From positions 49,385 to 113,384 of the forward strand of contig MGUA01000007.1 in the NCBI GenBank assembly GCA_001799735.1: DNA of 64,000 bases. Direction: 5' to 3'. Positions 1 to 64,000 of the stretch are shown piece after piece. The position numbers and the translations under genes were made by a program. The first letter of the stretch is position 1. Each line of letters begins with the position of its first letter. The notes beneath the pieces were generated by a model, which worked only from the letters and a program-made list of their open reading frames with translations, made no database searches and was not told the origin of the DNA. The DNA is from Elusimicrobia bacterium GWB2_63_22. Lineage in GTDB: Bacteria > Elusimicrobiota > Elusimicrobia > Elusimicrobiales > UBA9959.

Positions 1-93
1 AAGGAGTCCGGCATAAAAATTGCTCCGTATCGGGTGTAGTCGCCCGAAACAGGGCCGGCAGAAAAAAAGACAAGATCAAGGGAGATTAAAGAA

Positions 94-234
94 ATGTCTA
101 AACCGATAATAACCGTGAACAAGGAACAGGACTGCAGCGTTTGCGCCGAGTGCACCGAATGCTTTGACCAGTGCTACATAGGCATACAGCTCGCCGCCGG
201 GTCCGCGGGCCTGATAATCACGCATAACTTCTAA
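94..234 (+). CDS. Cys-rich small peptide 1, putative RiPP precursor
   Basis: A 46-residue reading frame too short for routine gene calling. It starts with ATG nine bases after a GGAG Shine-Dalgarno. The first 13 residues (MSKPIITVNKEQD) are nearly identical to those of the peptide at 312-461. They are followed by a cysteine ladder C14, C17, C20, C23, C27 with Glu/Thr/Ser between, and then a conserved hydrophobic tail (AAGSAGLI-x-TH). A conserved leader, a variable Cys-rich middle and an adjacent radical SAM/SPASM gene are the usual layout of a ribosomally made, post-translationally modified peptide. The function is inferred from context. The C17-C27 spacing (CxxCxxCxxxC) also looks like a [4Fe-4S] ligand set, so a metal-binding peptide is an alternative. 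Confidence 0.72.
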   Translation: MSKPIITVNKEQDCSVCAECTECFDQCYIGIQLAAGSAGLIITHNF

Positions 235-311
235 TCCGCCCCCGGGCGGCCCCGGCCTGGGACCCTGGTCCCGGCCGGCAGCGGGAACGAAAAATTAAAA
301 AGGAAAAAAAT

Positions 312-461
312 ATGTCTAAACCGATGATAACCGTTAACAAGGAACAGGACTGCAGCGTCTGCTCGGAGTGCTCCGAGTGCGGGGATTGCCTGACCGGCAG
401 CAACGCGTTCCAGATAGCAGCGGGTTCCGCTGGCCTGATAGTCACGCACTACTTCGGCTGA
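312..461 (+). CDS. Cys-rich small peptide 2, putative RiPP precursor paralogue
   Basis: A 49-residue paralogue of the peptide at 94-234, preceded by an AGGA Shine-Dalgarno. It keeps the leader (MSKPMITVNKEQD) and the tail (AAGSAGLIVTH), but its middle differs. The cysteines C14, C17, C20, C23 and C26 are spaced exactly every third residue, followed by a short LTGSNAFQ segment. Conserved ends with a diversified core are what is expected of duplicated precursors feeding one modifying enzyme. The radical SAM gene follows 58 bp downstream on the same strand, consistent with one operon. No function is recognised from sequence alone. Confidence 0.74.
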   Translation: MSKPMITVNKEQDCSVCSECSECGDCLTGSNAFQIAAGSAGLIVTHYFG

Positions 462-519
462 GCGGGCGGCGGGCGGGCAAAAAAAGATAACATCTCGTAA
501 ACTTGGTTCCGGGAGATTT

Positions 520-1899
520 ATGAAAAGATACATAGCGTTAGCCGGCAATATGACCTTCCAGCGCAAGCCTTCGGGCGCCAGCCTGGTAAAGACGGTGCGG
601 GACGACGGCAAATGGAAGAGCAAGTACCGCAAGGCCGTCAATATGGACGGCGCCAGGATCCTGGAACTGTGCGACGGCCAGCTGCCCTTGGAGGAGCTGC
701 TGGAAAAGCATAACCGGCTTTATCCCGCCAACATCCTTTCCCGCGAGGACGCCGAAGCCTTCTTCGACGCGGCGGAAAAGGAGGAGATGGTGGTGCGCGG
801 CGCGGAGAAACTGCGGACCGACGCCCGCATAGCCGGCTCCTACGAGAACTATTACCCGAACCACATGACGTTCGAGCTCACGGACCAGTGCAATTACCGC
901 TGCAAGCATTGTTACCGCGAAAGTTCGCCCGACCTGCACAAGCGCCTGGACACCGCCAAGGTGAAGGAGTACATCACGGCGCTGCACGAGAACGGCGGCT
1001 CCGTGGTGGAGATCACCGGCGGCGAACCGATGCTTCACAAGGACTTCTTCGAGATCGTGGACTTCGCCTGCGAGAGGCTGAACCTGGTGGCCGTCCTGAC
1101 CAACGGCTATTACCTGCAGGAGGAGGCCCTGCAGCGCCTGCTCAAGCACAAGAAAACCCTGATCTTCAATATCAGCCTCGACAGCCACCTGCCGGAGCGG
1201 CACGACAAGTTCCGCGGAAAAGAAGGGGCGTTCGCCAAGACCATCAACGCGATGCGCCTGCTGGGCGAGCACGGCTTCCGCTACCGCGTGGCCATGTCTG
1301 TGACGCCGGAGAATAACTTTGACATCGAGGAGACGATCAAGCTGGCCAAGGAACACAAGGCCACCACGTTCGGCTATAATCACGTGCTGGATTTCGGCCG
1401 CGGCGAGGGGTTGACCTCCGGCGAGCGGAAGGCCGACGTAGAGGAGCTGAAAAAAAGGGTCGAGTACGAACTTTACATCCGCGACAAGTATAAGGATTTT
1501 TTAAACATGCTGACCCCGGAGCAGATGAAGTCGGTGAAGTCCACTAATTGCGGCATCATCCACCGCACCGTGACCGTGGGCCCCGAAGGGGAGGTCCGTC
1601 CCTGCGCCATGTTCAGCGGCGACGTCATAGAGCTGGGTAACATCATGAATAAATCCTTCAAGGAGCTCTTCAAGTCCGGCATCGGCAACGTGTTCGCGGC
1701 CATGCCCGCCCCGAAAGAGGAGATCTGCGGCGACTGCAAGTATCTGCGCTATTGCGCCAACTGCATACTCCGCGGCATCAAAAAGGGAAGCAAGACCCCT
1801 GGCTGCAAGTGGGTGGAGAAGACCGGAGTGATGAAATACGTGAAGGGGTCTCCCGAAAACCGGGTCTGCGGCAACATCCAGGAACCGATACAGCTTTAA
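520..1899 (+). CDS. Radical SAM/SPASM peptide-modifying enzyme with PqqD-like N-terminal region
   Basis: 459 residues. The canonical radical SAM cluster motif is C124-x3-C128-x2-C131, followed by the SAM-binding GGEP segment (ITGGEPML). The C-terminal third has a SPASM-type auxiliary cluster region, including C403-x2-C406-x5-C412-x2-C415, Cys at PCAM and further Cys near the end. The first ~100 residues resemble a PqqD/RRE-type leader-binding module (LCDGQLPLEELLEKH). In this family such enzymes install thioether, C-C or related links on precursor peptides. GGAG lies 7 nt before the ATG. With the two small Cys-rich peptides immediately upstream, the inferred substrate is their cysteine ladder. 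The class assignment is secure; the chemistry is not. Confidence 0.9.
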   Translation: MKRYIALAGNMTFQRKPSGASLVKTVRDDGKWKSKYRKAVNMDGARILELCDGQLPLEELLEKHNRLYPANILSREDAEAFFDAAEKEEMVVRGAEKLRTDARIAGSYENYYPNHMTFELTDQCNYRCKHCYRESSPDLHKRLDTAKVKEYITALHENGGSVVEITGGEPMLHKDFFEIVDFACERLNLVAVLTNGYYLQEEALQRLLKHKKTLIFNISLDSHLPERHDKFRGKEGAFAKTINAMRLLGEHGFRYRVAMSVTPENNFDIEETIKLAKEHKATTFGYNHVLDFGRGEGLTSGERKADVEELKKRVEYELYIRDKYKDFLNMLTPEQMKSVKSTNCGIIHRTVTVGPEGEVRPCAMFSGDVIELGNIMNKSFKELFKSGIGNVFAAMPAPKEEICGDCKYLRYCANCILRGIKKGSKTPGCKWVEKTGVMKYVKGSPENRVCGNIQEPIQL

Positions 1900-1959
1900 A
1901 GCGGCCGCCGCGGCGCCGGCCACGTGCCGGCCGCGGGCCGGGAGGCGGGGAAAGCGCTC

Positions 1960-3570
1960 ATGAACAGAACGATATTGTTTTTAACAGCGGCGGCGCTATG
2001 CTGCGGCCGCGCGGCGGCCATGTCGCCGGAGGCGGGGGCGGTCTTCGCGAAGGCGGGTATAGCCCTGGCCGACGCAGATCTTTACCGCGTGGCCGAGGTC
2101 TACAACTTCTGGGAGCAGAAAGGGGAAGGCATCTGGCCCGGAATGCAAATCTCTTCCACTCCGGTGCAGCTGGTGTTTCCGGAAAAATACGGGGTGTTGA
2201 TCGGTCATCCGGAACCCCCGAAGGACTGCGAGGCGCAGGAGACGCTCCTGCCCGTGCTGGACAGGCCTTTCTGCCTCAGGCCCGACAGGAGTTTCATGTA
2301 CGGGGCCGGCACCGGCGCGCTAAACAAGAGGCCGGTGGTCTCCCTGAACACGCTGGGCGTGTTCGATGCCTACGTTAACGAGCAGCTCAAAAAACAGAAA
2401 CCGGACGCGGCAAAGTACGCAAAGCCCTACCTGGAATACCTGGGCACGCTCGCCCATGAGCTGACGCACGCCTACCAGCATTCGGAAAAGCGGAACCTGC
2501 CGAAAAAAGAGCGGGACATAAAACCGATCCGGAGCACGAAGATAGATTACCCCTACCAGGACGCCGAAGCCTGTCTGCTGCTGGGGCTGGAAGGCCGCGC
2601 GCTCTCCGACCTTGTGGACGAGGACTCCGCCGCCAGGGCGACTGAGCTGTGGCGGGATTTCTTGGCGGCCCGCCGCGCGCGGCGCGCCCGGCTGCCTAAG
2701 GGCCTGCCGCTGATAGAGCAGTATATGGAACTTAGCGAGGGGACGGCGCAGTACGTGGGCTGGGCGGTTATGTATGGCAAGAACGACGACGTCCGCCCGC
2801 TGCCGCAGCTGCTTGCGGACGAACGCTTTACCGGCTACCTGTCCAGCGACACCGTGCGCTCGCAGGTGAAGCAGGCGCTCGCCGGCCTGGAGCACCCGGC
2901 CCGCAGCCGCTGGATGCAGTACGTCTACGCCACCGGCGCTGCGCTGGCCTACAACCTGGACAAGGCCGCGCCCGGCTGGAAGAACGGGCTTTTTCGCCGC
3001 CTCTCCGGCTTCAGGTCCGGGCTGGATTCCCTGCTTACGGAGAACGTCGGCCGGTCGGGGAAGGATAAGCGGCGGATCGAGACAATGTGTGCGCGGTACG
3101 GCTGTGACGCTATGCGCGCCGTGATAGACGAGGCCCTGGCGAAAGACCTGGAGACTAATAAGGTGAAACTGGACGTCTTTTACGCCGCTCCCGGCCGGCG
3201 TTACCGTTTTGAATTCAGGAAGACCAGGCCGGACGGCCTTCTGGTCTACGCCCCGGTGCTGCTGACGGAGTACAAGGACCTGCGCGTCTTCGAAGCCGGT
3301 ATAACAAAGATAGGCTACGAGCGCGGCGGCAAAGATAATTACGTCTCGTTCTCCAAGGCCCGGCCGGTACTGCAGGACAAGGCCGCCGGCCGCTTTGAGC
3401 TGGCGCTGGACGAGGGTGACCTGCCGGCCATTACCGCCGCCAGGACGCTGGCCAAAAAAGGAAAGACCGTGTACAAAGGCGGGGTCGAGGTTAAGAGCGG
3501 GGTCTTCAGCTGGAAAGGCGACACTCTCGAAGTTTCGGAAAGCGAAGGGATCGTAACCCTGGCTTTCTGA
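1960..3570 (+). CDS. Exported zinc metallopeptidase-like protein (HExxH)
   Basis: 536 residues. The ATG at 1960 is chosen because it gives a clean signal peptide (MNRTILFLTAAALCCG...AAA) and follows a GGAGGCGGG Shine-Dalgarno; an upstream GTG at 1924 lacks both. H166-E-L-T-H170 is a gluzincin-type zinc motif, and E260 in the later SEGTAQYVGW segment is a plausible third ligand. The C-terminal ~130 residues look beta-rich. The fold is not otherwise recognised. It lies 60 bp behind the radical SAM gene on the same strand, so it could be the peptidase that removes the leader of the Cys-rich peptides after export. That role is inference; it may equally be an unrelated surface protease. Confidence 0.75.
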   Translation: MNRTILFLTAAALCCGRAAAMSPEAGAVFAKAGIALADADLYRVAEVYNFWEQKGEGIWPGMQISSTPVQLVFPEKYGVLIGHPEPPKDCEAQETLLPVLDRPFCLRPDRSFMYGAGTGALNKRPVVSLNTLGVFDAYVNEQLKKQKPDAAKYAKPYLEYLGTLAHELTHAYQHSEKRNLPKKERDIKPIRSTKIDYPYQDAEACLLLGLEGRALSDLVDEDSAARATELWRDFLAARRARRARLPKGLPLIEQYMELSEGTAQYVGWAVMYGKNDDVRPLPQLLADERFTGYLSSDTVRSQVKQALAGLEHPARSRWMQYVYATGAALAYNLDKAAPGWKNGLFRRLSGFRSGLDSLLTENVGRSGKDKRRIETMCARYGCDAMRAVIDEALAKDLETNKVKLDVFYAAPGRRYRFEFRKTRPDGLLVYAPVLLTEYKDLRVFEAGITKIGYERGGKDNYVSFSKARPVLQDKAAGRFELALDEGDLPAITAARTLAKKGKTVYKGGVEVKSGVFSWKGDTLEVSESEGIVTLAF

Positions 3571-3642
3571 GTGCCGCGCGGGGTCTCTTTAAAATGGGGC
3601 GTGTAAATGCTAGAATATGGGTTCAGTCATCAATGGATTTAC

Positions 3643-3716
3643 GGGCCCATAGCTCAGTTGGTTAGAGCAAGCGACTCATAATCGCTGGGTCGTAGGTTCA
3701 AGTCCTACTGGGCCCA
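3643..3716 (+). tRNA. tRNA with CAU anticodon (probably tRNA-Ile2, AUA-reading)
   Basis: A complete 74-nt cloverleaf. The acceptor GGGCCCA pairs with TGGGCCC, discriminator A, with no encoded CCA. The anticodon loop is CTCATAA on an AGCGA/TCGCT stem, giving anticodon CAT. The GCGACTCATAATCGC anticodon arm resembles bacterial tRNA-Ile2, whose C34 becomes lysidine to read AUA, more than elongator tRNA-Met, but sequence alone cannot fully separate the two. AUA is used often in the genes of this window, which fits an Ile2 identity. A TAGAAT -10-like box sits at 3611-3616. Confidence 0.93.
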
Positions 3717-3725
3717 GTATTTAGT

Positions 3726-3765
3726 AAAAAGGCCGTCCGGTTTTCCGGGCGGCCTTTTATTTTTC
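3726..3765. terminator. Bidirectional intrinsic terminator
   Basis: The stem GGCCGTCCGG/CCGGGCGGCC with a TTTT loop is flanked by an A-run on the left and TTTTATTTTT on the right. It lies between the tRNA and the convergent gene ending at 3783 and can serve both. Confidence 0.8.
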
Positions 3766-3782
3766 CCTCCAGCGGGGCGGGG

Positions 3783-4841
3783 TTACTTTTTTACCGCCTT
3801 GTTCTCCACGTAGCCGTACTCGGCCATCAGCGGGCCGCCCGGTTCGTAGACGCGCAGGGCCTGTATCTGGCTCTTTCCGAAGATGAACTCCTTCTCCAGT
3901 TTGCCGTCCTTGGTGTAGACCTTTACCGCGCCGTCCGGCACTTTGCCCTCGTGGCTGATGATGTTGAAATCCTTGTCCAGGTGGGCCTTGCCGATATATT
4001 TGCCGTTGAGCTGGAAGGAATAGCGTTCCCCGCGGGCGAGGGACAAGGTTTTTACCGTCACCATGGAATCGGTTTCCTTGGCCGGCTCGGCGGCGGCAAC
4101 CGGTTTGGGGGCCTCGGCCAGCTCGTCTTCGACGTAGTAGGCCTGGGATTGGGGCGCTCCGTCCGGGCCGTACTCCTTCTTCCAGCCGTTCAGCCTGTCG
4201 CCGCGGTATTCCGCCTCCATCAGCAGTTTGCCGTCCTCGGCGAAATACTTGAGCGGTCCCTCTTTGAGGCCGCTCATGTAGTACGCCTCCACCTGCACCC
4301 CGCCGCCGGGGTAGAAAGCCTTCAGCGTGCCGCTGCCCTTGCCGGCCAGCATGGATTTGACGGTCTTAAGGCCGCCGTCAGGATAGTATTCCGTGTAGGT
4401 GCCGTCCTTCACCGCGCCTTCCAGGCCCAGCAGGGCTCCGGCCGCGTCGTAGGTCTCGGTGGCTATGGCCACGCCGTTCTCGCTGTAGATAAGCTGCCGG
4501 GAAGAGGTGCTGAGCACCACGGCGGAGAAAGTCAGCCTTGGGGCGGGTTCGATCCCGGCCGGCTGGGGGGTGGAGATCTCAACGGCCGCAGCGGTGGAGG
4601 CCGCCACCGCGGTGCCGGTCGAGGCCGGCACGGGCAGGGCCGGCGCCGGTTCGGCGGCTTTCCGCTCCTGTATATCGGCCTTGTTCAGGGTGAGCGCGCC
4701 GTAGCGGGTCTTTACCAGCACGGCCCCGTCCATCTCTCCGGTCACTTCGCCTTCCAGCCGCGCCCCGTCCTTCATGATAAAGGTGTCCGCCCGGCCGGGA
4801 GCCGGGAGCAGCAGGAAAGATATAAAGATTAAAATTTTCAT
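3783..4841 (-). CDS. Exported MORN/YwqK-repeat protein
   Basis: 352 residues. The start at 4841 follows GGAGG and gives a signal peptide (MKILIFISFLLLPAPGRA). Residues ~19-65 form a short domain (DTFIMKDGARLEGEV...GALTLNKADI) of the kind seen at the N-terminus of many exported proteins of unknown role. An Ala/Pro-rich linker follows. Residues ~140-260 then carry four or so MORN_2/YwqK-type repeats (YPDGGLK, YPGGGVQVEAYY, GPLKYFAEDGKL, GWKKEYGPDG). YwqK-type repeats occur in immunity proteins and in many envelope proteins; no cognate toxin is adjacent, so no function is assigned. It is convergent with the tRNA and divergent from the Rrf2 operon. Confidence 0.75.
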   Translation of the reverse strand: MKILIFISFLLLPAPGRADTFIMKDGARLEGEVTGEMDGAVLVKTRYGALTLNKADIQERKAAEPAPALPVPASTGTAVAASTAAAVEISTPQPAGIEPAPRLTFSAVVLSTSSRQLIYSENGVAIATETYDAAGALLGLEGAVKDGTYTEYYPDGGLKTVKSMLAGKGSGTLKAFYPGGGVQVEAYYMSGLKEGPLKYFAEDGKLLMEAEYRGDRLNGWKKEYGPDGAPQSQAYYVEDELAEAPKPVAAAEPAKETDSMVTVKTLSLARGERYSFQLNGKYIGKAHLDKDFNIISHEGKVPDGAVKVYTKDGKLEKEFIFGKSQIQALRVYEPGGPLMAEYGYVENKAVKK

Positions 4842-4908
4842 TGGGCCTCCATGGATTATTCTACAAAAGAAAGCCCTTTGAGGCGAAAGGCTGTTCTTTG
4901 ACGGCCCC

Positions 4909-4939
4909 TTGACATAATGATACTCATGTGGTATCATTA
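4909..4939 (+). promoter_or_regulatory. Promoter with overlapping perfect operator palindrome
   Basis: A consensus -35 TTGACA (4909-4914), a 17-bp spacer and a -10 TATCAT (4932-4937). A perfect 9-bp inverted repeat, TAATGATAC-N7-GTATCATTA (4915-4939), covers the spacer and the -10 box. Occupancy would block RNA polymerase. The Rrf2 protein encoded immediately downstream is the obvious candidate ligand, implying autorepression. Confidence 0.85.
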
Positions 4940-4948
4940 GTAAACATT

Positions 4949-5344
4949 ATGAAACTCATAAATAGGGACGTAGATTACGCGGCGCGGGCGCTGGTCTTTA
5001 TGGCCAGAGCCAATAAGCCCACCGTTTCGGTGGCGCTGATGCAGGATCCGGTGGGGGTAGCCGGCCCTTTCCTGCGAAAAATAATGCAGAAGCTGCATAA
5101 GGCCGGCATAGTGCACGCGGTAAAGGGCAAGGGCGGCGGTTTCGCCCTGGCCAGGAACCCGGAGAACATAACGCTCCGGCAGCTGGTAGACGTGCTGCAG
5201 GGCCGGCTGAAACTTAACGACTGCGTATTCGGCCAGAAGATCTGCCAGCACCACGCGGCCTGCATCCTCCGCCACAAGATCGCCGGCATGGAAACCCGCC
5301 TCCTGGCCGAAATAGACGGCGTGACGATAAAAGACCTGGCGTAA
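4949..5344 (+). CDS. Rrf2/IscR-family Fe-S-type transcriptional regulator
   Basis: 131 residues with the Rrf2 winged helix (residues 1-70; FLRKIMQKLHKAGIV...GKGGGFALAR). Three Cys occur in the position used for a cluster in IscR/NsrR: C92-x6-C99-x5-C105. The ATG at 4949 is chosen because the GTG at 4928 lies inside the promoter. No Shine-Dalgarno precedes it and the predicted +1 is only about 5 nt upstream, so the mRNA is probably leaderless. The protein likely senses Fe-S status, oxygen or NO and controls itself and the ferredoxin-like gene 25 bp downstream. Confidence 0.9.
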   Translation: MKLINRDVDYAARALVFMARANKPTVSVALMQDPVGVAGPFLRKIMQKLHKAGIVHAVKGKGGGFALARNPENITLRQLVDVLQGRLKLNDCVFGQKICQHHAACILRHKIAGMETRLLAEIDGVTIKDLA

Positions 5345-5369
5345 TTTTACAGGCGGCGAAAGGACGATC

Positions 5370-6239
5370 ATGAAAACCAAACGGCAGATAATAAAGATCG
5401 ACGAGAAAAAATGCGACGGCTGCGGCAATTGCGTTACCGGCTGCCACGAGGGCGCCCTGCAGGTGATAGACGGCAAGGCCCGCCTCATCAGCGACCTGCT
5501 GTGCGACGGCCTCGGCGCCTGCATAGGCGAATGCCCGCAGGGCGCCATAAAAATAGAGACGCGCCAGGCCGAGCCTTACGACGAGGTAAAGGTGATGGAG
5601 GGCATGGTGCAGCACGGCCCCAACACCATAAAGGCGCACCTGAAACACCTCAAGGACCACGCCCAGAAAAATTTCCTGAAGCAGGCTTTCGACTACCTTA
5701 AAAAAAATAATATCCCGAACCCCATGGAGGAAGAAATGGCGCACGACAAAGAACATAAACACGGCGGGCACGAGCCCTGCGGCTGCCCCGGCGGCCGGAC
5801 GATGGACTTCCGCGAGCCCTGCGGCTGCGACGACGGAGAGGACGCCCCCGCCGCTAAGTCCCAACTGCGGCAGTGGCCGGTGCAGCTGCACCTGGCCTCG
5901 CCCATGGCGCCTTACTTTCAGAAGGCGGACCTGGTGGTGGCGGCGGACTGCACCGCCTTCGCCTACGGCAATTTCCACAACGAGTTCATAAAAGACAAGG
6001 CCATCGTCATCGCCTGCCCCAAGCTCGACGACGGGCAGGAGATCTACGCCGAGAAGCTCCAGGCCCTGATAGAGGACGCCAAGGTGAACACGCTGACCGT
6101 GGTCACGATGGAAGTGCCCTGCTGCGGCGGGCTGCTGGCCATGGTGAAACAGGCGGCGGCCGCGGCCGCCCGCAAGGTGCCGGTAAAGCACGTGGTGATC
6201 GGCATACAGGGCGGCATAAAGAGCGAAGGCTGGGTCTAA
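5370..6239 (+). CDS. Dicluster-ferredoxin-domain protein with His/Cys-rich linker
   Basis: 289 residues. The N-terminal bacterial ferredoxin domain has C15-x2-C18-x2-C21-x3-C25 and a second set C45...C51-x3-C55. In the second set the position expected to be Cys is Leu48, so that cluster may be [3Fe-4S] or use another ligand. A helical segment follows (~75-125), then a His/Cys-rich stretch (HDKEHKHGGHEPCGC, EPCGCDDGED). The alpha/beta C-terminal domain (~160-289) contains paired cysteines in EVPCCGGLL. It lies 25 bp after the Rrf2 regulator and shares its promoter. It is probably an electron-transfer or cluster-handling protein of the stress response that regulator controls; the exact reaction is unknown. 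Confidence 0.8.
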   Translation: MKTKRQIIKIDEKKCDGCGNCVTGCHEGALQVIDGKARLISDLLCDGLGACIGECPQGAIKIETRQAEPYDEVKVMEGMVQHGPNTIKAHLKHLKDHAQKNFLKQAFDYLKKNNIPNPMEEEMAHDKEHKHGGHEPCGCPGGRTMDFREPCGCDDGEDAPAAKSQLRQWPVQLHLASPMAPYFQKADLVVAADCTAFAYGNFHNEFIKDKAIVIACPKLDDGQEIYAEKLQALIEDAKVNTLTVVTMEVPCCGGLLAMVKQAAAAAARKVPVKHVVIGIQGGIKSEGWV

Positions 6240-6262
6240 AACCGGTTCGGCAGGGTAGAGTA

Positions 6263-6299
6263 AAGAGGGAGGCGCCAGGGGGGCGGCCTCCCTCTTTTA
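6263..6299 (+). terminator. Intrinsic terminator of the Rrf2-ferredoxin operon
   Basis: The stem AAGAGGGAGGC/GCCTCCCTCTT is followed by TTTT, placed 24 bp after the stop codon. Confidence 0.85.
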
Positions 6300-6339
6300 T
6301 TGAGCATGGCGCCTAAAGTTTGATAAGATATTTTTATAC

Positions 6340-6411
6340 GGCGCGGTGGCCAAGTGGTAAGGCGACAGTCTGCAAAACTGTTATTCGCGGGTTCGATTCC
6401 CGCCCGCGCCT
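6340..6411 (+). tRNA. tRNA-Cys (GCA)
   Basis: A 72-nt cloverleaf. The acceptor GGCGCGG pairs with CCGCGCC, the discriminator is T73 (typical of tRNA-Cys), and the anticodon loop within CAGTCTGCAAAACTG gives GCA. No CCA is encoded. Confidence 0.95.
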
Positions 6412-6462
6412 TTTTTCTTTTTCAAAATATAATCTGGAGGAGGGGAAACCCCCTGAACAGCC

Positions 6463-7623
6463 ATGAACCTCAGCAGATTAGCCCTCTCCCTCGGCCAGTC
6501 GGCCACCCTGAAGCTTAACGAATTAGCCAACAACCTCAAAGCCGAAGGCAAGCCCGTCGTGCATCTCGGCGGCGGCGAGCCCGAAGAAAAGATCCCCCGC
6601 GGCGCGCTGGAGGAGAGCGGCAAGCTGCTCGACGCGGGCTTCGTGCGCTATACCCCCGTCTCCGGCACCGCCGCGCTGAAAAAAGAGGTCGCCGCCTACA
6701 CCGAGAAACATTACGGCGTGAAGCCCGGCCCCAAGAACATCTGCGTGGCCTCCGGCGCCAAGCAGGCCATCTATAATTTCCTGGTCTCGGTGGTGGATCC
6801 CGGAGACGAAGTGATCTTCCCCGCCCCTTACTGGGTGAGCTACCCGGAGATGGTGAAGCTGGCCTACGGCAACCCCGTGGTGGTGCGCCCGCGGGACGGC
6901 GGGCTGCTGGCCAAGGCCGCCGATATCGAGGCCCACATCACCAGCCGCACCAAGGCCATCCTGCTCAACAGCCCCAATAACCCGTCGGGCCAGGTCTACC
7001 CCGAGGAGTTCATCCGCCGGATGGTGGAGGTCTGCGAGGACCGCGGCGTATACCTGCTGATGGACGACATCTACAACCGGCTCGTCTTCGACGGGCTCAA
7101 GGCCCCTTCGGCTTTCGACTTTTCCAGCCGGCCGCTCAACGAGTCGGTGATAGTTTCCATCAACGGCGTTTCCAAGACCTTCTCCATGACCGGCTACCGC
7201 ATAGGCTGGAGCGTGGCCAGCGAGGCCCTGACCCAGGCCATGATCAAGGTGCAGGCCCAGGTTTCCTCCTGCCCTTCGGCGCTCAGCCAGACGGCGGCCG
7301 CCGGCGCGCTGCGCGACGGGGACGGCTTTGTGGAGACGCTGCGCGACGGCCTGCAGAAAAAGCGCGACGTGATGGTGGCCGAGCTGGACAAGCTCAAGCG
7401 GGTGAAGCTGCATAAGCCGCAGGGCACTTTCTACAGCTTCGCCGACTTCAGCGCCTACGAGCCCGATTCCGCGAAGCTTTCCGCCCTGCTGCTGGAGAAA
7501 GCCATGGTGGTGACCGTGCCCGGCATAGAGTTCGGCCTGGAAGGCCACCTGCGCCTGAGCTACTGCGGCGCCGAGAAGGATATAGTGGAAGGCGTGACCC
7601 GCATCCGCAAGATTTTGGACTAA
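6463..7623 (+). CDS. PLP-dependent aspartate/aromatic aminotransferase (class I)
   Basis: 386 residues, full length for the AspC Ib subgroup. It starts VxxLGxGEP-like (VVHLGGGEPEEKIP), carries the NSPNNPSGQVY and YLLMDDIYNRLVF segments, and has the PLP lysine K238 in SKTFSMTGYRIGW. The C-terminal Arg in LRLSYCG binds the substrate carboxylate. It transfers the amino group between aspartate (or a related amino acid) and 2-oxoglutarate. GGAGGAGG is the ribosome site. It is 12 bp upstream of pckA on the same strand, so the pair could interconvert aspartate, oxaloacetate and PEP. Confidence 0.9.
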   Translation: MNLSRLALSLGQSATLKLNELANNLKAEGKPVVHLGGGEPEEKIPRGALEESGKLLDAGFVRYTPVSGTAALKKEVAAYTEKHYGVKPGPKNICVASGAKQAIYNFLVSVVDPGDEVIFPAPYWVSYPEMVKLAYGNPVVVRPRDGGLLAKAADIEAHITSRTKAILLNSPNNPSGQVYPEEFIRRMVEVCEDRGVYLLMDDIYNRLVFDGLKAPSAFDFSSRPLNESVIVSINGVSKTFSMTGYRIGWSVASEALTQAMIKVQAQVSSCPSALSQTAAAGALRDGDGFVETLRDGLQKKRDVMVAELDKLKRVKLHKPQGTFYSFADFSAYEPDSAKLSALLLEKAMVVTVPGIEFGLEGHLRLSYCGAEKDIVEGVTRIRKILD

Positions 7624-7635
7624 GGAGACTAGACC

Positions 7636-9219
<1,584 letters not shown>

Positions 9220-9240
9220 GGCCCGCCGCCCCAGCGAAGA

Positions 9241-9265
9241 AGGCCGGGAACCCCCGGCCTTTTTC
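9241..9265 (+). terminator. Intrinsic terminator after pckA
   Basis: The stem AGGCCGGG/CCCGGCCT with loop AACC is followed by TTTTCATTT. Confidence 0.85.
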
Positions 9266-9280
9266 ATTTGCGGGGCTCCC

Positions 9281-9311
9281 TTGACACTCATAGGGAAAAA
9301 TAGGTTATATG
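9281..9311 (+). promoter_or_regulatory. Promoter of the SWIB gene
   Basis: A consensus -35 TTGACA at 9281-9286 with an AT-rich -10 region (TTATAT/TATATG, 9305-9311) 18-19 bp later. The coding start is 41 bp downstream. Confidence 0.6.
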
Positions 9312-9351
9312 TATCAAGTAATTTAGAAGTCATCATACAGGAGGAAGTACA

Positions 9352-9612
9352 ATGCCCGCTGCAAAAGCAAACTCGAAGTTCATGGCCCCCATCACCCCTA
9401 ACGAAACCCTCGCCGCCGTAATCGGCCCCAAGCCGGTTCCCCGCACCGAGATCGTTAAGAAACTGTGGGTCTACATAAAGAAGAACAACCTGCAGGACAA
9501 GAAGAATAAGCGCAACATCAACGCCGATGAGAAGCTGCTGAAGCTGTTCGCCGGCAAGAAGCAGGTCACGATGTTCGACCTGGCCAAGATAATCGGTAAG
9601 AACGCGAAATAA
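9352..9612 (+). CDS. Stand-alone SWIB/MDM2-domain protein
   Basis: 86 residues, almost entirely one SWIB domain. Markers are PVPRTEIVKKLWVYIKKNNLQD, NKRNINADEKLLKLFAGKKQVTMFDL and a C-terminal KIIGKNAK. The N-terminus is short and basic (MPAAKANSKFM). SWIB domains are mainly eukaryotic chromatin-remodelling modules; bacterial copies are known in chlamydiae and some other lineages, alone or fused to topoisomerase. It is presumably a small DNA- or chromatin-associated protein. A strong GGAGGAA ribosome site, its own promoter and its own terminator suggest high, independent expression. Confidence 0.9.
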   Translation: MPAAKANSKFMAPITPNETLAAVIGPKPVPRTEIVKKLWVYIKKNNLQDKKNKRNINADEKLLKLFAGKKQVTMFDLAKIIGKNAK

Positions 9613-9628
9613 GCCGGTTGTTATTCTT

Positions 9629-9665
9629 AACGCCGTCCGCTTTAAAAACGGGCGGCGTTTTTATT
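9629..9665 (+). terminator. Intrinsic terminator after the SWIB gene
   Basis: The stem AACGCCGTCCG/CGGGCGGCGTT is followed by TTTATTTT, 16 bp after the stop codon. Confidence 0.87.
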
Positions 9666-9669
9666 TTAG

Positions 9670-9762
9670 GAGGGGACGTACATTCCTAATTCCTAATTTC
9701 TATCGTGAGCCCCGAATCGGCGCCATGGGTGCGAATTAGGAATTAGGAATGTACGTCCCCTC
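9670..9762. repeat. 29-bp perfect inverted repeat, RAYT/REP type, solo copy
   Basis: Arms at 9670-9698 and 9734-9762 are perfect reverse complements, beginning GAGGGGACGTACATTCC, around a 35-nt loop. The arms are related in design (AGGGGACG...TTCCTAATTCCTAATT) to the repeats bracketing the RAYT transposase at 35597-36737. This is read as a non-autonomous palindromic element mobilised by such an enzyme. It lies between a terminator and the next promoter and disrupts no visible gene. Confidence 0.85.
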
Positions 9763-9802
9763 TCTGGGCCTTTGGTCCTATCCCGGCCTGGGCCTTTAGG
9801 GA

Positions 9803-9831
9803 TTGACTTTCGTCAACCCGTCCTCCATAAT
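9803..9831 (+). promoter_or_regulatory. Promoter of the serine protease pair
   Basis: TTGACT (9803-9808), a 17-bp spacer and CATAAT (9826-9831). The -35 is part of a small inverted repeat, TTGAC-TTTC-GTCAA. The start codon at 9849 is close downstream. Confidence 0.6.
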
Positions 9832-9848
9832 ATACACAGGTAATCATT

Positions 9849-11030
9849 ATGAAACGCGCGCTGACCCTCCTTATGCTGCTGAGCCTGCCCCTGGCGGGCG
9901 GCGCTCCCGTGCGCGCCGAGAACAACGGCCGCGCGGCCGGTTACACGCCCGTCTCCTATTACGGCGAGAACAACCTGGTGGATTATCACCAGGCCGGCCC
10001 CATAATGAGGAAGCTTTCCCAGTCCACCCTGGCCTTCTTCCCCGCCCGCTCGCTGCCCTATGACGAGGCGGCAGGGGTATACCGGCTTTCCAACACCTCC
10101 CTCAGGGACCAGTACAACCTCAAACCCGAAACGCCTTTCGCGGACCAGACCGTGGGGGCCTACTGCTCCGGCGCGCTGGTGGGCGAGGACCTGGTCCTTA
10201 CCGCCGGCCACTGCTTCAAGCCGCATATGCGCGGCATGGACTGCGCCAGGGTGAAGATGGTTTTCGGCTATGCGGTCACGCAGCGCGGCGAAACCCCTTC
10301 CGCCTTCCCGGCCGGGGACGTGTACTCCTGCAAAGAAGTCGTGGTTCAGATGGTGCAGGACAAGCGCCACAATTTTGTCTGCCGGGGCGGCAGCTGCTCC
10401 AACAGCCCCAACGTGGGCGAAGGCGCGGACTACGCCCTGGTGCGGCTGGACCGCAGGGTTACCGGCCGCCCCCCGCTGGCCATCAGCCGCAGGAAGGTCT
10501 CGCCCAACGCCAAGGTGGGCGTGATCGGCTACCCCAGCGGCATGCCCGTGAAGGTGCAGGAGGAGGGCGCCGCGGTGCGCTCGCTCACCGACAAGGGCTA
10601 TTTCGTCGCCAACCTGGACACTTTCTCCGGCAATTCCGGCAGCCCGGTCTTCAACATGGGCACGATGAAGATAGAGGGCGTGCTGGTGCGCGGCGGCGTG
10701 GACTACGTGCACCAGTCTTCCACCGGCGCCAGGGTGGAGGATTCCGGCACCCCTTACGCGCACATGCCCGGCGAGGCCAATTTCTACCCCCAGGACGGCG
10801 GCCGCGGTGAGGACGTGACCTATATAACCGAGATGGAAGCGCTGATACCGCAGACCGAGATGGAGCGCTACATCGACGCGGCGATCAGGCAGCGGGCGCA
10901 GCAGGGGACCCAGAGCCAGCCCAAGCCGGTGCCGGCCATCTACACCCCCGGCCAGAACGGCGGCTACCAGGTGCAGCCGGCTATCTACACTGTCCCGGAG
11001 CCCTCGGCCCCGGAACCGATAATGATCTGA
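9849..11030 (+). CDS. Exported V8/trypsin-like serine protease 1
   Basis: 393 residues with a signal peptide (MKRALTLLMLLSLPLAGGAPVRA). The catalytic triad is visible: H121 in LTAGHC, D194 in GADYALVRLD, S263 in SGNSGSPV. The fold is that of the trypsin-like/V8 glutamyl endopeptidase group. A CRGGSCSNSPN insertion before the Asp probably forms a disulphide. The C-terminus is a Pro/Gln-rich tail with two near-repeats (PAIYTPGQNGGYQ, PAIYTVPEP). It is followed 11 bp later by a paralogue, so the two are one operon of secreted proteases. Substrate unknown. Confidence 0.88.
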   Translation: MKRALTLLMLLSLPLAGGAPVRAENNGRAAGYTPVSYYGENNLVDYHQAGPIMRKLSQSTLAFFPARSLPYDEAAGVYRLSNTSLRDQYNLKPETPFADQTVGAYCSGALVGEDLVLTAGHCFKPHMRGMDCARVKMVFGYAVTQRGETPSAFPAGDVYSCKEVVVQMVQDKRHNFVCRGGSCSNSPNVGEGADYALVRLDRRVTGRPPLAISRRKVSPNAKVGVIGYPSGMPVKVQEEGAAVRSLTDKGYFVANLDTFSGNSGSPVFNMGTMKIEGVLVRGGVDYVHQSSTGARVEDSGTPYAHMPGEANFYPQDGGRGEDVTYITEMEALIPQTEMERYIDAAIRQRAQQGTQSQPKPVPAIYTPGQNGGYQVQPAIYTVPEPSAPEPIMI

Positions 11031-11041
11031 CGCCTGTCATT

Positions 11042-12061
11042 ATGAGAACCTTAACTGTCATCGCGGTCCTGTTCTCCCTGGCGCTGCCCGCTGCCGCAGG
11101 AGAAAAGACTATTTATGGCGGCGACAGCCGGCACGATTTTTACGAGGTAACCGACGGCGTGGAGCGGGCTGCCATGACCGCCGCCGTATCCATCTTCCGC
11201 GACACCGCCCTGAGCGAGGGCACCCTCTCCTACGCCGTGGGCGGCAGGCCGTTCGGGCACGAGTCCCGCGCCATCTGCCCTGGGGAGCGGTTCTTCGAGC
11301 AGAGGAGCGCCGCTTTCTGCTCCGGCACGCTGATCGCCCCGGACCTGGTGCTGACGGCCGGCCACTGCATGGGGGAAAAGAACAAGCCCGCCAGCCGCTG
11401 CGAGCGGGCCCGGTTCGTTTTCGGCTTTTCGGTGGACAGGGAGGGGCGGTCCCCTTCTTCCGTCCGCAAGAGCGACGTTTATTCCTGCGCCGAGGTCAAG
11501 ATTTACGCTAACGGCGCCGGCGGGGACTACGCCGTGGTACGGCTGGACAGGCGGGTGGGCCGCAGAACGGCCGCGCGGCTTCATGTTTCCGGTCCGCCGG
11601 AGGCGGGCCTGCCCGTGTTCACTGTGGGCGGCCCGTACGGACTGCCGCTGAAGGTTGTGAACGACGCCGGGGTGCGCTCCGTCAGCGGGGACAAGAAATT
11701 TTTCAGGACCAACCTGGACACCTCCGGCGGCAATTCCGGCGGCGGCATCTTCAGCGCGCTGAACGGGCGCCTGATAGGCGTGCACACGGCCAGCTGGGAC
11801 CCGGACCTGGTGGAGGTCTCCCTGCCGCCCGGCCACGGCCTGCCGGCGGACGACGCGCGGGTAAAGGCGGGCAAGTGCAAGCTCATCACGGCCCTGGCCC
11901 AGGACGACGGCAATGGCAAGAAGGGCTACGCTTTGTCGGCCATCCCCGGCCTGGCGGCGCTGCTGCGAGGCGGAGACAAGGAAGTTCCGACCGACATGCC
12001 GCCGGTGACGGATATCCCGGCGGCGCGCGCGGACCTTTCTGATTTCGGTTCTTTCCAATAG
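11042..12061 (+). CDS. Exported V8/trypsin-like serine protease 2
   Basis: 339 residues, a paralogue of the upstream gene with its own signal peptide (MRTLTVIAVLFSLALPAAA). The triad is H108 (LTAGHC), D162 (GGDYAVVRLD) and S232 (SGGNSGGG). It shares the CSG(T/A)L, FxFGxSV and VYSC(A/K)EV segments with protease 1 but lacks its repeat tail and Cys insertion. The tandem arrangement suggests duplication and divergence of specificity. It is probably periplasmic or extracellular. Confidence 0.88.
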   Translation: MRTLTVIAVLFSLALPAAAGEKTIYGGDSRHDFYEVTDGVERAAMTAAVSIFRDTALSEGTLSYAVGGRPFGHESRAICPGERFFEQRSAAFCSGTLIAPDLVLTAGHCMGEKNKPASRCERARFVFGFSVDREGRSPSSVRKSDVYSCAEVKIYANGAGGDYAVVRLDRRVGRRTAARLHVSGPPEAGLPVFTVGGPYGLPLKVVNDAGVRSVSGDKKFFRTNLDTSGGNSGGGIFSALNGRLIGVHTASWDPDLVEVSLPPGHGLPADDARVKAGKCKLITALAQDDGNGKKGYALSAIPGLAALLRGGDKEVPTDMPPVTDIPAARADLSDFGSFQ

Positions 12062-12096
12062 CTCTGAAGCAGCGCCAATAAGCTGCCAGTAAGTAA

Positions 12097-12126
12097 GGAG
12101 CGCCCCCCGCGGGGCGCTCCCTTGCT
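12097..12126 (+). terminator. Probable terminator after the protease pair
   Basis: The stem GGAGCGCCCC/GGGGCGCTCC with loop CCGC has only a weak T-tract (CTTGCTTT). It sits between convergent genes. Confidence 0.6.
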
Positions 12127-12145
12127 TTGCGGTTGCCCGCGGGTC

Positions 12146-13882
12146 TTAATCTTTGCGGCGGTCGACTATGTAGTGGCTCTTGTTGGAGGCTGCTTTGGCG
12201 CCCTTCTTAAGTTCGGTGCCGATATTGCTGACATGGGCGAAGGACTGGAGCGGGCGGGTGCTGTTGTGCACGATGCCGATGGCTATGGAGAGGAAGGGGA
12301 ATTTCTGGATATTGCCCTGGCGGTCGGTGGCCACGATGTGGCCGCGCTCGCGGTCCGCCTTGCTGTAGAAGGAGGGGGCGATCTCGTCGAAGGAGTTGAC
12401 GATGCGTTTGGCCAGCTCCTCGGACCGCTCGTACGAGGTCACGACTATGAAGTCGTCGCCGCCTATGTGGCCGATGAAATCCTCGGAGTTCTCGTTCTGG
12501 ATGGTCAGCTTGACCAGCAGGTTGGCCGTGGCCTTGATGATGCGGTCGCCGGCCTCGAAGCCGTAGATGTCGTTGTAGGCCTTGAAATTGTTGAGGTCCA
12601 GGTACAGCACGGCGAACGTGCCGCCCTTCTGGATCTCGCGCTCCACCCGCGCCTGGATGGACGGGTTGCCGGGGAGCTTGGACAGCGGGTTGGTGTCGAG
12701 CACCTGCTTGTTGCGCTTGAGGATCATCCTGATGCGGGCCACCAGCTCGTCGGCGTCCACCGGTTTTATCAGGTAATCGTCTATGCCCATGCTGAGGCCC
12801 TTGAGCTTGGCGTGCTTCTCGCCGAAAGCGGTGACGATGATTATCGGGATATGGGCGAAAAGGGGGTTGTTCTTAAGGTCCTGCGCCACTTCCAGGCCGT
12901 TCTTGCGGGGCATGTTGTAGTCGAGCACGATGATGTCCGGGTTGGTCTCGAAGACGGCCGTCATCGCCTCCACGCCGTCGTTGGCGGTGATCACCTCGAA
13001 GCCGGCGTACTCTATCATCTCCTTCATCAGGAGCAGCAGCTCGGTCTGGTCGTCGGCCATCAGCACGCGCAGGCGGGGGGTTTTCTGCGGCTCGGACCCT
13101 ATGGGGGCGGCGCCCTGCGCCTGCGCCTGGGACGGGGCGGTCTGCTCCTCGATGAGCTTGAGCAGCAGGTCGCCGGGGATCTCGCGGGACACGATCTCGG
13201 GCAGGCCGGTCAGGATGCCGCGCTCCTGGTAATTCTCCAGGCGCAGCCCGCTCACTACTATAATGGGGATGCCCGCGGTATCGGAGGACTCCTGCATCTC
13301 TTCCATGATCTCGAAGCCGTCCTTGCCGGGCATCATGATGTCGAGCAGCAGCGCGTCCGGCTCCTCGGAGCGCAGCACGTCCAGGATGGCGGCGGAGTTG
13401 TTTACCACCACCGGCCGGTAGTTGTTGGCCTCGAGGAACATCTTTACCAGGTCCGAGAACTCGGTGTCGTCGTCGGCCACCATCACGGTCTGCTGCCGGC
13501 CCTCCTTCGGGGGGGCGGCCTTGAGCAGCACGGCCTTTAAAGCTTCAAAGTCCACCGGCTTGGTCAGGTAGCCGCACACCTTGGGCGAGGGGCCGGTCAC
13601 TATCCCGGTCTTGGGGGTCTGCGAGAAAATGATGACTTTCTGGGTTTCGGTGAAAGGGTTCTTCTTGAGCTCGTTGAGGAAGTCCAGCGGGTTGAAGGAC
13701 TGCATCAGGATGTTGAGGATCACCAGGTCCGGCTTCCAGTTCTGTACCGCGGTGATGGCCTGCTGGTAGTTGGTCACCGTCTGGGCGTGGTAATCGTGGC
13801 CCTCGAGAAAAGTGGTCAGCGCGGCCGCCGCGGCCGCGTCGTTATCAACGAGGAGTATCTTCTTGCCGGTTGCGGCGTTCAT
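12146..13882 (-). CDS. Triple-receiver GGDEF-domain response regulator
   Basis: 578 residues. The start at 13882 has AGGA just upstream. Order: REC1 (~8-120), REC2 (~135-250), REC3 (~285-400), GGDEF (~415-578). REC3 is canonical, with an acidic DD pair, phospho-Asp in IIVLDYNMP and Lys in YLIKPVD. REC1 has Asn where the phospho-acceptor Asp should be (DLVILNILM), and REC2 has no conserved Lys (SREI). The cyclase signature reads GGDDF instead of GG(D/E)EF, so diguanylate cyclase activity is uncertain. It may integrate several inputs, with only one or two receivers phosphorylatable. No histidine kinase is adjacent. Divergent from the ATP synthase operon. Confidence 0.9.
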   Translation of the reverse strand: MNAATGKKILLVDNDAAAAAALTTFLEGHDYHAQTVTNYQQAITAVQNWKPDLVILNILMQSFNPLDFLNELKKNPFTETQKVIIFSQTPKTGIVTGPSPKVCGYLTKPVDFEALKAVLLKAAPPKEGRQQTVMVADDDTEFSDLVKMFLEANNYRPVVVNNSAAILDVLRSEEPDALLLDIMMPGKDGFEIMEEMQESSDTAGIPIIVVSGLRLENYQERGILTGLPEIVSREIPGDLLLKLIEEQTAPSQAQAQGAAPIGSEPQKTPRLRVLMADDQTELLLLMKEMIEYAGFEVITANDGVEAMTAVFETNPDIIVLDYNMPRKNGLEVAQDLKNNPLFAHIPIIIVTAFGEKHAKLKGLSMGIDDYLIKPVDADELVARIRMILKRNKQVLDTNPLSKLPGNPSIQARVEREIQKGGTFAVLYLDLNNFKAYNDIYGFEAGDRIIKATANLLVKLTIQNENSEDFIGHIGGDDFIVVTSYERSEELAKRIVNSFDEIAPSFYSKADRERGHIVATDRQGNIQKFPFLSIAIGIVHNSTRPLQSFAHVSNIGTELKKGAKAASNKSHYIVDRRKD

Positions 13883-13942
13883 AGTCCTGATTTTAACATT
13901 TTTATCCGGCTCCCGCGCGCGTAAATGCGCGGCCAATAATTG

Positions 13943-13955
13943 TAGAATCTAGGCG
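13943..13955 (+). promoter_or_regulatory. -10 element of the ATP synthase operon, leaderless arrangement
   Basis: TAGAAT (13943-13948) is followed after 6 nt by the GTG start of the first atp gene, so the expected +1 coincides with the start codon. No Shine-Dalgarno or convincing -35 is seen. Confidence 0.5.
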
Positions 13956-14173
13956 TGGCTGACAAAGAGAATCCCTGGGGGTACGCCCAGATAGGACTGG
14001 AACTGGCCGGCGGCGTGCTGCTGGGCTTTTTCGGCGGCTATTGGCTGGACCGGCGGCTGGACACCCTGCCGTGGCTGACGCTGGCGGGGGCCGTGGCCGG
14101 CCTGGCCGCGGGCTTTTTCCTGGTGGCCAGGGAACTTTTTAAAATAGAGCCGCCCGGCGGGGGAAAGAAATGA
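13955..14173 (+). CDS. AtpZ/AtpI-family F0F1-ATPase accessory protein
   Basis: 72 residues with a GTG start and two transmembrane helices (~11-30 and ~38-60) joined by WLDRRLDTLPWL, the pattern of the small AtpZ/AtpI (AtpQ-like) proteins encoded first in many atp operons. These are implicated in c-ring assembly or cation uptake. It overlaps the next gene by 4 bp (ATGA) and leads the ATP synthase operon. Confidence 0.8.
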   Translation: MADKENPWGYAQIGLELAGGVLLGFFGGYWLDRRLDTLPWLTLAGAVAGLAAGFFLVARELFKIEPPGGGKK

Positions 14174-14451
14174 CCGGCCCGGAGGCCGCCCTTTACGGGG
14201 CGCTGCTGGGCGCCGCGTCCGGCGGGCTGTCCCGGCTGGCGCTGAAGCGGGTGATCGGCTCCTCCGACAAGGTTTTTTATTCGGTGTTCGTGGGCGGGGT
14301 TTTTGTCAGGCTCGGGGTATTGGCGGGAGCGGTTTGTCTTTTACGCCGCGAAAGTTATACAATTATTTTCTTGTTTATAGTATTAATGCTGCTGGCGCAG
14401 CTTGTTTTTGAGGCGTTTCCGATAAAGCATGGACCTAAAAGCGCTGCTTGA
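14170..14451 (+). CDS. Small membrane protein in AtpI position
   Basis: 93 residues with three or four hydrophobic segments (~6-22, 38-58, 65-84). It overlaps AtpZ-like by 4 bp and atpB by 23 bp. Its position, size and topology fit an AtpI-type ATP synthase assembly protein, but no diagnostic motif is visible, so this is by context. Confidence 0.65.
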   Translation: MTGPEAALYGALLGAASGGLSRLALKRVIGSSDKVFYSVFVGGVFVRLGVLAGAVCLLRRESYTIIFLFIVLMLLAQLVFEAFPIKHGPKSAA

Positions 14452-15190
14452 ACACCACGTAACGGACCAGATCTGGGCCCGCATTCCCTTTGGCCCCATC
14501 GATCTGCCGCTTTCCAAGCACCTGCTGATGATGGGCATCGCCTCCGCCATCTTGCTCATCGTTTTCCCGCTCATCATCCGCAGCCGCTCGGCCGCGCTGG
14601 CGCCTTTCCGCGGCATGATAGAGGCCACGGTGCTGTTCCTGCGCGACGAGGTGGTGGTCCCCAACATGGGCCACAAGGGCGCGGCCTACACCGGCTACTT
14701 CGCCACGCTGTTCTTCTTTATCCTGCTGATGAACCTCATCGGCCTGGTGCCCTACGGCGCCACCGCCACCGGCAACCTGGCCGTTACGGGCGGCCTGGCG
14801 CTCACCACCTTCGTCCTGATCAACTTCACCGGCATCCGTGAGCAGGGACTGCTGGGCTATTTCGCCCACCTGGTGCCCAAGGGTGTGCCGCTGTGGCTGT
14901 ACCCGCTGATGTTCCCCATAGAGCTGCTGGGCCTGTTCATCAAAACCTTCGCGCTCTGCATCCGTCTTTTCGCCAACATGATAGCCGGCCACATCGTCAT
15001 CCTGGTTTTCATCTGCTTTATCTTCATCTTCGGCGCTTTCAGCTCTATCTTCGGGTTCCTCGTGGCGCCGGTCTCCATAGGGCTGGTGCTGTTCACGCTG
15101 CTGCTGGAGCTGCTGGTGGCCTTTCTGCAGGCCTATATTTTCGTCACGCTGACGGCCATCTTCACCGGCGCGGCGATGCACCCGCATTGA
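14429..15190 (+). CDS. atpB: ATP synthase F0 subunit a
   Basis: 253 residues, polytopic. The conserved helix carrying the essential stator arginine is visible: IKTFALCIRLFANMIAGH, with R179. The C-terminal ELLVAFLQAYIFVTLTAIFTG segment is also diagnostic. It forms the two half-channels next to the c-ring. The start lies inside the 3' end of the preceding gene. Confidence 0.96.
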   Translation: MDLKALLEHHVTDQIWARIPFGPIDLPLSKHLLMMGIASAILLIVFPLIIRSRSAALAPFRGMIEATVLFLRDEVVVPNMGHKGAAYTGYFATLFFFILLMNLIGLVPYGATATGNLAVTGGLALTTFVLINFTGIREQGLLGYFAHLVPKGVPLWLYPLMFPIELLGLFIKTFALCIRLFANMIAGHIVILVFICFIFIFGAFSSIFGFLVAPVSIGLVLFTLLLELLVAFLQAYIFVTLTAIFTGAAMHPH

Positions 15191-15231
15191 GCGGGAAGTT
15201 TTCTGGTTTCAAACTTAACGGAGGTAGTACA

Positions 15232-15528
15232 ATGAACGACCTTACATTCCTCGGACTCGGCTATATCGGCGCCGGCATCGGCGCTGGCCTCACGCTTATA
15301 GGCGCTGGCCTGGGCATCGGCAAGCTGGCTGCGGCCGCCCTTGAAGGCACCGCCCGCCAGCCCGAAGCCGGCCCCGCGCTGCGCACGACCATGATCATCG
15401 CCGCCGCCCTTATAGAAGGCCTCGGCTTCCTGGCGCTGGTCATCTGCTTCTTCGCCGTGATGAACCTGGCCATGCCGAAGGCCCCCGCGGCCCCCGGCGC
15501 GGCGCAGACCGAAACCGCCCGCCACTAA
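15232..15528 (+). CDS. atpE: ATP synthase F0 subunit c
   Basis: 98 residues forming a hairpin of two helices around the polar loop ARQPE. The ion-carrying carboxylate is E62 (AALIEGLGF). The Gln and Ser/Thr positions that complete the Na+ site in sodium ATP synthases are Ile, Gly and Leu here, so proton coupling is inferred. The C-terminus has an Ala/Pro-rich tail. GGAGG lies 8 nt before the ATG, the strongest ribosome site of the operon, matching the need for many c copies. Confidence 0.96.
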   Translation: MNDLTFLGLGYIGAGIGAGLTLIGAGLGIGKLAAAALEGTARQPEAGPALRTTMIIAAALIEGLGFLALVICFFAVMNLAMPKAPAAPGAAQTETARH

Positions 15529-15539
15529 AGGCCGGCTTG

Positions 15540-15606
15540 CCGTCATCCCGGCGGAAGCCGGGATCCAGGCCCGCGGAGGGAACTGGGCGCCGGCTTTCGC
15601 CGGCGA
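15540..15606. repeat. REP-like palindromic pair between atpE and atpF
   Basis: GTCATCCCGGCGGAAGCCGGGATCCAG begins the unit as a hairpin (ATCCCGGC/GCCGGGAT). An inverted partner, GCCGGCTTTCGCCGGC, lies at about 15589-15604. The same family recurs at 20071 and 40714. Inside an operon it could cause partial termination or protect mRNA ends. Confidence 0.75.
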
Positions 15607-15630
15607 GACGGAGCGGATCAGGAGCTCAAT

Positions 15631-16152
15631 ATGGAAGCATTGATCAAGCCCGAAATAGGGCTGATGTTCTGGACTATAGCCTGCTTTGTGCTGCTGGCGC
15701 TGCTGCTGTCGCGCACCGCGTGGCGGCCGCTGCTGCAGGCCGTGGAAGAGCGCGAACGGGCCATCAAGCACGACCGGCACACCGCCGAGACCGCCCGCGC
15801 CGAGGCCGAAAAGCTCAAGGCCGAGCTGGACGCCAAACTGGCCGAACTGAAGGCCGAGATCTCCAGCCGCATGGACGAGGCCAGGCTTTCCGCCGAGAGG
15901 GAGAAGGACCTGCTGATAGAGGAGGCGCGCAAGAGCGCCGGCGTGATAATAGAATCCTCCCGCAGGGAGATAGAGGCCCAGAAGAACGAAGCCGCCCGCG
16001 ACCTGAAGAACAAGGTGGCCGAGCTCTCCGTGCTGGCGGCCGAGCGCATCCTGCTGCATCAGCTGGACCACCGCGCCAACACCGACCTGGCCTCCAAGTA
16101 CCTGGCCGAGCTGGAAAAGGAACGCCCCGAGCTGAAGCTGGGCGGCAACTGA
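15631..16152 (+). CDS. atpF: ATP synthase F0 subunit b
   Basis: 173 residues. One N-terminal transmembrane helix (IGLMFWTIACFVLLALLL) is followed by a long, charged coiled coil (~35-150) rich in Ala/Glu/Lys, the peripheral stalk. The stop overlaps the atpH start (TGATG). Confidence 0.95.
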   Translation: MEALIKPEIGLMFWTIACFVLLALLLSRTAWRPLLQAVEERERAIKHDRHTAETARAEAEKLKAELDAKLAELKAEISSRMDEARLSAEREKDLLIEEARKSAGVIIESSRREIEAQKNEAARDLKNKVAELSVLAAERILLHQLDHRANTDLASKYLAELEKERPELKLGGN

Positions 16153-16706
16153 TGGATCTGAGCGCCAGGATACTCGCCAAACGCTACGCCAGGGCCTATA
16201 TGGGCCTGGACGGCAAGACCCACACCCCGGCGGCGGAAGCCGCGGCGCAGAAGAAGCTCGATAGCCTGGGCAAGGTCTTCGAAACGGCCCGGCCGCATCT
16301 CAAGGCGCTCACGCACCCGGTAGTGAACGGCGAGGTCAAGCTGGCGGTGCTGGCGAAGGTGCTGGGTTCCGGTAATTTCGGCCCGGCGGCCGGTTTTGCC
16401 GACCTGCTGGTGCGCCAGAACAGGTTCGGCCTGCTCGAGGACATCATGCGGGAATGCCTGCGCCTCAGCGACCATTTTTGCGGGATAGTAAAAGCGGAGG
16501 TGTACAGCCGCTACCCGCTTTCCGAGGGCGAAGTGAAAAGGATCACCGCCCTCCTCTCCGAAACCGTAGGCAGGAAGATCAGCCTGCGCCAGGTCATAGC
16601 CGAAAGGGTGCTGGGCGGTTTTGAGATCAAGATAGGCGACACCGTTATAGACGCCACCGCGCGCGGCAGGCTGGAGGCCATGAAGGCCGGCCTGCTTAAA
16701 GGATAG
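16152..16706 (+). CDS. atpH: ATP synthase F1 subunit delta
   Basis: 184 residues. The N-terminal helical domain begins LAKRYARAY, and the C-terminal segment [28 protein letters not shown] is the family signature (GG..i..gd.v.D.s...rL..l). It links the peripheral stalk to F1. One-base overlap with atpF and 2 bp to atpA. Confidence 0.95.
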
Positions 16707-16708
16707 TC

Positions 16709-18223
16709 ATGATACGACCAGAAGAGATCACCGATATTATCAAGGGCCGCATCGAGAAATTCATTCCCGAGTCCCAGCTGTCCGAGACGGGGCAGGTGCT
16801 CCAGATCGGCGACGGCATCTCGCGCATCTACGGCCTCAGCTCCGCCGTGGTGGGCGAACTTATAGAATTCGAGGGCGGCGTGGCCGGCATGGTGCTCAAT
16901 ATCGAGCGCGAGAACGTCGGCGCCGTGGTCATGGGCTCCGACACGCTCATCAAGGAAGGCGACCGGGTAAAGCGCACCGGCCGCGTGCTCGAGGTCCCGG
17001 TGGGCCCCGAGCTGATAGGCCGCGTGGTGGACGCGCTGGGCAACCCGATAGACGGCAAAGGCCCGCTCAACGCCAAGAAGAAGCGCCCCGTGGAAGTGAT
17101 CGCCCCCGGCGTGGTGGAGCGCGCTCCCGTGAAAGAGCCGCTGCAGACCGGCCTTAAGGCTATAGACGCCATGATCCCGATAGGCCGCGGCCAGCGCGAG
17201 CTCATCATCGGCGACCGCCAGACCGGCAAGACCGCCGTGGCGCTGGACGCCATCATCAACCAGAAGAACGAGCCCGCCGACAGGCGCCCCATCTGCATCT
17301 ACGTGGCCATCGGCCAGAAAGAATCCACCGTGGCCCGCGTCGCCAAGATCCTCGAGGACAACGGCGCGATGGAGTATTCGGTCATAGTTTCCGCCTCCGC
17401 CTCCCAGCCGGCCTCCATGCTCTACCTGGCGCCGTACACCGGCTGCGCCATCGGCGAGGAATTCATGTGGAACGGCCGGCACGCCCTGGTCATCTACGAC
17501 GACCTTTCCAAGCACGCGCAGAGCTACCGCCAGATGTCGCTGCTGCTGCGGCGCCCGCCGGGCCGCGAAGCCTACCCCGGCGACGTGTTCTACCTCCACT
17601 CCCGCCTGCTCGAGCGCGCCTGCAAACTGTGCGACAAGAACGGCGGCGGCTCGCTGACGGCCCTGCCCATCATCGAAACCCAGGCCAGCGACGTGACGGC
17701 CTACATCCCGACCAACGTGATTTCCATCACCGACGGCCAGATCTACCTGGAGTCGAGCCTGTTCCACTCCGGCATCAAGCCCGCGGTCAACGTGGGTATT
17801 TCGGTGTCCCGCGTAGGCAGCTCGGCGCAGATAAAGGCCATGAAGCAGGTGGCCGGCCAGCTGCGCCTGGACCTGGCGCAGTACAACGAGCTCGCGGCCT
17901 TCGCGCAGTTCGGCAGCGACCTGGACAAAGCCAGCACCGACCTGCTTAAGCGCGGCCAGCGCATGGTGGAACTGCTCAAGCAGGACCAGTACTCGCCGAT
18001 GCCCGTGCAGGAACAGGTGGCGGTGCTGTTCGCCGGCACCAAGGGCCACCTCGACGAGGTGGAGCTGGAGAAGGTGAAGCATTTCGAGGGTTCCCTGGTG
18101 AAGTTCCTGCGGGACTCCTACGCCAACCTGCTGGCCGACATCGCCGAGAAACGGCAGCTGGACCAGGAGCTGGAGCAGCGCCTGGCCGACGCGATAGCGG
18201 ATTTCAAGAAGAAGTTCGTTTGA
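16709..18223 (+). CDS. atpA: ATP synthase F1 subunit alpha
   Basis: 504 residues, full length. Beta-barrel, then P-loop GDRQTGKT (168-175), the [15 protein letters not shown] segment and [17 protein letters not shown] (alpha signature), and a helical C-terminal domain. Non-catalytic nucleotide-binding subunit of the F1 hexamer. The epimerase gene follows after 7 bp. Confidence 0.98.
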
Positions 18224-18230
18224 GGAAGCT

Positions 18231-19154
18231 ATGAAAAAGTACCTTGTCACCGGCGGCGCCGGGTTTGTGGGTTCCAACCTGGCTTTCGCCCTGGAAACGG
18301 AGCGCAAGGCCAGGGTGACCGTGCTGGACAATTTCTCGTCCGGCAATTACAAGAACCTGGTGGGTTTCACCGGCGACGTGGTCGCTGGCGATATCCTTGC
18401 CTGCGACTGGTTCGACAAGGTGGGGGAACTGGACGCCATTTTCCACCAGGCCGCGGTGGTGGACACCACCGTTACCGACCAGCGCGCCATGATGGCCGCC
18501 AACGTGGACGGTTTCCGCAACGTGCTGAAATTCGCGCTGAAGGCCGGCGTGAAGCGGGTAGTCTACGCCTCCTCCGCCGCCGTCTACGGCAACTCCAAGT
18601 GCCCGATGCACGAGGGCCAGGCCGCGACCCCCGAGAACGTCTACGGCTTTTCCAAGGCCATAATGGACAACGTGGCGCGCGAGTTCGCCGCGGCCCACAA
18701 GGACTTCACGCTAGTCGGGCTGCGCTACTTCAACGTCTACGGTCCGCGCGAATATTACAAGGGCAAGATGGCCAGCATGGTCTTCCAGCTTTACACTCAG
18801 ATGAAGGCCGGCCGGCGGCCGCGCGTCTTCAAGTACGGCGAGCAGATGCGCGACTTCGTCTACGTCAAAGACCTCGTGCGCGCCAACCTGAACGCGCTGG
18901 ACGCGGAAAAATCCTGCGTCTGCAACGTCGCCACCGGCAAGCCCTGCAACTTCAACGAGGTGATCGAGGCGCTCAATAAGGCCCTGAAGACCGACCTGGC
19001 GCCCGAGTATTTCGACAATCCCTACTCTTTCCTGCAGCTCAAGACGCAGGCCGACCTGCGCAACGCCAAGGCGCTGCTGAACTACCGCCCCGAGTGGAGC
19101 CTGGCCGACGGCATAGCCGATTACGTGAAGATACTGGAGAAAACGCGGATCTAA
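18231..19154 (+). CDS. NAD-dependent sugar-nucleotide epimerase (HldD-like), embedded in the atp operon
   Basis: 307 residues, extended SDR family. NAD-binding TGGAGFVGSN (7-16) and catalytic Y138-x3-K142. The substrate-side segment LRYFNVYGPREYYKGKMASM and the following QMRDFVYVKDLV strongly resemble ADP-L-glycero-D-manno-heptose 6-epimerase (HldD/RfaD), though other GalE-like specificities are possible. It lies in frame with the operon, 7 bp after atpA (with a GAGGAAG ribosome site) and 9 bp before atpG, so it must be co-transcribed with ATP synthase. It is not a known ATP synthase component. Confidence 0.85.
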   Translation: MKKYLVTGGAGFVGSNLAFALETERKARVTVLDNFSSGNYKNLVGFTGDVVAGDILACDWFDKVGELDAIFHQAAVVDTTVTDQRAMMAANVDGFRNVLKFALKAGVKRVVYASSAAVYGNSKCPMHEGQAATPENVYGFSKAIMDNVAREFAAAHKDFTLVGLRYFNVYGPREYYKGKMASMVFQLYTQMKAGRRPRVFKYGEQMRDFVYVKDLVRANLNALDAEKSCVCNVATGKPCNFNEVIEALNKALKTDLAPEYFDNPYSFLQLKTQADLRNAKALLNYRPEWSLADGIADYVKILEKTRI

Positions 19155-19163
19155 AGCCCAACT

Positions 19164-21544
<2,381 letters not shown>

Positions 21545-21548
21545 AGCC

Positions 21549-21974
21549 ATGGGAAAAAAGCAGCTGCTCCTCACCATCGTAACCCCGGAGAAAACCGTCC
21601 TCACGGACAAGCCGGTGGATTTCGTCACGATCCCCGCCTTCGGGGGCGAGATGGGCGTGCTGCCCGGCCACGCTTCCTTTGTGGCCCAGCTGAAAGAGGG
21701 CGTGATGCATTACCGCGACGGCGTGCACCGGGAGATCTTCGCGGTGCTCTCCGGCTTCGCCGAGATCCACCATGACAAGGTGCTGGTGCTGGCCGAGGCC
21801 GCCGAGCTCTCCAAAGAGGTAAACGAGGAGCGCGCGCGCCAGGCCTACCAGAAGGCCAAGGAAACCCTGGCCATCCACGGCGCTGACCTGGACCTGGACG
21901 AAGCCAACGCGGCCCTGCGCCGCGCCGCCGTGCGTCTGAAAGTAGCCGAGTTCCGCCGCAAGCACAAACAGTAA
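21549..21974 (+). CDS. atpC: ATP synthase F1 subunit epsilon
   Basis: 141 residues. N-terminal beta-sandwich (LLTIVTPEKTVLTDKPVDFVTIPAFGGEMGVLPGHA) plus a C-terminal helical hairpin. It ends the operon 4 bp after atpD and is followed by a strong terminator. Confidence 0.96.
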   Translation: MGKKQLLLTIVTPEKTVLTDKPVDFVTIPAFGGEMGVLPGHASFVAQLKEGVMHYRDGVHREIFAVLSGFAEIHHDKVLVLAEAAELSKEVNEERARQAYQKAKETLAIHGADLDLDEANAALRRAAVRLKVAEFRRKHKQ

Positions 21975-21997
21975 GCGCCCCCCCCGGCGCAAGAAAA

Positions 21998-22028
21998 ACA
22001 CCCCGCCTTCCGGCGGGGTGTTTTTTTT
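21998..22028 (+). terminator. Intrinsic terminator of the ATP synthase operon
   Basis: The stem CACCCCGCC/GGCGGGGTG with loop TTCC is followed by eight T. Confidence 0.93.
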
Positions 22029-22031
22029 GAA

Positions 22032-22086
22032 TGGGGTCAGGTCTTGAATCTTGACATTTAATGTCAAGATTCAAGACCTGACCCCA
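22032..22086. repeat. 55-nt perfect palindrome (GGGGTCAGGTCTTGAATC family)
   Basis: 27-bp arms (22032-22058 and 22060-22086) are perfectly complementary around one central T. The same arm recurs at 59461-59547. It sits between convergent genes, immediately 3' of the ubiE-like stop codon. Probably a REP/RAYT-type mobile palindrome. Confidence 0.88.
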
Positions 22087-22087
22087 C

Positions 22088-22795
22088 TTATTTAAGGGCG
22101 GTGTGCACGGCGACGGCGCCGGGGAAGAGGGAGGCGTGAGAGGATGCGGCGAAACCGGCTTCGAGGAGCAGGGCCTCCAGCTCGGCGGCGGAGTACCAGG
22201 TGAGGGTGGTGTTCCGGAGGAACAGGTACGAAGAACGGCTTTTGGGGGAGACGCGGTTGAGCAGGCCGATAACGGCCTTCACGTAAAGGCGCATGGCCAG
22301 CCAGAGCAGGCGGTTGGCCGGGCGCGTGGTCTCCAGGTTAAGGAAGACGCCGCCGGGCCGGAGCACCCTGCGGAATTCGCGCAGGGCCGCCAGCAGCCGC
22401 TCCCTGTCCAGGTTGAGGTTGCGGATGGCGAAGGAGATGGTGACCAGGTCGAAGCTGGCGTCGGGGAAGGGAAGGGCTTTGGCCTCCGCCTGTATGAACT
22501 CGATGGACGGGGCTTTGGGCCGCGCTACGGAGAGCATGGCCGCGCTCAGGTCGGCGCCGGTAAGTTTTAGGGCGGGCCCAAAGGCCCCGCGCAGGGCTCT
22601 GGTAAAGTCCCCGGTGCCGCAGCAGGCGTCCAGGGCCGAGGCGGCGCCCGGTGCCGCCAGGCGTGCCAGAGCGGCCGCCCGGCGGCGCCAGTAGAGGTCC
22701 AGGCCGAAGGTCAGGAAGGAATTGGCTTTTTCGTAAAAAAGATAAATGCCGTCGTAAAACCCGGCTATCGCTAGCTCGGAAGTTTTAGACGGCAT
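22088..22795 (-). CDS. ubiE: UbiE/MenG-family quinone-biosynthesis C-methyltransferase
   Basis: 235 residues. FYDGIYLFYEKANSFLTFGLDLYWRR matches the family N-terminus. The SAM-binding motif is ALDACCGTGDFT, followed by LTGADLSAAML, and the UbiE-type FDLVTISFAIRNLNLDRERLL segment. It would methylate demethylmenaquinone or demethylubiquinone; which quinone is used cannot be told here. The native stop TAA lies 1 bp from the palindrome at 22032. It starts 24 bp after a 57-residue gene and is probably co-transcribed with it. Confidence 0.87.
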   Translation of the reverse strand: MPSKTSELAIAGFYDGIYLFYEKANSFLTFGLDLYWRRRAAALARLAAPGAASALDACCGTGDFTRALRGAFGPALKLTGADLSAAMLSVARPKAPSIEFIQAEAKALPFPDASFDLVTISFAIRNLNLDRERLLAALREFRRVLRPGGVFLNLETTRPANRLLWLAMRLYVKAVIGLLNRVSPKSRSSYLFLRNTTLTWYSAAELEALLLEAGFAASSHASLFPGAVAVHTALK

Positions 22796-22819
22796 TTTCT
22801 GGGAACGGCGGGAAGAAAG

Positions 22820-22993
22820 TTACTTCTTCTCTTCTTTGTTGTCGTTCTCGGCCACGAATTTCTTTATTTCCTCGAAGCCCTCGATGATGAGGCGGGCTTT
22901 GGAGAGGCCGAAGGAGAACGGGTACTTGTCGTTCTCGTTGCGCTTCAGTATGAGCACCGGCTGGCCTTTGTATTCGGTTCTTTCTACGATCAT
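22820..22993 (-). CDS. Small conserved-looking protein of unknown function
   Basis: 57 residues. A good GGAGG ribosome site lies 7 nt before the ATG. The sequence MIVERTEYKGQPVLILKRNE continues into DKYPFSFGLSKARLIIEGFEEIKKFVAEND and a Lys/Glu tail. The beta-beta-alpha appearance and the KYPFSFGLSKARLI core resemble small uncharacterised bacterial proteins that often sit alone. It precedes the ubiE-like gene by 24 bp. Confidence 0.75.
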   Translation of the reverse strand: MIVERTEYKGQPVLILKRNENDKYPFSFGLSKARLIIEGFEEIKKFVAENDNKEEKK

Positions 22994-23132
22994 GATCTTT
23001 CCTCCACCTTAACAATGCCCCCTTAGGGCGCTTAAGCCAAAATTCTACCATAAGCCGCTATATAAATCAATAATATATTTATTTCATATTTATATGGTTG
23101 CGGGAATTCGCGATTTTTGTTAAATTTCAGAT

Positions 23133-23642
23133 ATGGCAAAAAAAGAACTGTTCTGGACCCTGCTGATAAAGACCGTTAAGACGCTGGTCGTGCTTTTTAC
23201 GCTTTTCGCCATCGGCTTCTTTGTGGACAGCCTGCCTTTCGCCAAGCCGCTGCCCTTCATCAGCTTCCGGCTGCCGGTAAGCGTGTTCCTTAACGCCGTG
23301 GTCTCCCTGCTGGCGATAATAGTTTTCGTGAAATTCGGTTCCGAGGCCGCGCCGTCCGTGGACGGGCTGCTGGATTTCGTGCCGAAGGCAGGGGAGCTGG
23401 CCGGCAGCGTGGTGAAAATTCTCGCGCTGCTGTTCGCCTACTACGCCTTCCAGGACGCCGTTTTCCCGTTCATCGCGGATTTCGAGTGGATCTACCAGTC
23501 CCTCTTCCTCGGGCTCACGCTGTTCTTTGTGGTGCGCGCCGGCCTGCAGGTGTACCACGCCAGCGAGGAGATAAGCAGGTTCCTCGTCGGGGTGATGCGC
23601 CCGTACAGGGGCGCGGTTTCCGGGGAAGCGAAGGAGAATTAA
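23133..23642 (+). CDS. Polytopic membrane protein of unknown function
   Basis: 169 residues with about four transmembrane segments (~13-33, 48-68, 88-108, 120-142) and a short basic N-terminus. No family motif is recognised. It is divergent from the 57-residue gene across an AT-rich, gene-free 139-bp region, and its 3' end overlaps the convergent oxidoreductase gene by 4 bp. Confidence 0.65.
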   Translation: MAKKELFWTLLIKTVKTLVVLFTLFAIGFFVDSLPFAKPLPFISFRLPVSVFLNAVVSLLAIIVFVKFGSEAAPSVDGLLDFVPKAGELAGSVVKILALLFAYYAFQDAVFPFIADFEWIYQSLFLGLTLFFVVRAGLQVYHASEEISRFLVGVMRPYRGAVSGEAKEN

Positions 23643-24622
23643 AGCGGGACGGCCGCCGACTTGACCGCGGCGGAGTAGTAGGCGTTCCTGATCAGTTTTG
23701 CGCAGTAGCGCGCGTTGCGCAGGCCCGAGCCGCGCGGCAGCTCCCCGGCTATTTCCTTCCTGAAATCTTCAAGTTCCGCCGCCAGCCAGTCCGCGCGGTC
23801 CGCCCCGCCCGCCAGGCCGTGGCGCAGCTCCACCGTTTCCGGTTTCATATCCTTGATGTCCAGCCGCAGCGTTTTGCCGTCGAGCTCCAGCCGGCCCTTG
23901 CTGCCGTGCGCGGCGAGGCGCACCAGCGGGGCATGCCGCCCGGCCGCCAGGCGCACAAAACCGTCGGTCCCGCCGAAGTGCACGTGCACGGCCGCCGCTC
24001 CGTCCCCGGCGACGCCGCCGGCGGGCGGGGGGGACAGCCTGGCCGCCAGGGCCGAGGGCGGGCGGCGCACCAGCGCCAGCAGAAGGGAAAAAGCGAACCA
24101 GCCGTAAGCCGAGGTGACCCCGCCGGCGGGCGCGGGGCTGTCGGAGAGCGCCTGCACCTCGGCGTAATCCAGCTCGCCCAGCAGCCCGCCGGTGAGGGCT
24201 TTGTCCACGGTCAGCCAGGCCGCCGAGCGTTCCCACGGCTGCAGCGGAAAAACTATTCTTTCGGCCCGGGCGGCCTCGTCGCGCAGGTCTTCGAACTCGG
24301 AAGTGGAGCCGCAGAGCGGCGTCAGGCAGGCCGCGTGCAGCCGGTTCTGCAGCGCCCGCAGCGCGGTTTTTTGCCGGCGCGCCGGCGGCACCGCTATCAC
24401 GGCCGCGTCCAGCCTGCCGCATTTGGAGAAGAAGTCTCCCTCGTCCTTGTAGAGTGCCGCCTCCGGCAGCAGCCGGCCCGCCTCGGCCAGGCGCGCCGGG
24501 TCTCCCTCGCAGACCGCGGCGACGGAGAAGCCGGAGTCCTGCCTGCCGAGCGCGGAGAGCAGGGCGGGGGAGGAGTCCGGGGGGAATCCGAGCAGCGCGG
24601 TTTTAAGGAGCGTCATGCGCAT
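23639..24622 (-). CDS. Gfo/Idh/MocA-like oxidoreductase (divergent)
   Basis: About 327 residues; the start may be ATG 24622 or 24616, neither with a clear ribosome site. N-terminal Rossmann-like region (TALLGFPPDSSPALLSAL...FSVAAVCEGDPARLAEAGRLL), LDAAVIAVPPARRQKTALRAL at the position of the NAD-binding alternation, then an alpha/beta C-terminal domain. The usual GxGxxG is replaced by LGFPPDSS and the EKP motif is absent, so cofactor binding and catalysis are doubtful. Confidence 0.55.
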   Translation of the reverse strand: MRMTLLKTALLGFPPDSSPALLSALGRQDSGFSVAAVCEGDPARLAEAGRLLPEAALYKDEGDFFSKCGRLDAAVIAVPPARRQKTALRALQNRLHAACLTPLCGSTSEFEDLRDEAARAERIVFPLQPWERSAAWLTVDKALTGGLLGELDYAEVQALSDSPAPAGGVTSAYGWFAFSLLLALVRRPPSALAARLSPPPAGGVAGDGAAAVHVHFGGTDGFVRLAAGRHAPLVRLAAHGSKGRLELDGKTLRLDIKDMKPETVELRHGLAGGADRADWLAAELEDFRKEIAGELPRGSGLRNARYCAKLIRNAYYSAAVKSAAVPL

Positions 24623-24681
24623 ATTTAAGCAAATAGCCCCGGCCGGCTCAAACGGGCGCCGGCAAGCCGGGGAACAATGCC

Positions 24682-24723
24682 TTGACAAATGTTGATTTCC
24701 ATGTAATAATTATTTAATATAAT
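24682..24723 (+). promoter_or_regulatory. Promoter region of the pil operon
   Basis: TTGACA (24682-24687) with TAATAA/AATAAT 16-17 bp later, and a second perfect TATAAT at 24718-24723. The leader before pilM is then about 75-100 nt. Confidence 0.6.
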
Positions 24724-24802
24724 TGTTCTATAGTGTAAAAGCGCCGGGTTGCGCGCGAAAGGGGCGGTCGAGTTGACGGTACCGGAGGGTTCTTAAAAGC
24801 TG

Positions 24803-25912
24803 ATGCTTTCAAATTTGGCAAAATCGCTGTTCCCGCCTAAAGACATAATAGGCATAGATATCGGCAATTGCGCCGTGAAAGTGGTATGTTTCACGGAAGA
24901 AAAAAAGGTCCTCAAGTTGAAAGACTGGGGCCTTATCCCGTTGGCCATCAAGGCCGACGTGCCTCCCGAAGATAAAAAGGCCATCATCTCCGGCGAGATC
25001 AAGACCTACCTCAAGAAAAAAGGCATCCAGGCCCGCTACGCCGCCACGTCCATCTCCGGCAACTCCGTGATCGTGCGCTACGTGAAGCTGCCGAAGCTGT
25101 CCAAGAAAGAGCTCGCGCTGACCATTAACGTGGAGGCCGAGCCGTTCATCCCCTTCGACATCAAAGATGTCAACCTGACCTACTACATCCTCAACGACAT
25201 CTCCGAGGACGGCGAACCCAAGATAGACACCGTGCTGGTGGCCGCCAAGCGCGACGCCGTGCAGGACAAGATCGACATCCTGACGGGCGCCGGGCTGGAG
25301 CCGCTGATCATAGACGTGGACTCCTTCGCGCTTGAGACGCTCTACGAGAAGCTCGCCCCCAAGGGCGAGAACAATTCGGTGCTGCTGCTCAACATCGGGC
25401 AGAAGGTGACCAACCTCTCCATTATTTCCCAGGGCACCACGCGCGTGGTCCGCGATATCTTTATCGCCGGCTCCACGTTCGACAAAGCCATCGCCAAGAC
25501 CCTGAAGTGCGACGCGGCCGCCGCCGACGCGGCCAAGAAGAGCCGCGGCGTGCTCGTTTCCGACGAGGACAAGGAAGCCGCGATCGAGAAGTTCGACAAG
25601 GAGGCCATCGCCGTTTCCAAGGCCGCCTCCGGCGTGCTCAAGGACCTCTACACCGAGGTGTCCCGCTCCATAGACTTCTACCTCTCGCAGGGCGTGGACC
25701 ATTCCATCTCCAGGATCATCATCTCCGGCGGCATGTCCAACCTGGCCAACATGACCAGGTTCCTGTCCGCCGAGTTCAAGGTGCCGGTGGAGCTGGCGAA
25801 CCCGCTCGCGTTCCTGCCGGAGCTCCCCAAGAATATGCCCAAGGACGTGCTGCCCGCGCTGGCGGTGGCCTCCGGGCTTGCGCTGCGCAAGCTAAAGGAT
25901 TGGGAAGAATGA
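24803..25912 (+). CDS. pilM: Type IV pilus inner-membrane platform ATPase-like protein PilM
   Basis: 369 residues, actin-like fold. IIGIDIGNCAVKVVCF is the phosphate-1 motif, VLLLNIGQKVTNLSII the phosphate-2 motif and IIISGGMSNLANM the adenosine motif. PilM is cytoplasmic and binds the N-terminal peptide of PilN. It is first in pilMNOPQ and overlaps pilN by 4 bp. Confidence 0.95.
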   Translation: MLSNLAKSLFPPKDIIGIDIGNCAVKVVCFTEEKKVLKLKDWGLIPLAIKADVPPEDKKAIISGEIKTYLKKKGIQARYAATSISGNSVIVRYVKLPKLSKKELALTINVEAEPFIPFDIKDVNLTYYILNDISEDGEPKIDTVLVAAKRDAVQDKIDILTGAGLEPLIIDVDSFALETLYEKLAPKGENNSVLLLNIGQKVTNLSIISQGTTRVVRDIFIAGSTFDKAIAKTLKCDAAAADAAKKSRGVLVSDEDKEAAIEKFDKEAIAVSKAASGVLKDLYTEVSRSIDFYLSQGVDHSISRIIISGGMSNLANMTRFLSAEFKVPVELANPLAFLPELPKNMPKDVLPALAVASGLALRKLKDWEE

Positions 25913-26460
25913 TAAGAATAAATCTCATTCCCCCCGAGTATATCGAGCGGATAAACCGCAAGGCCCTCATCGCCAAGGCGGTGCTCGCCGGCGTGCTGGT
26001 GGCCGCCTCGGTCGCGGGCGTGTCGGCCTGGCATTTCGGCCGCTCCAAGGGCCTCGAGTCCACCCTCACCACCCGCACGGCGGAGCTGAAGGTGCTGCAG
26101 AAGGACGTGGACCAGGTGAAGGCCATCGAGGCGCAGATCGCCGAGGTGCAGCGCTACCTGAACTCCATCGACAGCATCAACAAGGGCCGCTTCATCTACA
26201 CCCGCTTCCTACAGGACCTGGTCAGCGACCTGCCCTCCACCATCTGGTTCACGGGCGTCAATACCACCCTGTTCGGCAACACGGTCAAGGTCAATCTCTC
26301 GGTCAACTCCAACTCCGCCTACGACCTCGCCTACTGGATAAATTCCCTGGAGACCTCCGGCCCGTATTCCGGGGTCGGCATGGGCGGCATCGCGGTTTCC
26401 GAAACGGAAGGCGGCAAGCGGTTCACCGTGCCGATAGTGCTGGTGTATACCTACAGGTAA
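25909..26460 (+). CDS. pilN: Type IV pilus assembly protein PilN
   Basis: 183 residues. Begins MIRINLIPPEY, the PilM-binding INLLP-type motif, followed by one transmembrane helix (~20-42), a coiled coil and a periplasmic ferredoxin-like domain. ATGA overlap with pilM. Confidence 0.94.
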   Translation: MIRINLIPPEYIERINRKALIAKAVLAGVLVAASVAGVSAWHFGRSKGLESTLTTRTAELKVLQKDVDQVKAIEAQIAEVQRYLNSIDSINKGRFIYTRFLQDLVSDLPSTIWFTGVNTTLFGNTVKVNLSVNSNSAYDLAYWINSLETSGPYSGVGMGGIAVSETEGGKRFTVPIVLVYTYR

Positions 26461-26464
26461 ACGC

Positions 26465-27016
26465 ATGAAAAACATACAGCTTACCAAGGAACAGATGGGG
26501 CAGGTCGCCGCCGGCGTGCTCTTCTCCGGGCTGTTCATCTACGGCTACCTGTTCTATTTCTGGCTGCCCACCGCCAAGAAGATAGAGGAGAACACCAAGA
26601 AGATCACCTCCATCGAATCCGACATCAACAAGGCCAAGATGCAGAAGGCCAAGTATAAGGACCTGGAGGCCAAGCTGGCCTCGCTGCGCTCCGACAAGGA
26701 AGCCGCGCAGAAGAAGCTGCCCAAGGAACGCAAGCTGCCGGACCTGCTGCGCACCATAACCACCCTCAGCAAAAAATACCGCGTGAGCGTCACCGGCATC
26801 ACCCCTTCCGGCAATATGCCCGTGGAGTATTTCACCAAGGTGACCTACATAATCAACCTGAAAGGCAACTACCACGACGTGGGCCGTTTCCTCACCGCAC
26901 TCGGCCTGGAGGAGCGGATCATGACGTCCGAGAATCTCACCATGTCCGCCATCAACACCCCCGAGGCCTCGGTGAGCGCCACCTTCACGCTGGCGGCTTA
27001 CCAGTATAACGGATAA
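26465..27016 (+). CDS. pilO: Type IV pilus assembly protein PilO
   Basis: 183 residues: a transmembrane helix (~12-33), coiled coil (~40-90) and a periplasmic alpha/beta domain, the PilO layout. It dimerises with PilN in the alignment complex. 4 bp after pilN. Confidence 0.92.
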   Translation: MKNIQLTKEQMGQVAAGVLFSGLFIYGYLFYFWLPTAKKIEENTKKITSIESDINKAKMQKAKYKDLEAKLASLRSDKEAAQKKLPKERKLPDLLRTITTLSKKYRVSVTGITPSGNMPVEYFTKVTYIINLKGNYHDVGRFLTALGLEERIMTSENLTMSAINTPEASVSATFTLAAYQYNG

Positions 27017-27020
27017 GACC

Positions 27021-27470
27021 ATGCGCCATATTATCACCGCCGCTTTCCTGCTGCTGCCCGCCGCCGTTAAGGCGCAGGTGGCCGTGTCCACCCCGCCCGT
27101 CAGCGTTGAGCAGGCCTACAAGCCCGTAAATACGCGCGACCCGCTGCTGCCGGCCACCGTCTTCGGGGACCAGAAAGGTTTCGGCCGCGTCCAGAAGGAC
27201 GTCTCGGTCTCCACGTCCGCCGCGACGGACAAAAGCTCGTTCTCCGTCTACGGGCTGGCGCTGACCGGCATCCTGGAAGACTCGTCCGGCCGCCAGGCGC
27301 TGCTGCGCGACCCCGCCACCGGCATGCTGTACACGCTGAAAGCCGGCCGGCTCATCGATTCCAAAAAGAAGGCGGTCCCGGGCGTTTCCGGGGTGGTAAA
27401 GGGTAAGCAGGTAGTGCTGATGACCGAGGACAAAAAGGTCCACCAGCTTAACCTGCGCGAGAGGGAATAG
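27021..27470 (+). CDS. pilP: PilP-like pilus assembly protein
   Basis: 149 residues with a signal peptide (MRHIITAAFLLLPAAVKA). NTRDPLLPATVF resembles the RDPF motif by which PilP joins secretin and inner platform. The C-terminal beta domain (FSVYGLALTGILEDSSGRQALLRDP...) matches the PilP HR domain in pattern. No lipobox Cys is apparent. Placed by position between pilO and pilQ. Confidence 0.82.
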   Translation: MRHIITAAFLLLPAAVKAQVAVSTPPVSVEQAYKPVNTRDPLLPATVFGDQKGFGRVQKDVSVSTSAATDKSSFSVYGLALTGILEDSSGRQALLRDPATGMLYTLKAGRLIDSKKKAVPGVSGVVKGKQVVLMTEDKKVHQLNLRERE

Positions 27471-27489
27471 TCGCCTGGAGAGGTAAATA

Positions 27490-29355
27490 ATGAAAAAATT
27501 CATAGTATACGCCGTTACCGCGCTGCTCGTGGGCCAGAACCCCGCGCTGCTCTTCGCCATCGAGAACGCCACCGTGCAGTCGGTACGGGTTTCCGCGAAC
27601 AGCGTCTATATCGCGACGGACAAGCCGGTGCAGTACAAAGCTTTCACAACCGACCGGCCCCAGCGGCTGGTGATAGAGCTGCTCGACTCCAGGATGAAGA
27701 CGCTCCAGGAGATCCCCGTGAACAGCGGGAACCTGCTGAAGGTGCGCACCGGCCAGTTCGCGACCAATCCCGTCAGCATCTCCCGCGTCGTCATGGACCT
27801 TTCCGCCAAGACCGCCTACCAGATCACCCGCAAGGGGACCGAGCTTGTAGTGATGCTCGGCGCCCGCGCGGCCGCGCCGCGCCCCGTCGCCACCAAGGAC
27901 GCCCCGGCCGAGATCCCCGCCGGAGTAAAGGTGATAGTCCCCGCGGGCGGCGCCCCCAAGCCGGTGGAGATGACCCTCGAGGCGGCGCCGGTTAAACCGG
28001 CCGACCTCGCGCCCCGCATCCCCGCGCCTTCGGTCCGCAAGGCCAGGCCCTCCGGCTACCGCAGCATAATGGAGAGCCTGCCGACCGACCCCATCACCTT
28101 CGACTATAGCGACGCGGACGTGCGCGAAGTGCTGGATATGCTGGGCGCCAAAGCCGGCATCAACATGATCTACGGAGACGACGTCAGCGGCACCATCACC
28201 ATCAGCCTGGCCAAGGTCCCCTTCGACGAGGCCTTCAGGACGCTGCTCAACGTGAAAGGCCTGGCCGCCCAGCAGGTGGGGGACAACATCCTGCGCATCG
28301 CCGCGCCGGCCACTTTCCTCGCCGAGCAGAAGAAAGCGATGCCGCAGACCAGGGTCTTTTTCCTTAACTATTCTAAAGCCGCTGAGATCAAAATGCAGGT
28401 GGATTCCGTCGCTTCCGCCGAGGGCCGGAGCATGGCCAAGTGCGCCGCCGACGAAACCAATAACGCCATTATCGTAACGGATTCCCCGCTCGGCCTCGAC
28501 TTCACCGAGCGCCTTATCCGCAGCCTCGACCGCGTGCCCAAGCAGGTGGTGATCGAAGCCAAGCTGGTAGAGGTTACGCTGGACAATTCGATGGACTACG
28601 GCATCAGCTGGTCCGGCTACGGCGAGAAGAACGGCAACTACTTCGGCTCCGGCAACTCCACCAACCAGATCGGCATGGGCGAGAATTCTCCCGGCGTGCA
28701 GAGCCCGGCCGGGACCACGGGCAAGGCCGTCAGCCTGCCGCTGTCCGGTGCCGCCGGCGGTTCCGGCGTGAACCTGCCCGCCAACCTGGTCTACGGCGCC
28801 TTCCGCCTGGGCAAGGTGGCCTCCAACTACATGTTCGACGCGGTGATCACCGCGGCCGCCAAGAAAGGCAAGGCCAAGGTGCTCAGCGATCCCAAGGTGG
28901 CGACCCTCAATAACAAGGAAGCCAACATCAACATCACCACCCAGATCCCTTATACCACCACGGAGACCACGGCGGCCACGCCCCCTATCTCCACCACCAA
29001 GGTCACCTACATCACCACCGGTATCATCCTCAAGGTGACCCCGACGATCAACTCCGACGGGCGCATCTCCATGAAGATCAACCCCAGCGTGAGCCAGCCT
29101 TCGGCCACGGTGGCCTCGGTGGCCGGCGGCGCGCCGGGCATAGACACCCGCTCCGCCGACACCAACGTGATCGTGCGCAACGGCGAGACCATAGTGATCG
29201 GCGGCCTGATCCACGACACCCAGTCCGAGGCCGTGTTCAAGGTGCCGATACTGGGCGACATCCCGCTGCTCGGCTACCTCTTCAAAAAGAAGTCCATGAG
29301 CCGCACCAGGATGGAACTGCTGATCTTCGTCACCCCGAGGATACTCGAGGACTGA
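27490..29355 (+). CDS. pilQ: Type IV pilus secretin PilQ
   Basis: 621 residues. Signal peptide, an AMIN domain (~27-115), an Ala/Pro linker, N0/STN (~195-265: ITFDYSDADVREVLDMLGAKAGINM), the N1 domain, then the secretin core (~350-621) with VIEAKLVEVTLDN, VTPTINSDGRISMKINPSVS and the closing VPILGDIPLLGYLFKKKSMSRTRMELLIFVTPRI. Outer-membrane multimeric pore. Implies a diderm cell envelope. Confidence 0.96.
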   Translation: MKKFIVYAVTALLVGQNPALLFAIENATVQSVRVSANSVYIATDKPVQYKAFTTDRPQRLVIELLDSRMKTLQEIPVNSGNLLKVRTGQFATNPVSISRVVMDLSAKTAYQITRKGTELVVMLGARAAAPRPVATKDAPAEIPAGVKVIVPAGGAPKPVEMTLEAAPVKPADLAPRIPAPSVRKARPSGYRSIMESLPTDPITFDYSDADVREVLDMLGAKAGINMIYGDDVSGTITISLAKVPFDEAFRTLLNVKGLAAQQVGDNILRIAAPATFLAEQKKAMPQTRVFFLNYSKAAEIKMQVDSVASAEGRSMAKCAADETNNAIIVTDSPLGLDFTERLIRSLDRVPKQVVIEAKLVEVTLDNSMDYGISWSGYGEKNGNYFGSGNSTNQIGMGENSPGVQSPAGTTGKAVSLPLSGAAGGSGVNLPANLVYGAFRLGKVASNYMFDAVITAAAKKGKAKVLSDPKVATLNNKEANINITTQIPYTTTETTAATPPISTTKVTYITTGIILKVTPTINSDGRISMKINPSVSQPSATVASVAGGAPGIDTRSADTNVIVRNGETIVIGGLIHDTQSEAVFKVPILGDIPLLGYLFKKKSMSRTRMELLIFVTPRILED

Positions 29356-29374
29356 TCCCCGCAACGGCGGCACA

Positions 29375-29415
29375 TAAAGGACCAGGGGTGCAAAAACGCC
29401 TGGTCCTTTATTTTT
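29375..29415 (+). terminator. Intrinsic terminator after pilQ
   Basis: The stem TAAAGGACCAGG/CCTGGTCCTTTA is followed by TTTTT. It lies only 9 bp before the next start codon, so the downstream genes may be reached by read-through or from an unseen promoter. Confidence 0.88.
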
Positions 29416-29423
29416 GGCTTTAA

Positions 29424-30866
29424 ATGATACTAGGCTATATTTTTTGCGCCGTGCTGGCGCTGGCGCCCGCGCTGCAGGCCGTCTTCGACCTGCGGCTGCA
29501 GCTCGCTTTCCAGTACGCCGTGCTGCTCGGCTGCCTGGCCTGGGCCTTCCTGCGGGCTTTCGGCGAAGGCCTGCCGGCCGGGCTCTTGTCCAGGCATATG
29601 TACCCGCTCGCCGGGGCGGCCGCATTCAGCCTGGTCGCCGTGGTCCTCAGCCCCCTGCGCGGCCATATCTTCGGCGAGTGGGGCAATTTCGCGGCCGGGC
29701 TGCTGATCCTGGCTTTCTCCCCTTTCCTTAATAAAGAGGAGCGGGAGAGAACCGACACGGTAGTGGCCTGGGCGGCCTGGCTGGTCTTCGCGGTCTCCTT
29801 CCTGCAGGCTTTCGTCCTTAAGAACTTTTCTTCCAACCCGCCGCTTACCAATCTTAACGCGCTCGCGCTTTTCTCCGTGATGATGATCCCGCCCGCGCTT
29901 GAGGGCCGCCGGTGGAAGCTGGCCGGGGCGATGATAGTGCTGATGGTCTGGACGCAATCGCTCGGCGCTGCGCTGGCCCTGCTGGCCGCCGCCGCTTTCT
30001 ACGCGGCCGCGCGCCTAAAGAGCCTCGGCCGCGGCAACGCGGCGCTTCTGGGGCTGCTGGCCGTGCTGGGCGCGGCGGTGTTCTACGGCCTGCAGGCCGA
30101 TTCCGTGGCCGGCCGGCTGGCGTGGTGGCGCACGGCCTGGGATATGTTCGCCGCCAGGCCGCTGTCCGGCTTCGGCGCCGCCTCTTTCAGCTGGGCGCAG
30201 GGAGTCTTTCAGCCCGCCGGCGCGTTCAGGGAACAATCCATCTACGCCCATAACTACTATCTCGAATTTCTCGCCGAGAACGGCCTGCCGGCCGCGCTGC
30301 TGTGGTTCTGGGCCCTGTTCGCGGCGGCCCGCAGCCGGGCGGGGCTGGTGAAATATTCCGTCATAGCGGCCCTGGCCCATTCGCTGGTGGATTTCGGCCT
30401 GTCCGTGCCGGCCAATTTCTGGCTGTTCTGCTACCTGCTCGCCTCCCCGTCGGAGGAGAAAGGAACGCTGCGGCCTTCCAGGTCCGCCGCGGCTTACGCC
30501 CTGGCTCTCGCCGCGCTGCTGCTGATCTCCGCCGGCGGCCTGCATTACCGGGCGCTCGCTTTTGAAAAGGCGCGCGGCCGCGCGCTGGCCGCGGCCATGG
30601 CCGGAGACCCCGCCGCGGCCGAGGCAGAACTGCGGCCCGCGCTGGCCAGCCGCCTTTTCAGGGGGCCGGCACTGGATTTCCTCGGGCGGGTCAGCCTGAC
30701 CGCCCCGGCCTCGGCCGGGCGCGCCGCCGTGTACTATGAGATGGCCCTGCTTGAGAACGTCTACGACGCGGAGGCCTGGCGGGCCCTGCGGCGCGTTTAC
30801 TCCGCGCCCGGTTTCGAGAGGCAGGCCGGGGAACTGCGCCGGCGGCGGACGGAGGCGGTGAAATGA
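29424..30866 (+). CDS. O-antigen ligase/Wzy-like polytopic membrane protein 1
   Basis: 480 residues with about ten transmembrane segments. The Wzy_C-type signature region is RLAWWRTAWDMFAARPLSGFGAASFSW, then YAHNYYLEFLAENGLPAALLWF with the conserved H-N-x-x-L-E-x-x-x-E-x-G pattern of O-antigen ligases, polymerases and pilin O-oligosaccharyltransferases. A short soluble C-terminal helical tail follows (~380-480). Next to pil genes it could glycosylate pilin or ligate surface glycan; sequence does not decide. Overlaps the next gene by 4 bp. Confidence 0.82.
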   Translation: MILGYIFCAVLALAPALQAVFDLRLQLAFQYAVLLGCLAWAFLRAFGEGLPAGLLSRHMYPLAGAAAFSLVAVVLSPLRGHIFGEWGNFAAGLLILAFSPFLNKEERERTDTVVAWAAWLVFAVSFLQAFVLKNFSSNPPLTNLNALALFSVMMIPPALEGRRWKLAGAMIVLMVWTQSLGAALALLAAAAFYAAARLKSLGRGNAALLGLLAVLGAAVFYGLQADSVAGRLAWWRTAWDMFAARPLSGFGAASFSWAQGVFQPAGAFREQSIYAHNYYLEFLAENGLPAALLWFWALFAAARSRAGLVKYSVIAALAHSLVDFGLSVPANFWLFCYLLASPSEEKGTLRPSRSAAAYALALAALLLISAGGLHYRALAFEKARGRALAAAMAGDPAAAEAELRPALASRLFRGPALDFLGRVSLTAPASAGRAAVYYEMALLENVYDAEAWRALRRVYSAPGFERQAGELRRRRTEAVK

Positions 30867-32443
30867 ATCTCCCGCGCCCCGAAGAAGCGGAACCTTATCT
30901 GCCCGGGCTGCTCCTGGTGCTGGCCGCGGCCCTCGGCGGCCTCAGGGCCGCGTCTTTAACGCTGCTCTTCGGCGCCGTCTTTATGGCCTGGTTCCTGCGT
31001 TCCGGGCGCCCGCTGATCGCGAGCGGCAGGGAATGCGCTCTCCTGTTCTTCTGCTGGCTGGGCGCGGCCTCGCTGTTCTCGTACGACATAAACCTCTCGC
31101 TGCCGGCCCTGGCGCGCTACGCCGTATTCGCGGTCCTGGTCTTTTCCGCCCGTCGGGCGGACGGGACGGGCTGGCTGCACGGGGTGATGGGGTTGGGCCT
31201 CGCCGCCGGCCTTTTCTTCATCGGCCAGCGTGCGCTGGGGCTTGATGCGACCGGCTTCATCGGCGCCAATCCCAATTATTCCGCTATCTTCGCCGCGGCC
31301 GCCTTCCCGGCCGCGCTGCTGTTCGGGCTGGCGGCCGCCGGGCGCCGGCGGGCGCTGTTTTTCGCGCTGGCGGGAGTTCTTGCCGCCGGCATACTGGCGT
31401 CGGGCTCGCGCGGGGCCCTGGCCGCGGCTTTCATCTCCGGCGCCGCCGGGCTGTGGGTGTCAGGCAGCCGCAGGGCTTTCTGGCTGCTGCTGCTCTCCGC
31501 CGCCGCCGCCGCCGCGCTGCTGCCGGCCGACTGGCTGGAAGGACTGCTTAAATTTTACGACCCCAGGGCTTTCGCCCGGCCCCGCCTCTGGGGCGCGGCG
31601 CTGGAAGCCGCGGCGGCCAGCCCGCTGCTGGGCTGGGGCCCGGGGCTGTTCGAACAGGTCTTTGAAATATTTAAATTTCCCTACTTCGACGGCGTTACCT
31701 ATTATGGTCACAGCACCCTGCACGCCCACGGCGAGCTGTTCAACCTGGCCGCCGAAGCCGGCTTCCCGGCGGCGCTGCTGTTCGCCGCCGCCTCGGCGTA
31801 CGCCGTCTTCCGGGGCGGGCGCAGGGACCTGGCGCTGAAGCTGGTGCTGCTGGCCGCGCTGCTGCAGGGCGCGGTGGACATGGTTTTTTATTCAGGCGCG
31901 GTCTCGCTGCTGTTCTGGGGAACGCTGGGGATCCTTTCCGCCGGCGAGCCGGAGCCGGCCTCCGTGGCGATGGTAAAACGCCTGCTGCTGGCGGGCGCCG
32001 TTCTGGCCGGCCTGGCCTCGGCGTTTTTCCTGCCCTTTATCCGGGAGGAACTGATCCGGGGCACCTACCCGGAAGCCGCGGCGGCGCAGGTCCGCCTGGC
32101 CGCGCTGAAGTCGCCCCGCAGCCCCGTGCCGGAAGCGGCGGCGGGGGACCTCCTTCTGGCCGCCGGGGATAAAGCCGGGGCGGCCGCCGCCTACGTGCGG
32201 GCGCTGGCGCTCGAGCCTAATTTCGCGCGGGCGCGGCTGGGCCTGGCGGCGGCGCGCGGCAGGGCGGGCGGCGCCTGCGGAGAACTGGCCCTGGCCAGGC
32301 GGTCCGCCGCGCTGAAGGCCGGGACCCTTTATCAAAAAGCTGTAGTTTTTCTCGACGAGAAAGAAGCTGCAAAGCTGGAAAAGGAACTATGCGGAAAGAA
32401 GAAGACTGGCGGCGCTACTGCGCCTGGCCGGAAAACGCGCTAG
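30863..32443 (+). CDS. O-antigen ligase/Wzy-like polytopic membrane protein 2 with TPR-like tail
   Basis: 526 residues, paralogous to the preceding gene. About ten membrane helices. RPRLWGAALEAAAASPLLGWGPGLFEQ and STLHAHGELFNLAAEAGFPAALLF are the ligase-type motifs. The C-terminal ~120 residues look like one or two TPR units (AAAYVRALALEPNFARARLGLAAARG). ATGA overlap upstream; its 3' end overlaps the phospholipase D gene by 55 bp. Confidence 0.82.
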   Translation: MNLPRPEEAEPYLPGLLLVLAAALGGLRAASLTLLFGAVFMAWFLRSGRPLIASGRECALLFFCWLGAASLFSYDINLSLPALARYAVFAVLVFSARRADGTGWLHGVMGLGLAAGLFFIGQRALGLDATGFIGANPNYSAIFAAAAFPAALLFGLAAAGRRRALFFALAGVLAAGILASGSRGALAAAFISGAAGLWVSGSRRAFWLLLLSAAAAAALLPADWLEGLLKFYDPRAFARPRLWGAALEAAAASPLLGWGPGLFEQVFEIFKFPYFDGVTYYGHSTLHAHGELFNLAAEAGFPAALLFAAASAYAVFRGGRRDLALKLVLLAALLQGAVDMVFYSGAVSLLFWGTLGILSAGEPEPASVAMVKRLLLAGAVLAGLASAFFLPFIREELIRGTYPEAAAAQVRLAALKSPRSPVPEAAAGDLLLAAGDKAGAAAAYVRALALEPNFARARLGLAAARGRAGGACGELALARRSAALKAGTLYQKAVVFLDEKEAAKLEKELCGKKKTGGATAPGRKTR

Positions 32444-33543
32444 GCGGCAACGAGGCGGAATTGCTGCGCGACGGGGAGGAAGCCTTCCCCGCGATGCTCG
32501 CCGCCATAGGCGGCGCGCGCGAGTTCATCCTGCTGGAATTTTATTCCTTCTCCGACGACTCCATCGGCAGGGCCGTGGCGGACCTGCTTAAGGAGAAGGC
32601 GCGCGAGGGCGTGGCGGTGTACCTGATCTACGATTCCGTGGGCTCCATTCTTACCGAGCGCGATTTCTTTCTGAAGCTCGCCGCGGCCGGAGTGAAGGTG
32701 GCGGAGTTCCGGCCGGTGATCTACTGGAAGCCTTACTGGAACTGGATAAAGCGCGACCACCGCAAAACTGTCTGCGTGGACGGCCGCCTGGCCTTCGTCG
32801 GCGGCTTCAACATCACCGAGCACGACGCCCCTAAATCCATGGGCGGCCGCGGCTGGCGGGACACATCCGTGCGCGTGCGCGGCCCGGCGGTAGCTTCGGT
32901 GGAGGCCCTGTTCTGGGACGCCTGGACCGGGTCCACCCCCGTGGACAGCTCCGTTATCCCTCCCGGCGGGCCTTCGGAGCCGGGCCCCGCGGGCCAGAAG
33001 CACGTTTCGGTGGTCTTCGCCGGCGGCATACGCCACGTGCGCTCCATCCGGCGCAGCTACCGCTACGCCATAGACCGCGCTGCGGACCATATCTATATCA
33101 CTAACGCCTACTTTCTGCCAGACAGGCTGGTCTACCGCCGGCTGGTGCGCGCGGCGCGGCGCGGCGTGGACGTGCGCGTTATCGCGCCCAGCGAGACCGA
33201 TCACCCGTACGTGCGCTGGGCTTCCTGGTCCATGTACGCGCACATGATAAAGAACGGCATCAAGATCTACGAGTGGCTGGGGCCGATACTGCATTCCAAG
33301 AGCGCCGTTATCGACGGGGTCTGGTCTTCGGTCGGCAGCCACAACCTGGACCACCGCAGCCTGCATTACAACCTGGAACTGAACCTGAACGTCTACGACC
33401 GGAAGTTCGGGTCGGAGATGTCCCGCGCCTTCAGGGAGGATTTGAAGAAATGCCGGCAGGTCACGCTGGCAGCCGTGCGGGGGCGCCCCTGGACGGCCAA
33501 ACTGGCCTCAAAACTTCTTTACATGATACGCTCATGGCTTTAA
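32389..33543 (+). CDS. Phospholipase D-family enzyme, cardiolipin synthase-like
   Basis: 384 residues with two HKD motifs: H124-x-K126-x4-D131 (HRKTVCVDG) followed by GGFN, and H302-x-K304-x4-D309 (HSKSAVIDG) followed by GSHN. No N-terminal membrane helices, as in ClsB. It probably condenses phosphatidylglycerol (or a related lipid) to cardiolipin; other phosphatidyl transfers are possible. Starts inside the preceding gene after an AAGGA. Confidence 0.9.
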   Translation: MRKEEDWRRYCAWPENALGGNEAELLRDGEEAFPAMLAAIGGAREFILLEFYSFSDDSIGRAVADLLKEKAREGVAVYLIYDSVGSILTERDFFLKLAAAGVKVAEFRPVIYWKPYWNWIKRDHRKTVCVDGRLAFVGGFNITEHDAPKSMGGRGWRDTSVRVRGPAVASVEALFWDAWTGSTPVDSSVIPPGGPSEPGPAGQKHVSVVFAGGIRHVRSIRRSYRYAIDRAADHIYITNAYFLPDRLVYRRLVRAARRGVDVRVIAPSETDHPYVRWASWSMYAHMIKNGIKIYEWLGPILHSKSAVIDGVWSSVGSHNLDHRSLHYNLELNLNVYDRKFGSEMSRAFREDLKKCRQVTLAAVRGRPWTAKLASKLLYMIRSWL

Positions 33544-34925
33544 AAATATTATTCCTGTCCTCCCTGCTGTTCTGCCTGCCGCGCCCTGCCGCGGCGGCGC
33601 CGGAAATACAGCCGCAGAACATTCAGGCTGAAGAGCTCTCCGTCGTGAGGGACAGGCTGGCCACCAGCCTGTTCGCCAGGGGCGAACTGGCCGACAAGAT
33701 CATCGCCGCCGGCATGGAGGGGACCTTTGTGGATGTCGAAGGCATGGAGACGCACGCCGAGGTGAGGAGCGCCCTGCTGAACTGGATACGCCGCAACCCG
33801 GACAAGGCCGCCCAGGCGTCCCTGCACCTTAAGACCGGGGCCGCGGCCCTGCCGGGCAAGATAGAGCTGCGCGAGACCGTCTACGAGCTCAACCCCCGGT
33901 TCCTCGAGCGCATAAAGGCGCTGAGCGAGGCCGCCGGGGACAGGAACGTTTCCAACGAGGCCCTGGAGCTGGCCAGCCGCCGGCTCTATGAGGGCCCGCA
34001 GGCCGAGGACGAGGGGGCCGTGGTGATGGGCGGTGCCGCCGGCCGGCCGGCAGCCTACTCCCCGCTTAACTACGCCGACTACCGCCTCAACCAGGGCGGG
34101 CTGGACAAAGAACTGGGCGCCGCGGGCGCCTGGCTGGAGGCGGCCCGCGGGGCGGGCGCGGCCGATAGGCGTTTCTACGGGGAGGCTTTTAGGGAGTACA
34201 GCGCTTTCCTGGTGGCTGCGTCGGCGCTGAAAGGCAGGAGCGCCATAACAGCCCAGGAGTCGGGCGCGCTGGAAGCCAGGCGCGCGGCCCTGAGGGCCCG
34301 GCTGTCGGCGCTGGCGCTGGGCGAGCGGGCCTACGACCTGGAGAACATGGCCGCGGTGCTAAAGGCCCGCGGCGCGGTAAAGCTGGCCGGGCTGGCCGAC
34401 AGGCTGGCCGCGCGGCTGTCGGCGTCGGCGCTAGAGGCCCTGGAGGGCGGGGCGTCCATGCGGTCCCTCTCGGCCGTCTCCGCCTCGGCCGAGCGGGAGT
34501 TCTCCTCGTTCTACCTGAGCTATTCCGCCTATAATTCGCTGGTCCGCCTCCGGGAACTGGCTTCCCCGGGCGGATTCTCCTGTCTTTATGATTACGCCGC
34601 GTACAGGTATCTCGCCGCTTTCTTTCCCGGCGCCGCCTACCCTAAGGCCCGGCGCGAACTGGCCGCGGCGCGGCCCGCGCTGGACGAGGCCCTGCTGAGG
34701 GCTGATGCCGGCGACATGGAGGGCGCGCTTTCCGGGGCCGCCGCCAGGGCGGCCGAGCTTAAGGGGGCCGCGGCGCTGGCCGCTTCGGCCTCGGCTTTCA
34801 ACCGCAGGGCGCAGTTCCTGCTCTGGGGGGTGCTGTTCAGGCCCGCGGAGCTGGCAGTTTCGGCCCGGGGCGGGCGCGCCGCGTTCCGCCCTGCGCTTAC
34901 CTTCTTCGAGGTGCTGAGGCGATGA
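33534..34925 (+). CDS. Exported alpha-helical protein of unknown function
   Basis: 463 residues. The start at 33534 gives a signal peptide (MALKILFLSSLLFCLPRPAAAA) and overlaps the preceding gene by 10 bp. The mature part is Ala/Leu/Arg/Glu-rich and probably all-helical, with repeated helices around 245-300 and 370-430. No known domain is recognised. It is overlapped at its 3' end (ATGA) by the methyltransferase gene, so translational coupling is likely. Confidence 0.65.
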   Translation: MALKILFLSSLLFCLPRPAAAAPEIQPQNIQAEELSVVRDRLATSLFARGELADKIIAAGMEGTFVDVEGMETHAEVRSALLNWIRRNPDKAAQASLHLKTGAAALPGKIELRETVYELNPRFLERIKALSEAAGDRNVSNEALELASRRLYEGPQAEDEGAVVMGGAAGRPAAYSPLNYADYRLNQGGLDKELGAAGAWLEAARGAGAADRRFYGEAFREYSAFLVAASALKGRSAITAQESGALEARRAALRARLSALALGERAYDLENMAAVLKARGAVKLAGLADRLAARLSASALEALEGGASMRSLSAVSASAEREFSSFYLSYSAYNSLVRLRELASPGGFSCLYDYAAYRYLAAFFPGAAYPKARRELAAARPALDEALLRADAGDMEGALSGAAARAAELKGAAALAASASAFNRRAQFLLWGVLFRPAELAVSARGGRAAFRPALTFFEVLRR

Positions 34926-35608
34926 AGAAGCTTTATGTTTTTTCCTACGGGCTCTACCCGGAGCAGATAACCCTGGAAACGCTGGCCGCGATGCGCGAAT
35001 GCGGCGAGGTGTATTCCCACTGTCTGGACGCCGCCACGGCGCGGCAGTTTCTGCGCTACGCGCCGGGGCTGAAGCTGACCGCCGGGCTGGACCGCCGGGC
35101 TACGGCGGAGGCGGCTGTGCGGGGGCTGGCGGCTCACGATACCGTAGGTTTTCTTACGTACGGCAACCCGCTGTTCCTTAATCAGACCGCGGCTGAGCTG
35201 ATGGCGGGAGCGCGCAGGCGAGGCGCTCTTGTTAAGGTGTTCTCGGCCGTTTCTTCTTTCGACGCGCTGGTGAACCTTTTTAACCTCAACGAGTACGCCG
35301 ACGGCAGCCTGCGGGTGGCCGACACGGCCACGCTGATCTACGCGCCGGTGTTCACGCCGGGCACGGATACTCTTTTTTTCGTGCCGGACGTGCTGAACCT
35401 GCCGGCTAACGCGGCGCTGAGGAAGAAGTTCGTCTCGGCGGCGAAGAAAGCCTATCCGCCGTCCGCGCCCGCTTACCTGGCCGACTGCGCCTCCATCTCC
35501 AGCCGCAAAGCTACAGTGCTGAAGGGCAAGATCTCCGCCCTCCCCGCCCTCCTTTCCAAACTAAACGAACGCCACACTCTCTACATCCCCGCCGTTAGGG
35601 GACGCTGA
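34922..35608 (+). CDS. Orphan tetrapyrrole-methylase-fold SAM methyltransferase
   Basis: 228 residues. LYVFSYGLYPEQITLETLAAMRECGEVYSH is the TP-methylase N-terminus. TVGFLTYGNPLFLNQTAAELMAGARRRGALVKVFSAVSSFDAL is the SAM-binding core (YGxP and the V-x-P/S-x-SS segment). The family includes cobalamin/sirohaem methylases, RsmI and the borosin peptide N-methyltransferases. No cobalamin or sirohaem genes are adjacent, so the substrate is unknown. The last three residues (RGR) and the stop are encoded by the RAYT-type repeat that begins at 35597, so the original C-terminus may have been replaced. Confidence 0.75.
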   Translation: MKKLYVFSYGLYPEQITLETLAAMRECGEVYSHCLDAATARQFLRYAPGLKLTAGLDRRATAEAAVRGLAAHDTVGFLTYGNPLFLNQTAAELMAGARRRGALVKVFSAVSSFDALVNLFNLNEYADGSLRVADTATLIYAPVFTPGTDTLFFVPDVLNLPANAALRKKFVSAAKKAYPPSAPAYLADCASISSRKATVLKGKISALPALLSKLNERHTLYIPAVRGR

Positions 35609-35683
35609 TTCCTAAATTCCTAATTATTAGCTTCCCCCGTAAAAGTTTCATTACAATTAGGGATTTAGGAATCAGCGTCCCCT
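35597..35683. repeat. RAYT-associated inverted repeat, left end
   Basis: Arms 35597-35625 and 35655-35683 (29 nt each, starting AGGGGACGCTGATTCC) are complementary with one mismatch around a 29-nt AT-rich loop. It provides the stop codon of the upstream methyltransferase. Confidence 0.87.
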
Positions 35684-35709
35684 GCTCCCACTCCCCAAAT
35701 TGTGCCACA

Positions 35710-35733
35710 TTTTCCCGACAGGACGTTGTCGGG
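35710..35733. promoter_or_regulatory. Small hairpin upstream of the RAYT gene
   Basis: An inverted repeat TTCCCGACA-N5-TTGTCGGGAA about 40 bp before the transposase start. It could be an operator or a structured recognition hairpin; function not known. Confidence 0.45.
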
Positions 35734-35771
35734 AAGGCCTGCTATGCTATTCTTGCGGGAAAGGGGGGCTT

Positions 35772-36722
35772 ATGCCAAGGCAAGCCAGGGTAGACGTTCC
35801 AGGGCAGTGCTATCACGTGATGTCCCGCGGGATAGAGCGCAGGGAAATATTCAGCGGCGAAGAGGATTATGCCGACTTTTTCGGACGGTTCCGGGAATGG
35901 CTAAACAAGTTTCGCGGGAAATGTCTGGCATGGTGCCTGATGCCAAATCATTTTCATTTTGTTGTCATACGCGGGGAGCGTCCGCTCAGCGAATTAATGC
36001 ACCACGTAATGACCGGGTACGCCGTCAATTTCAATCTCAGGCGGGACCGGGCCGGGCATCTGTTCCAAAACCGGTACAAAGCCATAATATGCGGCTTTGA
36101 CGAATATTTTATGCAACTGGTCCCATACATACATCTTAACCCGCTGCGCGCCGGACTGGTGAGGGACCTGAGCGACCTGGTGAACTACAAGTGGTGCGGC
36201 CACGCCTCGCTGGTGACAGGCGGACAGGACGGTCTTATCGATAAACAGGAGCTGCTGCAGCATTTCGGAGACAACGAGTCCGCGTCCTTGGCGAAATATA
36301 TAAAGGTAATGTCCGAAAAGGCCAAAGAGCACGGGCTGGCGGCACCTTCCGCCAGGCAGGGGGCACGGCTTCGGGCGCTTAGAGAAACTGGGGCCTGCGG
36401 GCGGGGCATGTTTAGCGGAGATGATTTTGTTGAGGGGCTGCTGAAGGCTGATGAAAAAAATATTAACAGAGCGCGTAAAAGCCGGGCCGAGCTGCTGGCG
36501 GAGGTCTCCAGGCTCACGGGGATCCCGAGCGAGGAGATACTGCGGCCCAGCCGCAACAGGGAATCAGCGCGTGCCCGAGCTATCTATTGTTACTTATGCA
36601 AAGAAGAGGCCTGGGTCTCCGGGACAGAACTGATGGCGGAGTTGAAAATAAATCAAAGCGGGATATCAAAACTGATAAATAAGGGCCGGGATATTGTAAA
36701 GCCGGTGCAATTAGGAATTTAG
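35772..36722 (+). CDS. REP-associated tyrosine transposase (RAYT, Y1/HUH family)
   Basis: 316 residues. The HUH motif is H60-F-H62 (MPNHFHFVV), preceded by CYHVMSRGIERREIF and followed by HLFQNRYKAIICGFDEYFMQLVPYIHLNPLRAGLV, the classic RAYT/IS200-like core. The C-terminal ~90 residues carry a DnaA-like helix-turn-helix (LLAEVSRLTGIPSEEIL...ISKLINKGRDIV). The start at 35772 follows a GGGGGG tract. RAYTs cleave single-stranded REP hairpins through a Tyr. The stop codon lies in the right half-repeat. Confidence 0.92.
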   Translation: MPRQARVDVPGQCYHVMSRGIERREIFSGEEDYADFFGRFREWLNKFRGKCLAWCLMPNHFHFVVIRGERPLSELMHHVMTGYAVNFNLRRDRAGHLFQNRYKAIICGFDEYFMQLVPYIHLNPLRAGLVRDLSDLVNYKWCGHASLVTGGQDGLIDKQELLQHFGDNESASLAKYIKVMSEKAKEHGLAAPSARQGARLRALRETGACGRGMFSGDDFVEGLLKADEKNINRARKSRAELLAEVSRLTGIPSEEILRPSRNRESARARAIYCYLCKEEAWVSGTELMAELKINQSGISKLINKGRDIVKPVQLGI

Positions 36723-36737
36723 GAATCAGCGTCCCCT
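36709..36737. repeat. RAYT-associated half-repeat, right end
   Basis: 29 nt, exact reverse complement of 35597-35625. It contains the stop codons of both the RAYT gene (plus strand) and the NUDIX gene (minus strand). Confidence 0.87.
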
Positions 36738-37145
36738 CAGCAGGCCGATGAGGGCGAGGTCGCTGGGGTAGAGGAGTTGTTTTTCGGCTTCGGCGAGGGT
36801 GAGCCATTTGGCGCCGAAGACTTCGTCGGGGGTGGTGGGTTTGCCGTCGCCGCCGGTGCGTCTCGCCAGGAACCAGCGCACGTCCTTCTGCACCGGCACG
36901 CCGCCGCGGTAGAACGAGTAGTGGGCGGTGTACAGCTCCGAAATAATTTCGCAGGCCCAGCCGGTCTCCTCGCGCACTTCGCGCACGGCGGCCTGTTCGG
37001 GCGTTTCGCCAGGGTCCAGGTGGCCTTTCGGGAAGGTCCAGACCCTCTCCCCGCGCAGGTTCTGCATGAGGATGAGGAGGACCTTTCCGTCCTCAAGCAG
37101 CACGCCGCCGGCGGAATGCTCGTGTCTGGTCTCTTTGTTCCCCAT
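36726..37145 (-). CDS. NUDIX hydrolase
   Basis: 139 residues with a perfect Nudix box at 41-63 (G-x5-E-x7-REVREE-x-GW). The N-terminal EHSAGGVLLEDGKVLLILMQ and the WTFPKGHLDPGE segment fit the diadenosine-polyphosphate/MutT-like branch. It hydrolyses a nucleoside diphosphate linked to another group; the substrate is unknown. The last residues RGR and the stop come from the RAYT repeat. It follows the helicase gene's stop at a distance on the opposite operon side and starts 7 bp downstream of it on the minus strand. Confidence 0.88.
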   Translation of the reverse strand: MGNKETRHEHSAGGVLLEDGKVLLILMQNLRGERVWTFPKGHLDPGETPEQAAVREVREETGWACEIISELYTAHYSFYRGGVPVQKDVRWFLARRTGGDGKPTTPDEVFGAKWLTLAEAEKQLLYPSDLALIGLLRGR

Positions 37146-37152
37146 GTGAAAT

Positions 37153-39345
37153 CTAGATAGGCTGCAGCGGCGCGTATTTGAGCATGAAGGTCTGCCGCAC
37201 GCCGCTGTCGAACACTACGGTCACTTTGGCCAGCTCGCCCGAGCCGATCTGGTCCACCACGCGGCCGGGGCCGTGTATCGGGTGCATCACCTTGCGGCCC
37301 TTGCCCACGCGCGGCATGGCCGGCGGCGGCTGGTAGGAGGTGATTACCTGCACGTCCTCCTCGCCAGGGCGGGTAGCGGTTTCCTTGGCCACCTTGCTCT
37401 CGAAGATAAAGCGGGACGCCAGGTTGGGGTAGGTGGTGCCGAAGATACGGCGCGTGCCGGCCCAGGTGAGGAACAGGCGCTGCCGCGCCCGGGTCATGCC
37501 CACGTAGGCCAGACGGCGCTCCTCCTCCATGTCGTCCTCGGAGGAGTTGGCGGCGTTGATAGGAAAAAGGTTCTCTTCCAGGCCGGTCAGGAAGACGGCC
37601 GGGAATTCCAGGCCCTTGGCCAGGTGCACCGTCATCAGCGTTATGGCGTGGGTGTCGGTGTTGAGCTTGTCCACCTGGGAGGAGAGCATGACTTCCTCCA
37701 GGTACTTGTGCAGCGTCGGGGCGACGCCGTCCCGGGTGCAGTGCTCCTCAAAATCTTTCACGGCGTTGACGAGTTCCTGCAGGTTGCCCAGGCGCGCCAG
37801 GGATTCCTGCGGCTCCTTCTCGGCCAGTTCCTCGGTCATCTTCCAGTAGCCGGACTTCTCCAGGATGTTGGCCAGCATGGCCGACGGGGTGGCGGAGAAC
37901 AGGTCCGACTTTACGCCTTCCAGCAGGTCCAGGAATTCCTTTATGCCGCGCCGGGCCGTGTTGGTGATGTCGGGCACTTGCTCGGCGCTGAGCAGCGCGT
38001 CGTAGAGCGGCATCTCCTTCTGGCGCGAGTAGGCCATCACGTGGTCCATGGCCGTCTTGCCTATGCCGCGGGTCGGGGTGTTGACCACGCGCAGCAGGCT
38101 GATGGTGTCGCCGGGATTGACCAGCAGCTTAAGGTAGGCCAGCACGTCTTTCACTTCCTTGCGGTCGTAAAAGCGCACCGAGCCGATAAGGCGGTAGGGG
38201 ATGCGCGCGCGCCGGCAGGCCTCTTCGAAGGAACGGCTCTGCGCGTTGGTGCGGTAGAAGACGGCGATGTCGTTGTAGGTGAAGCCGCCGCGCCCGGTGA
38301 GGAGCTTCACCTCTTCCGTGATGCCGCGGGCCTCGTCTATCTCGTTCTGGCATTCCATCACCTGCGGCGCCTCGCCGTGCTCGGCCTTGGTCCACAGGTT
38401 CTTGGGGCGGCGGTTGCGGTTGTGTTTTATCAGCTCGTTGGCGGCGTGCAGGATGCGGGCGGTGGAGCGGTAGTTCTCCTCCAGCACCACGGTGAAGGCG
38501 TCTGGGAAATCCTTCTCGAACTCCATGATGTTGCGGATGTCGGCGCCGCGCCAGCCGTACACGCTCTGGTCCGGGTCGCCGACGACGCAGAGGTTCTTGT
38601 GCTTGGCCGAGAGGGTCTTTACCAGCACGTACTGCGCGTGGTTGGTGTCCTGGTACTCGTCCACGAGGATATATTGGAAATTTTCCTGGAAATAATTGCG
38701 GATCTCCTCTTTTTCGTTGAGGAGTTCCACCGTGCGGACTATCAGGTCGCCGAAGTCCATCGCGCCCGCCTCGTTGAGCTTCTTCTGGTAGCGGTGGTAG
38801 ATCTGGGCCGCCTTCAAACGGCCGGGGTCGTTGACGGCCTGGGCGTTGATCAGGTAGCTAGTCGAGTCCAGCAGGTCGTCCTTGGCGCGGGAGATGAGGG
38901 AGAGATACATGGAGGCCTTGTTCTTCTCCGCCTCCAGGCCGAGCTCCTCCATGGCGAGTCCTATGAGCTTCTTCTGGTCGTCGTCGTCGTAGATAACGAA
39001 ACCCGGCTGTATGCCTATCAGGCGGCCGTGCTGGCGCAGGATGCGCGCGCCGAGGGCGTGGAAGGTGTGGATCCACATGCCGCCCGAGTACGGCACCAGC
39101 CGGCCCACGCGGTGCTGCATCTCCTGCGCGGCCTTGTTGGTGAAAGTGATGGCCAGCACGCGCGAGGGGGAAATGCCCGAGGCGATGAGCAGCGCTATCT
39201 TGGAGGTGAGCGTCTTGGTCTTGCCGGTGCCGGCGCCGGCCAGGATAAGCAGCGGGCCGGCGAAATACTGCACGGCTTCGTCCTGCTTGGGATTCAGGCC
39301 GAGCTTGGGCAGCAGGGCGGGGTTAAGGTTAAGGTCAAGGCTCAC
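37153..39345 (-). CDS. pcrA: UvrD/PcrA-type SF1A DNA helicase
   Basis: 730 residues from the GTG at 39345. That start is preferred because a TAAAAT box lies 8 nt upstream (leaderless pattern) and because it leaves the usual short lead before LNPKQ; an in-frame ATG at 39411 would add 22 residues. Walker A AGAGTGKT (36-43), motif II VDEYQDTN, QSVYGWRGAD, ENYRST and the C-terminal TVHLAKGLEFPAVFLTG are all present. A Tudor-like C-terminus (GKGRKVMHPIHGPGRVV) is typical of PcrA. It unwinds DNA 3' to 5' in repair and replication-conflict resolution. Confidence 0.95.
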   Translation of the reverse strand: MSLDLNLNPALLPKLGLNPKQDEAVQYFAGPLLILAGAGTGKTKTLTSKIALLIASGISPSRVLAITFTNKAAQEMQHRVGRLVPYSGGMWIHTFHALGARILRQHGRLIGIQPGFVIYDDDDQKKLIGLAMEELGLEAEKNKASMYLSLISRAKDDLLDSTSYLINAQAVNDPGRLKAAQIYHRYQKKLNEAGAMDFGDLIVRTVELLNEKEEIRNYFQENFQYILVDEYQDTNHAQYVLVKTLSAKHKNLCVVGDPDQSVYGWRGADIRNIMEFEKDFPDAFTVVLEENYRSTARILHAANELIKHNRNRRPKNLWTKAEHGEAPQVMECQNEIDEARGITEEVKLLTGRGGFTYNDIAVFYRTNAQSRSFEEACRRARIPYRLIGSVRFYDRKEVKDVLAYLKLLVNPGDTISLLRVVNTPTRGIGKTAMDHVMAYSRQKEMPLYDALLSAEQVPDITNTARRGIKEFLDLLEGVKSDLFSATPSAMLANILEKSGYWKMTEELAEKEPQESLARLGNLQELVNAVKDFEEHCTRDGVAPTLHKYLEEVMLSSQVDKLNTDTHAITLMTVHLAKGLEFPAVFLTGLEENLFPINAANSSEDDMEEERRLAYVGMTRARQRLFLTWAGTRRIFGTTYPNLASRFIFESKVAKETATRPGEEDVQVITSYQPPPAMPRVGKGRKVMHPIHGPGRVVDQIGSGELAKVTVVFDSGVRQTFMLKYAPLQPI

Positions 39346-39431
39346 AGTTAATGATTTTATAATTTTACGAGGTCCTTGTGGGGTTGCTGCGGCGCCTCTT
39401 TTTTGTATCATTCTATTCTCGGGGCAAGCTT

Positions 39432-40667
39432 ATGACAAAAGAAAAACTGGACGCGTTCTTTTCGGTCGAGGAAAAATCGGGGGAGCGGAAGATAAACCTG
39501 ATCAGGCTGGTCTTCCTGTCCGTCTTCCTGGTCAACGAGTTTTTCAATTTCTATGTGCTGCAGGTGGTGGAGCGCTGGCTGCATGTCCGCTCCGTCTGGA
39601 CCGTGCTGGCCTGGCTGGCCTACGCCGCCGCGGCCTGGTACCTGGTCAACAGGCGCGGCTGGTACGACCGGCCGGTCAAGTACGCCTCGGCCGCCGTGGA
39701 CGCCTTCTTCCTGACGCTGACCATAGTGCTGGTGGAGGGCAATAACGGCCCCCTGGTGCCGCTCTACTATATCCTGATAGTCGGCTGCGCGCTGCGCTAC
39801 AGCGGCAAGGCCATCCTGGCGGCCGCCGGCTTTTCGGCGCTGGGTTACGCCGCCGTCTGGTATTACGCCATCGGCAACCCGCGGCTTACCCCTATTCCAG
39901 CCTACGCGGCCGTGATCCACATGCTCATTATGGCGATGATGGGCGTTTTCGCGGCTTACGTGGTGCGCAAGATGCGCGGCCTGGTGCTGAAGTTCGCCGA
40001 GAACTTCGCGCGCCGCGAGATGGCCGAGGGCGCGCTGTCGCGCTATGTTTCCCGGCAGGTGGCCAAAAAGATCCTGGACTCACCGGACGGCGGGTCGGCC
40101 ATGGGCGTGGGGCGCCGCACGCAGGCCGCCGTGCTCATCTCGGACATCCGCGGCTTCACGCCGATGTCGGAAGGCATGGACCCGGCCGAGCTGGTGAAGC
40201 TGCTCAACCTCTATTTCAGCCGCATGGTGGACGTGGTGTTCCGGCACGACGGCACGCTGGACAAGTTCGTAGGCGACGCGCTGATAGTGGTCTTCAACGA
40301 CCCGTTTGAGCAGACCGACGCGGAAAAGCGCGCGGTAGCCTGCGCGGCCGAGATGCAGACCGAAATCGCCGCCTTTAACCGCGAACAGGCCGCCGCCGGC
40401 AAAAGAACGCTGGGCGTAGGCGTGGGCGTGCACTGCGGGCCCGTAGTGGCCGGCAACGTGGGGTCAGAATTCCGCATGGACTACACGGTGATAGGGGACA
40501 CGGTGAATTTCGCCTCGCGGCTGCAGGGCAAGGCCCCGGCCGGGGCCGTCTACGTGTCCGGAGCGGTAAAAGACAAGACCGCCGCGGATTTCTCCTACAA
40601 GAGCGCCGGCAAAATGGAATTCAAAGGCTACAAAGACCCCGCCGAAGTCTTCGAACTGCAGGCTTGA
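39432..40667 (+). CDS. Membrane-bound class III adenylate/guanylate cyclase
   Basis: 411 residues. About five to six N-terminal transmembrane helices (~20-185), a short linker (LVLKFAENFARREMAEGALSRYVSRQVAKKIL), then a class III cyclase domain (~225-395). Metal-binding Asp occur in LISDIRGFT and DKFVGDALIVVF. HCGPVVAGNVGSE and YTVIGDTVNFASRLQ are the family core. It makes cAMP or cGMP in response to an unknown membrane signal. The start ATG follows GGGG; it is divergent from pcrA. Confidence 0.93.
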   Translation: MTKEKLDAFFSVEEKSGERKINLIRLVFLSVFLVNEFFNFYVLQVVERWLHVRSVWTVLAWLAYAAAAWYLVNRRGWYDRPVKYASAAVDAFFLTLTIVLVEGNNGPLVPLYYILIVGCALRYSGKAILAAAGFSALGYAAVWYYAIGNPRLTPIPAYAAVIHMLIMAMMGVFAAYVVRKMRGLVLKFAENFARREMAEGALSRYVSRQVAKKILDSPDGGSAMGVGRRTQAAVLISDIRGFTPMSEGMDPAELVKLLNLYFSRMVDVVFRHDGTLDKFVGDALIVVFNDPFEQTDAEKRAVACAAEMQTEIAAFNREQAAAGKRTLGVGVGVHCGPVVAGNVGSEFRMDYTVIGDTVNFASRLQGKAPAGAVYVSGAVKDKTAADFSYKSAGKMEFKGYKDPAEVFELQA

Positions 40668-40686
40668 ACCTGCCGCCTGAAAAAGA

Positions 40687-40713
40687 AAAACCCGCCATCC
40701 GGCGGGTTTTTTC
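40687..40713. terminator. Bidirectional intrinsic terminator
   Basis: The stem AAACCCGCC/GGCGGGTTT with loop ATCC has A-tract and T-tract flanks, between the convergent cyclase and ychF. Confidence 0.88.
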
Positions 40714-40783
40714 CGTCATTCCGGCGGAAGCCGGAATCCAGTCAATAACAGTGCCTGGGCCCCGGCTTTCGCCGGGGCGACGA
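40714..40783. repeat. REP-like palindromic pair
   Basis: GTCATTCCGGCGGAAGCCGG opens a hairpin, and an inverted partner (CCCCGGCTTTCGCCGGGG) lies at about 40759-40778. Same family as 15540 and 20071; it ends next to the ychF stop codon. Confidence 0.72.
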
Positions 40784-40785
40784 GC

Positions 40786-41859
40786 CTAAACGTTGAACTT
40801 GAAGAAGCAGATGTCGCCGTCTTTCATCACGTATTCCTTGCCTTCGGAGCGGATGAGGCCTTTTTCCTTGAGGAGTTTCTCTTCCTTGTACTTCATGATG
40901 TCGTCGAAGGCGTAGACCTCGGCGCGGATGAAGCCCTTCTCGAAATCCGTGTGGATGCGGCCGGCGGCCTGCGGGGCCTTGAGGCCGCGCTTCAGGCTCC
41001 AGGCGCGCACCTCGTCCTCGGAGCCGGCGGTGAAGAAACTTATCTGGTCCAGCAGCTTATAGCCGGCCAGCGCCATCTTCTCGAGGCCCGTGTAGTCCTC
41101 GCCCAGGTCCTTGAGGAACACGGCTTTCTCCTCGTCGGGCAGCTCTATGATCTCGGACTCTATCTTGGCGGAGATCTCCACCAGAATGGCGCCGCGGGCC
41201 TTTATAAAGTCGCGCAGCTTCCCCAGTACGGCCTGGTCGGGCTGCTCGGAGGTGTTGGCCACGAAGAAAACGGGCTTAACGGTGAGCAGGTTGAAGTCGC
41301 GCACCTCGTCGATGGTATAGCCGGCCTCCCTTGCGGGCTTGCCGTCGGCCAGCAGCTTCTTTATGGCTTCCAGCCGCACTTTCTTTTCTTCGGCGTCCTT
41401 GGTGCGGGCTTTCATGTCGCGCTGGTTCTTTTCCAGCGCCTTGTCCACGCTCTCCAGGTCGGCCAGCAGCAGTTCGGTCTCGATGACCTCTATGTCGCGG
41501 ATCGGGTCCACTTCGCCCAGCACGTGCACCACGTCGGGGTCCTTGAACACGCGCACCACCTGCACTATGGCATCCACCTCGCGGATGTTGGCCAGGAACT
41601 TGTTGCCCAGGCCCTCTCCCTTGGAGGCGCCCTTCATCAGGCCGGCGATGTCGACGAACTTAATGTAGGAGGCCACTTTCTTCGGGGGTTTGAACAGGGC
41701 GAACAGCGCGTCCAGGCGCTTGTCCGGCACCGGCACCACGCCCACGTTGGGGTCGATGGTGGTGAAAGGGTAATTGGAGGAGGCCGCCCCGGCGCGGGTG
41801 AGCGCGTTGAAGAGGGTTGATTTGCCCACGTTGGGTAGCCCGACGATTCCGATGTCCAT
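40786..41859 (-). CDS. ychF: Ribosome-binding ATPase YchF
   Basis: 357 residues. The start at 41859 follows AAGGA. P-loop GLPNVGKST, Obg-type [34 protein letters not shown], and NTSE in place of NKxD explaining ATP preference. A coiled-coil insertion and C-terminal TGS-like domain ([31 protein letters not shown]) complete the protein. It overlaps nothing and is divergent from valS. Confidence 0.96.
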
Positions 41860-41954
41860 GAAGTTGTCCTTATGTCCGCGGCCGGAGAAAAATCCGCTTA
41901 AATTATACAATTTTACGGCCCCCGCCGCCCTTACGGGCCCCGTCACAAAAAAGG

Positions 41955-41970
41955 TAAAATAACCTAAATA
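41955..41970 (+). promoter_or_regulatory. -10 element of valS, leaderless arrangement
   Basis: TAAAAT (41955-41960) lies 9 nt before the ATG at 41970. No Shine-Dalgarno is present, so the mRNA probably begins at or within a few nt of the start codon. Confidence 0.5.
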
Positions 41971-44609
41971 TGGAAAAAAACGCCACACAGTCAAAACCGG
42001 CCGATAAAGCCGGACTTCCCGCAGGCTACCTGCCCGCCGCCGTAGAGCCGGCCAGGTGCGAAAAGTGGGAACAGGACAAGGTCTACTTCTACGACCCGGC
42101 CCGGCCCCGGCAGGAGACCTTCGTGGTGGATACACCGCCGCCCACCGTGTCCGGCTCGCTCCATATCGGCCATGTTTTCAGCTATACCCAGACGGATATC
42201 CTGGTGCGCTTCCAGCGCATGCTCGGCAAGAACATCTTCTACCCCATCGGCTGGGACGACAACGGCTTGCCCACCGAGCGCCGCGTGCAGAACCTCTTTG
42301 GCGTGCGCTGCGACCCCGCCCTGCCCTATAACCCCGAGTTCAAGCCGCAGCCCGTGGAGGGCAAGAAGGACCTGAAGGATTATCAGCATATCTCCCGCCG
42401 CAACTTCCTGGAGCTCTGCGAGCTGCAGACCGCCGAGGACGAGAAACGCTACGAGGCGCTGTGGCGCCGCCTGGGCCTGTCCATAGACTGGCGCCAGACC
42501 TACTCCACCGTGGGAACTTACTGCCGTAAGGCTTCTCAGGCTTCTTTCCTGGACCTTTTTAAAAAGGGCCATGTTTACAGCGCCGAGACCCCTACGCTCT
42601 GGGACACCACTTTCAAGACCGCCGTGGCCCAGGCCGAATGCGAGGACCGCGAGGTAGCCGGCTTCTTCCACGACATAAAGTTCGGCGTGGAGGGCGGCGG
42701 CGAATTTACCATCGCCACCACCCGGCCCGAACTGCTGGCCGCCTGCATAGCCGTGGTGGCCCACCCCGACGACGAACGCTACAAGCCGCTTTTCGGCAAA
42801 ACGGCGCTGACCCCGCTGTTCAAGGTGCGCGTGCCTATCATGCCCTCCTACCACGCCGACCCGGAGAAGGGCACCGGCATCATGATGATCTGTACTTTCG
42901 GCGACATAGCCGACGTGGAATTCTGGCGCCGGGAGCGCCTGCCCATGCGCCAGCTCATCAGTCCCGACGGCCGGCTGCATTCCCTGGAGCATGTCTCCAA
43001 GTTCCTCGACAGCGCCGACCGCGACGCCGCCGCGGCCAACTACGGCCAGCTGGCCGGGCTTTACGCCAAGCAGGCCCGCACCAAGACCGTGGAGCTGCTC
43101 AGGGCCGCCGGTTCCCTGGTGGGCGAACCCAGGCCCACCAAGCAGGCCGTGAAGTACTACGAGAAAGGCGACCAGCCGCTGGAGTTCATGCCGGCCCGCC
43201 AGTGGTATATCAAAATCCTCGACAACAAGCCCGCCCTGCTCGAGCAGGGCAAGAAAGTGGCCTGGCATCCCGAGTATATGTTCAAGCGCTACGAGCAGTG
43301 GGTGGAAGGCCTGAACCAGGACTGGTGCATCAGCCGCCAGCGCTATTTCGGCGTGCCGTTCCCCGTGTGGTACCCCGTGGACGGCGCCGGCAAAGCGGAC
43401 TATTCCAAGCCGATACTGGCCTCGGCCGACCGCCTGCCGCTGGACCCGGCCACCGACTGCCCGCCCGGCTATTCCGAGGAGCAGCGCAATAAGCCGAACG
43501 GCTTCATCGGCGAGCCCGACGTGATGGACACCTGGGCCACCTCTTCGCTCACGCCCATGATCTCCTCCCACTGGGCGGACGACAGGGGCCGCCACGAGAA
43601 GCTCTTCCCGGCCGACCTACGGCCGCAGGCGCACGAGATCATCCGCACCTGGGCTTTCTACACCATCACTAAGTCCTGGATGCACGAGAATTCAGTGCCG
43701 TGGCACAACGCCGCCATCAGCGGCTGGGTGGTAAGCCCCGATAAGGGCAAGATGAGCAAGTCCAAGGGCAACACCATCACGCCCGAGGGCCTGCTCGCCA
43801 CCTATTCCGCCGACGCCCTGCGCTACTGGGCCGGCAAGGCCAAGCTGGGCCAGGACACCATGTACGACGAGAGCGTCTTCAAGGTGGGCATGCGCCTGGC
43901 TACCAAGCTGTTCAACGCCAGCAAGTTTACCCTGATGCAGATGAACGGCCCGGCCATGGCCGGCGCCCCCGCGCTGACGCCCGCCAGCATCACCGAGCCG
44001 CTAGACCGCGCCTGGGTGGAGCATCTCAAGAAGCTGACCGACGCGGCGAGGGAAGACTTCGCCAATTACGACTACGCCGCCGTGCTGCTGTACGTGGAGA
44101 CCGCCTTCTGGGACTTCTGCGACAATTACCTGGAGCTGGTAAAGAACCGCGCCTACTCCGGTACGCCGGAAGCGGCCCGCTCGGCCTGCGCCACCCTGGA
44201 TTGGACGCTCTCCGTGTTCCTGCGGCTGTTCGCGCCTTTCCTGCCTTTCATCACCGAAGAGGTTTGGGGCTGGTCCTACGCGGCCGCCCGCAACCAGCCT
44301 TCGGTGCACAAGGCGCCCTGGCCGGCCGCCGCCGAAATGGCCGCCGTGGGCGGAGATGTGCATGTGATGGATTCCGCCCGCAAGGTGCTGGAGGCCATCC
44401 GCACCAAGAAGGCCGCCGAGAAGCGCAGCGTGAAATGGCCCGTGGCCAAGCTTGTGGTGGAGTGCGGCCCCAAGCGCGCCGCAGCGCTAAAACTGGCGCT
44501 GGAGGACGTGCTGCTGGCCGGTTGCGTGGATAAGGCCGGTTTCTCCCTTAAGGAGAGCGGCTCGGACGACGCCGACCCCGTGGTAACCGTGGAGCTGGGC
44601 GCCGCTTAA
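41970..44609 (+). CDS. valS: Valyl-tRNA synthetase
   Basis: 879 residues, class I. PPPTVSGSLHIGHVF with HIGH at 65-68, an editing (CP1) domain around 190-350, KMSKSKGN at 594-600, the Val-specific DTWATSSLTP segment and the anticodon-binding domain. The C-terminal coiled coil is short, as in the shorter branch of ValRS. It charges tRNA-Val in the cytoplasm. Monocistronic, with a strong terminator after it. Confidence 0.95.
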   Translation: MEKNATQSKPADKAGLPAGYLPAAVEPARCEKWEQDKVYFYDPARPRQETFVVDTPPPTVSGSLHIGHVFSYTQTDILVRFQRMLGKNIFYPIGWDDNGLPTERRVQNLFGVRCDPALPYNPEFKPQPVEGKKDLKDYQHISRRNFLELCELQTAEDEKRYEALWRRLGLSIDWRQTYSTVGTYCRKASQASFLDLFKKGHVYSAETPTLWDTTFKTAVAQAECEDREVAGFFHDIKFGVEGGGEFTIATTRPELLAACIAVVAHPDDERYKPLFGKTALTPLFKVRVPIMPSYHADPEKGTGIMMICTFGDIADVEFWRRERLPMRQLISPDGRLHSLEHVSKFLDSADRDAAAANYGQLAGLYAKQARTKTVELLRAAGSLVGEPRPTKQAVKYYEKGDQPLEFMPARQWYIKILDNKPALLEQGKKVAWHPEYMFKRYEQWVEGLNQDWCISRQRYFGVPFPVWYPVDGAGKADYSKPILASADRLPLDPATDCPPGYSEEQRNKPNGFIGEPDVMDTWATSSLTPMISSHWADDRGRHEKLFPADLRPQAHEIIRTWAFYTITKSWMHENSVPWHNAAISGWVVSPDKGKMSKSKGNTITPEGLLATYSADALRYWAGKAKLGQDTMYDESVFKVGMRLATKLFNASKFTLMQMNGPAMAGAPALTPASITEPLDRAWVEHLKKLTDAAREDFANYDYAAVLLYVETAFWDFCDNYLELVKNRAYSGTPEAARSACATLDWTLSVFLRLFAPFLPFITEEVWGWSYAAARNQPSVHKAPWPAAAEMAAVGGDVHVMDSARKVLEAIRTKKAAEKRSVKWPVAKLVVECGPKRAAALKLALEDVLLAGCVDKAGFSLKESGSDDADPVVTVELGAA

Positions 44610-44621
44610 GCCGCGCCAGCA

Positions 44622-44663
44622 TAAAAGAGAGCCGGCCCCTTCTGGGACCGGCTTCTTTTTTTC
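44622..44663 (+). terminator. Intrinsic terminator after valS
   Basis: The stem GAGAGCCGGCCCC/GGGACCGGCTTC (one mismatch) with loop TTCT is followed by a T-run. Confidence 0.85.
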
Positions 44664-44675
44664 TTCGTTTAAAAC

Positions 44676-44751
44676 TGGCGGCCCCTACGGGATTCGAACC
44701 CGTGATCTCTGCCTTGAGAGGGCAGCGTCCTAACCGCTAGACGAAGGGGCC
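44676..44751 (-). tRNA. tRNA-Glu (CTC)
   Basis: A 76-nt cloverleaf including an encoded CCA (44676-44678). Acceptor GGCCCCT/AGGGGCC with discriminator G. The anticodon loop CTCTCAA on the CTGCC/GGCAG stem gives CTC. Confidence 0.94.
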
Positions 44752-44799
44752 GTAAGGTGATATTTTAGCAAATACCCCGCGGGACAGGCAAAAATGATT

Positions 44800-44872
44800 A
44801 GCCGACTATCGGATTCGAACCGATGACCTGCTGTTTACAAAACAGCTGCTCTACCAGCTGAGCTAAGTCGGC
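44800..44872 (-). tRNA. tRNA-Thr (TGT)
   Basis: 73 nt. Acceptor GCCGACT/AGTCGGC; the anticodon loop TTTGTAA within CTGTTTTGTAAACAG gives TGT; no CCA encoded. It lies 48 bp upstream of tRNA-Glu on the same strand, probably one transcript from the TATAAT box at 44884-44889. Confidence 0.94.
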
Positions 44873-44883
44873 GTCTTAAACAC

Positions 44884-44889
44884 ATTATA
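44884..44889 (-). promoter_or_regulatory. -10 box of the tRNA-Thr/tRNA-Glu unit
   Basis: A perfect TATAAT on the minus strand, 11 bp before the tRNA-Thr 5' end. No clear -35. Confidence 0.5.
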
Positions 44890-44913
44890 AGACTTTTGCC
44901 CGCCGGCCCGCCA

Positions 44914-44963
44914 CCGGGAGGGTGCGACGGCAGCCCCGCCTCCCGGGACGGGGTGCTGTCGTA
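44914..44963 (-). terminator. GC-rich hairpins 3' of the barstar-like gene
   Basis: Two overlapping inverted repeats, CCGGGAGG/CCTCCCGG and CGACGGCAGCCCCG/CGGGGTGCTGTCG (with bulges), lie just past the stop codon. There is no T-run, so this is only a possible transcript end. Confidence 0.4.
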
Positions 44964-44983
44964 GTTGGACGCCTTTTTCCTTT

Positions 44984-45526
44984 TTAGGGGACGAAAGCGA
45001 ACTTTATGGTTATAACGCCCTTGCTCCAGTCGCGGGCGTTCCGGCAGGCGAACTCCGCGACTTCGCGCAGGTCTCCGTACAGCTGCCCGTCGGCGCCGCT
45101 GATCCTGGCGGAGTTCCGGACTACGATCAGGATGCTGTTGTTGCGGTGTATGGACGGCAGGTCGCCGAGATAGTCTATCATCGCGTCCCAGTTCTCCGGT
45201 ACGCCGGGGAGGCTGAGTTCCTTGGTGGCGTAGGCGAGCAGCGCGGGCTTGGCGGTCATGCGCGCGCCGTCGAGCTGGAACACTTTGTAGCCGGCGGACT
45301 GGGCGTAGCCGGCCAGGAAGTCGGCATAGTTGGGGCTCAGGTCCAGCACGTCGGACGCCAGGGCCCTGTCGGCTTCGGCGTCGGCGGGGGCCGGGACCCG
45401 GGCCGCGGCGACGCTGACGGCGTCAGCGGCCTGCAGCAGGCCGGCGAACGCGCCGCCGTCCTGGGCGGCCTGCGCCGCGCCGGTCATAAACATGGAGATA
45501 GCGATAACCTTGGATACAATTTTCAT
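44984..45526 (-). CDS. Exported barstar-like protein
   Basis: 180 residues. A signal peptide (MKIVSKVIAISMFMTGAAQA) is followed by ~55 linker residues. A barstar-type domain from ~80 carries VFQLDGARMTAKPALLAYATKELSLP, then ENWDAMIDYLGDL. The latter aligns with barstar's ENLDALWDAL helix and keeps both acidic residues that in barstar contact barnase (Asp35 and Asp39 equivalents). Barstar proteins are normally cytoplasmic RNase inhibitors; an exported version with no adjacent RNase is unusual. It could neutralise a periplasmic or foreign RNase, or use the fold for another interaction. The ribosome site GGAGG lies 12 nt upstream. Confidence 0.75.
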   Translation of the reverse strand: MKIVSKVIAISMFMTGAAQAAQDGGAFAGLLQAADAVSVAAARVPAPADAEADRALASDVLDLSPNYADFLAGYAQSAGYKVFQLDGARMTAKPALLAYATKELSLPGVPENWDAMIDYLGDLPSIHRNNSILIVVRNSARISGADGQLYGDLREVAEFACRNARDWSKGVITIKFAFVP

Positions 45527-45545
45527 AATAGCAGTAGCCTCCGAA

Positions 45546-45712
45546 TATAATTTAATATATCCCGATACTTTGTGCTAAGTTCCGATAGGTGGGAGGAAAC
45601 TTAACGCGCCTTCCGTTGTTATCCTGGAAGGACATCGCAGCCTGCGGGGTCTTGGGAATTTATGGAACCGCCGCTGCTTGTAAGATACGGAAAACCGTTG
45701 CAGTCTTACGTG
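45546..45712 (+). ncRNA. Candidate structured RNA (three consecutive hairpins)
   Basis: In the gene-free interval before the PfpI gene, a perfect TATAAT (45546-45551) is followed by three hairpins. They are CCTTCC/GGAAGG (45609-45631), GCAGC..GCGG/CCGC..GCTGC (45637-45677) and TAAGA.ACGG/CCGT..TCTTA (45681-45708). No -35 and no matching known RNA family were recognised. The order of stems resembles a compact ncRNA, but chance folding of GC-rich DNA cannot be excluded. Confidence 0.3.
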
Positions 45713-45777
45713 TTGTACTACTATTATACCAAATTCTCCGGGACGGCATAATTTGGCGGGTACCGGCCGGGCTTTGT

Positions 45778-45783
45778 TATAAT
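45778..45783 (+). promoter_or_regulatory. -10 box of the PfpI-cytochrome b5 operon
   Basis: A perfect TATAAT 26 bp before the start codon. The -35 is poor (TTTGGC at 45752-45757, long spacing). Confidence 0.5.
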
Positions 45784-45809
45784 GGCTTTGAACGGGGGAG
45801 AGGGAAGAT

Positions 45810-46316
45810 ATGAAAAAAATAGCCATGCTGATAGCTTTTCAGGGCTTCCGGGACGAAGAATACATAGAACCCAAAAAGATACTGGAGGCCGCCGGCCATA
45901 AGGTCACCACGGTGTCCACCGCGAAGGGCGAGGCCAGGGGCAAGTTCCGCCTGACCGCGCAGGTGGATGCGACCGTGGACGAGATAGCCGCCGCCGACTA
46001 CGACGCGCTGACGCTGGTGGGCGGGCCGGGCGCGCTGGAGCACCTCGACACCCCGAGGGTGCATGAGCTGTTCAGGAACGCGGAGGCCCTGGGGCGGGTT
46101 ATCGGCTCCATCTGCATCTCGCCGGTGGTGCTCGCGCACGCGGGCCTGCTGAAGGGGAAGAAAGTCACCTGCTGGCCCGACGGCGCGGCCGAGGTGGCCA
46201 AGGGCGGCGGCCGGTATACCGGGGCCGACCTGGAGATAGACGGAAAACTGATCACCGCCAACGGCCCGCTGCCGGCGAAAAAATACGGCCAGGCGCTGGC
46301 CGAGGCTTTAAAATAG
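45810..46316 (+). CDS. DJ-1/PfpI-family protein
   Basis: 168 residues. Nucleophile-elbow Cys C102 in GSICISPVVLAHAG, the Glu of FRDEEYIEP near the N-terminus, and LVGGPGALEHL, all typical of PfpI/YhbO-type proteins (proteases, glyoxalase/deglycase-like or redox-stress proteins). GGGAGAGGGAAG ribosome site. It is followed 13 bp later by a haem-binding-like secreted protein, likely one operon. Confidence 0.87.
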   Translation: MKKIAMLIAFQGFRDEEYIEPKKILEAAGHKVTTVSTAKGEARGKFRLTAQVDATVDEIAAADYDALTLVGGPGALEHLDTPRVHELFRNAEALGRVIGSICISPVVLAHAGLLKGKKVTCWPDGAAEVAKGGGRYTGADLEIDGKLITANGPLPAKKYGQALAEALK

Positions 46317-46329
46317 GACGGGAGGAAAA

Positions 46330-46947
46330 ATGAAACTATTAACCGCGTTGGTCATGACCGCGCTGCTCGCCGGGAGCGTTTCGGCCCAGGAGCAGAAGAA
46401 GACTGAGGACGCCTGGAAGGCCAGGACGTTCACGGCCGAGGAGCTGAAAAAATACAATGGCAAGGACGGCATGCCGGTCTACGTGGCGGCCGACGGCATA
46501 GTCTACGACCTGTCAAGATCCAAATACTGGAAGACCGGCGGCCACATGAAGATGCACGACGCCGGGAGCGACCTCAGCAAGGACCTGCATGAAAGGGCGC
46601 CCAAGGGCATACACAAGGACGGCAAAATACTGGAGAAGATGCCCAAAGTCGGCGTGCTGCAGGGCTACGTTAAGCCCGCTACCGCGGACGAGGGCGCGCC
46701 GGAGGAGAAAAAGCCGCTGGCGGCCGTCCACAAGGTGGCGCCGGAAGAACTCGGGCGCGAGGCCGCCTGCCCCGTGACGGGACAGAAACTGACCGTGGCC
46801 GAGGGAACCCCGGCGCTGGACCTTAAGGGAAAGACTTACTACTTCTCCGACGACGTGAGCCTGGGAAAGTTCAAGAAGAACCCGGGCAAATACCTGGACG
46901 GCCTGAAGGGCAGGGCCAAGGACCTGCTGAAGAAAAAGAAGGGCTGA
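46330..46947 (+). CDS. Exported cytochrome b5-like/YHS-domain protein
   Basis: 205 residues. Signal peptide (MKLLTALVMTALLAGSVSA). A cytochrome b5-like domain (~33-115: FTAEELKKYNGKDGMPVYVAADGIVYDLS) contains candidate haem ligands H72, H76, H87 and H95. A YHS-type domain follows (~145-190: ACPVTGQKLTV...KTYYFSDDVSLGKFKKNPGKYL), a motif linked to metal handling, and then a Lys-rich tail. A periplasmic redox or metal-binding role is inferred. Combining the two domains in one short protein is unusual. Confidence 0.78.
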   Translation: MKLLTALVMTALLAGSVSAQEQKKTEDAWKARTFTAEELKKYNGKDGMPVYVAADGIVYDLSRSKYWKTGGHMKMHDAGSDLSKDLHERAPKGIHKDGKILEKMPKVGVLQGYVKPATADEGAPEEKKPLAAVHKVAPEELGREAACPVTGQKLTVAEGTPALDLKGKTYYFSDDVSLGKFKKNPGKYLDGLKGRAKDLLKKKKG

Positions 46948-46962
46948 GAAAGATCGGCCTTG

Positions 46963-47005
46963 TAAAGAGCCCGGGGGCGCAGCGCGCCGCCCGGGTTCTT
47001 TTTTG
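46963..47005 (+). terminator. Intrinsic terminator after the cytochrome b5-like gene
   Basis: The stem AAGAGCCCGGG/CCCGGGTTCTT is followed by TTTT. It is also near the convergent cobalamin-protein gene. Confidence 0.85.
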
Positions 47006-47014
47006 GCAAAAACC

Positions 47015-47809
47015 TTATCTGCCCTTCGACCGGATGCGTTCCAGCGGTATGTCCAGGATGGATCTGCAGACGTGCGCCTGCAGTTCCTCCGGCAGGGCCG
47101 CCCCGGTCTTGACCGGCAGCCCGCCGATGAGAAGAATGGGCCTGGCTTTTTCCGGCAGCTCCTGCAGGGCGGCAGCCAGCTCGCTGGCCGCTCCGGCCTG
47201 GGCCGGCAATGAGATGGAGAGCCCCACGGCTTTGGGCCTTAGTTCTTTTATCAGTCCCAGCACTTCCTGGCACGGCAGGCCCGGCAGCACGGTGAACGTT
47301 TTAAGCCCCGCCGCCAGCAGGCCAAGCTCCAGGAATTTTAGCCCGAGCGTGTGATAGTTCCCGTCCGCGTTGGCCAGCAGGATGTCCGGATCTTTGGACT
47401 GCCTGTTCCTGGCGATGTCCGGGTAGTGCAGGAAGATGGCGTTGACCATGTTTTCCGAGAAAGCGCTGAAGCGGTGCTCCGCGGCCACCGTGATCTCGCC
47501 TTTTGCCCAGAGTTCGCCCACTTCATAGAGCGCCGGCTGAATTACGCCCAGCAGCAGGTCCTGGGGCTTTATCCCCATTTCAAAAGCCGCCCTGACCCAG
47601 GCCGCGGGGTCGGAATTTATCCCGCTCCGCACTTCAGCGCGCAGTTTCCTGAAAAAATCCGACAGGGGGCGCAGCTGCTTGACTCCGGCCGCCGTTTCGG
47701 CCACGCCGCTCTTTGCGCAATTCGCGCACAGGCCGTGCGTAAGGTCGAACTTGCCGAACGGCTCCGACTCCCCCATATAACTTTGGCAGTAGGTGCACCA
47801 GCGTATCAT
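47015..47809 (-). CDS. Cobalamin-binding-domain protein with N-terminal zinc knuckle
   Basis: 264 residues. N-terminal C5-x2-C8...C28-x2-C31 (a zinc-ribbon-like pair). A helical B12-binding cap follows (~65-125: QDLLLGVIQPALYEVGELWAKGEITVAAEHRFSAF), then a B12-binding Rossmann domain (~140-264). The base-off motif DxHxxG is present as NYHTLG, with Asn for Asp. The cap plus domain layout is that of CarH-like sensors and corrinoid proteins, but there is no DNA-binding domain. It is last in the aro operon, overlapping aroA by 4 bp. It may be a regulator or corrinoid carrier; function unknown. Confidence 0.82.
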   Translation of the reverse strand: MIRWCTYCQSYMGESEPFGKFDLTHGLCANCAKSGVAETAAGVKQLRPLSDFFRKLRAEVRSGINSDPAAWVRAAFEMGIKPQDLLLGVIQPALYEVGELWAKGEITVAAEHRFSAFSENMVNAIFLHYPDIARNRQSKDPDILLANADGNYHTLGLKFLELGLLAAGLKTFTVLPGLPCQEVLGLIKELRPKAVGLSISLPAQAGAASELAAALQELPEKARPILLIGGLPVKTGAALPEELQAHVCRSILDIPLERIRSKGR

Positions 47810-49065
47810 ATGCCGTCCTTTTGGGCGCCGCGCGGCGGCCAGAGCCGTTTAAAATCCCTGTAGAAGCCGGGGTAGGACTTGTCCACGCAGCCCGGATTTT
47901 TTATTTCCAGGCCCGGGCAGACTGCGGAAGCCGCGGCCGCCGCCATGGCTATGCGGTGGTCGCCGAAAGTTTCCACGGGCGCCTTCAGGGTGAATTTTTT
48001 GGCGCCTGTCACCGTCAGCGTGCCCCTGGCATAGGCCGCTTTAACGCCGAGGGAGGCCAGCAGGGCCAGGGTGCTCTCTATACGGTCGGATTCCTTGGCG
48101 CGCAGGCTCTCGGCGCCTTTTATGCGGCTCGTGCCGCGCGCGGAGCCGGCCAGCAGGGCCAACAGCGGCACTTCGTCTATCATGGCCGGGAGGTCTTCCG
48201 GGGCGAAGGAGGCGGCCTTAAGGGGAGAGGGGTGCACGACTATCTCCCCGGCGGGTTCGGGGAACGACTCCGCGGCGCTCACTGTTATTTTAACTCCCAT
48301 CTTGCGCAGCGCGGCGATAAAACCCAGGCGCGCCGGGTTAAGGCCGCAGCCGGTTATCCTGAGCGGCGTCCGGCCGAGCAGGGCGGCGGCTATGAACGGC
48401 GCGGCGGAGGAGATATCCCCCGGTACCGCTATCGGGCGCGCGGTAAGCGGGCCGGGTTCCACGCCGGAGAGCGGGCCGTTCTTGGTTACGCGGGCGCCCA
48501 GGAGGGCCAGCAGGCGCTCGGTGTGGTCCCGGGTTATGAGGTTTTCTTTTACCTGGGTGCGGCCGGAGGCGTAGAGCCCGGCCAGTAGCAGCGCGGATTT
48601 GACCTGCGCGCTTTCTATCCCGCCTACCCTGCAGCCTTTCAGCCGCGCTGGCTTGATCGCGAAAGGCAGAAAGCCGTTTTTGGTCTTTATGCGGGCGCCG
48701 AGTTTCTTCAGCGCCGCTTCCGTTGCTCCCATGGGGCGCCGCAGCAGGGAACCGCGGCCGGTTATCTCCGAAGGGAAATCCTGCCCGGCCAGTATGCCGG
48801 CCAGCAGGCGGGCCAGGGCGCCGGATTCTCCGGCGTCCAGCGGCCCTGCCGGTCTTATAAGGCCTTTCAGGCCGCGCCCTTCCACTACTATGGCGCCGCC
48901 CTCGCGGCAAAGCCGGACTCCGAGAGCTTCCAGGCAGCGCAGCGCGGCCGCGGTGTCTTCACAGTACAGGGGGTTCTCTATGCGCGTGCTGCCGGCGGCT
49001 ATGGCCGCCAACAGCAGCGCCCTTATGGTTATGGATTTGTCCGGCGGCGGGGAGAAAGACTTCAT
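47806..49065 (-). CDS. aroA: 3-phosphoshikimate 1-carboxyvinyltransferase (EPSP synthase)
   Basis: 419 residues with KSFSPPPDKSITIRALLLAA, the LDAGESGALARLLAG segment (equivalent of GNAGTAMRPL) and LRAKESDRI near the C-terminus. It joins PEP to shikimate-3-phosphate. Part of the 9-gene minus-strand operon; overlaps aroQ by 4 bp. Confidence 0.95.
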   Translation of the reverse strand: MKSFSPPPDKSITIRALLLAAIAAGSTRIENPLYCEDTAAALRCLEALGVRLCREGGAIVVEGRGLKGLIRPAGPLDAGESGALARLLAGILAGQDFPSEITGRGSLLRRPMGATEAALKKLGARIKTKNGFLPFAIKPARLKGCRVGGIESAQVKSALLLAGLYASGRTQVKENLITRDHTERLLALLGARVTKNGPLSGVEPGPLTARPIAVPGDISSAAPFIAAALLGRTPLRITGCGLNPARLGFIAALRKMGVKITVSAAESFPEPAGEIVVHPSPLKAASFAPEDLPAMIDEVPLLALLAGSARGTSRIKGAESLRAKESDRIESTLALLASLGVKAAYARGTLTVTGAKKFTLKAPVETFGDHRIAMAAAAASAVCPGLEIKNPGCVDKSYPGFYRDFKRLWPPRGAQKDGI

Positions 49066-49496
49066 TTGAGCTTTATCGAGGCGCAGTAGTCCAGCGCCTT
49101 CAGGTAGGACCCGGCTCCCCCTCCCTTAAGCTGGGCGAGGCAGACGGGTTTTATAACGGAGACCCGCCGGAAAGGTTCGCGTTTTGAGATGTCGCTGAGA
49201 TGCACTTCCACGGCGGGCAGCCCCAGGGCTTCTATGGCGTCGCGGATGGCGTAGCTGTAATGGGTGTAGGCCGCCGGGTTGATAACAAGCGCGTCGGCCC
49301 AGCCGGCGTTGGCCGTGAGCAGGTCTATGATGCCGCCTTCGGAGTTGCTCTGGAAAATGCGGGTCTTGAAGCCGAGTTTGCCCGCGCGCCCCTTTATGGC
49401 CGCGTTGAGTTGCGGCAGGGTCTGGCTGCCGTAAATTTCCGGGGAGCGCCGGCCTAGCAGGTGCAGGTTGGGGCCGTGGATGACGAGGATATTCAC
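49062..49496 (-). CDS. aroQ: 3-dehydroquinate dehydratase, type II
   Basis: 144 residues. ILVIHGPNLHLLGRRSPEIYG, the FQSNSEGGIIDLL catalytic region, INPAAYTHYSYAIRDAI and VEVHLSDISKREPFR are diagnostic of the dodecameric type II enzyme. Overlaps its neighbours by 4 bp. Confidence 0.96.
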   Translation of the reverse strand: MNILVIHGPNLHLLGRRSPEIYGSQTLPQLNAAIKGRAGKLGFKTRIFQSNSEGGIIDLLTANAGWADALVINPAAYTHYSYAIRDAIEALGLPAVEVHLSDISKREPFRRVSVIKPVCLAQLKGGGAGSYLKALDYCASIKLK

Positions 49497-50581
49497 TTGA
49501 GGGCTCCTTCGAAGGCTTTCCTGAGCAGCGGGGCGTCCAGGTCCTCGGCGGGGCAGAGGCGGCCCGGGCCAGCCGCCAGCACAAAGCGGTTGTCCGCGCC
49601 GCGCGCCTTTTTGTCGCGCGAGACCAGGGTGAGGAAATGCCTGAAATCCCTGCGCACCGCCGCGGGCCGCAGGCGCAGGGCGTCTATCATGGCGTTCATG
49701 CGGTTGAAATCCGCCCTCTTGAGAATGCCGGTCTCCAGCGAGGCGATCAGCGCGAAGCGGATGCCGCGGGCCACGGCCTCGCCGTGCGGCAGGGCGCCGC
49801 CGGACATGGCCTCGAAAGCGTGCCCGGCGGTGTGGCCGAAATTAAGAGACTCTCTCACGCCCCGCTCGTCGCGCTCGTCCTTGGCCACCAGCTTAAGCTT
49901 GTAGGCGGCGCAGGCGCTGACGCAGGCGGTGAGGGCGGAGCGGTCCGCGGCCAGCACCTTCTGCAGGTTGCGGCCCACGGTGCGGAAAAGTTCGCCCGGG
50001 CCGATCATCGCGTACTTCACCAGCTCGCCGGCGCCGGAGCGCAGTTCGGCGTGGGGCAGGGAGTCCAGGAAAGCGGTGTCGCAGACGGCCAGCGCCGGCT
50101 GGTGGAAGGTGCCGGCTATGTTCTTGGCCCCGCCCAGGTTAACGGCGGTCTTGCCGCCCAACCCCGCGTCTATCTGCGCGAGGAAGGTGGTGGGGACGCT
50201 GACCCAGTTTATGCCGCGCATGTAGATGGAGGCGGTAAAACCGGCCAGGTCGGTCACGGCGCCGCCGCCGGCCGCTATGACCAGCGAGCTGCGCGAGAAG
50301 CCGTGGTCGAACAGGAAGGAGGCCAGCCGGCCCGCTTCTTCCAGGGTCTTGGCCTTTTCCGACGGCGGCAGCCAGAAATAGTGGTGGTGCCTGTTGCCTT
50401 CCGGGAAAAGGGCCAGCGCCCTGGCGCGCAGGCTGGGCGGGGCGTCCGAGCCGGTAACCAGGCAGACCTTGTCGGCGTTCTTGAAAATTTCCGGGAACAG
50501 GGCCGGGATACTCTCCATGTTGCGGCCCAGGGCCGCCTTAACGGTTCCCGAGCTGTGGGTTTTAAAGCTGAAGGTTTTCAT
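49493..50581 (-). CDS. aroB: 3-dehydroquinate synthase
   Basis: 362 residues from the ATG at 50581, which overlaps the aroK stop (ATGA). LVIAAGGGAVTDLAGFTASIYMRGINWVSVPTTFLAQIDAGLGGKTAVNL and ESLNFGHTAGHAFE hold the NAD and zinc sites. It converts DAHP to 3-dehydroquinate. Confidence 0.95.
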   Translation of the reverse strand: MKTFSFKTHSSGTVKAALGRNMESIPALFPEIFKNADKVCLVTGSDAPPSLRARALALFPEGNRHHHYFWLPPSEKAKTLEEAGRLASFLFDHGFSRSSLVIAAGGGAVTDLAGFTASIYMRGINWVSVPTTFLAQIDAGLGGKTAVNLGGAKNIAGTFHQPALAVCDTAFLDSLPHAELRSGAGELVKYAMIGPGELFRTVGRNLQKVLAADRSALTACVSACAAYKLKLVAKDERDERGVRESLNFGHTAGHAFEAMSGGALPHGEAVARGIRFALIASLETGILKRADFNRMNAMIDALRLRPAAVRRDFRHFLTLVSRDKKARGADNRFVLAAGPGRLCPAEDLDAPLLRKAFEGALK

Positions 50582-51126
50582 TTTTTCAGTTCCTTGATTA
50601 TCGCCGCGACTGTCCCGGCCGGGGTGCGCCCCGAGGTCTTTACCGTTATGCCGGCCTTCTTGTAGAAAGGTAAACGGCGCGCGTAAAGTTTTTCCGCTCT
50701 CCCGGCAGCTGTCTCCCAGGGGCCTTTGAGCAAGGGCCTGGGGCCGCGCGCGGCCTTCAGCCTTTTTTTTAGTTCCGGCCAGGGGCAGTGCAGGAAGACT
50801 ACCGTCCCGCCGGCCTTTAAAATTTTCTCCCACCGGCGCGAGGGGTAAACCCCGCCGCCCAACGCTATTACCCTGCCGCGCCCGGAGGCCAGCTCTTTAA
50901 CGCAGGCTCCCTCCAGCCGGCGGAAGGCCGCCATGCCGGAGTTCTCCGCTATGGCCGCGATGGAGCGGCCCGCCCGCTTTTCCGCCAGCGCGTCGCTGTC
51001 GGCGAAGGCCAGGCCCAGGGAACGCGCCAGCAGCCGGCCGGCCGTGGTTTTGCCGGAACACATGAAGCCCGTCAGGAAAACGTTCCTTAAAGGCGGTTCA
51101 GGATTTTGCCGGTCTTTTTTCGCCAT
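50578..51126 (-). CDS. aroK: Shikimate kinase
   Basis: 182 residues. P-loop GFMCSGKTT (20-28), DSDALAEKRAGRSIAAI (shikimate-binding Asp), VIALGGGVYPS, and the lid region RPLL. Its 5' end overlaps aroC by 40 bp. Confidence 0.93.
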   Translation of the reverse strand: MAKKDRQNPEPPLRNVFLTGFMCSGKTTAGRLLARSLGLAFADSDALAEKRAGRSIAAIAENSGMAAFRRLEGACVKELASGRGRVIALGGGVYPSRRWEKILKAGGTVVFLHCPWPELKKRLKAARGPRPLLKGPWETAAGRAEKLYARRLPFYKKAGITVKTSGRTPAGTVAAIIKELKK

Positions 51127-52109
51127 TCTTCCACGCGCGGTTTTAATTCCGTTAAAGAGTCGCTCCCGAATTTTTCCAGCAGGGCGCTCGCCAGCTCCAG
51201 GGCGGCCGCGTGTTCGCCTACCACCGCCGCGGCGAAGACCGCCGTGGTGTCGGAGGTTTTGGAGCTATAAAGTTTTTTCTTAAAGGTGCGCAGGTCGGTT
51301 GAAAGGGCGCCGCCGGGCAGGCCGGGTACCGGTTTGACGGCGCAGCGCAGCGTCAGGGCGCGGCCGTTGGTCATGCCGCCGTCCAGTCCGCCTGAAAGTT
51401 CCGGGTCAGCGGCCGCGGCTATGCCGCCCCGCGAGGCCAGGCCGAAGCCGCCGCCGACTTCAAAACCCTTTACGCCGTTTATACCCATCAGCGCGGCGCC
51501 GAGGCGCGCGCCCAGGCGCCGGTCCCAATGCGTGAAATCGCCCAGCCCGGCCGGCAGGCCCTCGGCGGTTATCTCAAAAACCCCGCCCAGCGTGTCGCCG
51601 GCGCGGCGGGCGCGGGCTATTTCCGCGGCGGCCGCCGCGGCGGTAATGGAGGAAAGTCTGCCCAGGCTTACGACCCTGGAGTTAATGGCTATGCCGAGCA
51701 GCTCGTGCAGGCGCAGGGCGAAGGAGCCCAGCGCTACGCGGACCGCCGTTTCCCGCGCGCTGGCGCGCTCGCGGATCAGCGAGGCGTTGAATGTGCCGTA
51801 TTTCAGCATGCCCGCCAGGTCGGCGTGGCCCGGCCGCGGCAGCGCCGAGGGGGTCGGCAGGGCGCGGCCCTTGTTCTCTATTAGGATGGTGATGGGCGCG
51901 CCGGTGGTGACGTCTCCGGAGAGGCCCGAGGCCACTTCGAAAGCGTCGGTCTCCAGCGCCTGGCGGGCGCTGCGGCCCGGCGCCTGGCGGCGGCGCCTGA
52001 GCTGGCCGGCGATGTAGGAGCGGCCCACTTTTACCCCGGCGGGAAAGCCCTCCAGTATCCCTGTAAGGTAGCGGCCGTGCGATTCGCCGGCGGTCAGATA
52101 ACGCAGCAT
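51087..52109 (-). CDS. aroC: Chorismate synthase
   Basis: 340 residues. LTAGESHGRYLTGILEGFPAGV at the N-terminus, GRALPTPSALPRPGHADLAGMLKYG and SRGGIAAAADPELSGGLDGGMTNG in the FMN/substrate site. It makes chorismate from EPSP using reduced FMN. One base from aroE. Confidence 0.95.
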   Translation of the reverse strand: MLRYLTAGESHGRYLTGILEGFPAGVKVGRSYIAGQLRRRRQAPGRSARQALETDAFEVASGLSGDVTTGAPITILIENKGRALPTPSALPRPGHADLAGMLKYGTFNASLIRERASARETAVRVALGSFALRLHELLGIAINSRVVSLGRLSSITAAAAAAEIARARRAGDTLGGVFEITAEGLPAGLGDFTHWDRRLGARLGAALMGINGVKGFEVGGGFGLASRGGIAAAADPELSGGLDGGMTNGRALTLRCAVKPVPGLPGGALSTDLRTFKKKLYSSKTSDTTAVFAAAVVGEHAAALELASALLEKFGSDSLTELKPRVEEWRKKTGKILNRL

Positions 52110-52949
52110 TTAAAACCCCTTTTCAGACCTGAGTAGCGCAAGCGCTTCCTGCTTAAATTTTACTATATCGCCGGTGGGCAGGCCGGACCAGAATTTAAGC
52201 GCCAGCACCGCCTGCCAGACCAGCAGCTCCAGCCCGTCTACTACGGTCGCCCCGGCCTTCTCCGCGGCCGCGCCGAATTCCGTGCCGCCCGGGGCATAAG
52301 CCATGTCAAAACAAAAAGAGTCCGCGCCGGGAGCGCAGGGCGGCCTGCCCGGGGTGTACATCCCCAGCGGCGTGGCGTTAACGAAGATGTCTCCCGCCGC
52401 CGGGCCTTCGAAGGGTGCGGTTGAGAACGCGGTGCCGGGGAAACAATCTCCCAGCCGGGCGGCCAGCGCTCCGGCGGCCTGGGTGTTCCTGGCGTAGAAG
52501 ACCACGGAGGAGGCGCGCGAGCGCCCCAGCGCCCAGCCGGCCGCCCCGGCCGCGCCGCCGGCGCCGTAGACGGCGGCTGCTCTGCCGGCGGGGTCCATGC
52601 CTCGCTCGCAAAATATTTCCCTCAGCGCGTGGGCGTCCGTGTTGTTGCCCTCCAGCCCGGTCCGGCCGAAACGCACCGCGTTAACGGCGCCGGCCGCCTT
52701 AGCTGCCGGGTCGGCCTGGCTGAGCAAGGCGCAGACCTCCTGCTTGTAGGGAAGGGTAACATTGAAGCCCGCCCAGCCGTTCAGGCGGGCGCCGTCTATG
52801 GCGCCGCGCAGGTGGCTGCGCGGCACATCGCGCAGTTCATAGGAGATCGCCGTGCCGGCCAGGCGCCCGAAGATGCCGAACAGTTCGGGGGAAAGGGATT
52901 TGTCGAGGGGGCTGCCGAACAGTCCCGCCTTTATAACTTTACCCTTCAC
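52110..52949 (-). CDS. aroE: Shikimate dehydrogenase
   Basis: 279 residues. GSPLDKSLSPELF and GFNVTLPYKQEV (substrate-binding Lys), NTDAHAL, and VYGAGGAAGAAGWAL (nucleotide-binding loop). NADP(H)-dependent reduction of 3-dehydroshikimate. Overlaps the DAHP synthase gene by 4 bp. Confidence 0.94.
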   Translation of the reverse strand: MKGKVIKAGLFGSPLDKSLSPELFGIFGRLAGTAISYELRDVPRSHLRGAIDGARLNGWAGFNVTLPYKQEVCALLSQADPAAKAAGAVNAVRFGRTGLEGNNTDAHALREIFCERGMDPAGRAAAVYGAGGAAGAAGWALGRSRASSVVFYARNTQAAGALAARLGDCFPGTAFSTAPFEGPAAGDIFVNATPLGMYTPGRPPCAPGADSFCFDMAYAPGGTEFGAAAEKAGATVVDGLELLVWQAVLALKFWSGLPTGDIVKFKQEALALLRSEKGF

Positions 52950-53905
52950 CGGGTTTTCCGGGCTATGCCGCGGAAGGTTTCAAGGGTTACCGTCTGGCGG
53001 CCGTCTACGCGGGCGGCGTAGGGGTTGGCGGCCGCCTCTATCAGCAGCCCGTCGGCGCCGCTCCGCAGGGCCTTGAGGGCCAGGCTGGCGGCGCGCTCGC
53101 GGGTGCCGGCGGCGTGGCTGGGATCCGCTATCACCGGCAGGCCGGTCAGGCGCCTTGCTTCGCGTATCATCCTGAAATCAAGCCCGGGCCCGGCGGCCTC
53201 GCCGCCGCGTTCGCAGAGGATCACCGTCTTTGCGCCGTATTTCAGCAGGTATTCGGCCGCTAGCAGCCATTCGCGCAGGGTGGCGCCGGCGGCCCGCTTG
53301 AGCAGCGCTGCGCGGCCAGAGCGGGCTATCTCTTTGAGGAGTTCGTAATTGCGCATGTTGCGCGCGCCGACCTGCAGCACAGCGCATACGCGGGCCAGGC
53401 GCGTCACCTGCCGCGTATCGGTGGCCTCGGTGACCAGCGGCAGGCCGGTCAGCCTGGCGGCCTTGGAAATTATCTTCAGCCCAGCCCAGCCCAGGCCCTG
53501 GAAGGCGTAGGGCGATGAGCGCGGCTTGAACAGCGCCGCCCGCAGGGCGTGCGCCCCGGCGGCCTTCAGCCCGCGGGCGGAGGAGAGATAGGAAGCCTCG
53601 TCCTCCACGGCGCAGGGGCCGGCTATGAAGACCGGACCCGAAAAATCCAGCGGGCCGGGAGCGGAGCGTTTTTTCTTGGAGCAGGCCAGCGGGCACAGTT
53701 CCTCGTCGGTAAAGACCAGCCCGGCCGTTCCGGGCAGGTTCGCTATCAGCGGCGCGGCGTCGGCCGCCCGCTCAGGGGAGAGGCCGAGGATCTTTAGGCC
53801 GCCCCTGGCCGCCGCGAAACGCGCCCCCGGCACCTTGCGCCCGAGCGCGGCCAGCAGGGCCTTGCGGGCCGAGGGAGAAATATTATTTTCAGTTCTTATC
53901 AGCAT
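52946..53905 (-). CDS. aroF: 3-deoxy-D-arabino-heptulosonate 7-phosphate synthase (type I-beta)
   Basis: 319 residues. An N-terminal ~70-residue ferredoxin-like/ACT-type segment precedes the barrel. Barrel motifs: IAGPCAVEDEASYLSSARGLKAAGAHALRAALFKPRSSPYAFQGLG, VGARNMRNYELLKEI, and PVIADPSHAAGTRE. It commits PEP and erythrose-4-phosphate to aromatic synthesis. The usual KRG after NxxLL is KRAAG here. The chorismate mutase gene immediately upstream suggests joint feedback control, as in organisms where the two are fused. Confidence 0.93.
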   Translation of the reverse strand: MLIRTENNISPSARKALLAALGRKVPGARFAAARGGLKILGLSPERAADAAPLIANLPGTAGLVFTDEELCPLACSKKKRSAPGPLDFSGPVFIAGPCAVEDEASYLSSARGLKAAGAHALRAALFKPRSSPYAFQGLGWAGLKIISKAARLTGLPLVTEATDTRQVTRLARVCAVLQVGARNMRNYELLKEIARSGRAALLKRAAGATLREWLLAAEYLLKYGAKTVILCERGGEAAGPGLDFRMIREARRLTGLPVIADPSHAAGTRERAASLALKALRSGADGLLIEAAANPYAARVDGRQTVTLETFRGIARKTR

Positions 53906-54153
53906 CAGCGCTGCAGCCTTTTAGACTGCTTTATTATCTCTTTGAAGACGGCCGTTACCCCGGCCGCGTAAATTTTGCCGCCGGCGTGGCCGCGGGCATT
54001 GGCCAGCACCTGCCGTTCGCGGGCCGGGTCGGAGACTTTTTTCTTCAGGCCGGCCAGCGGGGCCGCCAGGGCGAAGCGGCGGCCCAGCAGCGCGGCCAGG
54101 CGCCGGTCCAGCGCGTCTATTTTTTTACGGGCGGCCCGCAGTTCGTCGGTCAT
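53905..54153 (-). CDS. Chorismate mutase, AroQ class (short)
   Basis: 82 residues. MTDELRAARKKIDALDRRLAALLGRRFALAAPLAGLKKKVSDPARERQVL matches the first helices of monofunctional AroQ-type mutases. It rearranges chorismate to prephenate. First gene of the aro operon. A TAGAAT box lies 7 nt before the ATG with no ribosome site, pointing to a leaderless mRNA. TGATG overlap with the DAHP synthase gene. Confidence 0.88.
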   Translation of the reverse strand: MTDELRAARKKIDALDRRLAALLGRRFALAAPLAGLKKKVSDPARERQVLANARGHAGGKIYAAGVTAVFKEIIKQSKRLQR

Positions 54154-54202
54154 AACTAGAATTCTATTAAAATGGGGCCTCATAATAAAATAAAATATTA
54201 TT
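54154..54202. promoter_or_regulatory. Divergent promoter between the aro operon and prfB
   Basis: Only 49 bp separate the two start codons. On the minus strand TAGAAT (54161-54166) ends 7 nt before the chorismate mutase ATG. On the plus strand TAAAAT (54191-54196) ends 6 nt before the prfB ATG. Neither side has a Shine-Dalgarno, so both mRNAs look leaderless. The -35 elements are poor. Confidence 0.55.
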
Positions 54203-55327
54203 ATGGCCGAAAACCTGGAGCTGAAAGACATCGTCAACAAGATAGCCGAGCTGGAGGGCAACCTCTCCGCCTCGTCCAAACTTTACGGCCTGGCGGACAA
54301 GCGCGCCGTGCTGCGCGAGAAAGAGGCCGTGTCCGGCGCCGGGGATTTCTGGAACGACGCCCAGAAGGCGCAGGTGCACATGAAGGAGCTCAACGACCTG
54401 AAGAAAGGCGTGGAGCTGCTGGACTCCGTGGGCCGGGAGATAGAGGATTTTAAAGTGCATTTCGACCTGGCCAAGGACGCCGGCGACGAGAGCGAGCTGG
54501 CCGTGATCATGGCCGGGCTGCGCGAGGTGGAGAAGAAGCTGCGGGTGCTGGATTTCGAGCTGAAACTGGCGGGCCCCATGGACAAGATGGACGCCATCAT
54601 CAGCATCCACGCCGGCGTGGGCGGCACCGAGGCCTGCGACTGGGCGCAGATGCTGCTGCGCATGTACACCCGCTGGGCCGAACAGAAAGGCTTTACGTTC
54701 TCCATCACCGACATGCTGCAGGGCGAAGAGGCGGGCGTGCGCGGGGTGACCGCTTTTGTGAAGGGGCGCTACGCCTACGGCTACCTCAAGAGCGAGATCG
54801 GCGTGCACCGGCTGGTCCGCATTTCCCCTTTCGACGCCAACAAGCGGCGCCACACCTCCTTCGCCTCCATCGACGTGCTGGCGGACATCGAGGACGACAT
54901 CGAGATCAAGGTAGAGGACAAGGATATCAAGCTCGACACCTTCCGCTCCGGCGGCGCGGGCGGCCAGAACGTCAACAAGGTGGAGACCGCCGTCCGCCTG
55001 ACGCATATCCCGTCGGGCATAGTGGTGGCCTGCCAGATAGAGCGCTCCCAGCACCAGAACCGCGAGACCGCGATGAAGATGCTCAAGGCCAAGCTCTACG
55101 AGATAGAGATGGACAAGAAGCGCTCCGAGATGGAGCGCCACTACGACGCCAAGGGCGACATCGGCTGGGGCCACCAGATCCGCTCCTACGTTTTCATGCC
55201 TTACCAGCTGGTGAAAGACATGCGCTCCGGCCACGAGTCCTCGCAGATCGAGACCGTGATGGACGGCGACCTGGACCCTTTCATGCACGCCTACCTCTCC
55301 TGGTTCGCGGCCAACAAGAAAAAATAG
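54203..55327 (+). CDS. prfB: Peptide chain release factor 2
   Basis: 374 residues. Stop-recognition SPF tripeptide at 208-210 (RF2-type, UGA/UAA) and GGQ at 253-255 in [21 protein letters not shown]. The reading frame is continuous: the internal UGA and +1 frameshift that autoregulates many prfB genes is absent. Leaderless start likely. Confidence 0.96.
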
Positions 55328-55357
55328 CCGCGCCGCCGCGGGGGGGATACAAATTAA

Positions 55358-56158
55358 ATGCTGATAGATACGCACACGCATCTTAACGATAAAGCTTTCG
55401 ACGCGGACCGCAAGGACGTTATAGCGCGCTCTTTCGCCGCCGGGGTGGAAAGGATAGTGGAGATCGCCTGCGCTCCCGGCGAATGGCGGCAGGGGGAAGA
55501 CCTCTGCGCCGCCTATCCCGGCCAGATCACCTGCGCCTTCGGCGCCCACCCCGAATATACCAAGACCATGCCCGCCGACCTGCTGGCGCAGCTCGACGCT
55601 TATATGGCCAAACCCTGCGCGGTGGCGCTGGGCGAGGTGGGCCTGGATTACTGGTGGGATATCGGCACCAGGGAGGAGCAGCTCGCCCTGATGAACGCGC
55701 AGCTGCCGCTCTGCGCCAAATTCAACAAGCCCGCCGTCTTCCACGCCAGGAACGGCAAGACCGCCGCCCAGAACGCCTACGCCGACCTGCTGGAAGCCCT
55801 TAAAAAATGGGACCACCGTCCCGCCCGGCGCTTCCGCGGCGTGCTGCACTGCTTCTCCGGCAGCTGGGAGGACGCAAAGATCGGCCTCGACATGGGCCTC
55901 GCCCTCGGCGTGAACGGCACCTTCACCTATAAGAAGAACGACGCCCTGCGCGAGACCGTAAAGAAAGCCGGCATGGGCAACATAGTGCTGGAGACCGACT
56001 GCCCGTACCTGCCGCCCCAGTCTTCCCGCGGCCAGCGCAACGACCCGGCGCATATCCCGGAAATAGCCGTAATGGTGGCCGGTCACCTGGGCCTCAGCAA
56101 CGGCGCTCTCGCCGCCGCCACCACCGCCAACGCCTTCGACCTCTTCGGCCAGCTGTAA
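55358..56158 (+). CDS. tatD: TatD-family metal-dependent hydrolase/DNase
   Basis: 266 residues. MLIDTHTHLNDKAFDADR (HxH metal site), GAHPEYT, ALGEVGLDYWW, VFHARNG, GVLHCFSGSWEDA and VLETDCPYLPPQ give the metal ligands of TatD. It acts on DNA 3' ends or related phosphodiesters. 12 bp before metH, same strand. Confidence 0.93.
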   Translation: MLIDTHTHLNDKAFDADRKDVIARSFAAGVERIVEIACAPGEWRQGEDLCAAYPGQITCAFGAHPEYTKTMPADLLAQLDAYMAKPCAVALGEVGLDYWWDIGTREEQLALMNAQLPLCAKFNKPAVFHARNGKTAAQNAYADLLEALKKWDHRPARRFRGVLHCFSGSWEDAKIGLDMGLALGVNGTFTYKKNDALRETVKKAGMGNIVLETDCPYLPPQSSRGQRNDPAHIPEIAVMVAGHLGLSNGALAAATTANAFDLFGQL

Positions 56159-56170
56159 ATCTGGAGCATT

Positions 56171-58687
56171 ATGACCAACGACGAAATAAAAAAACTTTTA
56201 GCGGAGCGCATCCCGATCTTCGACGGCGCCATGGGCACCTACCTGCAGGGCTTCGGCCTTAAAGAGAGCGACTACGCCGGCCACGAAGGCCTCAACGAGA
56301 TGCTTTCCATCTCCAGGCCCGAAGTCATACAGAAAGTGCACGAGGACTACCTCGCCGCCGGCGCCGACTTTGTGGAGACCAACACCTTCGGCGCCAACGC
56401 CGCCGTTCTCGCCGAATACGGCCTCCAGGCGAGGGTGCGCGAATTCAACCTCGCCTCCGTGAGACTCGCCCGCGCCGCCGCCGACAAACATTCCACCCCG
56501 GCCCGCCGCCGCTATGTGGCGGGCTCGGTCGGCCCCACCAATAAAGCCCTCTTCGTAACCGGCGGCATGAGCTTCGACGAGCTGCGCGATATCTACCTCG
56601 CCCAGCTCGGCGCCCTCATCGAGGGCGGCGCCGATATCCTGCTGCTCGAGACCGCCCACGACATCCTTAACCTCAAGGCCGGCCTCGCCGCCGCGCGCCT
56701 CGCCTTTAAAAAAACCGGCCGCGAGCTCCCCGTGGTGGTCTCGGCCACCATGGACGACAGCAACAAGATGCTCTCCGGCCACGACGCCGAGGCCTTCTTC
56801 GCCGCCGTGGAGCATTTTCCGCTCTCGGCTATAGGCTTTAACTGCTCCACCGGCCCCGAAGGCCTGCGCCTGCGCCTCGAGCGCCTGGCCGCCCGCGCCC
56901 AGTTCCCCGTTTTCGCCATGCCCAACGCCGGCCTGCCCGACGAGAAAGGCCGCTACCTGGAGAGCCCGGAGAAATTCGCCTCCGTGATGACCAATTTCGC
57001 CCGGGGCGGCCTGCTGAACATGGCCGGCGGCTGCTGCGGCACCTCGCCCGAGCACATAAAGGCCCTCGCCCTGGCCGTGAAAGAGGTAAAGCCGCGCGCC
57101 CTGCCCTCCGCCTCCCCGTGGACCGTATCCGGCGTGGAAGCCCTCTTCTACGACGAGATAGAGCCCCCGGTGATGGCCGGCGAGCGCAATAATTCCATAG
57201 GTTCCAAGAAATTCCGCGACATGGTAGCCGCTAACGACTGGGACGGCGCCCTGGCGCTGGGCAAGGCGCAGGCCGCCGCCGGCGCCCACGTGCTGGACGT
57301 CTGCCTGGCCAACCCCGAGCGCAACGAGCTGGCCGACGTTAAGACCTTCCTGCCGCGCCTCACCAAGGCCGTGCGCTTGCCCCTCATGACCGACACCACG
57401 GACCTGGCCGTGATGGAGGAGGCGCTTAAGACCGCGCCCGGCAAGGCCATCCTCAATTCCGTCAACTTCGAATTTGGCACCGACAAGCCCCGCGCCGCCG
57501 CCGAGCTGGTAAAAACCTACGGCGCCAAGCTGGTATTCGGCTGCATAGACGAGGACAAAACCCACGGCCTGCCGCTGGACTGCGAGCGCAAGGTGGCTAT
57601 CGCCCGGCGCGCCTACGCCTTCCTCACCGGGGAGTGCGGTCTCAAGGCCGGGGACATCATCTTCGATACGCTGGTCTTCCCCGTGGCCGTAGGCGGCGAG
57701 CATGCTAAAACCGCCCACGAGACCATAAAGGCCATAGAGACCATTAAGAAGGAATTCCCCGGAGTAAAGACCATCCTCGGCGTCAGCAACGTCTCCTTCG
57801 GCCTGCCGCCGGCCAGCCGCGAGGTGCTTAACTCCGTGTTCCTGCACCACGCCGTTAAGGCCGGGCTGGACATCGCCATCGTCAATATAGAGAAGCTCAA
57901 ACGCTACGCCCTGATACCGCAAGACGAGAAAATTCTGGCTGAGGACCTGATCTTCGCCAGGCGGCCCGACGCCGCCCAGGCCTTCGCCGCCAAGTACCGC
58001 GACGCCAAGAAGGCCGCCCCGGCCGCCGCCGCGCACGACGCCCCGCCGGAGGAGAAGCTGCGCCTGGCCGTGCTCAACGGCACCCGCGCCGGCATCCCCG
58101 AGGCCGTGGCCGAACTGCTTAAGACCCTGCACCCGCTCGAAGTCATCAACGGCCCCGTTATGCGGGCCATGGGCGAGGTGGGCAAACTTTTCGCCGCCGG
58201 CGACCTGATAGTGACCGAAGTGCTGCAGAGCGCCGAGGCCGCCAAGGCCGCGGTGACCGCCCTGGAGCCCGCGCTGAAAGCGCAGAAGGCGCAGAAGCGC
58301 GGCAAACTGCTGCTCGCTACCGTTAAGGGCGATGTGCACGACATCGGCAAGAATTTAGTCTCCATCATCTTCGAGAGCAACGGTTTTGAAGTGGTGGACC
58401 TGGGCGTTAAAGTGCCGCCTGAAGAGATAGCCGCCGCGGCCGTGAAGCATAGTCCGGACATCATCGGTCTGTCGGGCCTGCTGGTGCGCTCCTGCGAGCA
58501 GATGACCATCACCGCGCGCGAACTCGCCGCAGCCGGCATAAAGGCCCCGCTGCTGGTGGGCGGCGCCGCGCTGACGCAGAAATTCACCGACGCCAGCATC
58601 GTCCCGCATTACAACGGTCCGGTGTTCTACTCCAAAGACGCCATGGAAGGCCTCAACTATATACTCCGCGCCGGAGCGGCCAAATAA
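56171..58687 (+). CDS. metH: Cobalamin-dependent methionine synthase, catalytic part (no activation domain)
   Basis: 838 residues. Homocysteine domain (~1-310) with zinc ligands C225, C288 and C289; pterin (methyl-THF) domain (~325-600); B12 cap (~630-705); B12 domain with D721-x-H723-x2-G726 (DVHDIGKN), H723 being the cobalt ligand. It transfers methyl from methyl-tetrahydrofolate to homocysteine. The ~300-residue reactivation domain fused at the C-terminus in E. coli is missing but is encoded by the next gene, which overlaps by one base. Confidence 0.95.
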   Translation: MTNDEIKKLLAERIPIFDGAMGTYLQGFGLKESDYAGHEGLNEMLSISRPEVIQKVHEDYLAAGADFVETNTFGANAAVLAEYGLQARVREFNLASVRLARAAADKHSTPARRRYVAGSVGPTNKALFVTGGMSFDELRDIYLAQLGALIEGGADILLLETAHDILNLKAGLAAARLAFKKTGRELPVVVSATMDDSNKMLSGHDAEAFFAAVEHFPLSAIGFNCSTGPEGLRLRLERLAARAQFPVFAMPNAGLPDEKGRYLESPEKFASVMTNFARGGLLNMAGGCCGTSPEHIKALALAVKEVKPRALPSASPWTVSGVEALFYDEIEPPVMAGERNNSIGSKKFRDMVAANDWDGALALGKAQAAAGAHVLDVCLANPERNELADVKTFLPRLTKAVRLPLMTDTTDLAVMEEALKTAPGKAILNSVNFEFGTDKPRAAAELVKTYGAKLVFGCIDEDKTHGLPLDCERKVAIARRAYAFLTGECGLKAGDIIFDTLVFPVAVGGEHAKTAHETIKAIETIKKEFPGVKTILGVSNVSFGLPPASREVLNSVFLHHAVKAGLDIAIVNIEKLKRYALIPQDEKILAEDLIFARRPDAAQAFAAKYRDAKKAAPAAAAHDAPPEEKLRLAVLNGTRAGIPEAVAELLKTLHPLEVINGPVMRAMGEVGKLFAAGDLIVTEVLQSAEAAKAAVTALEPALKAQKAQKRGKLLLATVKGDVHDIGKNLVSIIFESNGFEVVDLGVKVPPEEIAAAAVKHSPDIIGLSGLLVRSCEQMTITARELAAAGIKAPLLVGGAALTQKFTDASIVPHYNGPVFYSKDAMEGLNYILRAGAAK

Positions 58688-59484
58688 TGAGCGGGAACCT
58701 CTACCCGGACGACATCCCGGTCCCCGCGGACCTGGAGCGGCATTACGCCGAGGCCGGGCTGGAGGAGCTGTTCGAGAACATGGACGAGGGTTTGTTCAAC
58801 CTCCGCTTCCTGAAGCTCAAGAAGGGCGACCCGGAAAAAGAGAGGGAGACCAGGGAATTGGTGGACGGGATAAAGCGGGAGATCATCGCCGGTAAGTTGA
58901 TAAAGCCGCGCGGCGTCTACCGGTTCTTCTCGGTGAGCAGTGAAGCCGACCGTATTGTTTTCCACGACAGGGCAGGGAGCAAGGCGCCCGTCTTCGACTT
59001 CCCGCGGCAGAAGGGCGGGGAGAAACTTTGCCTGGCGGATTTCGCCGCGCCGGCCGGCCGGCAGGACTACATAGCGCTGTTCGCCGTCACCTGCGGCGAA
59101 GGCGTGCTGGAGCTGGCGAAGCGGGAAAAAGAGGCGGGCAACTACGTGAAGTCCTACCTGGTGGAGGCGCTGGCGCTGATGCTGGCCGAGGCTTTCGCAG
59201 ACGTGATCCATTACCGCATACGCCAGGCCTGGGGCATAGCCGAAACCCCGGTGAAGCCGCTGCTGCGCAGCCGATACCGCGGCAAGCGCTATTCCTTCGG
59301 CTACCCGGTGTGCCCGGACCTGGCCAACCAGAAAGTCCTGTTCGACCTGCTCAAGCCGGAACCCGACGCCGGCATAAACCTCACCGATGGCTTCATGATG
59401 GACCCCGAAGCCTCCGTCTCCGCCATAGTCTTCCACAACCCCAAAGCAGTATATTTTGATATGGGGTCAGGTCTTGAATCTTGA
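58687..59484 (+). CDS. Stand-alone MetH activation (AdoMet-binding) domain
   Basis: 265 residues. RGKRYSFGYPVCPDLANQK (Y202-D211 core) is the AdoMet-binding signature of the MetH activation domain, with ALALMLAEAFADVIHYRIRQAWG before it. It would reductively remethylate oxidised cob(II)alamin on the partner protein. TAATG overlap with metH implies coupled translation. The last residues (MGSGLES) and stop codon are read from the palindromic repeat at 59461, so the native C-terminus has been cut or changed. Confidence 0.92.
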   Translation: MSGNLYPDDIPVPADLERHYAEAGLEELFENMDEGLFNLRFLKLKKGDPEKERETRELVDGIKREIIAGKLIKPRGVYRFFSVSSEADRIVFHDRAGSKAPVFDFPRQKGGEKLCLADFAAPAGRQDYIALFAVTCGEGVLELAKREKEAGNYVKSYLVEALALMLAEAFADVIHYRIRQAWGIAETPVKPLLRSRYRGKRYSFGYPVCPDLANQKVLFDLLKPEPDAGINLTDGFMMDPEASVSAIVFHNPKAVYFDMGSGLES

Positions 59485-59547
59485 CATTCGTAGAGATCAA
59501 GCTGCCTATATCGGTTGAAAATGTCAAGATTCAAGACCTGACCCCAT
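59461..59547. repeat. 28-bp inverted repeat (GGGGTCAGGTCTTGAATC family) with 31-nt loop
   Basis: Arms 59461-59488 and 59520-59547 are perfect reverse complements and match the palindrome at 22032-22086. The left arm encodes the C-terminus and stop of the MetH activation gene. Confidence 0.88.
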
Positions 59548-59563
59548 GGGACTTTTTTGGGTC

Positions 59564-59645
59564 TTGACACTTGGGATAGGCCTGCTATACTATCATTGGG
59601 TCCGCGGCCCCTATTAGTGGGTTTCTCGCGGACCCTTTCTTTTTG
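59564..59645 (+). ncRNA. Strong promoter immediately followed by a terminator-type hairpin (possible very short RNA)
   Basis: TTGACA (59564-59569), a 16-bp spacer and TATACT (59586-59591) form a near-consensus promoter. The predicted start falls at the base of a hairpin, GGGTCCGCG (59598-59606)/CGCGGACCC (59627-59635), followed by TTTCTTTTT. The transcript would be about 45-50 nt and antisense to the last codons of the gene ending at 59614. It may be a small RNA, or a terminator that silences a promoter brought in with the repeat. Confidence 0.45.
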
Positions 59646-60123
59646 CCTTCTTTTTAGGATTTTCCACTCTTACGCGGATAACCCAGCTGTCACGAAGGCG
59701 CTCGGCTTTCGGGGGGGCCGTCACCCATTCCGGCTGACCCTCATAGGAGGCCTCGCCGGTGGCTGTGTCCAGGTTGACGTAGAAACCCCTGGCGCCGCTG
59801 CCAAAAACATCCAGCTCTTCGCGCAACTTGCCGGGCAGCGCCCCGGCCGGTTCCCAACCCACCTGCACAAAGCCGGTAGGCCATTGCCAGAACAGGGCGT
59901 CGAAGACCGGGCGGTGAACGACAGTTTTATACGCGCCGTGATCTATTACAGCTGCTGTCTCCCCGCCGGTAAAATGCGGCGAGATCTTCAGGCCGGCGCG
60001 TTCCGCCAGCGCCGTGCCGAGCGGATTGGAGTACAGCACAATGCCCACCCCCGCGGCGGCGGCCAGGGCCAGCCAGGCCCAGCCGAACAAGGCTTTAACG
60101 CGGGGGGTCACAGGAGCCCCCAC
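59614..60123 (-). CDS. Membrane-anchored protein of unknown function
   Basis: 169 residues. One N-terminal transmembrane helix (~12-32: FGWAWLALAAAAGVGIVLY), then an exported alpha/beta part and a very basic tail (NPKKKAKRKGPRETH). No family is recognised. It overlaps the downstream end of the membrane ferredoxin gene by 16 bp and is probably its partner. Its last codons form one arm of the plus-strand hairpin at 59598-59635. Confidence 0.65.
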   Translation of the reverse strand: MGAPVTPRVKALFGWAWLALAAAAGVGIVLYSNPLGTALAERAGLKISPHFTGGETAAVIDHGAYKTVVHRPVFDALFWQWPTGFVQVGWEPAGALPGKLREELDVFGSGARGFYVNLDTATGEASYEGQPEWVTAPPKAERLRDSWVIRVRVENPKKKAKRKGPRETH

Positions 60124-61250
60124 AGCCCGCGCAGCAGCCTGGCCGTTACCTGCACGCAGGTGCCGCTCACGAAATAAGCCAATATCAGGAAAGCCGGGTA
60201 AAGGAACAGGACGCGCGCCAACCCCGGGTTGGAACCTTCCGGAGTGCCCTTAACGTGGTAATGGATGGCGCCGGCCGGGCAGTTGTCCAGGCATTTTCCG
60301 CAGCGTGCGCAGCTGTTGCCGGGGCTGCCGGCCGCGCGGCTCTCGGGGGTCATGGCCAGCACCGGGCAGGCCTTAACGCAGGCCCCGCAGTCCACGCAGA
60401 CGGACCTGTCCACTTTTATGTCGAAAGGCGAGACCCGGCTAAACCCGGCCTGCAGCGCGCCTATCGGGCAGAGGAAGGAGCATTGCGCCCGGCGTTTCAT
60501 CAGCAGCGGCAGCACTATTACCATGGAGATGAAGACCGAGGTGTACATGGCTATGCGCACCAACTCTCCCGGGGAGCTGCCGGCGGGGATCTCGGTCACC
60601 ACTTTAAAAGCGCAGGTGGCTATGCAGTAGACCGGGAACATCAGGGCCGTAGAGAGCAGGAACGTGAAGAGCAGCACCGCCAACGGCAGGCTGGTCAGCC
60701 ATTTTGGCGTGCGCTGTATTACCGCCCGCGGCAGCAGCCGGGAGAAAAAGTCGTCGAAGCCGCCGAAAAAACAGATCCAGGAGCACCAGCCGCGCCCCAG
60801 CACCAGCGAGGCCCCCAGCCAGACGAGCATAATGGAGACCACCGAAGTAGAAATGCCGGAGATGACGCCCGGCCAGATCACCGTGCCTTTGAGGGCCGCG
60901 GGAACGATGTTGTAAAAAGCTGCGATGTGACAGAGGGGGAGACCTTCCCTGCACATGAAGTCGGCGTTGACGCCCGGCAGTGCGGCTACGTCCGCCCGGC
61001 CCAGCAGATAGGAGGCCGCGAACAGCGCCGCGTAAAGTGCGAACACCGGGGCGCGCCAGCGGTCGGTCCGGCCGGTATGCGCCATCAGCACGAAAGCCGC
61101 GTTGAAGATCAGCCACAGCAGCGCCGCCGCGGCGTACTCCGCGCTCCCGGCCGGCCGGGCGGTCCACAGGTAGATCAAGGCCGTCAGCGCCAGCAGCGGG
61201 AGGGCCAGCAAGGCCGTGTCAGCTGCTCTCGGTAATTTTATTGATATCAT
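60108..61250 (-). CDS. NapH/NosR-type membrane-bound polyferredoxin
   Basis: 380 residues from the ATG at 61250 (a TTG at 61286 is possible). Five or six membrane helices, then cytoplasmic Cys motifs: GRGWCSWICFFGG and QCSFLCPIGAL of the NapH/NosR/CcoG type, and two [4Fe-4S] sets, CVDCGACVKACP and CARCGKCLDNCP. An extra loop has FMCREGLPLCHI. It probably moves electrons from quinol or cytoplasm to a periplasmic acceptor. No terminal reductase lies in the window, so the pathway is open. Confidence 0.87.
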   Translation of the reverse strand: MISIKLPRAADTALLALPLLALTALIYLWTARPAGSAEYAAAALLWLIFNAAFVLMAHTGRTDRWRAPVFALYAALFAASYLLGRADVAALPGVNADFMCREGLPLCHIAAFYNIVPAALKGTVIWPGVISGISTSVVSIMLVWLGASLVLGRGWCSWICFFGGFDDFFSRLLPRAVIQRTPKWLTSLPLAVLLFTFLLSTALMFPVYCIATCAFKVVTEIPAGSSPGELVRIAMYTSVFISMVIVLPLLMKRRAQCSFLCPIGALQAGFSRVSPFDIKVDRSVCVDCGACVKACPVLAMTPESRAAGSPGNSCARCGKCLDNCPAGAIHYHVKGTPEGSNPGLARVLFLYPAFLILAYFVSGTCVQVTARLLRGLWGLL

Positions 61251-61297
61251 TGGCGGCCCGGGCTTATTCCTGAGGCGGAGAATCAATTATATCATTG

Positions 61298-61310
61298 TAT
61301 AATTGTATAA
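61298..61310 (+). promoter_or_regulatory. -10 element of the B12-radical SAM operon, leaderless arrangement
   Basis: TATAAT (61298-61303) ends 7 nt before the ATG at 61311. No ribosome site is present. Confidence 0.5.
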
Positions 61311-62753
61311 ATGAGGCGTCCCGAAGTACTCCTTTTCAAGAGCCGCAGCCTGGCTTCAAAAGTGACCGGCAGCACCCCGCCGCTGGGGCTGCTCTACATC
61401 GCCGCCTGCCTGCGCGAACGCCTTAACGCCAAGGTGCGCGTGATAGACGCCGGCCTGGAGGCGGACCCGCTGAAGGCCCTGCGTTCGGCCATACGCGCCG
61501 ACCGGCCGGACGTGGTGGGTATCAGCGCGCTGACGGCCGAAGCCTTTCTCGCCCACAGTGCGGCCGACGCGGTTAAAACCGACGACGCCACTATCCCGGT
61601 GGTCATGGGCGGGCCGCACCCTTCCTCCGATCCCGAGCTGGTGCTCAAAGACCCCAACGTGGACGCAGCCGTTATAGGTGAGGGCGAAGACACTTTTACC
61701 GAGCTGGTGCGCCTGATAGCGTCCGAAGGCCCCGGCTGGAAGAAGCCCGAACTGCTGCGTGCCGTGGACGGCCTGGCTTTTATCGCCGACGGCAAGCCGG
61801 AGCTTTCAAAACCGCGCGCGCCCATAGCGGACCTGGACGCCCTGCCTTTCCCGGCGTGGGACCTGATAGACTACAAGAGGTTCTGGACCCGGGGCAGCAT
61901 GGCCAGCGCCGGCATTCGCCCGTACTTCACCATGTTCACCTCGCGCGGCTGCCCTTACCGCTGCGTGTACTGCCACCAGATCTTCGGCAAGAATTTCCGC
62001 GCCCGCTCGCCGGAAAGCGTGGCGGAGGAAACCGCCCGCCTGCTGAAGCTTGGCGCCAAGGATATAGAGATACTCGACGACATCGCTAATTTCAAACAGG
62101 ACCGCTTCGACCGCACGCTGGAGCTGATGCTGGAGCGCGGCCTGCACCCGACGCTGAGCTTCCCCAACGCCATCCGGGCGGACCTGATGCAGGAACATTC
62201 CATAGACCTGCTGAAGAAGGTGGGCGTGGGCGAGGTGTCCGTGGCCGTGGAGACCGCCTCGGAACGCCTGCAGGGCCTGCTGGGCAAGAATCTGTCGCTG
62301 CCTAAGGTCAGCCGCACCATAGAAATGCTGGCCGACCGCCGCATCTTCAGCCGCGGCTTCTTCATGCTGGGTTTCCCGACGGAGACCGAGGCCGAGATGC
62401 GCTCCACCATAAAGTTCGCGCATGCCTCGCGCCTGCACCTGGCGCTGTTCTTTACTCCCAACCCTTTCCGCAATACCGGCCTGTACGACATGTATGCCAA
62501 GGCCGGCAAACTCCCCAAGGACGCGCGTACCATAGACTACGAATACTACGGCGCGCCCTTCAACGCCAGCGAAGTGCCCGACGCCCGCTACCGCTGGCTG
62601 TACCGCTGGGCGTATTACGGCTTCTACGGCAATCCCCTGCGCGCCGCGCGCATCCTGCGCGACCGGCCCAGCCGGGCCGACATCCCGCTGCGCGCCTGGA
62701 AGCTGCTCACCAACGTGGTCTCTTTCCGCCGGGTCAAGGAGGGTGCCGCATGA
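61311..62753 (+). CDS. B12-binding-domain radical SAM protein 1
   Basis: 480 residues. N-terminal cobalamin-binding-like domain (~1-180: STPPLGLLYIAACLRERLNAKVRVIDAG, VVMGGPHPSSDPELVL, GEGEDTFTELV). Radical SAM core with C214-x3-C218-x2-C221 (CPYRCVYC), then a C-terminal helical extension. Such enzymes methylate unactivated carbons or remodel lipids, hopanoids, antibiotics or cofactors. ATGA overlap with the next gene of the same class. Confidence 0.9.
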   Translation: MRRPEVLLFKSRSLASKVTGSTPPLGLLYIAACLRERLNAKVRVIDAGLEADPLKALRSAIRADRPDVVGISALTAEAFLAHSAADAVKTDDATIPVVMGGPHPSSDPELVLKDPNVDAAVIGEGEDTFTELVRLIASEGPGWKKPELLRAVDGLAFIADGKPELSKPRAPIADLDALPFPAWDLIDYKRFWTRGSMASAGIRPYFTMFTSRGCPYRCVYCHQIFGKNFRARSPESVAEETARLLKLGAKDIEILDDIANFKQDRFDRTLELMLERGLHPTLSFPNAIRADLMQEHSIDLLKKVGVGEVSVAVETASERLQGLLGKNLSLPKVSRTIEMLADRRIFSRGFFMLGFPTETEAEMRSTIKFAHASRLHLALFFTPNPFRNTGLYDMYAKAGKLPKDARTIDYEYYGAPFNASEVPDARYRWLYRWAYYGFYGNPLRAARILRDRPSRADIPLRAWKLLTNVVSFRRVKEGAA

Positions 62754-64000
62754 AAGTGCTTATCCTCACCCCGCAGGCCCTTTACCGGCGCTGGCCCACA
62801 ACGCCGGACACCACCAAGATGATGACCAACGCCGCGCCGGTCACCATGGCGCAGCTGGCCGGGGCCCTGAAAGGCCACGAGGTGCGCATCCTCGACGGCA
62901 ACGTGTACGATATCCCGCTGAAGGAGTACGCGGAACATATACGCTGGGCGGACGTGGCCGGCATGAACGTGATGTGCTCCTACGCCGCGCTTAATACCGA
63001 GCTGAACCTTAAATTCATAAAGAAGCTGCGCCCGGACCTGCCGGTAGTGATGGGCGGCCATCACCCCACCTTCCAGGACGCCGAGTGGATAGAGCGCGGC
63101 GCCGACGCCGTGGTGCGGCGCGAGGGCGAGGTAACTTTCCCCGAGCTGGTGGACGCTCTGGCCGCCGGGCGGGACCTGTCCGGCGTGGCCGGCGTTACCT
63201 GGCGGGGGACTAATGGCGAGGTGAACCGCAACCCCGACCGGCCTTTTGTGCAGGACCTGGACACGCTGCCCCTGCCGCGCTGGGACTTGGTAGATTTTTC
63301 TGGCTACTATCTTTACCTGCGCCGGGCCGGCAAGTCCGCCTGTGTGGAGACCGGCCGCGGCTGCGAGCAGTCCTGCGCCTTCTGCCAGGTGGGGCCGATG
63401 TGGCATAACACCCACCGCTTCAAGAGTACGGAGCGCGTGCTGGCGGAGATGAGGCTCCTCAAAGAGAACGGCGTGACGCAGGTCTTCATTGTGGATGACA
63501 ATTATGGATCTAAGCTCGATACCACCCGGCAGGCCGCGCTCTACGAGGGCATGCGCAGGGAGAATTTCGGCTTCGAATGGGGCGGCTTCTTCCGCCACGA
63601 CTATATACGGGCCAACCACGAGCTGATGCTGGCAGCCGCGGCTTCGGGTCTTAAGTTCGTATGCATCGGCTTCGAGAGCGTACAGGGCGCCGACCTGAAA
63701 GAATTCAACAAAGGCAACGCCGCTTTCGACGGCGGGGGGTCTTACGAGGAAGAGTACCGCTTCCTGAAAGAGGCGGGCATAACCGTTTTCGGTTTCATGG
63801 TGATAGGTTATCCCGGCCAGAGCCAGGCGGCCGCCATGCAGACCATTGAGAACGCCCACTCCTTCTGCGATTACCCGGTGGTGACGGTGTATAAGCCGCT
63901 GCCCGGCACGGCCGGCTACCGCAAGACAAAGCAGGACGGCCTGCTGGCCAAAGAGATGTTCTACCACGACTCCTTCACCGTGGCCGTTAAGGGAACAAAA
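62750..64000 (+). CDS. B12-binding-domain radical SAM protein 2 (partial, runs off the window)
   Basis: An open frame of 417 codons with no stop before the window edge. N-terminal B12-binding-like domain (LAGALKGHEVRILDGNVYDIPL, VVMGGHHPTFQDAEWI, REGEVTFPELVDAL). Radical SAM motif C205-x3-C209-x2-C212 (CEQSCAFC), then GVTQVFIVDDNYGSKLD and FVCIGFESVQGADLKEFNKG. It is translationally coupled to the preceding gene; the two probably act in one pathway. The substrate is unknown without the rest of the locus. Confidence 0.9.
   Translation, partial: MKVLILTPQALYRRWPTTPDTTKMMTNAAPVTMAQLAGALKGHEVRILDGNVYDIPLKEYAEHIRWADVAGMNVMCSYAALNTELNLKFIKKLRPDLPVVMGGHHPTFQDAEWIERGADAVVRREGEVTFPELVDALAAGRDLSGVAGVTWRGTNGEVNRNPDRPFVQDLDTLPLPRWDLVDFSGYYLYLRRAGKSACVETGRGCEQSCAFCQVGPMWHNTHRFKSTERVLAEMRLLKENGVTQVFIVDDNYGSKLDTTRQAALYEGMRRENFGFEWGGFFRHDYIRANHELMLAAAASGLKFVCIGFESVQGADLKEFNKGNAAFDGGGSYEEEYRFLKEAGITVFGFMVIGYPGQSQAAAMQTIENAHSFCDYPVVTVYKPLPGTAGYRKTKQDGLLAKEMFYHDSFTVAVKGTK

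Follow-up and report, generated by a model that had tools for sequence, protein, structure and literature searches.

The locus at the start of a 64,000-nt stretch of DNA from Elusimicrobia bacterium GWB2_63_22 (the window, used here for that whole stretch) is very probably a sactipeptide-type RiPP biosynthetic cluster, judging from its genes and those of its relatives, and its product would most likely be a subtilosin/thurincin-like peptide folded into a nested hairpin of as many as five S-C-alpha rungs. The proposal of the initial annotation, a radical-SAM RiPP in which a Cys ladder is the site of modification, is strongly supported by co-occurrence, adjacency and enzyme identity. The features of the locus are as follows.

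10-25, + strand: -24/-12 (sigma-54-type) promoter-like element, GG-N10-GC, ggcataaaaattgctc, 84 nt upstream of precursor 1
94-234, + strand: precursor peptide 1, 46 aa (ORF; profile match 7.9e-19; leader and ladder kept with peptide 2)
312-461, + strand: precursor peptide 2, 49 aa (ORF; profile match 3.0e-23; dN/dS 0.20 against the orthologue in genome G024)
520-1899, + strand: radical SAM/SPASM sactisynthase-like enzyme, 459 aa (AlbA best NCBIfam model; SkfB best fold match)
1960-3570, + strand: secreted HExxH protein, putative zinc peptidase (seven homologues share HELTH and the EGTAQY region)

Genetic Organization of the Locus

The host is an uncultured member of the Elusimicrobiota, the close named relatives of which are Elusimicrobia bins such as GWA2_61_42 and GWC2_61_19. 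The window opens just 3' of a scaffold gap, beyond which the same strand carries a third precursor and, farther upstream and outside the window, genes encoding a secreted TPR protein and a fused ABC exporter (ABC_membrane and ABC_tran), together with a 173-aa secreted or membrane protein. The first 29 codons of the third precursor are readable and show two nucleotide differences from peptide 2 in 87 nt. Both this gap and a break between two contigs of G024, the closest relative, fall at precursor repeats; the ends of those two G024 contigs share a 40-nt overlap within a precursor gene. The named genomes are metagenome bins, and absences from them carry some uncertainty.

Precursor Peptides

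The two tandem peptides sharing a leader and an AAGSAGLI-x-TH tail were confirmed as ORFs as initially described, with 12 of the 13 leader residues identical and a Shine-Dalgarno-like sequence 5' of both. Peptide 1 (MSKPIITVNKEQDCSVCAECTECFDQCYIGIQLAAGSAGLIITHNF; leader MSKPIITVNKEQD) has cysteines at positions 14, 17, 20, 23 and 27, and peptide 2 (MSKPMITVNKEQDCSVCSECSECGDCLTGSNAFQIAAGSAGLIVTHYFG; tail FQIAAGSAGLIVTHYFG) at 14, 17, 20, 23 and 26, forming a C-(xxC)4 ladder. Comparison of peptide 2 with its G024 copy gave dN 0.23 and dS 1.16 (dN/dS 0.20), showing that the peptides evolve under purifying selection; this, and the restriction of the precursor profile to enzyme-bearing genomes, shows that the window peptides are not chance ORFs.

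The window genome and seven genomes with orthologues each encode at least one peptide of 46-50 residues immediately 5' of the enzyme. All 11 compared Elusimicrobiota precursors combine a leader with a core whose N-terminal half supplies Cys donors and whose C-terminal half offers possible acceptors; every one has a C-(xxC)3-4 ladder and a hydrophobic tail of 15-24 residues, and most have the leader pattern M-x-N/K-P-x-I, the leader of the G030 precursor being longer and of another type. Ten of the 11 have five cysteines, and the precursor of G033 has four. Sequence and profile searches of the precursors against solved structures and Pfam returned artefacts and weak ferredoxin matches only.

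Co-occurrence of Precursors and Enzyme

Among the 59 genomes of the family, close orthologues of the enzyme were detected in seven genomes besides the window genome. An eighth match, in G006, is a different SPASM enzyme and was rejected as an orthologue, being without a ladder peptide and scoring higher with other families. The initial annotation had held that enzyme homologues consistently without such peptides nearby would refute a RiPP pathway; all eight close orthologues have a peptide directly upstream. Across the phylum set of 341 Elusimicrobiota genomes, the precursor profile gave 12 matches at E<=1e-10, all beside the enzyme in eight genomes, the next best match having an E-value of 0.0013. 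The precursor is present in eight of nine enzyme-bearing genomes and in none of the 332 others (Fisher's exact test, 2e-15); because the profile was built from the same peptides that it retrieves, what is informative in this result is that other genomes have no match and that the location next to the enzyme is an independent observation. Sub-threshold matches across the phylum (E>0.001) were partial, many of them inside longer frames or stop-broken frames, and were discarded. The ninth enzyme-bearing genome, G140, has no visible precursor, and its enzyme lies beside a subtilase-like lipoprotein.

Regarding more distant relatives, enzymes with 29-33% identity were found in methanogen bins from termite guts (Methanobrevibacter and Methanovirga). 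In three Methanovirga species the enzyme gene is preceded by genes for peptides such as MNPEITPNKIGCKICALCTFCIICAGPAWGAGFSGLVGLW and, where the contig continues, followed by those for an ABC ATPase and permease; the leader of these peptides recalls that of the Elusimicrobiota peptides, and their GLVGLW tail recalls subtilosin.

The Radical SAM/SPASM Enzyme

The identification of a radical SAM/SPASM enzyme at 520-1899 was borne out by Pfam matches above cut-off to the radical SAM (2.4e-26) and SPASM (5.6e-07) domains. At the N-terminus the Pfam PqqD match (0.088) was below cut-off, and residues 1-95 form a confident small alpha/beta domain in the AlphaFold model, a putative RRE-like domain. The radical SAM motif CNYRCKHC corresponds to C124, C128 and C131 (CX3CX2C) and the auxiliary motif reads C-x12-G-x4-C...C-x2-C-x5-C-x2-C; C344, C362, C403, C406, C412, C415, C429 and C450 are invariant in seven orthologues, and all expected cluster cysteines are kept.

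AlbA, the subtilosin maturase, was the best NCBIfam model for the window enzyme (239 bits, 5.7e-71, residues 49-432), the second-best family reaching 132 bits (4e-38). In all seven aligned orthologues AlbA matched with a lower E-value than every other family, and it likewise ranked first for the distant enzyme of G140 and for three enzymes from methanogens, but not for the control SPASM enzyme of G006. The 239 bits lie far below the AlbA equivalog cut-off (NF012164, 850 bits), so the enzyme is AlbA-like, not AlbA, and identity of chemistry is not assured. With the enzyme model (pLDDT 71), the best Foldseek match in the PDB was SkfB (6efn, 5.6e-18), followed by SuiB and CteB. A plasmid search for AlbA relatives or subtilosin returned nothing useful.

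Transport Genes, TPR Protein and HExxH Protein

The constant partners in the cluster are the TPR protein and ABC transport genes, which lie mostly outside the window. The TPR protein is encoded in seven of the eight enzyme-bearing genomes of the family, the contig of the eighth being truncated, and in none of the other 51 (p=2e-8); this distribution, together with its two different positions in the cluster, identifies it as a dedicated partner. In G024, G027, G033, G049 and G030 the enzyme gene has genes for an ABC ATPase and permease on its 3' side; in the window genome they are replaced, and the fused exporter lies upstream instead. The gene order in G024 is activator, sigma-54 factor, HExxH protein, fused exporter, TPR protein, precursors, enzyme and ABC-2 genes.

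Regarding the exported HExxH peptidase assigned to the locus in the initial annotation, the motif, the secreted-type N-terminus and the location on the same strand all stand, but its place as a constant member of the cluster was ruled out by its genome distribution. The protein has a hydrophobic N-terminus, and H166, E167 and H170 are invariant across seven homologues. No Pfam family matched it, and its model (pLDDT 87) had no significant fold match in the PDB, so that the putative peptidase activity is read from motifs. It is missing from six of the eight enzyme-bearing genomes and present in five of the 51 enzyme-free ones, giving no statistical association with the enzyme (p=0.24), and the possibility that this one gene is an unrelated neighbour outside the pathway comes not far short of even. 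Against this, the gene is linked to the cluster in both genomes that have both genes and its place differs between the two, being 3' of the enzyme in the window but 5' of the ABC exporter in G024; the overlap of the two G024 contigs partly restored it as a member of the cluster. The HExxH protein is therefore treated as a putative facultative partner that may act in leader removal or processing.

Promoter Elements and Sigma-54

The motif GGCAT-N5-WTGCTCYGT has six exact matches genome-wide, three of them in this cluster, and its reversed control has none. TGGCAT-N5-WTGCTC elements, which have the exact GG-N10-GC spacing of -24/-12 promoters, were found in six of the eight clusters, at distances of 41-98 nt upstream of genes for the TPR protein, precursors, exporter or sigma-54 factor, and were missing from the other two (G027 and G058). 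The genus encodes short RpoN proteins in which only the DNA-binding domain was recognised, one of them beside a GAFTGA activator, and in G024 such an RpoN/activator pair adjoins the cluster. The features of a sigma-54 regulon (-24/-12 elements, RpoN DNA-binding domain and GAFTGA activator) are thus all present. The RpoN proteins were found with the TIGR02395 and PF04552 models and were missed by a strict search for the Pfam core-binding domain (Sigma54_CBD), which detected none in the genome; for this reason the sigma-54 factor is called divergent.

Sigma-54 is known to control polyketide and non-ribosomal peptide genes through -24/-12 elements and enhancer-binding activators (PMC7910581). The -24/-12 control is common to those systems and the present one, which differs in being a RiPP cluster with a short divergent RpoN and in that its control is predicted. 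The co-located pair of divergent sigma-54 and activator suggests how such peptides are switched on.

Comparison With Known Sactipeptides

The precursor family was not recognised in the initial annotation, a view that has to be revised: the precursors resemble the sactipeptides subtilosin A and thurincin H and the enzyme is of AlbA type, so the class of molecule is not new. Of the two known sequences used for comparison, subtilosin A and thurincin H, that of subtilosin A was checked by its own Pfam match. Alignment of the subtilosin A precursor with peptide 2, with the peptides of G033 and G058 and with two Methanovirga peptides scored above 1000 of 1000 Cys-preserving shuffles, and with those of G049 and G027 above all but 2-3 of 1000. 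The precursors therefore seem to resemble subtilosin A beyond the cysteines; the resemblance is weaker in the profile test, a pure profile comparison not rising above Cys-preserving shuffles. The Pfam subtilosin model (PF11420) matched neither the window peptides nor those of relatives (subtilosin A control, 5.8e-26).

The likeness to the subtilosin A system (SboA/AlbA, Bacillus subtilis) comprises a short leader ending -IVE-NK-(x)-C, a Cys ladder followed by a Gly/Ala hydrophobic tail (FEIAGATGLFG in subtilosin A, FQIAAGSAGLI here), AlbA as the best-matching enzyme model and, in most relatives, ABC ATPase and permease genes after the enzyme. In contrast, subtilosin A has three cysteines where these peptides have five, one every third residue; a TPR partner is present and no M16-type AlbE/F was seen; and head-to-tail cyclisation is not indicated for the present peptides.

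Thurincin H (ThnA/ThnB, Bacillus thuringiensis) shares the cysteine at every third residue, three precursor copies, a single radical SAM enzyme and protease and ABC transport genes, and the C-x5-C-x2-C spacing of its auxiliary motif (ThnB C449/C455/C458) equals that at 406/412/415 here (PMC8172795). It differs in having four ladder cysteines rather than five, in its leader, in the TPR protein found here and in phylum. The five-Cys ladder is thus the thurincin spacing plus one rung. SkfB, the sporulation killing factor enzyme, is the closest solved structure to the enzyme model, but that peptide has one thioether and a precursor layout unrelated to the one described here.

In thurincin H the cysteines 4, 7, 10 and 13 are linked to residues 28, 25, 22 and 19 (sum 32), and in thuricin Z the cysteines 4, 8, 12 and 16 to residues 38, 34, 30 and 26 (sum 42); donor and acceptor positions thus add up to a constant (PMC8172795). 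The sactipeptides in that review have at most four rungs. A full ladder with a loop of at least three residues fits every tail except those of G030; the 15-residue tails of G030 leave a two-residue loop for five rungs, and in the Methanovirga peptides just one register keeps the loop at three residues or longer. For peptide 2 the predicted, most subtilosin-like register is C26-F33, C23-A36, C20-S39, C17-L42 and C14-T45.

Proposed Pathway and Alternative Explanations

From the gene content, co-occurrence, selection, enzyme family and promoter elements described above, we infer the chemistry, rung register, export route and function as follows. An activated divergent sigma-54 polymerase would transcribe the precursor and TPR genes, and the short leader (M-S-N/K-P-x-I-x-x-x) would be bound by a recognition domain at the N-terminus of the AlbA-like enzyme. 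The 5'-deoxyadenosyl radical generated at the radical SAM cluster would then take an alpha-hydrogen from a residue of the hydrophobic Gly/Ala-rich tail, to which a ladder cysteine would form an S-C-alpha thioether. Repetition of this step along the ladder, in which each third residue of the returning strand would serve as an acceptor under the thurincin H rule, could give a nested hairpin with up to five rungs. The peptide may be exported by the ABC transporters, the leader being removed by a protease, for which the HExxH protein is a candidate in this cluster, and the secreted TPR protein aiding export, binding or self-protection; its likely use would be as a bacteriocin or a signal aimed at neighbours.

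Some SPASM enzymes make S-C-beta or S-C-gamma, C-C or other links. SPASM membership by itself does not fix regiochemistry, and the leader, RRE and precursor architecture are common to these classes, so that the product could be a ranthipeptide or another radical-SAM RiPP with cysteines linked to beta or gamma carbons or with non-thioether crosslinks. This is unlikely in view of the lead of AlbA (239 bits) over the next family (about 130), the absence of the ranthipeptide models PapB and SCIFF from the best 25 NCBIfam families of the window enzyme, a best fold match that is a sactisynthase, and a CxxC ladder with tails mostly devoid of Asp/Glu for a CX3D-type linkage. The CxxCxxC spacing, and marginal Fer4 matches for two relatives (0.011-0.07, below cut-offs), would also suit small iron-sulfur or metal-binding peptides (mini-ferredoxins or metallochaperones), with the enzyme modifying something else or being matured by them. 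That explanation is very improbable: the peptides have a leader and a hydrophobic tail with no CP after the ladder, they co-occur with an AlbA-type enzyme and exporters, the tandem variants have divergent middles, and the methanogen relatives have the subtilosin-like tails noted above.

Implications

The sactipeptide class is known, but there seems to be no earlier report of this peptide family, of its ladder of five cysteines or of its spread to archaea of termite guts; in the open-licence literature, judging from titles, abstracts and counts, sactipeptides were mentioned together with Elusimicrobiota or Methanobrevibacter only in passing. A tentative and rather doubtful extension of the sactipeptide reading is that the locus represents a deep-branching family of Elusimicrobiota and termite-gut methanogens with five nested S-C-alpha rungs, its own pair of short divergent sigma-54 and activator and an obligate secreted TPR partner; if true, it would have one rung more than any sactipeptide in the review cited above (PMC8172795). 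The precursors provide a natural test of the hairpin rung rule: the register could be measured from peptides 1 and 2, which combine the same tail with a shifted fifth cysteine, from the four-Cys member in G033 and from the minimal-length one in Methanovirga. A short, stable and heavily stapled hairpin would be a useful scaffold and, if the sactipeptide reading holds, AlbA-type sactipeptide chemistry would be extended to an uncultured phylum and to archaea.

The scaffold gap upstream of the window falls within the third copy of the precursor gene; assemblies break where precursors are repeated, so the number of copies counted is a minimum.

Features of the cluster's surroundings and related loci
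G000:C7:49357-49384 (L014), scaffold gap
G000:C7:43597-45666 and L018:7771-9813, genes for NifU/IscU-like proteins and cysteine desulfurase
L111:5078-7677, AlbA-like enzyme and subtilase-like lipoprotein (genome G140)
L031:3321-3443, L034:457-579, L187:7097-7219 and L030:2823-2963, subtilosin-like precursors with AlbA-type enzymes in termite-gut methanogenic archaea
L200:6871-7923, L180:4662-5732 and L201:7018-8073, short divergent sigma-54 genes in the genus of the window genome
G000:C8 62165-67115 (L202:4165-9116), second RiPP-like locus of the window genome

The NifU/IscU-like and cysteine desulfurase genes lie a few kb from the cluster in two genomes, which may be mere common location. In G140, the lipoprotein gene directly follows that of the AlbA-like enzyme, near which no ladder peptide was found.

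The short sigma-54 factors of the genus comprise two types, neither with a recognisable core-binding domain, each with an activator of its own and one with a PAS-type kinase; one type adjoins the RiPP cluster of G024, the closest relative.

The second RiPP-like locus encodes a 69-aa peptide (C-terminal end TRCGTYSDPDDPCPDDDPLDYKGS), a radical SAM enzyme with TIGR04463 as best model, an M50-like protein, a second radical SAM/SPASM protein and a phosphotransferase, and the peptide gene is preceded by the same -24/-12 element as in the window's cluster.

What the first reader, a model, noticed from the sequence alone, without database searches (positions are those of the whole stretch)
18231..19154. 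HldD-like epimerase inserted between atpA and atpG
All nine other genes are ATP synthase genes in standard order. The epimerase is tightly spaced (7 bp and 9 bp), keeps its catalytic Y138/K142 and shares the local codon style. Either it is a chance insertion fixed in this lineage, or envelope sugar synthesis is co-regulated with energy supply.
Basis: partly seen in the sequence, partly recalled or inferred. Interest (0 to 1): 0.5.

Follow-up and report, generated by a model that had tools for sequence, protein, structure and literature searches.

The report
LPS sugar epimerase inside ATP-synthase operon
In one class of little-studied bacteria (Elusimicrobia) the gene for an enzyme that prepares a sugar of the outer-membrane coat sits in the middle of the normally uninterrupted ATP-synthase operon, and most genomes examined from that class have kept it there.

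Summary
An intact HldD-type gene (ADP-glyceromanno-heptose 6-epimerase) lies 7 bp after atpA and 9 bp before atpG in an otherwise complete atp operon. It is neither recent nor a misassembly: of 101 genomes of the same class examined, 91 have it next to atpG and one has it a gene away; four have an empty atpA-atpG junction; five could not be judged. The protein tests as HldD: curated model over cut-off, predicted fold nearest H. pylori HldD, catalytic residues invariant, low dN/dS. The rest of the ADP-heptose pathway lies elsewhere in the genome. One relative lacks both this gene and the heptose kinase of an otherwise similar LPS cluster. Whether the slot was filled once and later emptied, or filled twice, is unresolved. 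Most likely it is an ordinary HldD made from the ATP-synthase transcript and kept there by operon inertia, perhaps with useful growth-linked dosage; activity and transcription were not testable. A known enzyme at an unusual, old address; my searches of open papers listed no description of it.

The parts
18231..19154 (+). hldD-like ADP-glyceromanno-heptose 6-epimerase gene (307 aa)
   Evidence: TIGR02197 303.6 bits, cut-off 274.6; nearest solved protein by sequence H. pylori HldD 3sxp, E 1.6e-73; best fold match 3sxp, TM 0.90
13955..14173 (+). atpZ-like gene (PF09527 ATPase_gene1), GTG start
   Evidence: Pfam 2e-16; coordinates
14170..14451 (+). atpI-like ORF, 93 aa, no Pfam match; named by position only
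14429..15190 (+). atpB (subunit a)
   Evidence: TIGR01131 150.8 bits, cut-off 102.6
15232..15528 (+). atpE (subunit c), 98 aa
   Evidence: located by sequence; not run against a family model
15631..16152 (+). atpF (subunit b)
   Evidence: PF00430; TIGR01144 87 bits, cut-off 65.5
16152..16706 (+). atpH (subunit delta)
   Evidence: TIGR01145 83.3 bits, cut-off 57.5; start
16709..18223 (+). atpA (subunit alpha)
   Evidence: TIGR00962 818.9 bits
19164..20069 (+). atpG (subunit gamma)
   Evidence: TIGR01146 273.1 bits
20126..21544 (+). atpD (subunit beta)
   Evidence: TIGR01039 782.1 bits
21549..21974 (+). atpC (subunit epsilon)
   Evidence: TIGR01216 104.0 bits, cut-off 67.25
22032..22086 (.). perfect 27-bp inverted repeat after atpC, between the converging atpC and a ubiE/menG-like gene; possible two-way terminator
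   Evidence: I1; terminator-like sites at 22004 and 22036 on +

Best explanation
The gene encodes a genuine HldD: it inverts carbon 6 of ADP-D-glycero-D-manno-heptose to give ADP-L-glycero-D-manno-heptose for the inner core of LPS. It is carried as a guest gene on the ATP-synthase transcript (with a possible Shine-Dalgarno sequence overlapping the atpA stop codon, read), so its dose should follow atp expression. It entered the atpA-atpG junction early in the history of this class and has since been inherited mainly vertically and kept functional. In a few lineages it was lost or lies elsewhere, with the ATP-synthase junction intact, so it is not needed for ATP synthase itself. Shown: identity by family, predicted fold and catalytic residues; location; wide conservation; purifying selection; presence of the rest of the pathway; empty junctions. 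Inferred: enzyme activity, co-transcription, growth-linked expression, and that the location persists mainly through operon inertia.
For: HldD identity: TIGR02197 over cut-off; H. pylori HldD is the closest solved protein by sequence and by predicted fold (mean pLDDT 94.0; 3sxp E 1.9e-36, TM 0.90, 45% identity). S114, S115, Y138, K142 and K177 are invariant in the 83 distinct proteins treated as atp-linked (a few seen with one neighbour only) and in the other 19 aligned. Pathway in the same genome: gmhA-like, heptose-7-phosphate kinase and adenylyltransferase domains, GmhB-like phosphatase, and an LPS cluster with a heptosyltransferase II match over cut-off, GmhB-like, kinase, KdsB and PyrG. 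Each of the 49 genomes (of 57) with a TIGR02197 match at 1e-45 has exactly one. Location: 57 of 61 relatives have it next to atpG, 56 of them with atpA on the other side; 34 of 40 further genomes with a hit have it next to atpG; 66 of 80 named GTDB loci have both neighbours (these overlap the other sets). The epimerase tree and the ATP-synthase tree agree on the main groups of the class. Purifying selection: dN/dS 0.012-0.255 in 11 pairs (dS above 1 in two of them). Linked loss: G036, the one empty junction seen in the window's family, is also the only one of 57 genomes without the kinase and the only one without the adenylyltransferase domain; in its LPS cluster no kinase lies between GmhB-like and KdsB.
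Against: No activity or transcript data exist. Eight of the 49 genomes score slightly under the TIGR02197 cut-off (259.0-274.2 bits). The gene is not clustered with other heptose genes here. In the window's genome the gmhA-like and adenylyltransferase matches are just under their cut-offs. G036 has a different HldD elsewhere but no detected kinase, so its pathway state is unclear, and that genome is 89% complete. The AU test rejects one clade for all atp-linked proteins (p 6e-7), so a single insertion is not shown, and the two trees differ in how f4, f9 and f3 branch. Of the 11 genomes outside the class, seven have the heptose kinase but no HldD match at 1e-45, as has G101 inside the class, so co-occurrence with the pathway is loose.
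Confidence: 0.78

Rival explanations
1. Adaptive co-regulation: selection keeps the ADP-heptose epimerase on the atp transcript because LPS core supply should follow energy status, and the slot may have been filled twice independently (family f4, and the ancestor of f1, f2, f7, f8).
For: The epimerase of f4 groups with the unlinked ones of f9 and f3 and with Omnitrophota, away from the other atp-linked proteins; one clade for all linked rows is rejected. Counting events on the ATP-synthase tree, two gains plus one loss (G036) is no worse than one gain plus three losses or moves.
Against: The epimerase tree has the same main groups as the ATP-synthase tree, as expected from one early insertion with later relocation in f9/f3; the Omnitrophota proteins could come from transfer out of this class. 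Other unrelated genes (PilZ, DUF4932, small ORFs) also sit in atp junctions in this class, which suggests tolerance rather than specific selection.
Confidence: 0.2
2. Moonlighting: the protein also acts in ATP synthase assembly or regulation, which is why it stays between alpha and gamma.
For: Conserved position between the genes of two touching subunits.
Against: Four genomes have atpA next to atpG with no epimerase between (G036, G154, G084, G101); active-site residues are conserved as in an enzyme; three of the four carry an HldD elsewhere, as expected for a pathway enzyme.
Confidence: 0.03
3. It is a sugar-nucleotide epimerase of another specificity (GalE- or WbpP-like) in the HldD-like group.
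For: GalE- and WbpP-like structures have TM-scores similar to E. coli HldD; eight class members fall just under the HldD cut-off.
Against: The best sequence and fold match is H. pylori HldD by a clear margin in E-value; galE scores 127.8 bits against a cut-off of 262.3; the heptose pathway is present, and this gene and the kinase are missing together in G036.
Confidence: 0.12
4. Recent insertion or assembly error in this genome only.
For: None found.
Against: The gene lies next to atpG in 91 of 101 class genomes, at 47-85% protein identity to the window.
Confidence: 0.005

Closest known systems
HldD / RfaD, ADP-L-glycero-D-manno-heptose 6-epimerase, H. pylori type (PDB 3sxp)
   Same: 45% identity in the fold alignment, TM 0.90, TIGR02197 over cut-off, aligned catalytic Ser/Tyr/Lys and second Lys
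   Different: Gene lies in the ATP-synthase operon, away from the LPS genes of its own genome
The other HldD branch of this phylum (G064, G076, G112; also G106 and G036)
   Same: Same family by TIGR02197, 370-395.6 bits; 32% identity between our profile and the G076 protein
   Different: A separate branch of the tree (long branches). The G076 protein is nearer to E. coli 1eq2 than to 3sxp (the other four were not tested). In G076 the heptose kinase is next to it and the following ORFs read by eye as KDO genes (not scanned)
Standard bacterial atp operon a-c-b-delta-alpha-gamma-beta-epsilon
   Same: All eight subunit genes in standard order
   Different: A non-ATPase gene between alpha and gamma. 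A survey of 2248 strains stresses the constant order and says interruption would be disadvantageous (PMC5709465, passages seen; the term Elusimicrob does not occur in its main text)
glmU-glmS next to the E. coli atp operon (recalled, not from a call)
   Same: Envelope-sugar genes beside atp genes
   Different: There they lie after atpC, not inside the operon

Membership tests
HldD (TIGR02197) | Score over the curated cut-off | tested here: met
   303.6 bits against 274.6
HldD (TIGR02197) | Extended SDR fold closest to a solved HldD | tested here: met
   Model pLDDT 94.0; best PDB match 3sxp
HldD (TIGR02197) | Glycine-rich nucleotide motif and Ser/Tyr-x-x-x-Lys | tested here: met
   G8, G11, G14, S114, S115, Y138, K142 invariant in 83 proteins treated as linked
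HldD (TIGR02197) | Second catalytic base, Lys178 of E. coli (two-base mechanism and numbering recalled, not from a call) | tested here: met
   K177 aligns with the Lys of GHKGS in 1eq2 and is invariant in all 102 aligned proteins
HldD (TIGR02197) | Other ADP-heptose pathway genes in the genome | tested here: met
   Kinase over cut-off; heptosyltransferase II 147.9 against 134.6 for the whole protein, 126.5 in the genome search; gmhA-like 202.6 against 209.45, just under; adenylyltransferase domain 177.8 against 181.5, just under; GmhB-like phosphatase over the domain cut-off but under the GmhB cut-offs
HldD (TIGR02197) | Epimerase activity on ADP-D,D-heptose; NADP preference | not testable with these tools
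   Needs protein
F-type atp operon gene | Encodes a subunit or assembly factor of ATP synthase | tested here: not met
   No ATP-synthase family among its listed matches; four genomes have atpA next to atpG without it

The most novel reading that the evidence does not exclude
The atpA-atpG slot was filled independently by the same enzyme twice in this class, because tying ADP-heptose supply to the ATP-synthase transcript is advantageous: an energy-gated control of LPS core synthesis.
Probability: 0.15. Interest if true: 0.6.

Novelty: new variant of a known kind. Interest (0 to 1): 0.42.

Why it matters
The F-type atp operon is a standard example of conserved gene order. A metabolic gene held inside it across most sampled members of a class shows that the order can be broken and the break kept for a long time. 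A filled or empty junction is easy to score, even in metagenome fragments. It gives a natural test of whether operon membership reflects regulation or inertia. It also shows where the heptose epimerase gene is for anyone reconstructing LPS synthesis in these mostly uncultured bacteria.

Tried and rejected
Recent insertion or misassembly: rejected. Pseudogene: rejected (no stop inside any hit listed; dN/dS 0.012-0.255 in 11 pairs by NG86, of which two pairs have dS above 1).

Plain single clade of atp-linked genes: rejected by the AU test on 38 representative rows of 102 (p 6e-7). That group was defined by gene location, not by the tree. Adding the two unlinked class members G154 and G084 is also rejected (p 0.0006), but I chose that second group after seeing the tree. 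Omnitrophota proteins sit among them; long branches are flagged.

The first atp tree held a truncated row for the window (locus L051, with a wrong atpD) and one very long branch (G076). The window's own proteins replaced the first, G076 was dropped, and the tree was rebuilt (36 rows).

Internal promoter or terminator: a sigma-70 and intrinsic-terminator consensus scan found none on the + strand between 15195 and 22004; weak evidence for one transcript. Two ORFs that lie in atp junctions of relatives were scanned without a family result or not scanned: the G118 ORF had no Pfam match and the G164 ORF was not scanned (one search failed on it).

Literature: searches (open PMC library only). I saw listings, in part only (for instance 12 of 78, 15 of 23, 10 of 47, 12 of 15, 5 of 33), passages of PMC5709465 and passages of PMC9476967. 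None that I saw describes the arrangement; more cannot be said. Genome-wide codon comparison was not possible and was done inside the window only. Gene order outside the phylum rests on the 11 unlinked loci, whose flanks are at most 4 kb and partly cut by contig ends.

Full report
What is there. The window carries an F-type ATP-synthase operon on the + strand: atpZ-like, atpI-like, atpB, atpE, atpF, atpH, atpA, then an epimerase gene at 18231-19154, then atpG, atpD, atpC. The gaps around the epimerase are 7 bp and 9 bp. The epimerase matches TIGR02197 (ADP-glyceromanno-heptose 6-epimerase) over its cut-off, 303.6 against 274.6 bits. Its codon style and GC3 (0.879) resemble the atp genes. A consensus scan found no + strand promoter-like site between 14363 and the end of atpC, and no + strand terminator-like site between 15195 and 22004, which is compatible with one transcript. 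A perfect 27-bp inverted repeat follows atpC.

How old and how common. I searched the epimerase, AtpG and AtpA in the 61 'relatives' genomes. In 56 of 61 the epimerase lies between atpA and atpG, each match within 200 bp of the next; in one more (G034) it lies next to atpG and atpA is on another contig; three incomplete genomes (G006, G008, G020) gave no atpG; one (G036) has atpA and atpG side by side without it. I then searched the epimerase (E up to 1e-60) and AtpG (E up to 1e-10) in 149 genomes drawn from the phylum; 71 of these are in the window's class and 78 in others. Forty genomes not in the first set were compared: 39 class genomes with a hit to either protein, and G067 of another class. 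In 34 of the 40 the two genes lie within 300 bp; G158 has one DUF4932 gene between them; G170 has atpG at a contig start; G154 and G084 have the epimerase elsewhere; G101 has none; G067 has no atpG. With G106 (neither found at these thresholds) the class total is 101 genomes: 91 adjacent, 1 in the operon with a gene between, 4 with an empty junction, 5 not testable (G006, G008, G020, G106, G170). For the 34, the atpA side was checked in 18: atpA is upstream in all 18, with a further ORF between atpA and the epimerase in seven. Of the 78 genomes of other classes, only G067 has a match to this epimerase at E up to 1e-60.

Named organisms. A scan of GTDB contigs returned 80 loci (228 relatives found, best 80 kept): 66 have atpA and atpG on both sides within 300 bp, 3 on one side, 11 on neither. 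The linked ones are named Elusimicrobia, Elusimicrobiota, Elusimicrobiales, Elusimicrobiaceae or Elusimicrobium, or are unnamed bacteria; 8 of the 11 unlinked ones are named Omnitrophota or Omnitrophica. These loci overlap the genome sets above and are not an independent count.

Empty junctions. In G036 the atpA stop codon is followed directly by the atpG start. G154, G084 and G101 also have atpA next to atpG.

Is it really HldD. Beside the family score, the nearest solved protein is H. pylori HldD (3sxp) by sequence and by predicted fold (TM 0.90, 45% identity; E. coli HldD 1eq2: TM 0.90, 35%). Other sugar epimerases have similar TM-scores but weaker E-values. In 102 distinct aligned proteins the residues S114, S115, Y138, K142 and K177 do not vary. 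K177 aligns with the lysine that I recall as the second base of the E. coli enzyme. The gene is under purifying selection (11 pairs, dN/dS 0.012-0.255). Five of the 57 genomes carry instead an HldD of a separate branch (G064, G076, G112 of other classes; G106 of the same class; G036 of the same family). The G076 protein is nearer to E. coli HldD. No genome of the 57 shows both types: 49 have exactly one match at E up to 1e-45 and eight have none.

Pathway. Of 57 genomes, 56 have the heptose-7-phosphate kinase domain (52 over cut-off), 56 a gmhA-like isomerase (only 4 over cut-off, many just under, G096 and G136 weak, none in G040), and 56 the adenylyltransferase domain (19 over cut-off). In the window's genome the kinase, a GmhB-like phosphatase, a heptosyltransferase II match over cut-off, KdsB and PyrG lie together on contig C33, so HldD sits apart from them; the gmhA-like and adenylyltransferase genes are on other contigs. 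G036 is the one genome without the kinase and the one without the adenylyltransferase domain. Its LPS cluster is similar (heptosyltransferase II, LpxK, GmhB-like, KdsB, and an ORF whose start reads as PyrG) and contiguous, and no kinase lies between GmhB-like and KdsB. So the kinase is missing from its usual place and not only from the assembly; the adenylyltransferase could be an assembly gap. That the atp-linked epimerase and the kinase are missing from the same genome is independent support for a shared pathway. It is a single case, the genome is 89% complete, and it keeps a different HldD.

History. A tree of AtpA+AtpD+AtpG gives {f4,(f9,f3)} as sister to {f5,((f7,f8),(f1,f2))}. The slot is filled in f4, f7, f8, f1 and f2 (except G036) and empty in f9, f3 and f5. 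The epimerase trees have the same main groups, with Omnitrophota proteins beside f4/f9/f3 and, weakly, beside f7/f8; within the first group f4 pairs with f9 (96/63), whereas the ATP-synthase tree pairs f9 with f3 (99/97). Hence either one insertion in the ancestor of the class with loss or relocation in f9+f3, f5 and G036, or two insertions (f4; ancestor of f7, f8, f1, f2) with one loss. The AU test rejects a single clade of linked proteins (p 6e-7), but this could arise under both histories if f9/f3 relocated and genes moved to Omnitrophota. I leave it open.

Guests elsewhere in the operon. Six genomes of f7 and f8 (G118, G122, G132, G143, G156, G178) and locus L148 have a small ORF of 141-164 aa with a signal-like start between atpA and the epimerase; G108 and G128 of f7 do not. 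G164 has a 178 aa ORF there. G122 has a PilZ-domain gene between atpG and atpD. So the atp operon of this class tolerates guests at several junctions. This favours tolerance plus inertia as the reason for the location, though a benefit of growth-linked expression is not excluded.

Verdict. A true observation, a known enzyme, an unusual and old address. In the searches in the open PMC library I saw no description of it; I saw listings in part and passages of two papers only.

Noticed in passing
L173 4717-5231; the same place in L174, L177, L212, L213, L214, L148: Six genomes of f7/f8 and L148 carry an extra 141-164 aa ORF with a signal-peptide-like start between atpA and the epimerase; no Pfam match for the one tested (G118).
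   Followed up: partly
L173 7074-7500; L177 6700-7040: PilZ-domain ORF between atpG and atpD in G122 (PF07238, 5.2e-14); a similar-looking ORF in G143 (not scanned).
   Followed up: partly
L183 5501-6613: DUF4932 gene (PF16286) between the epimerase and atpG in G158.
   Followed up: partly
window 15542-15565, 20072-20095, 40715-40738: Hairpin repeat GTCATCCCGGCGAAAGCCGGGATC: two copies inside the atp operon (after atpE, one mismatch; after atpG, exact) and one with three mismatches at 40715; none in 100 shuffles.
   Followed up: partly
window 22032-22086: Perfect 27-bp inverted repeat with a 1-nt loop between atpC and the converging ubiE/menG-like gene.
   Followed up: no
G001, G003, G007, G010 and others (weaker matches at about 30% identity): Several relatives have further rotary-ATPase-like genes, perhaps V-type, about 8-12 kb downstream of the F-type operon on the same contig; none for the window's genome in the rows shown, but its third match was not shown.
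   Followed up: no
L189 4135-5121: G036 carries an HldD of the other branch on another contig although no heptose kinase was found; origin and role unclear.
   Followed up: partly
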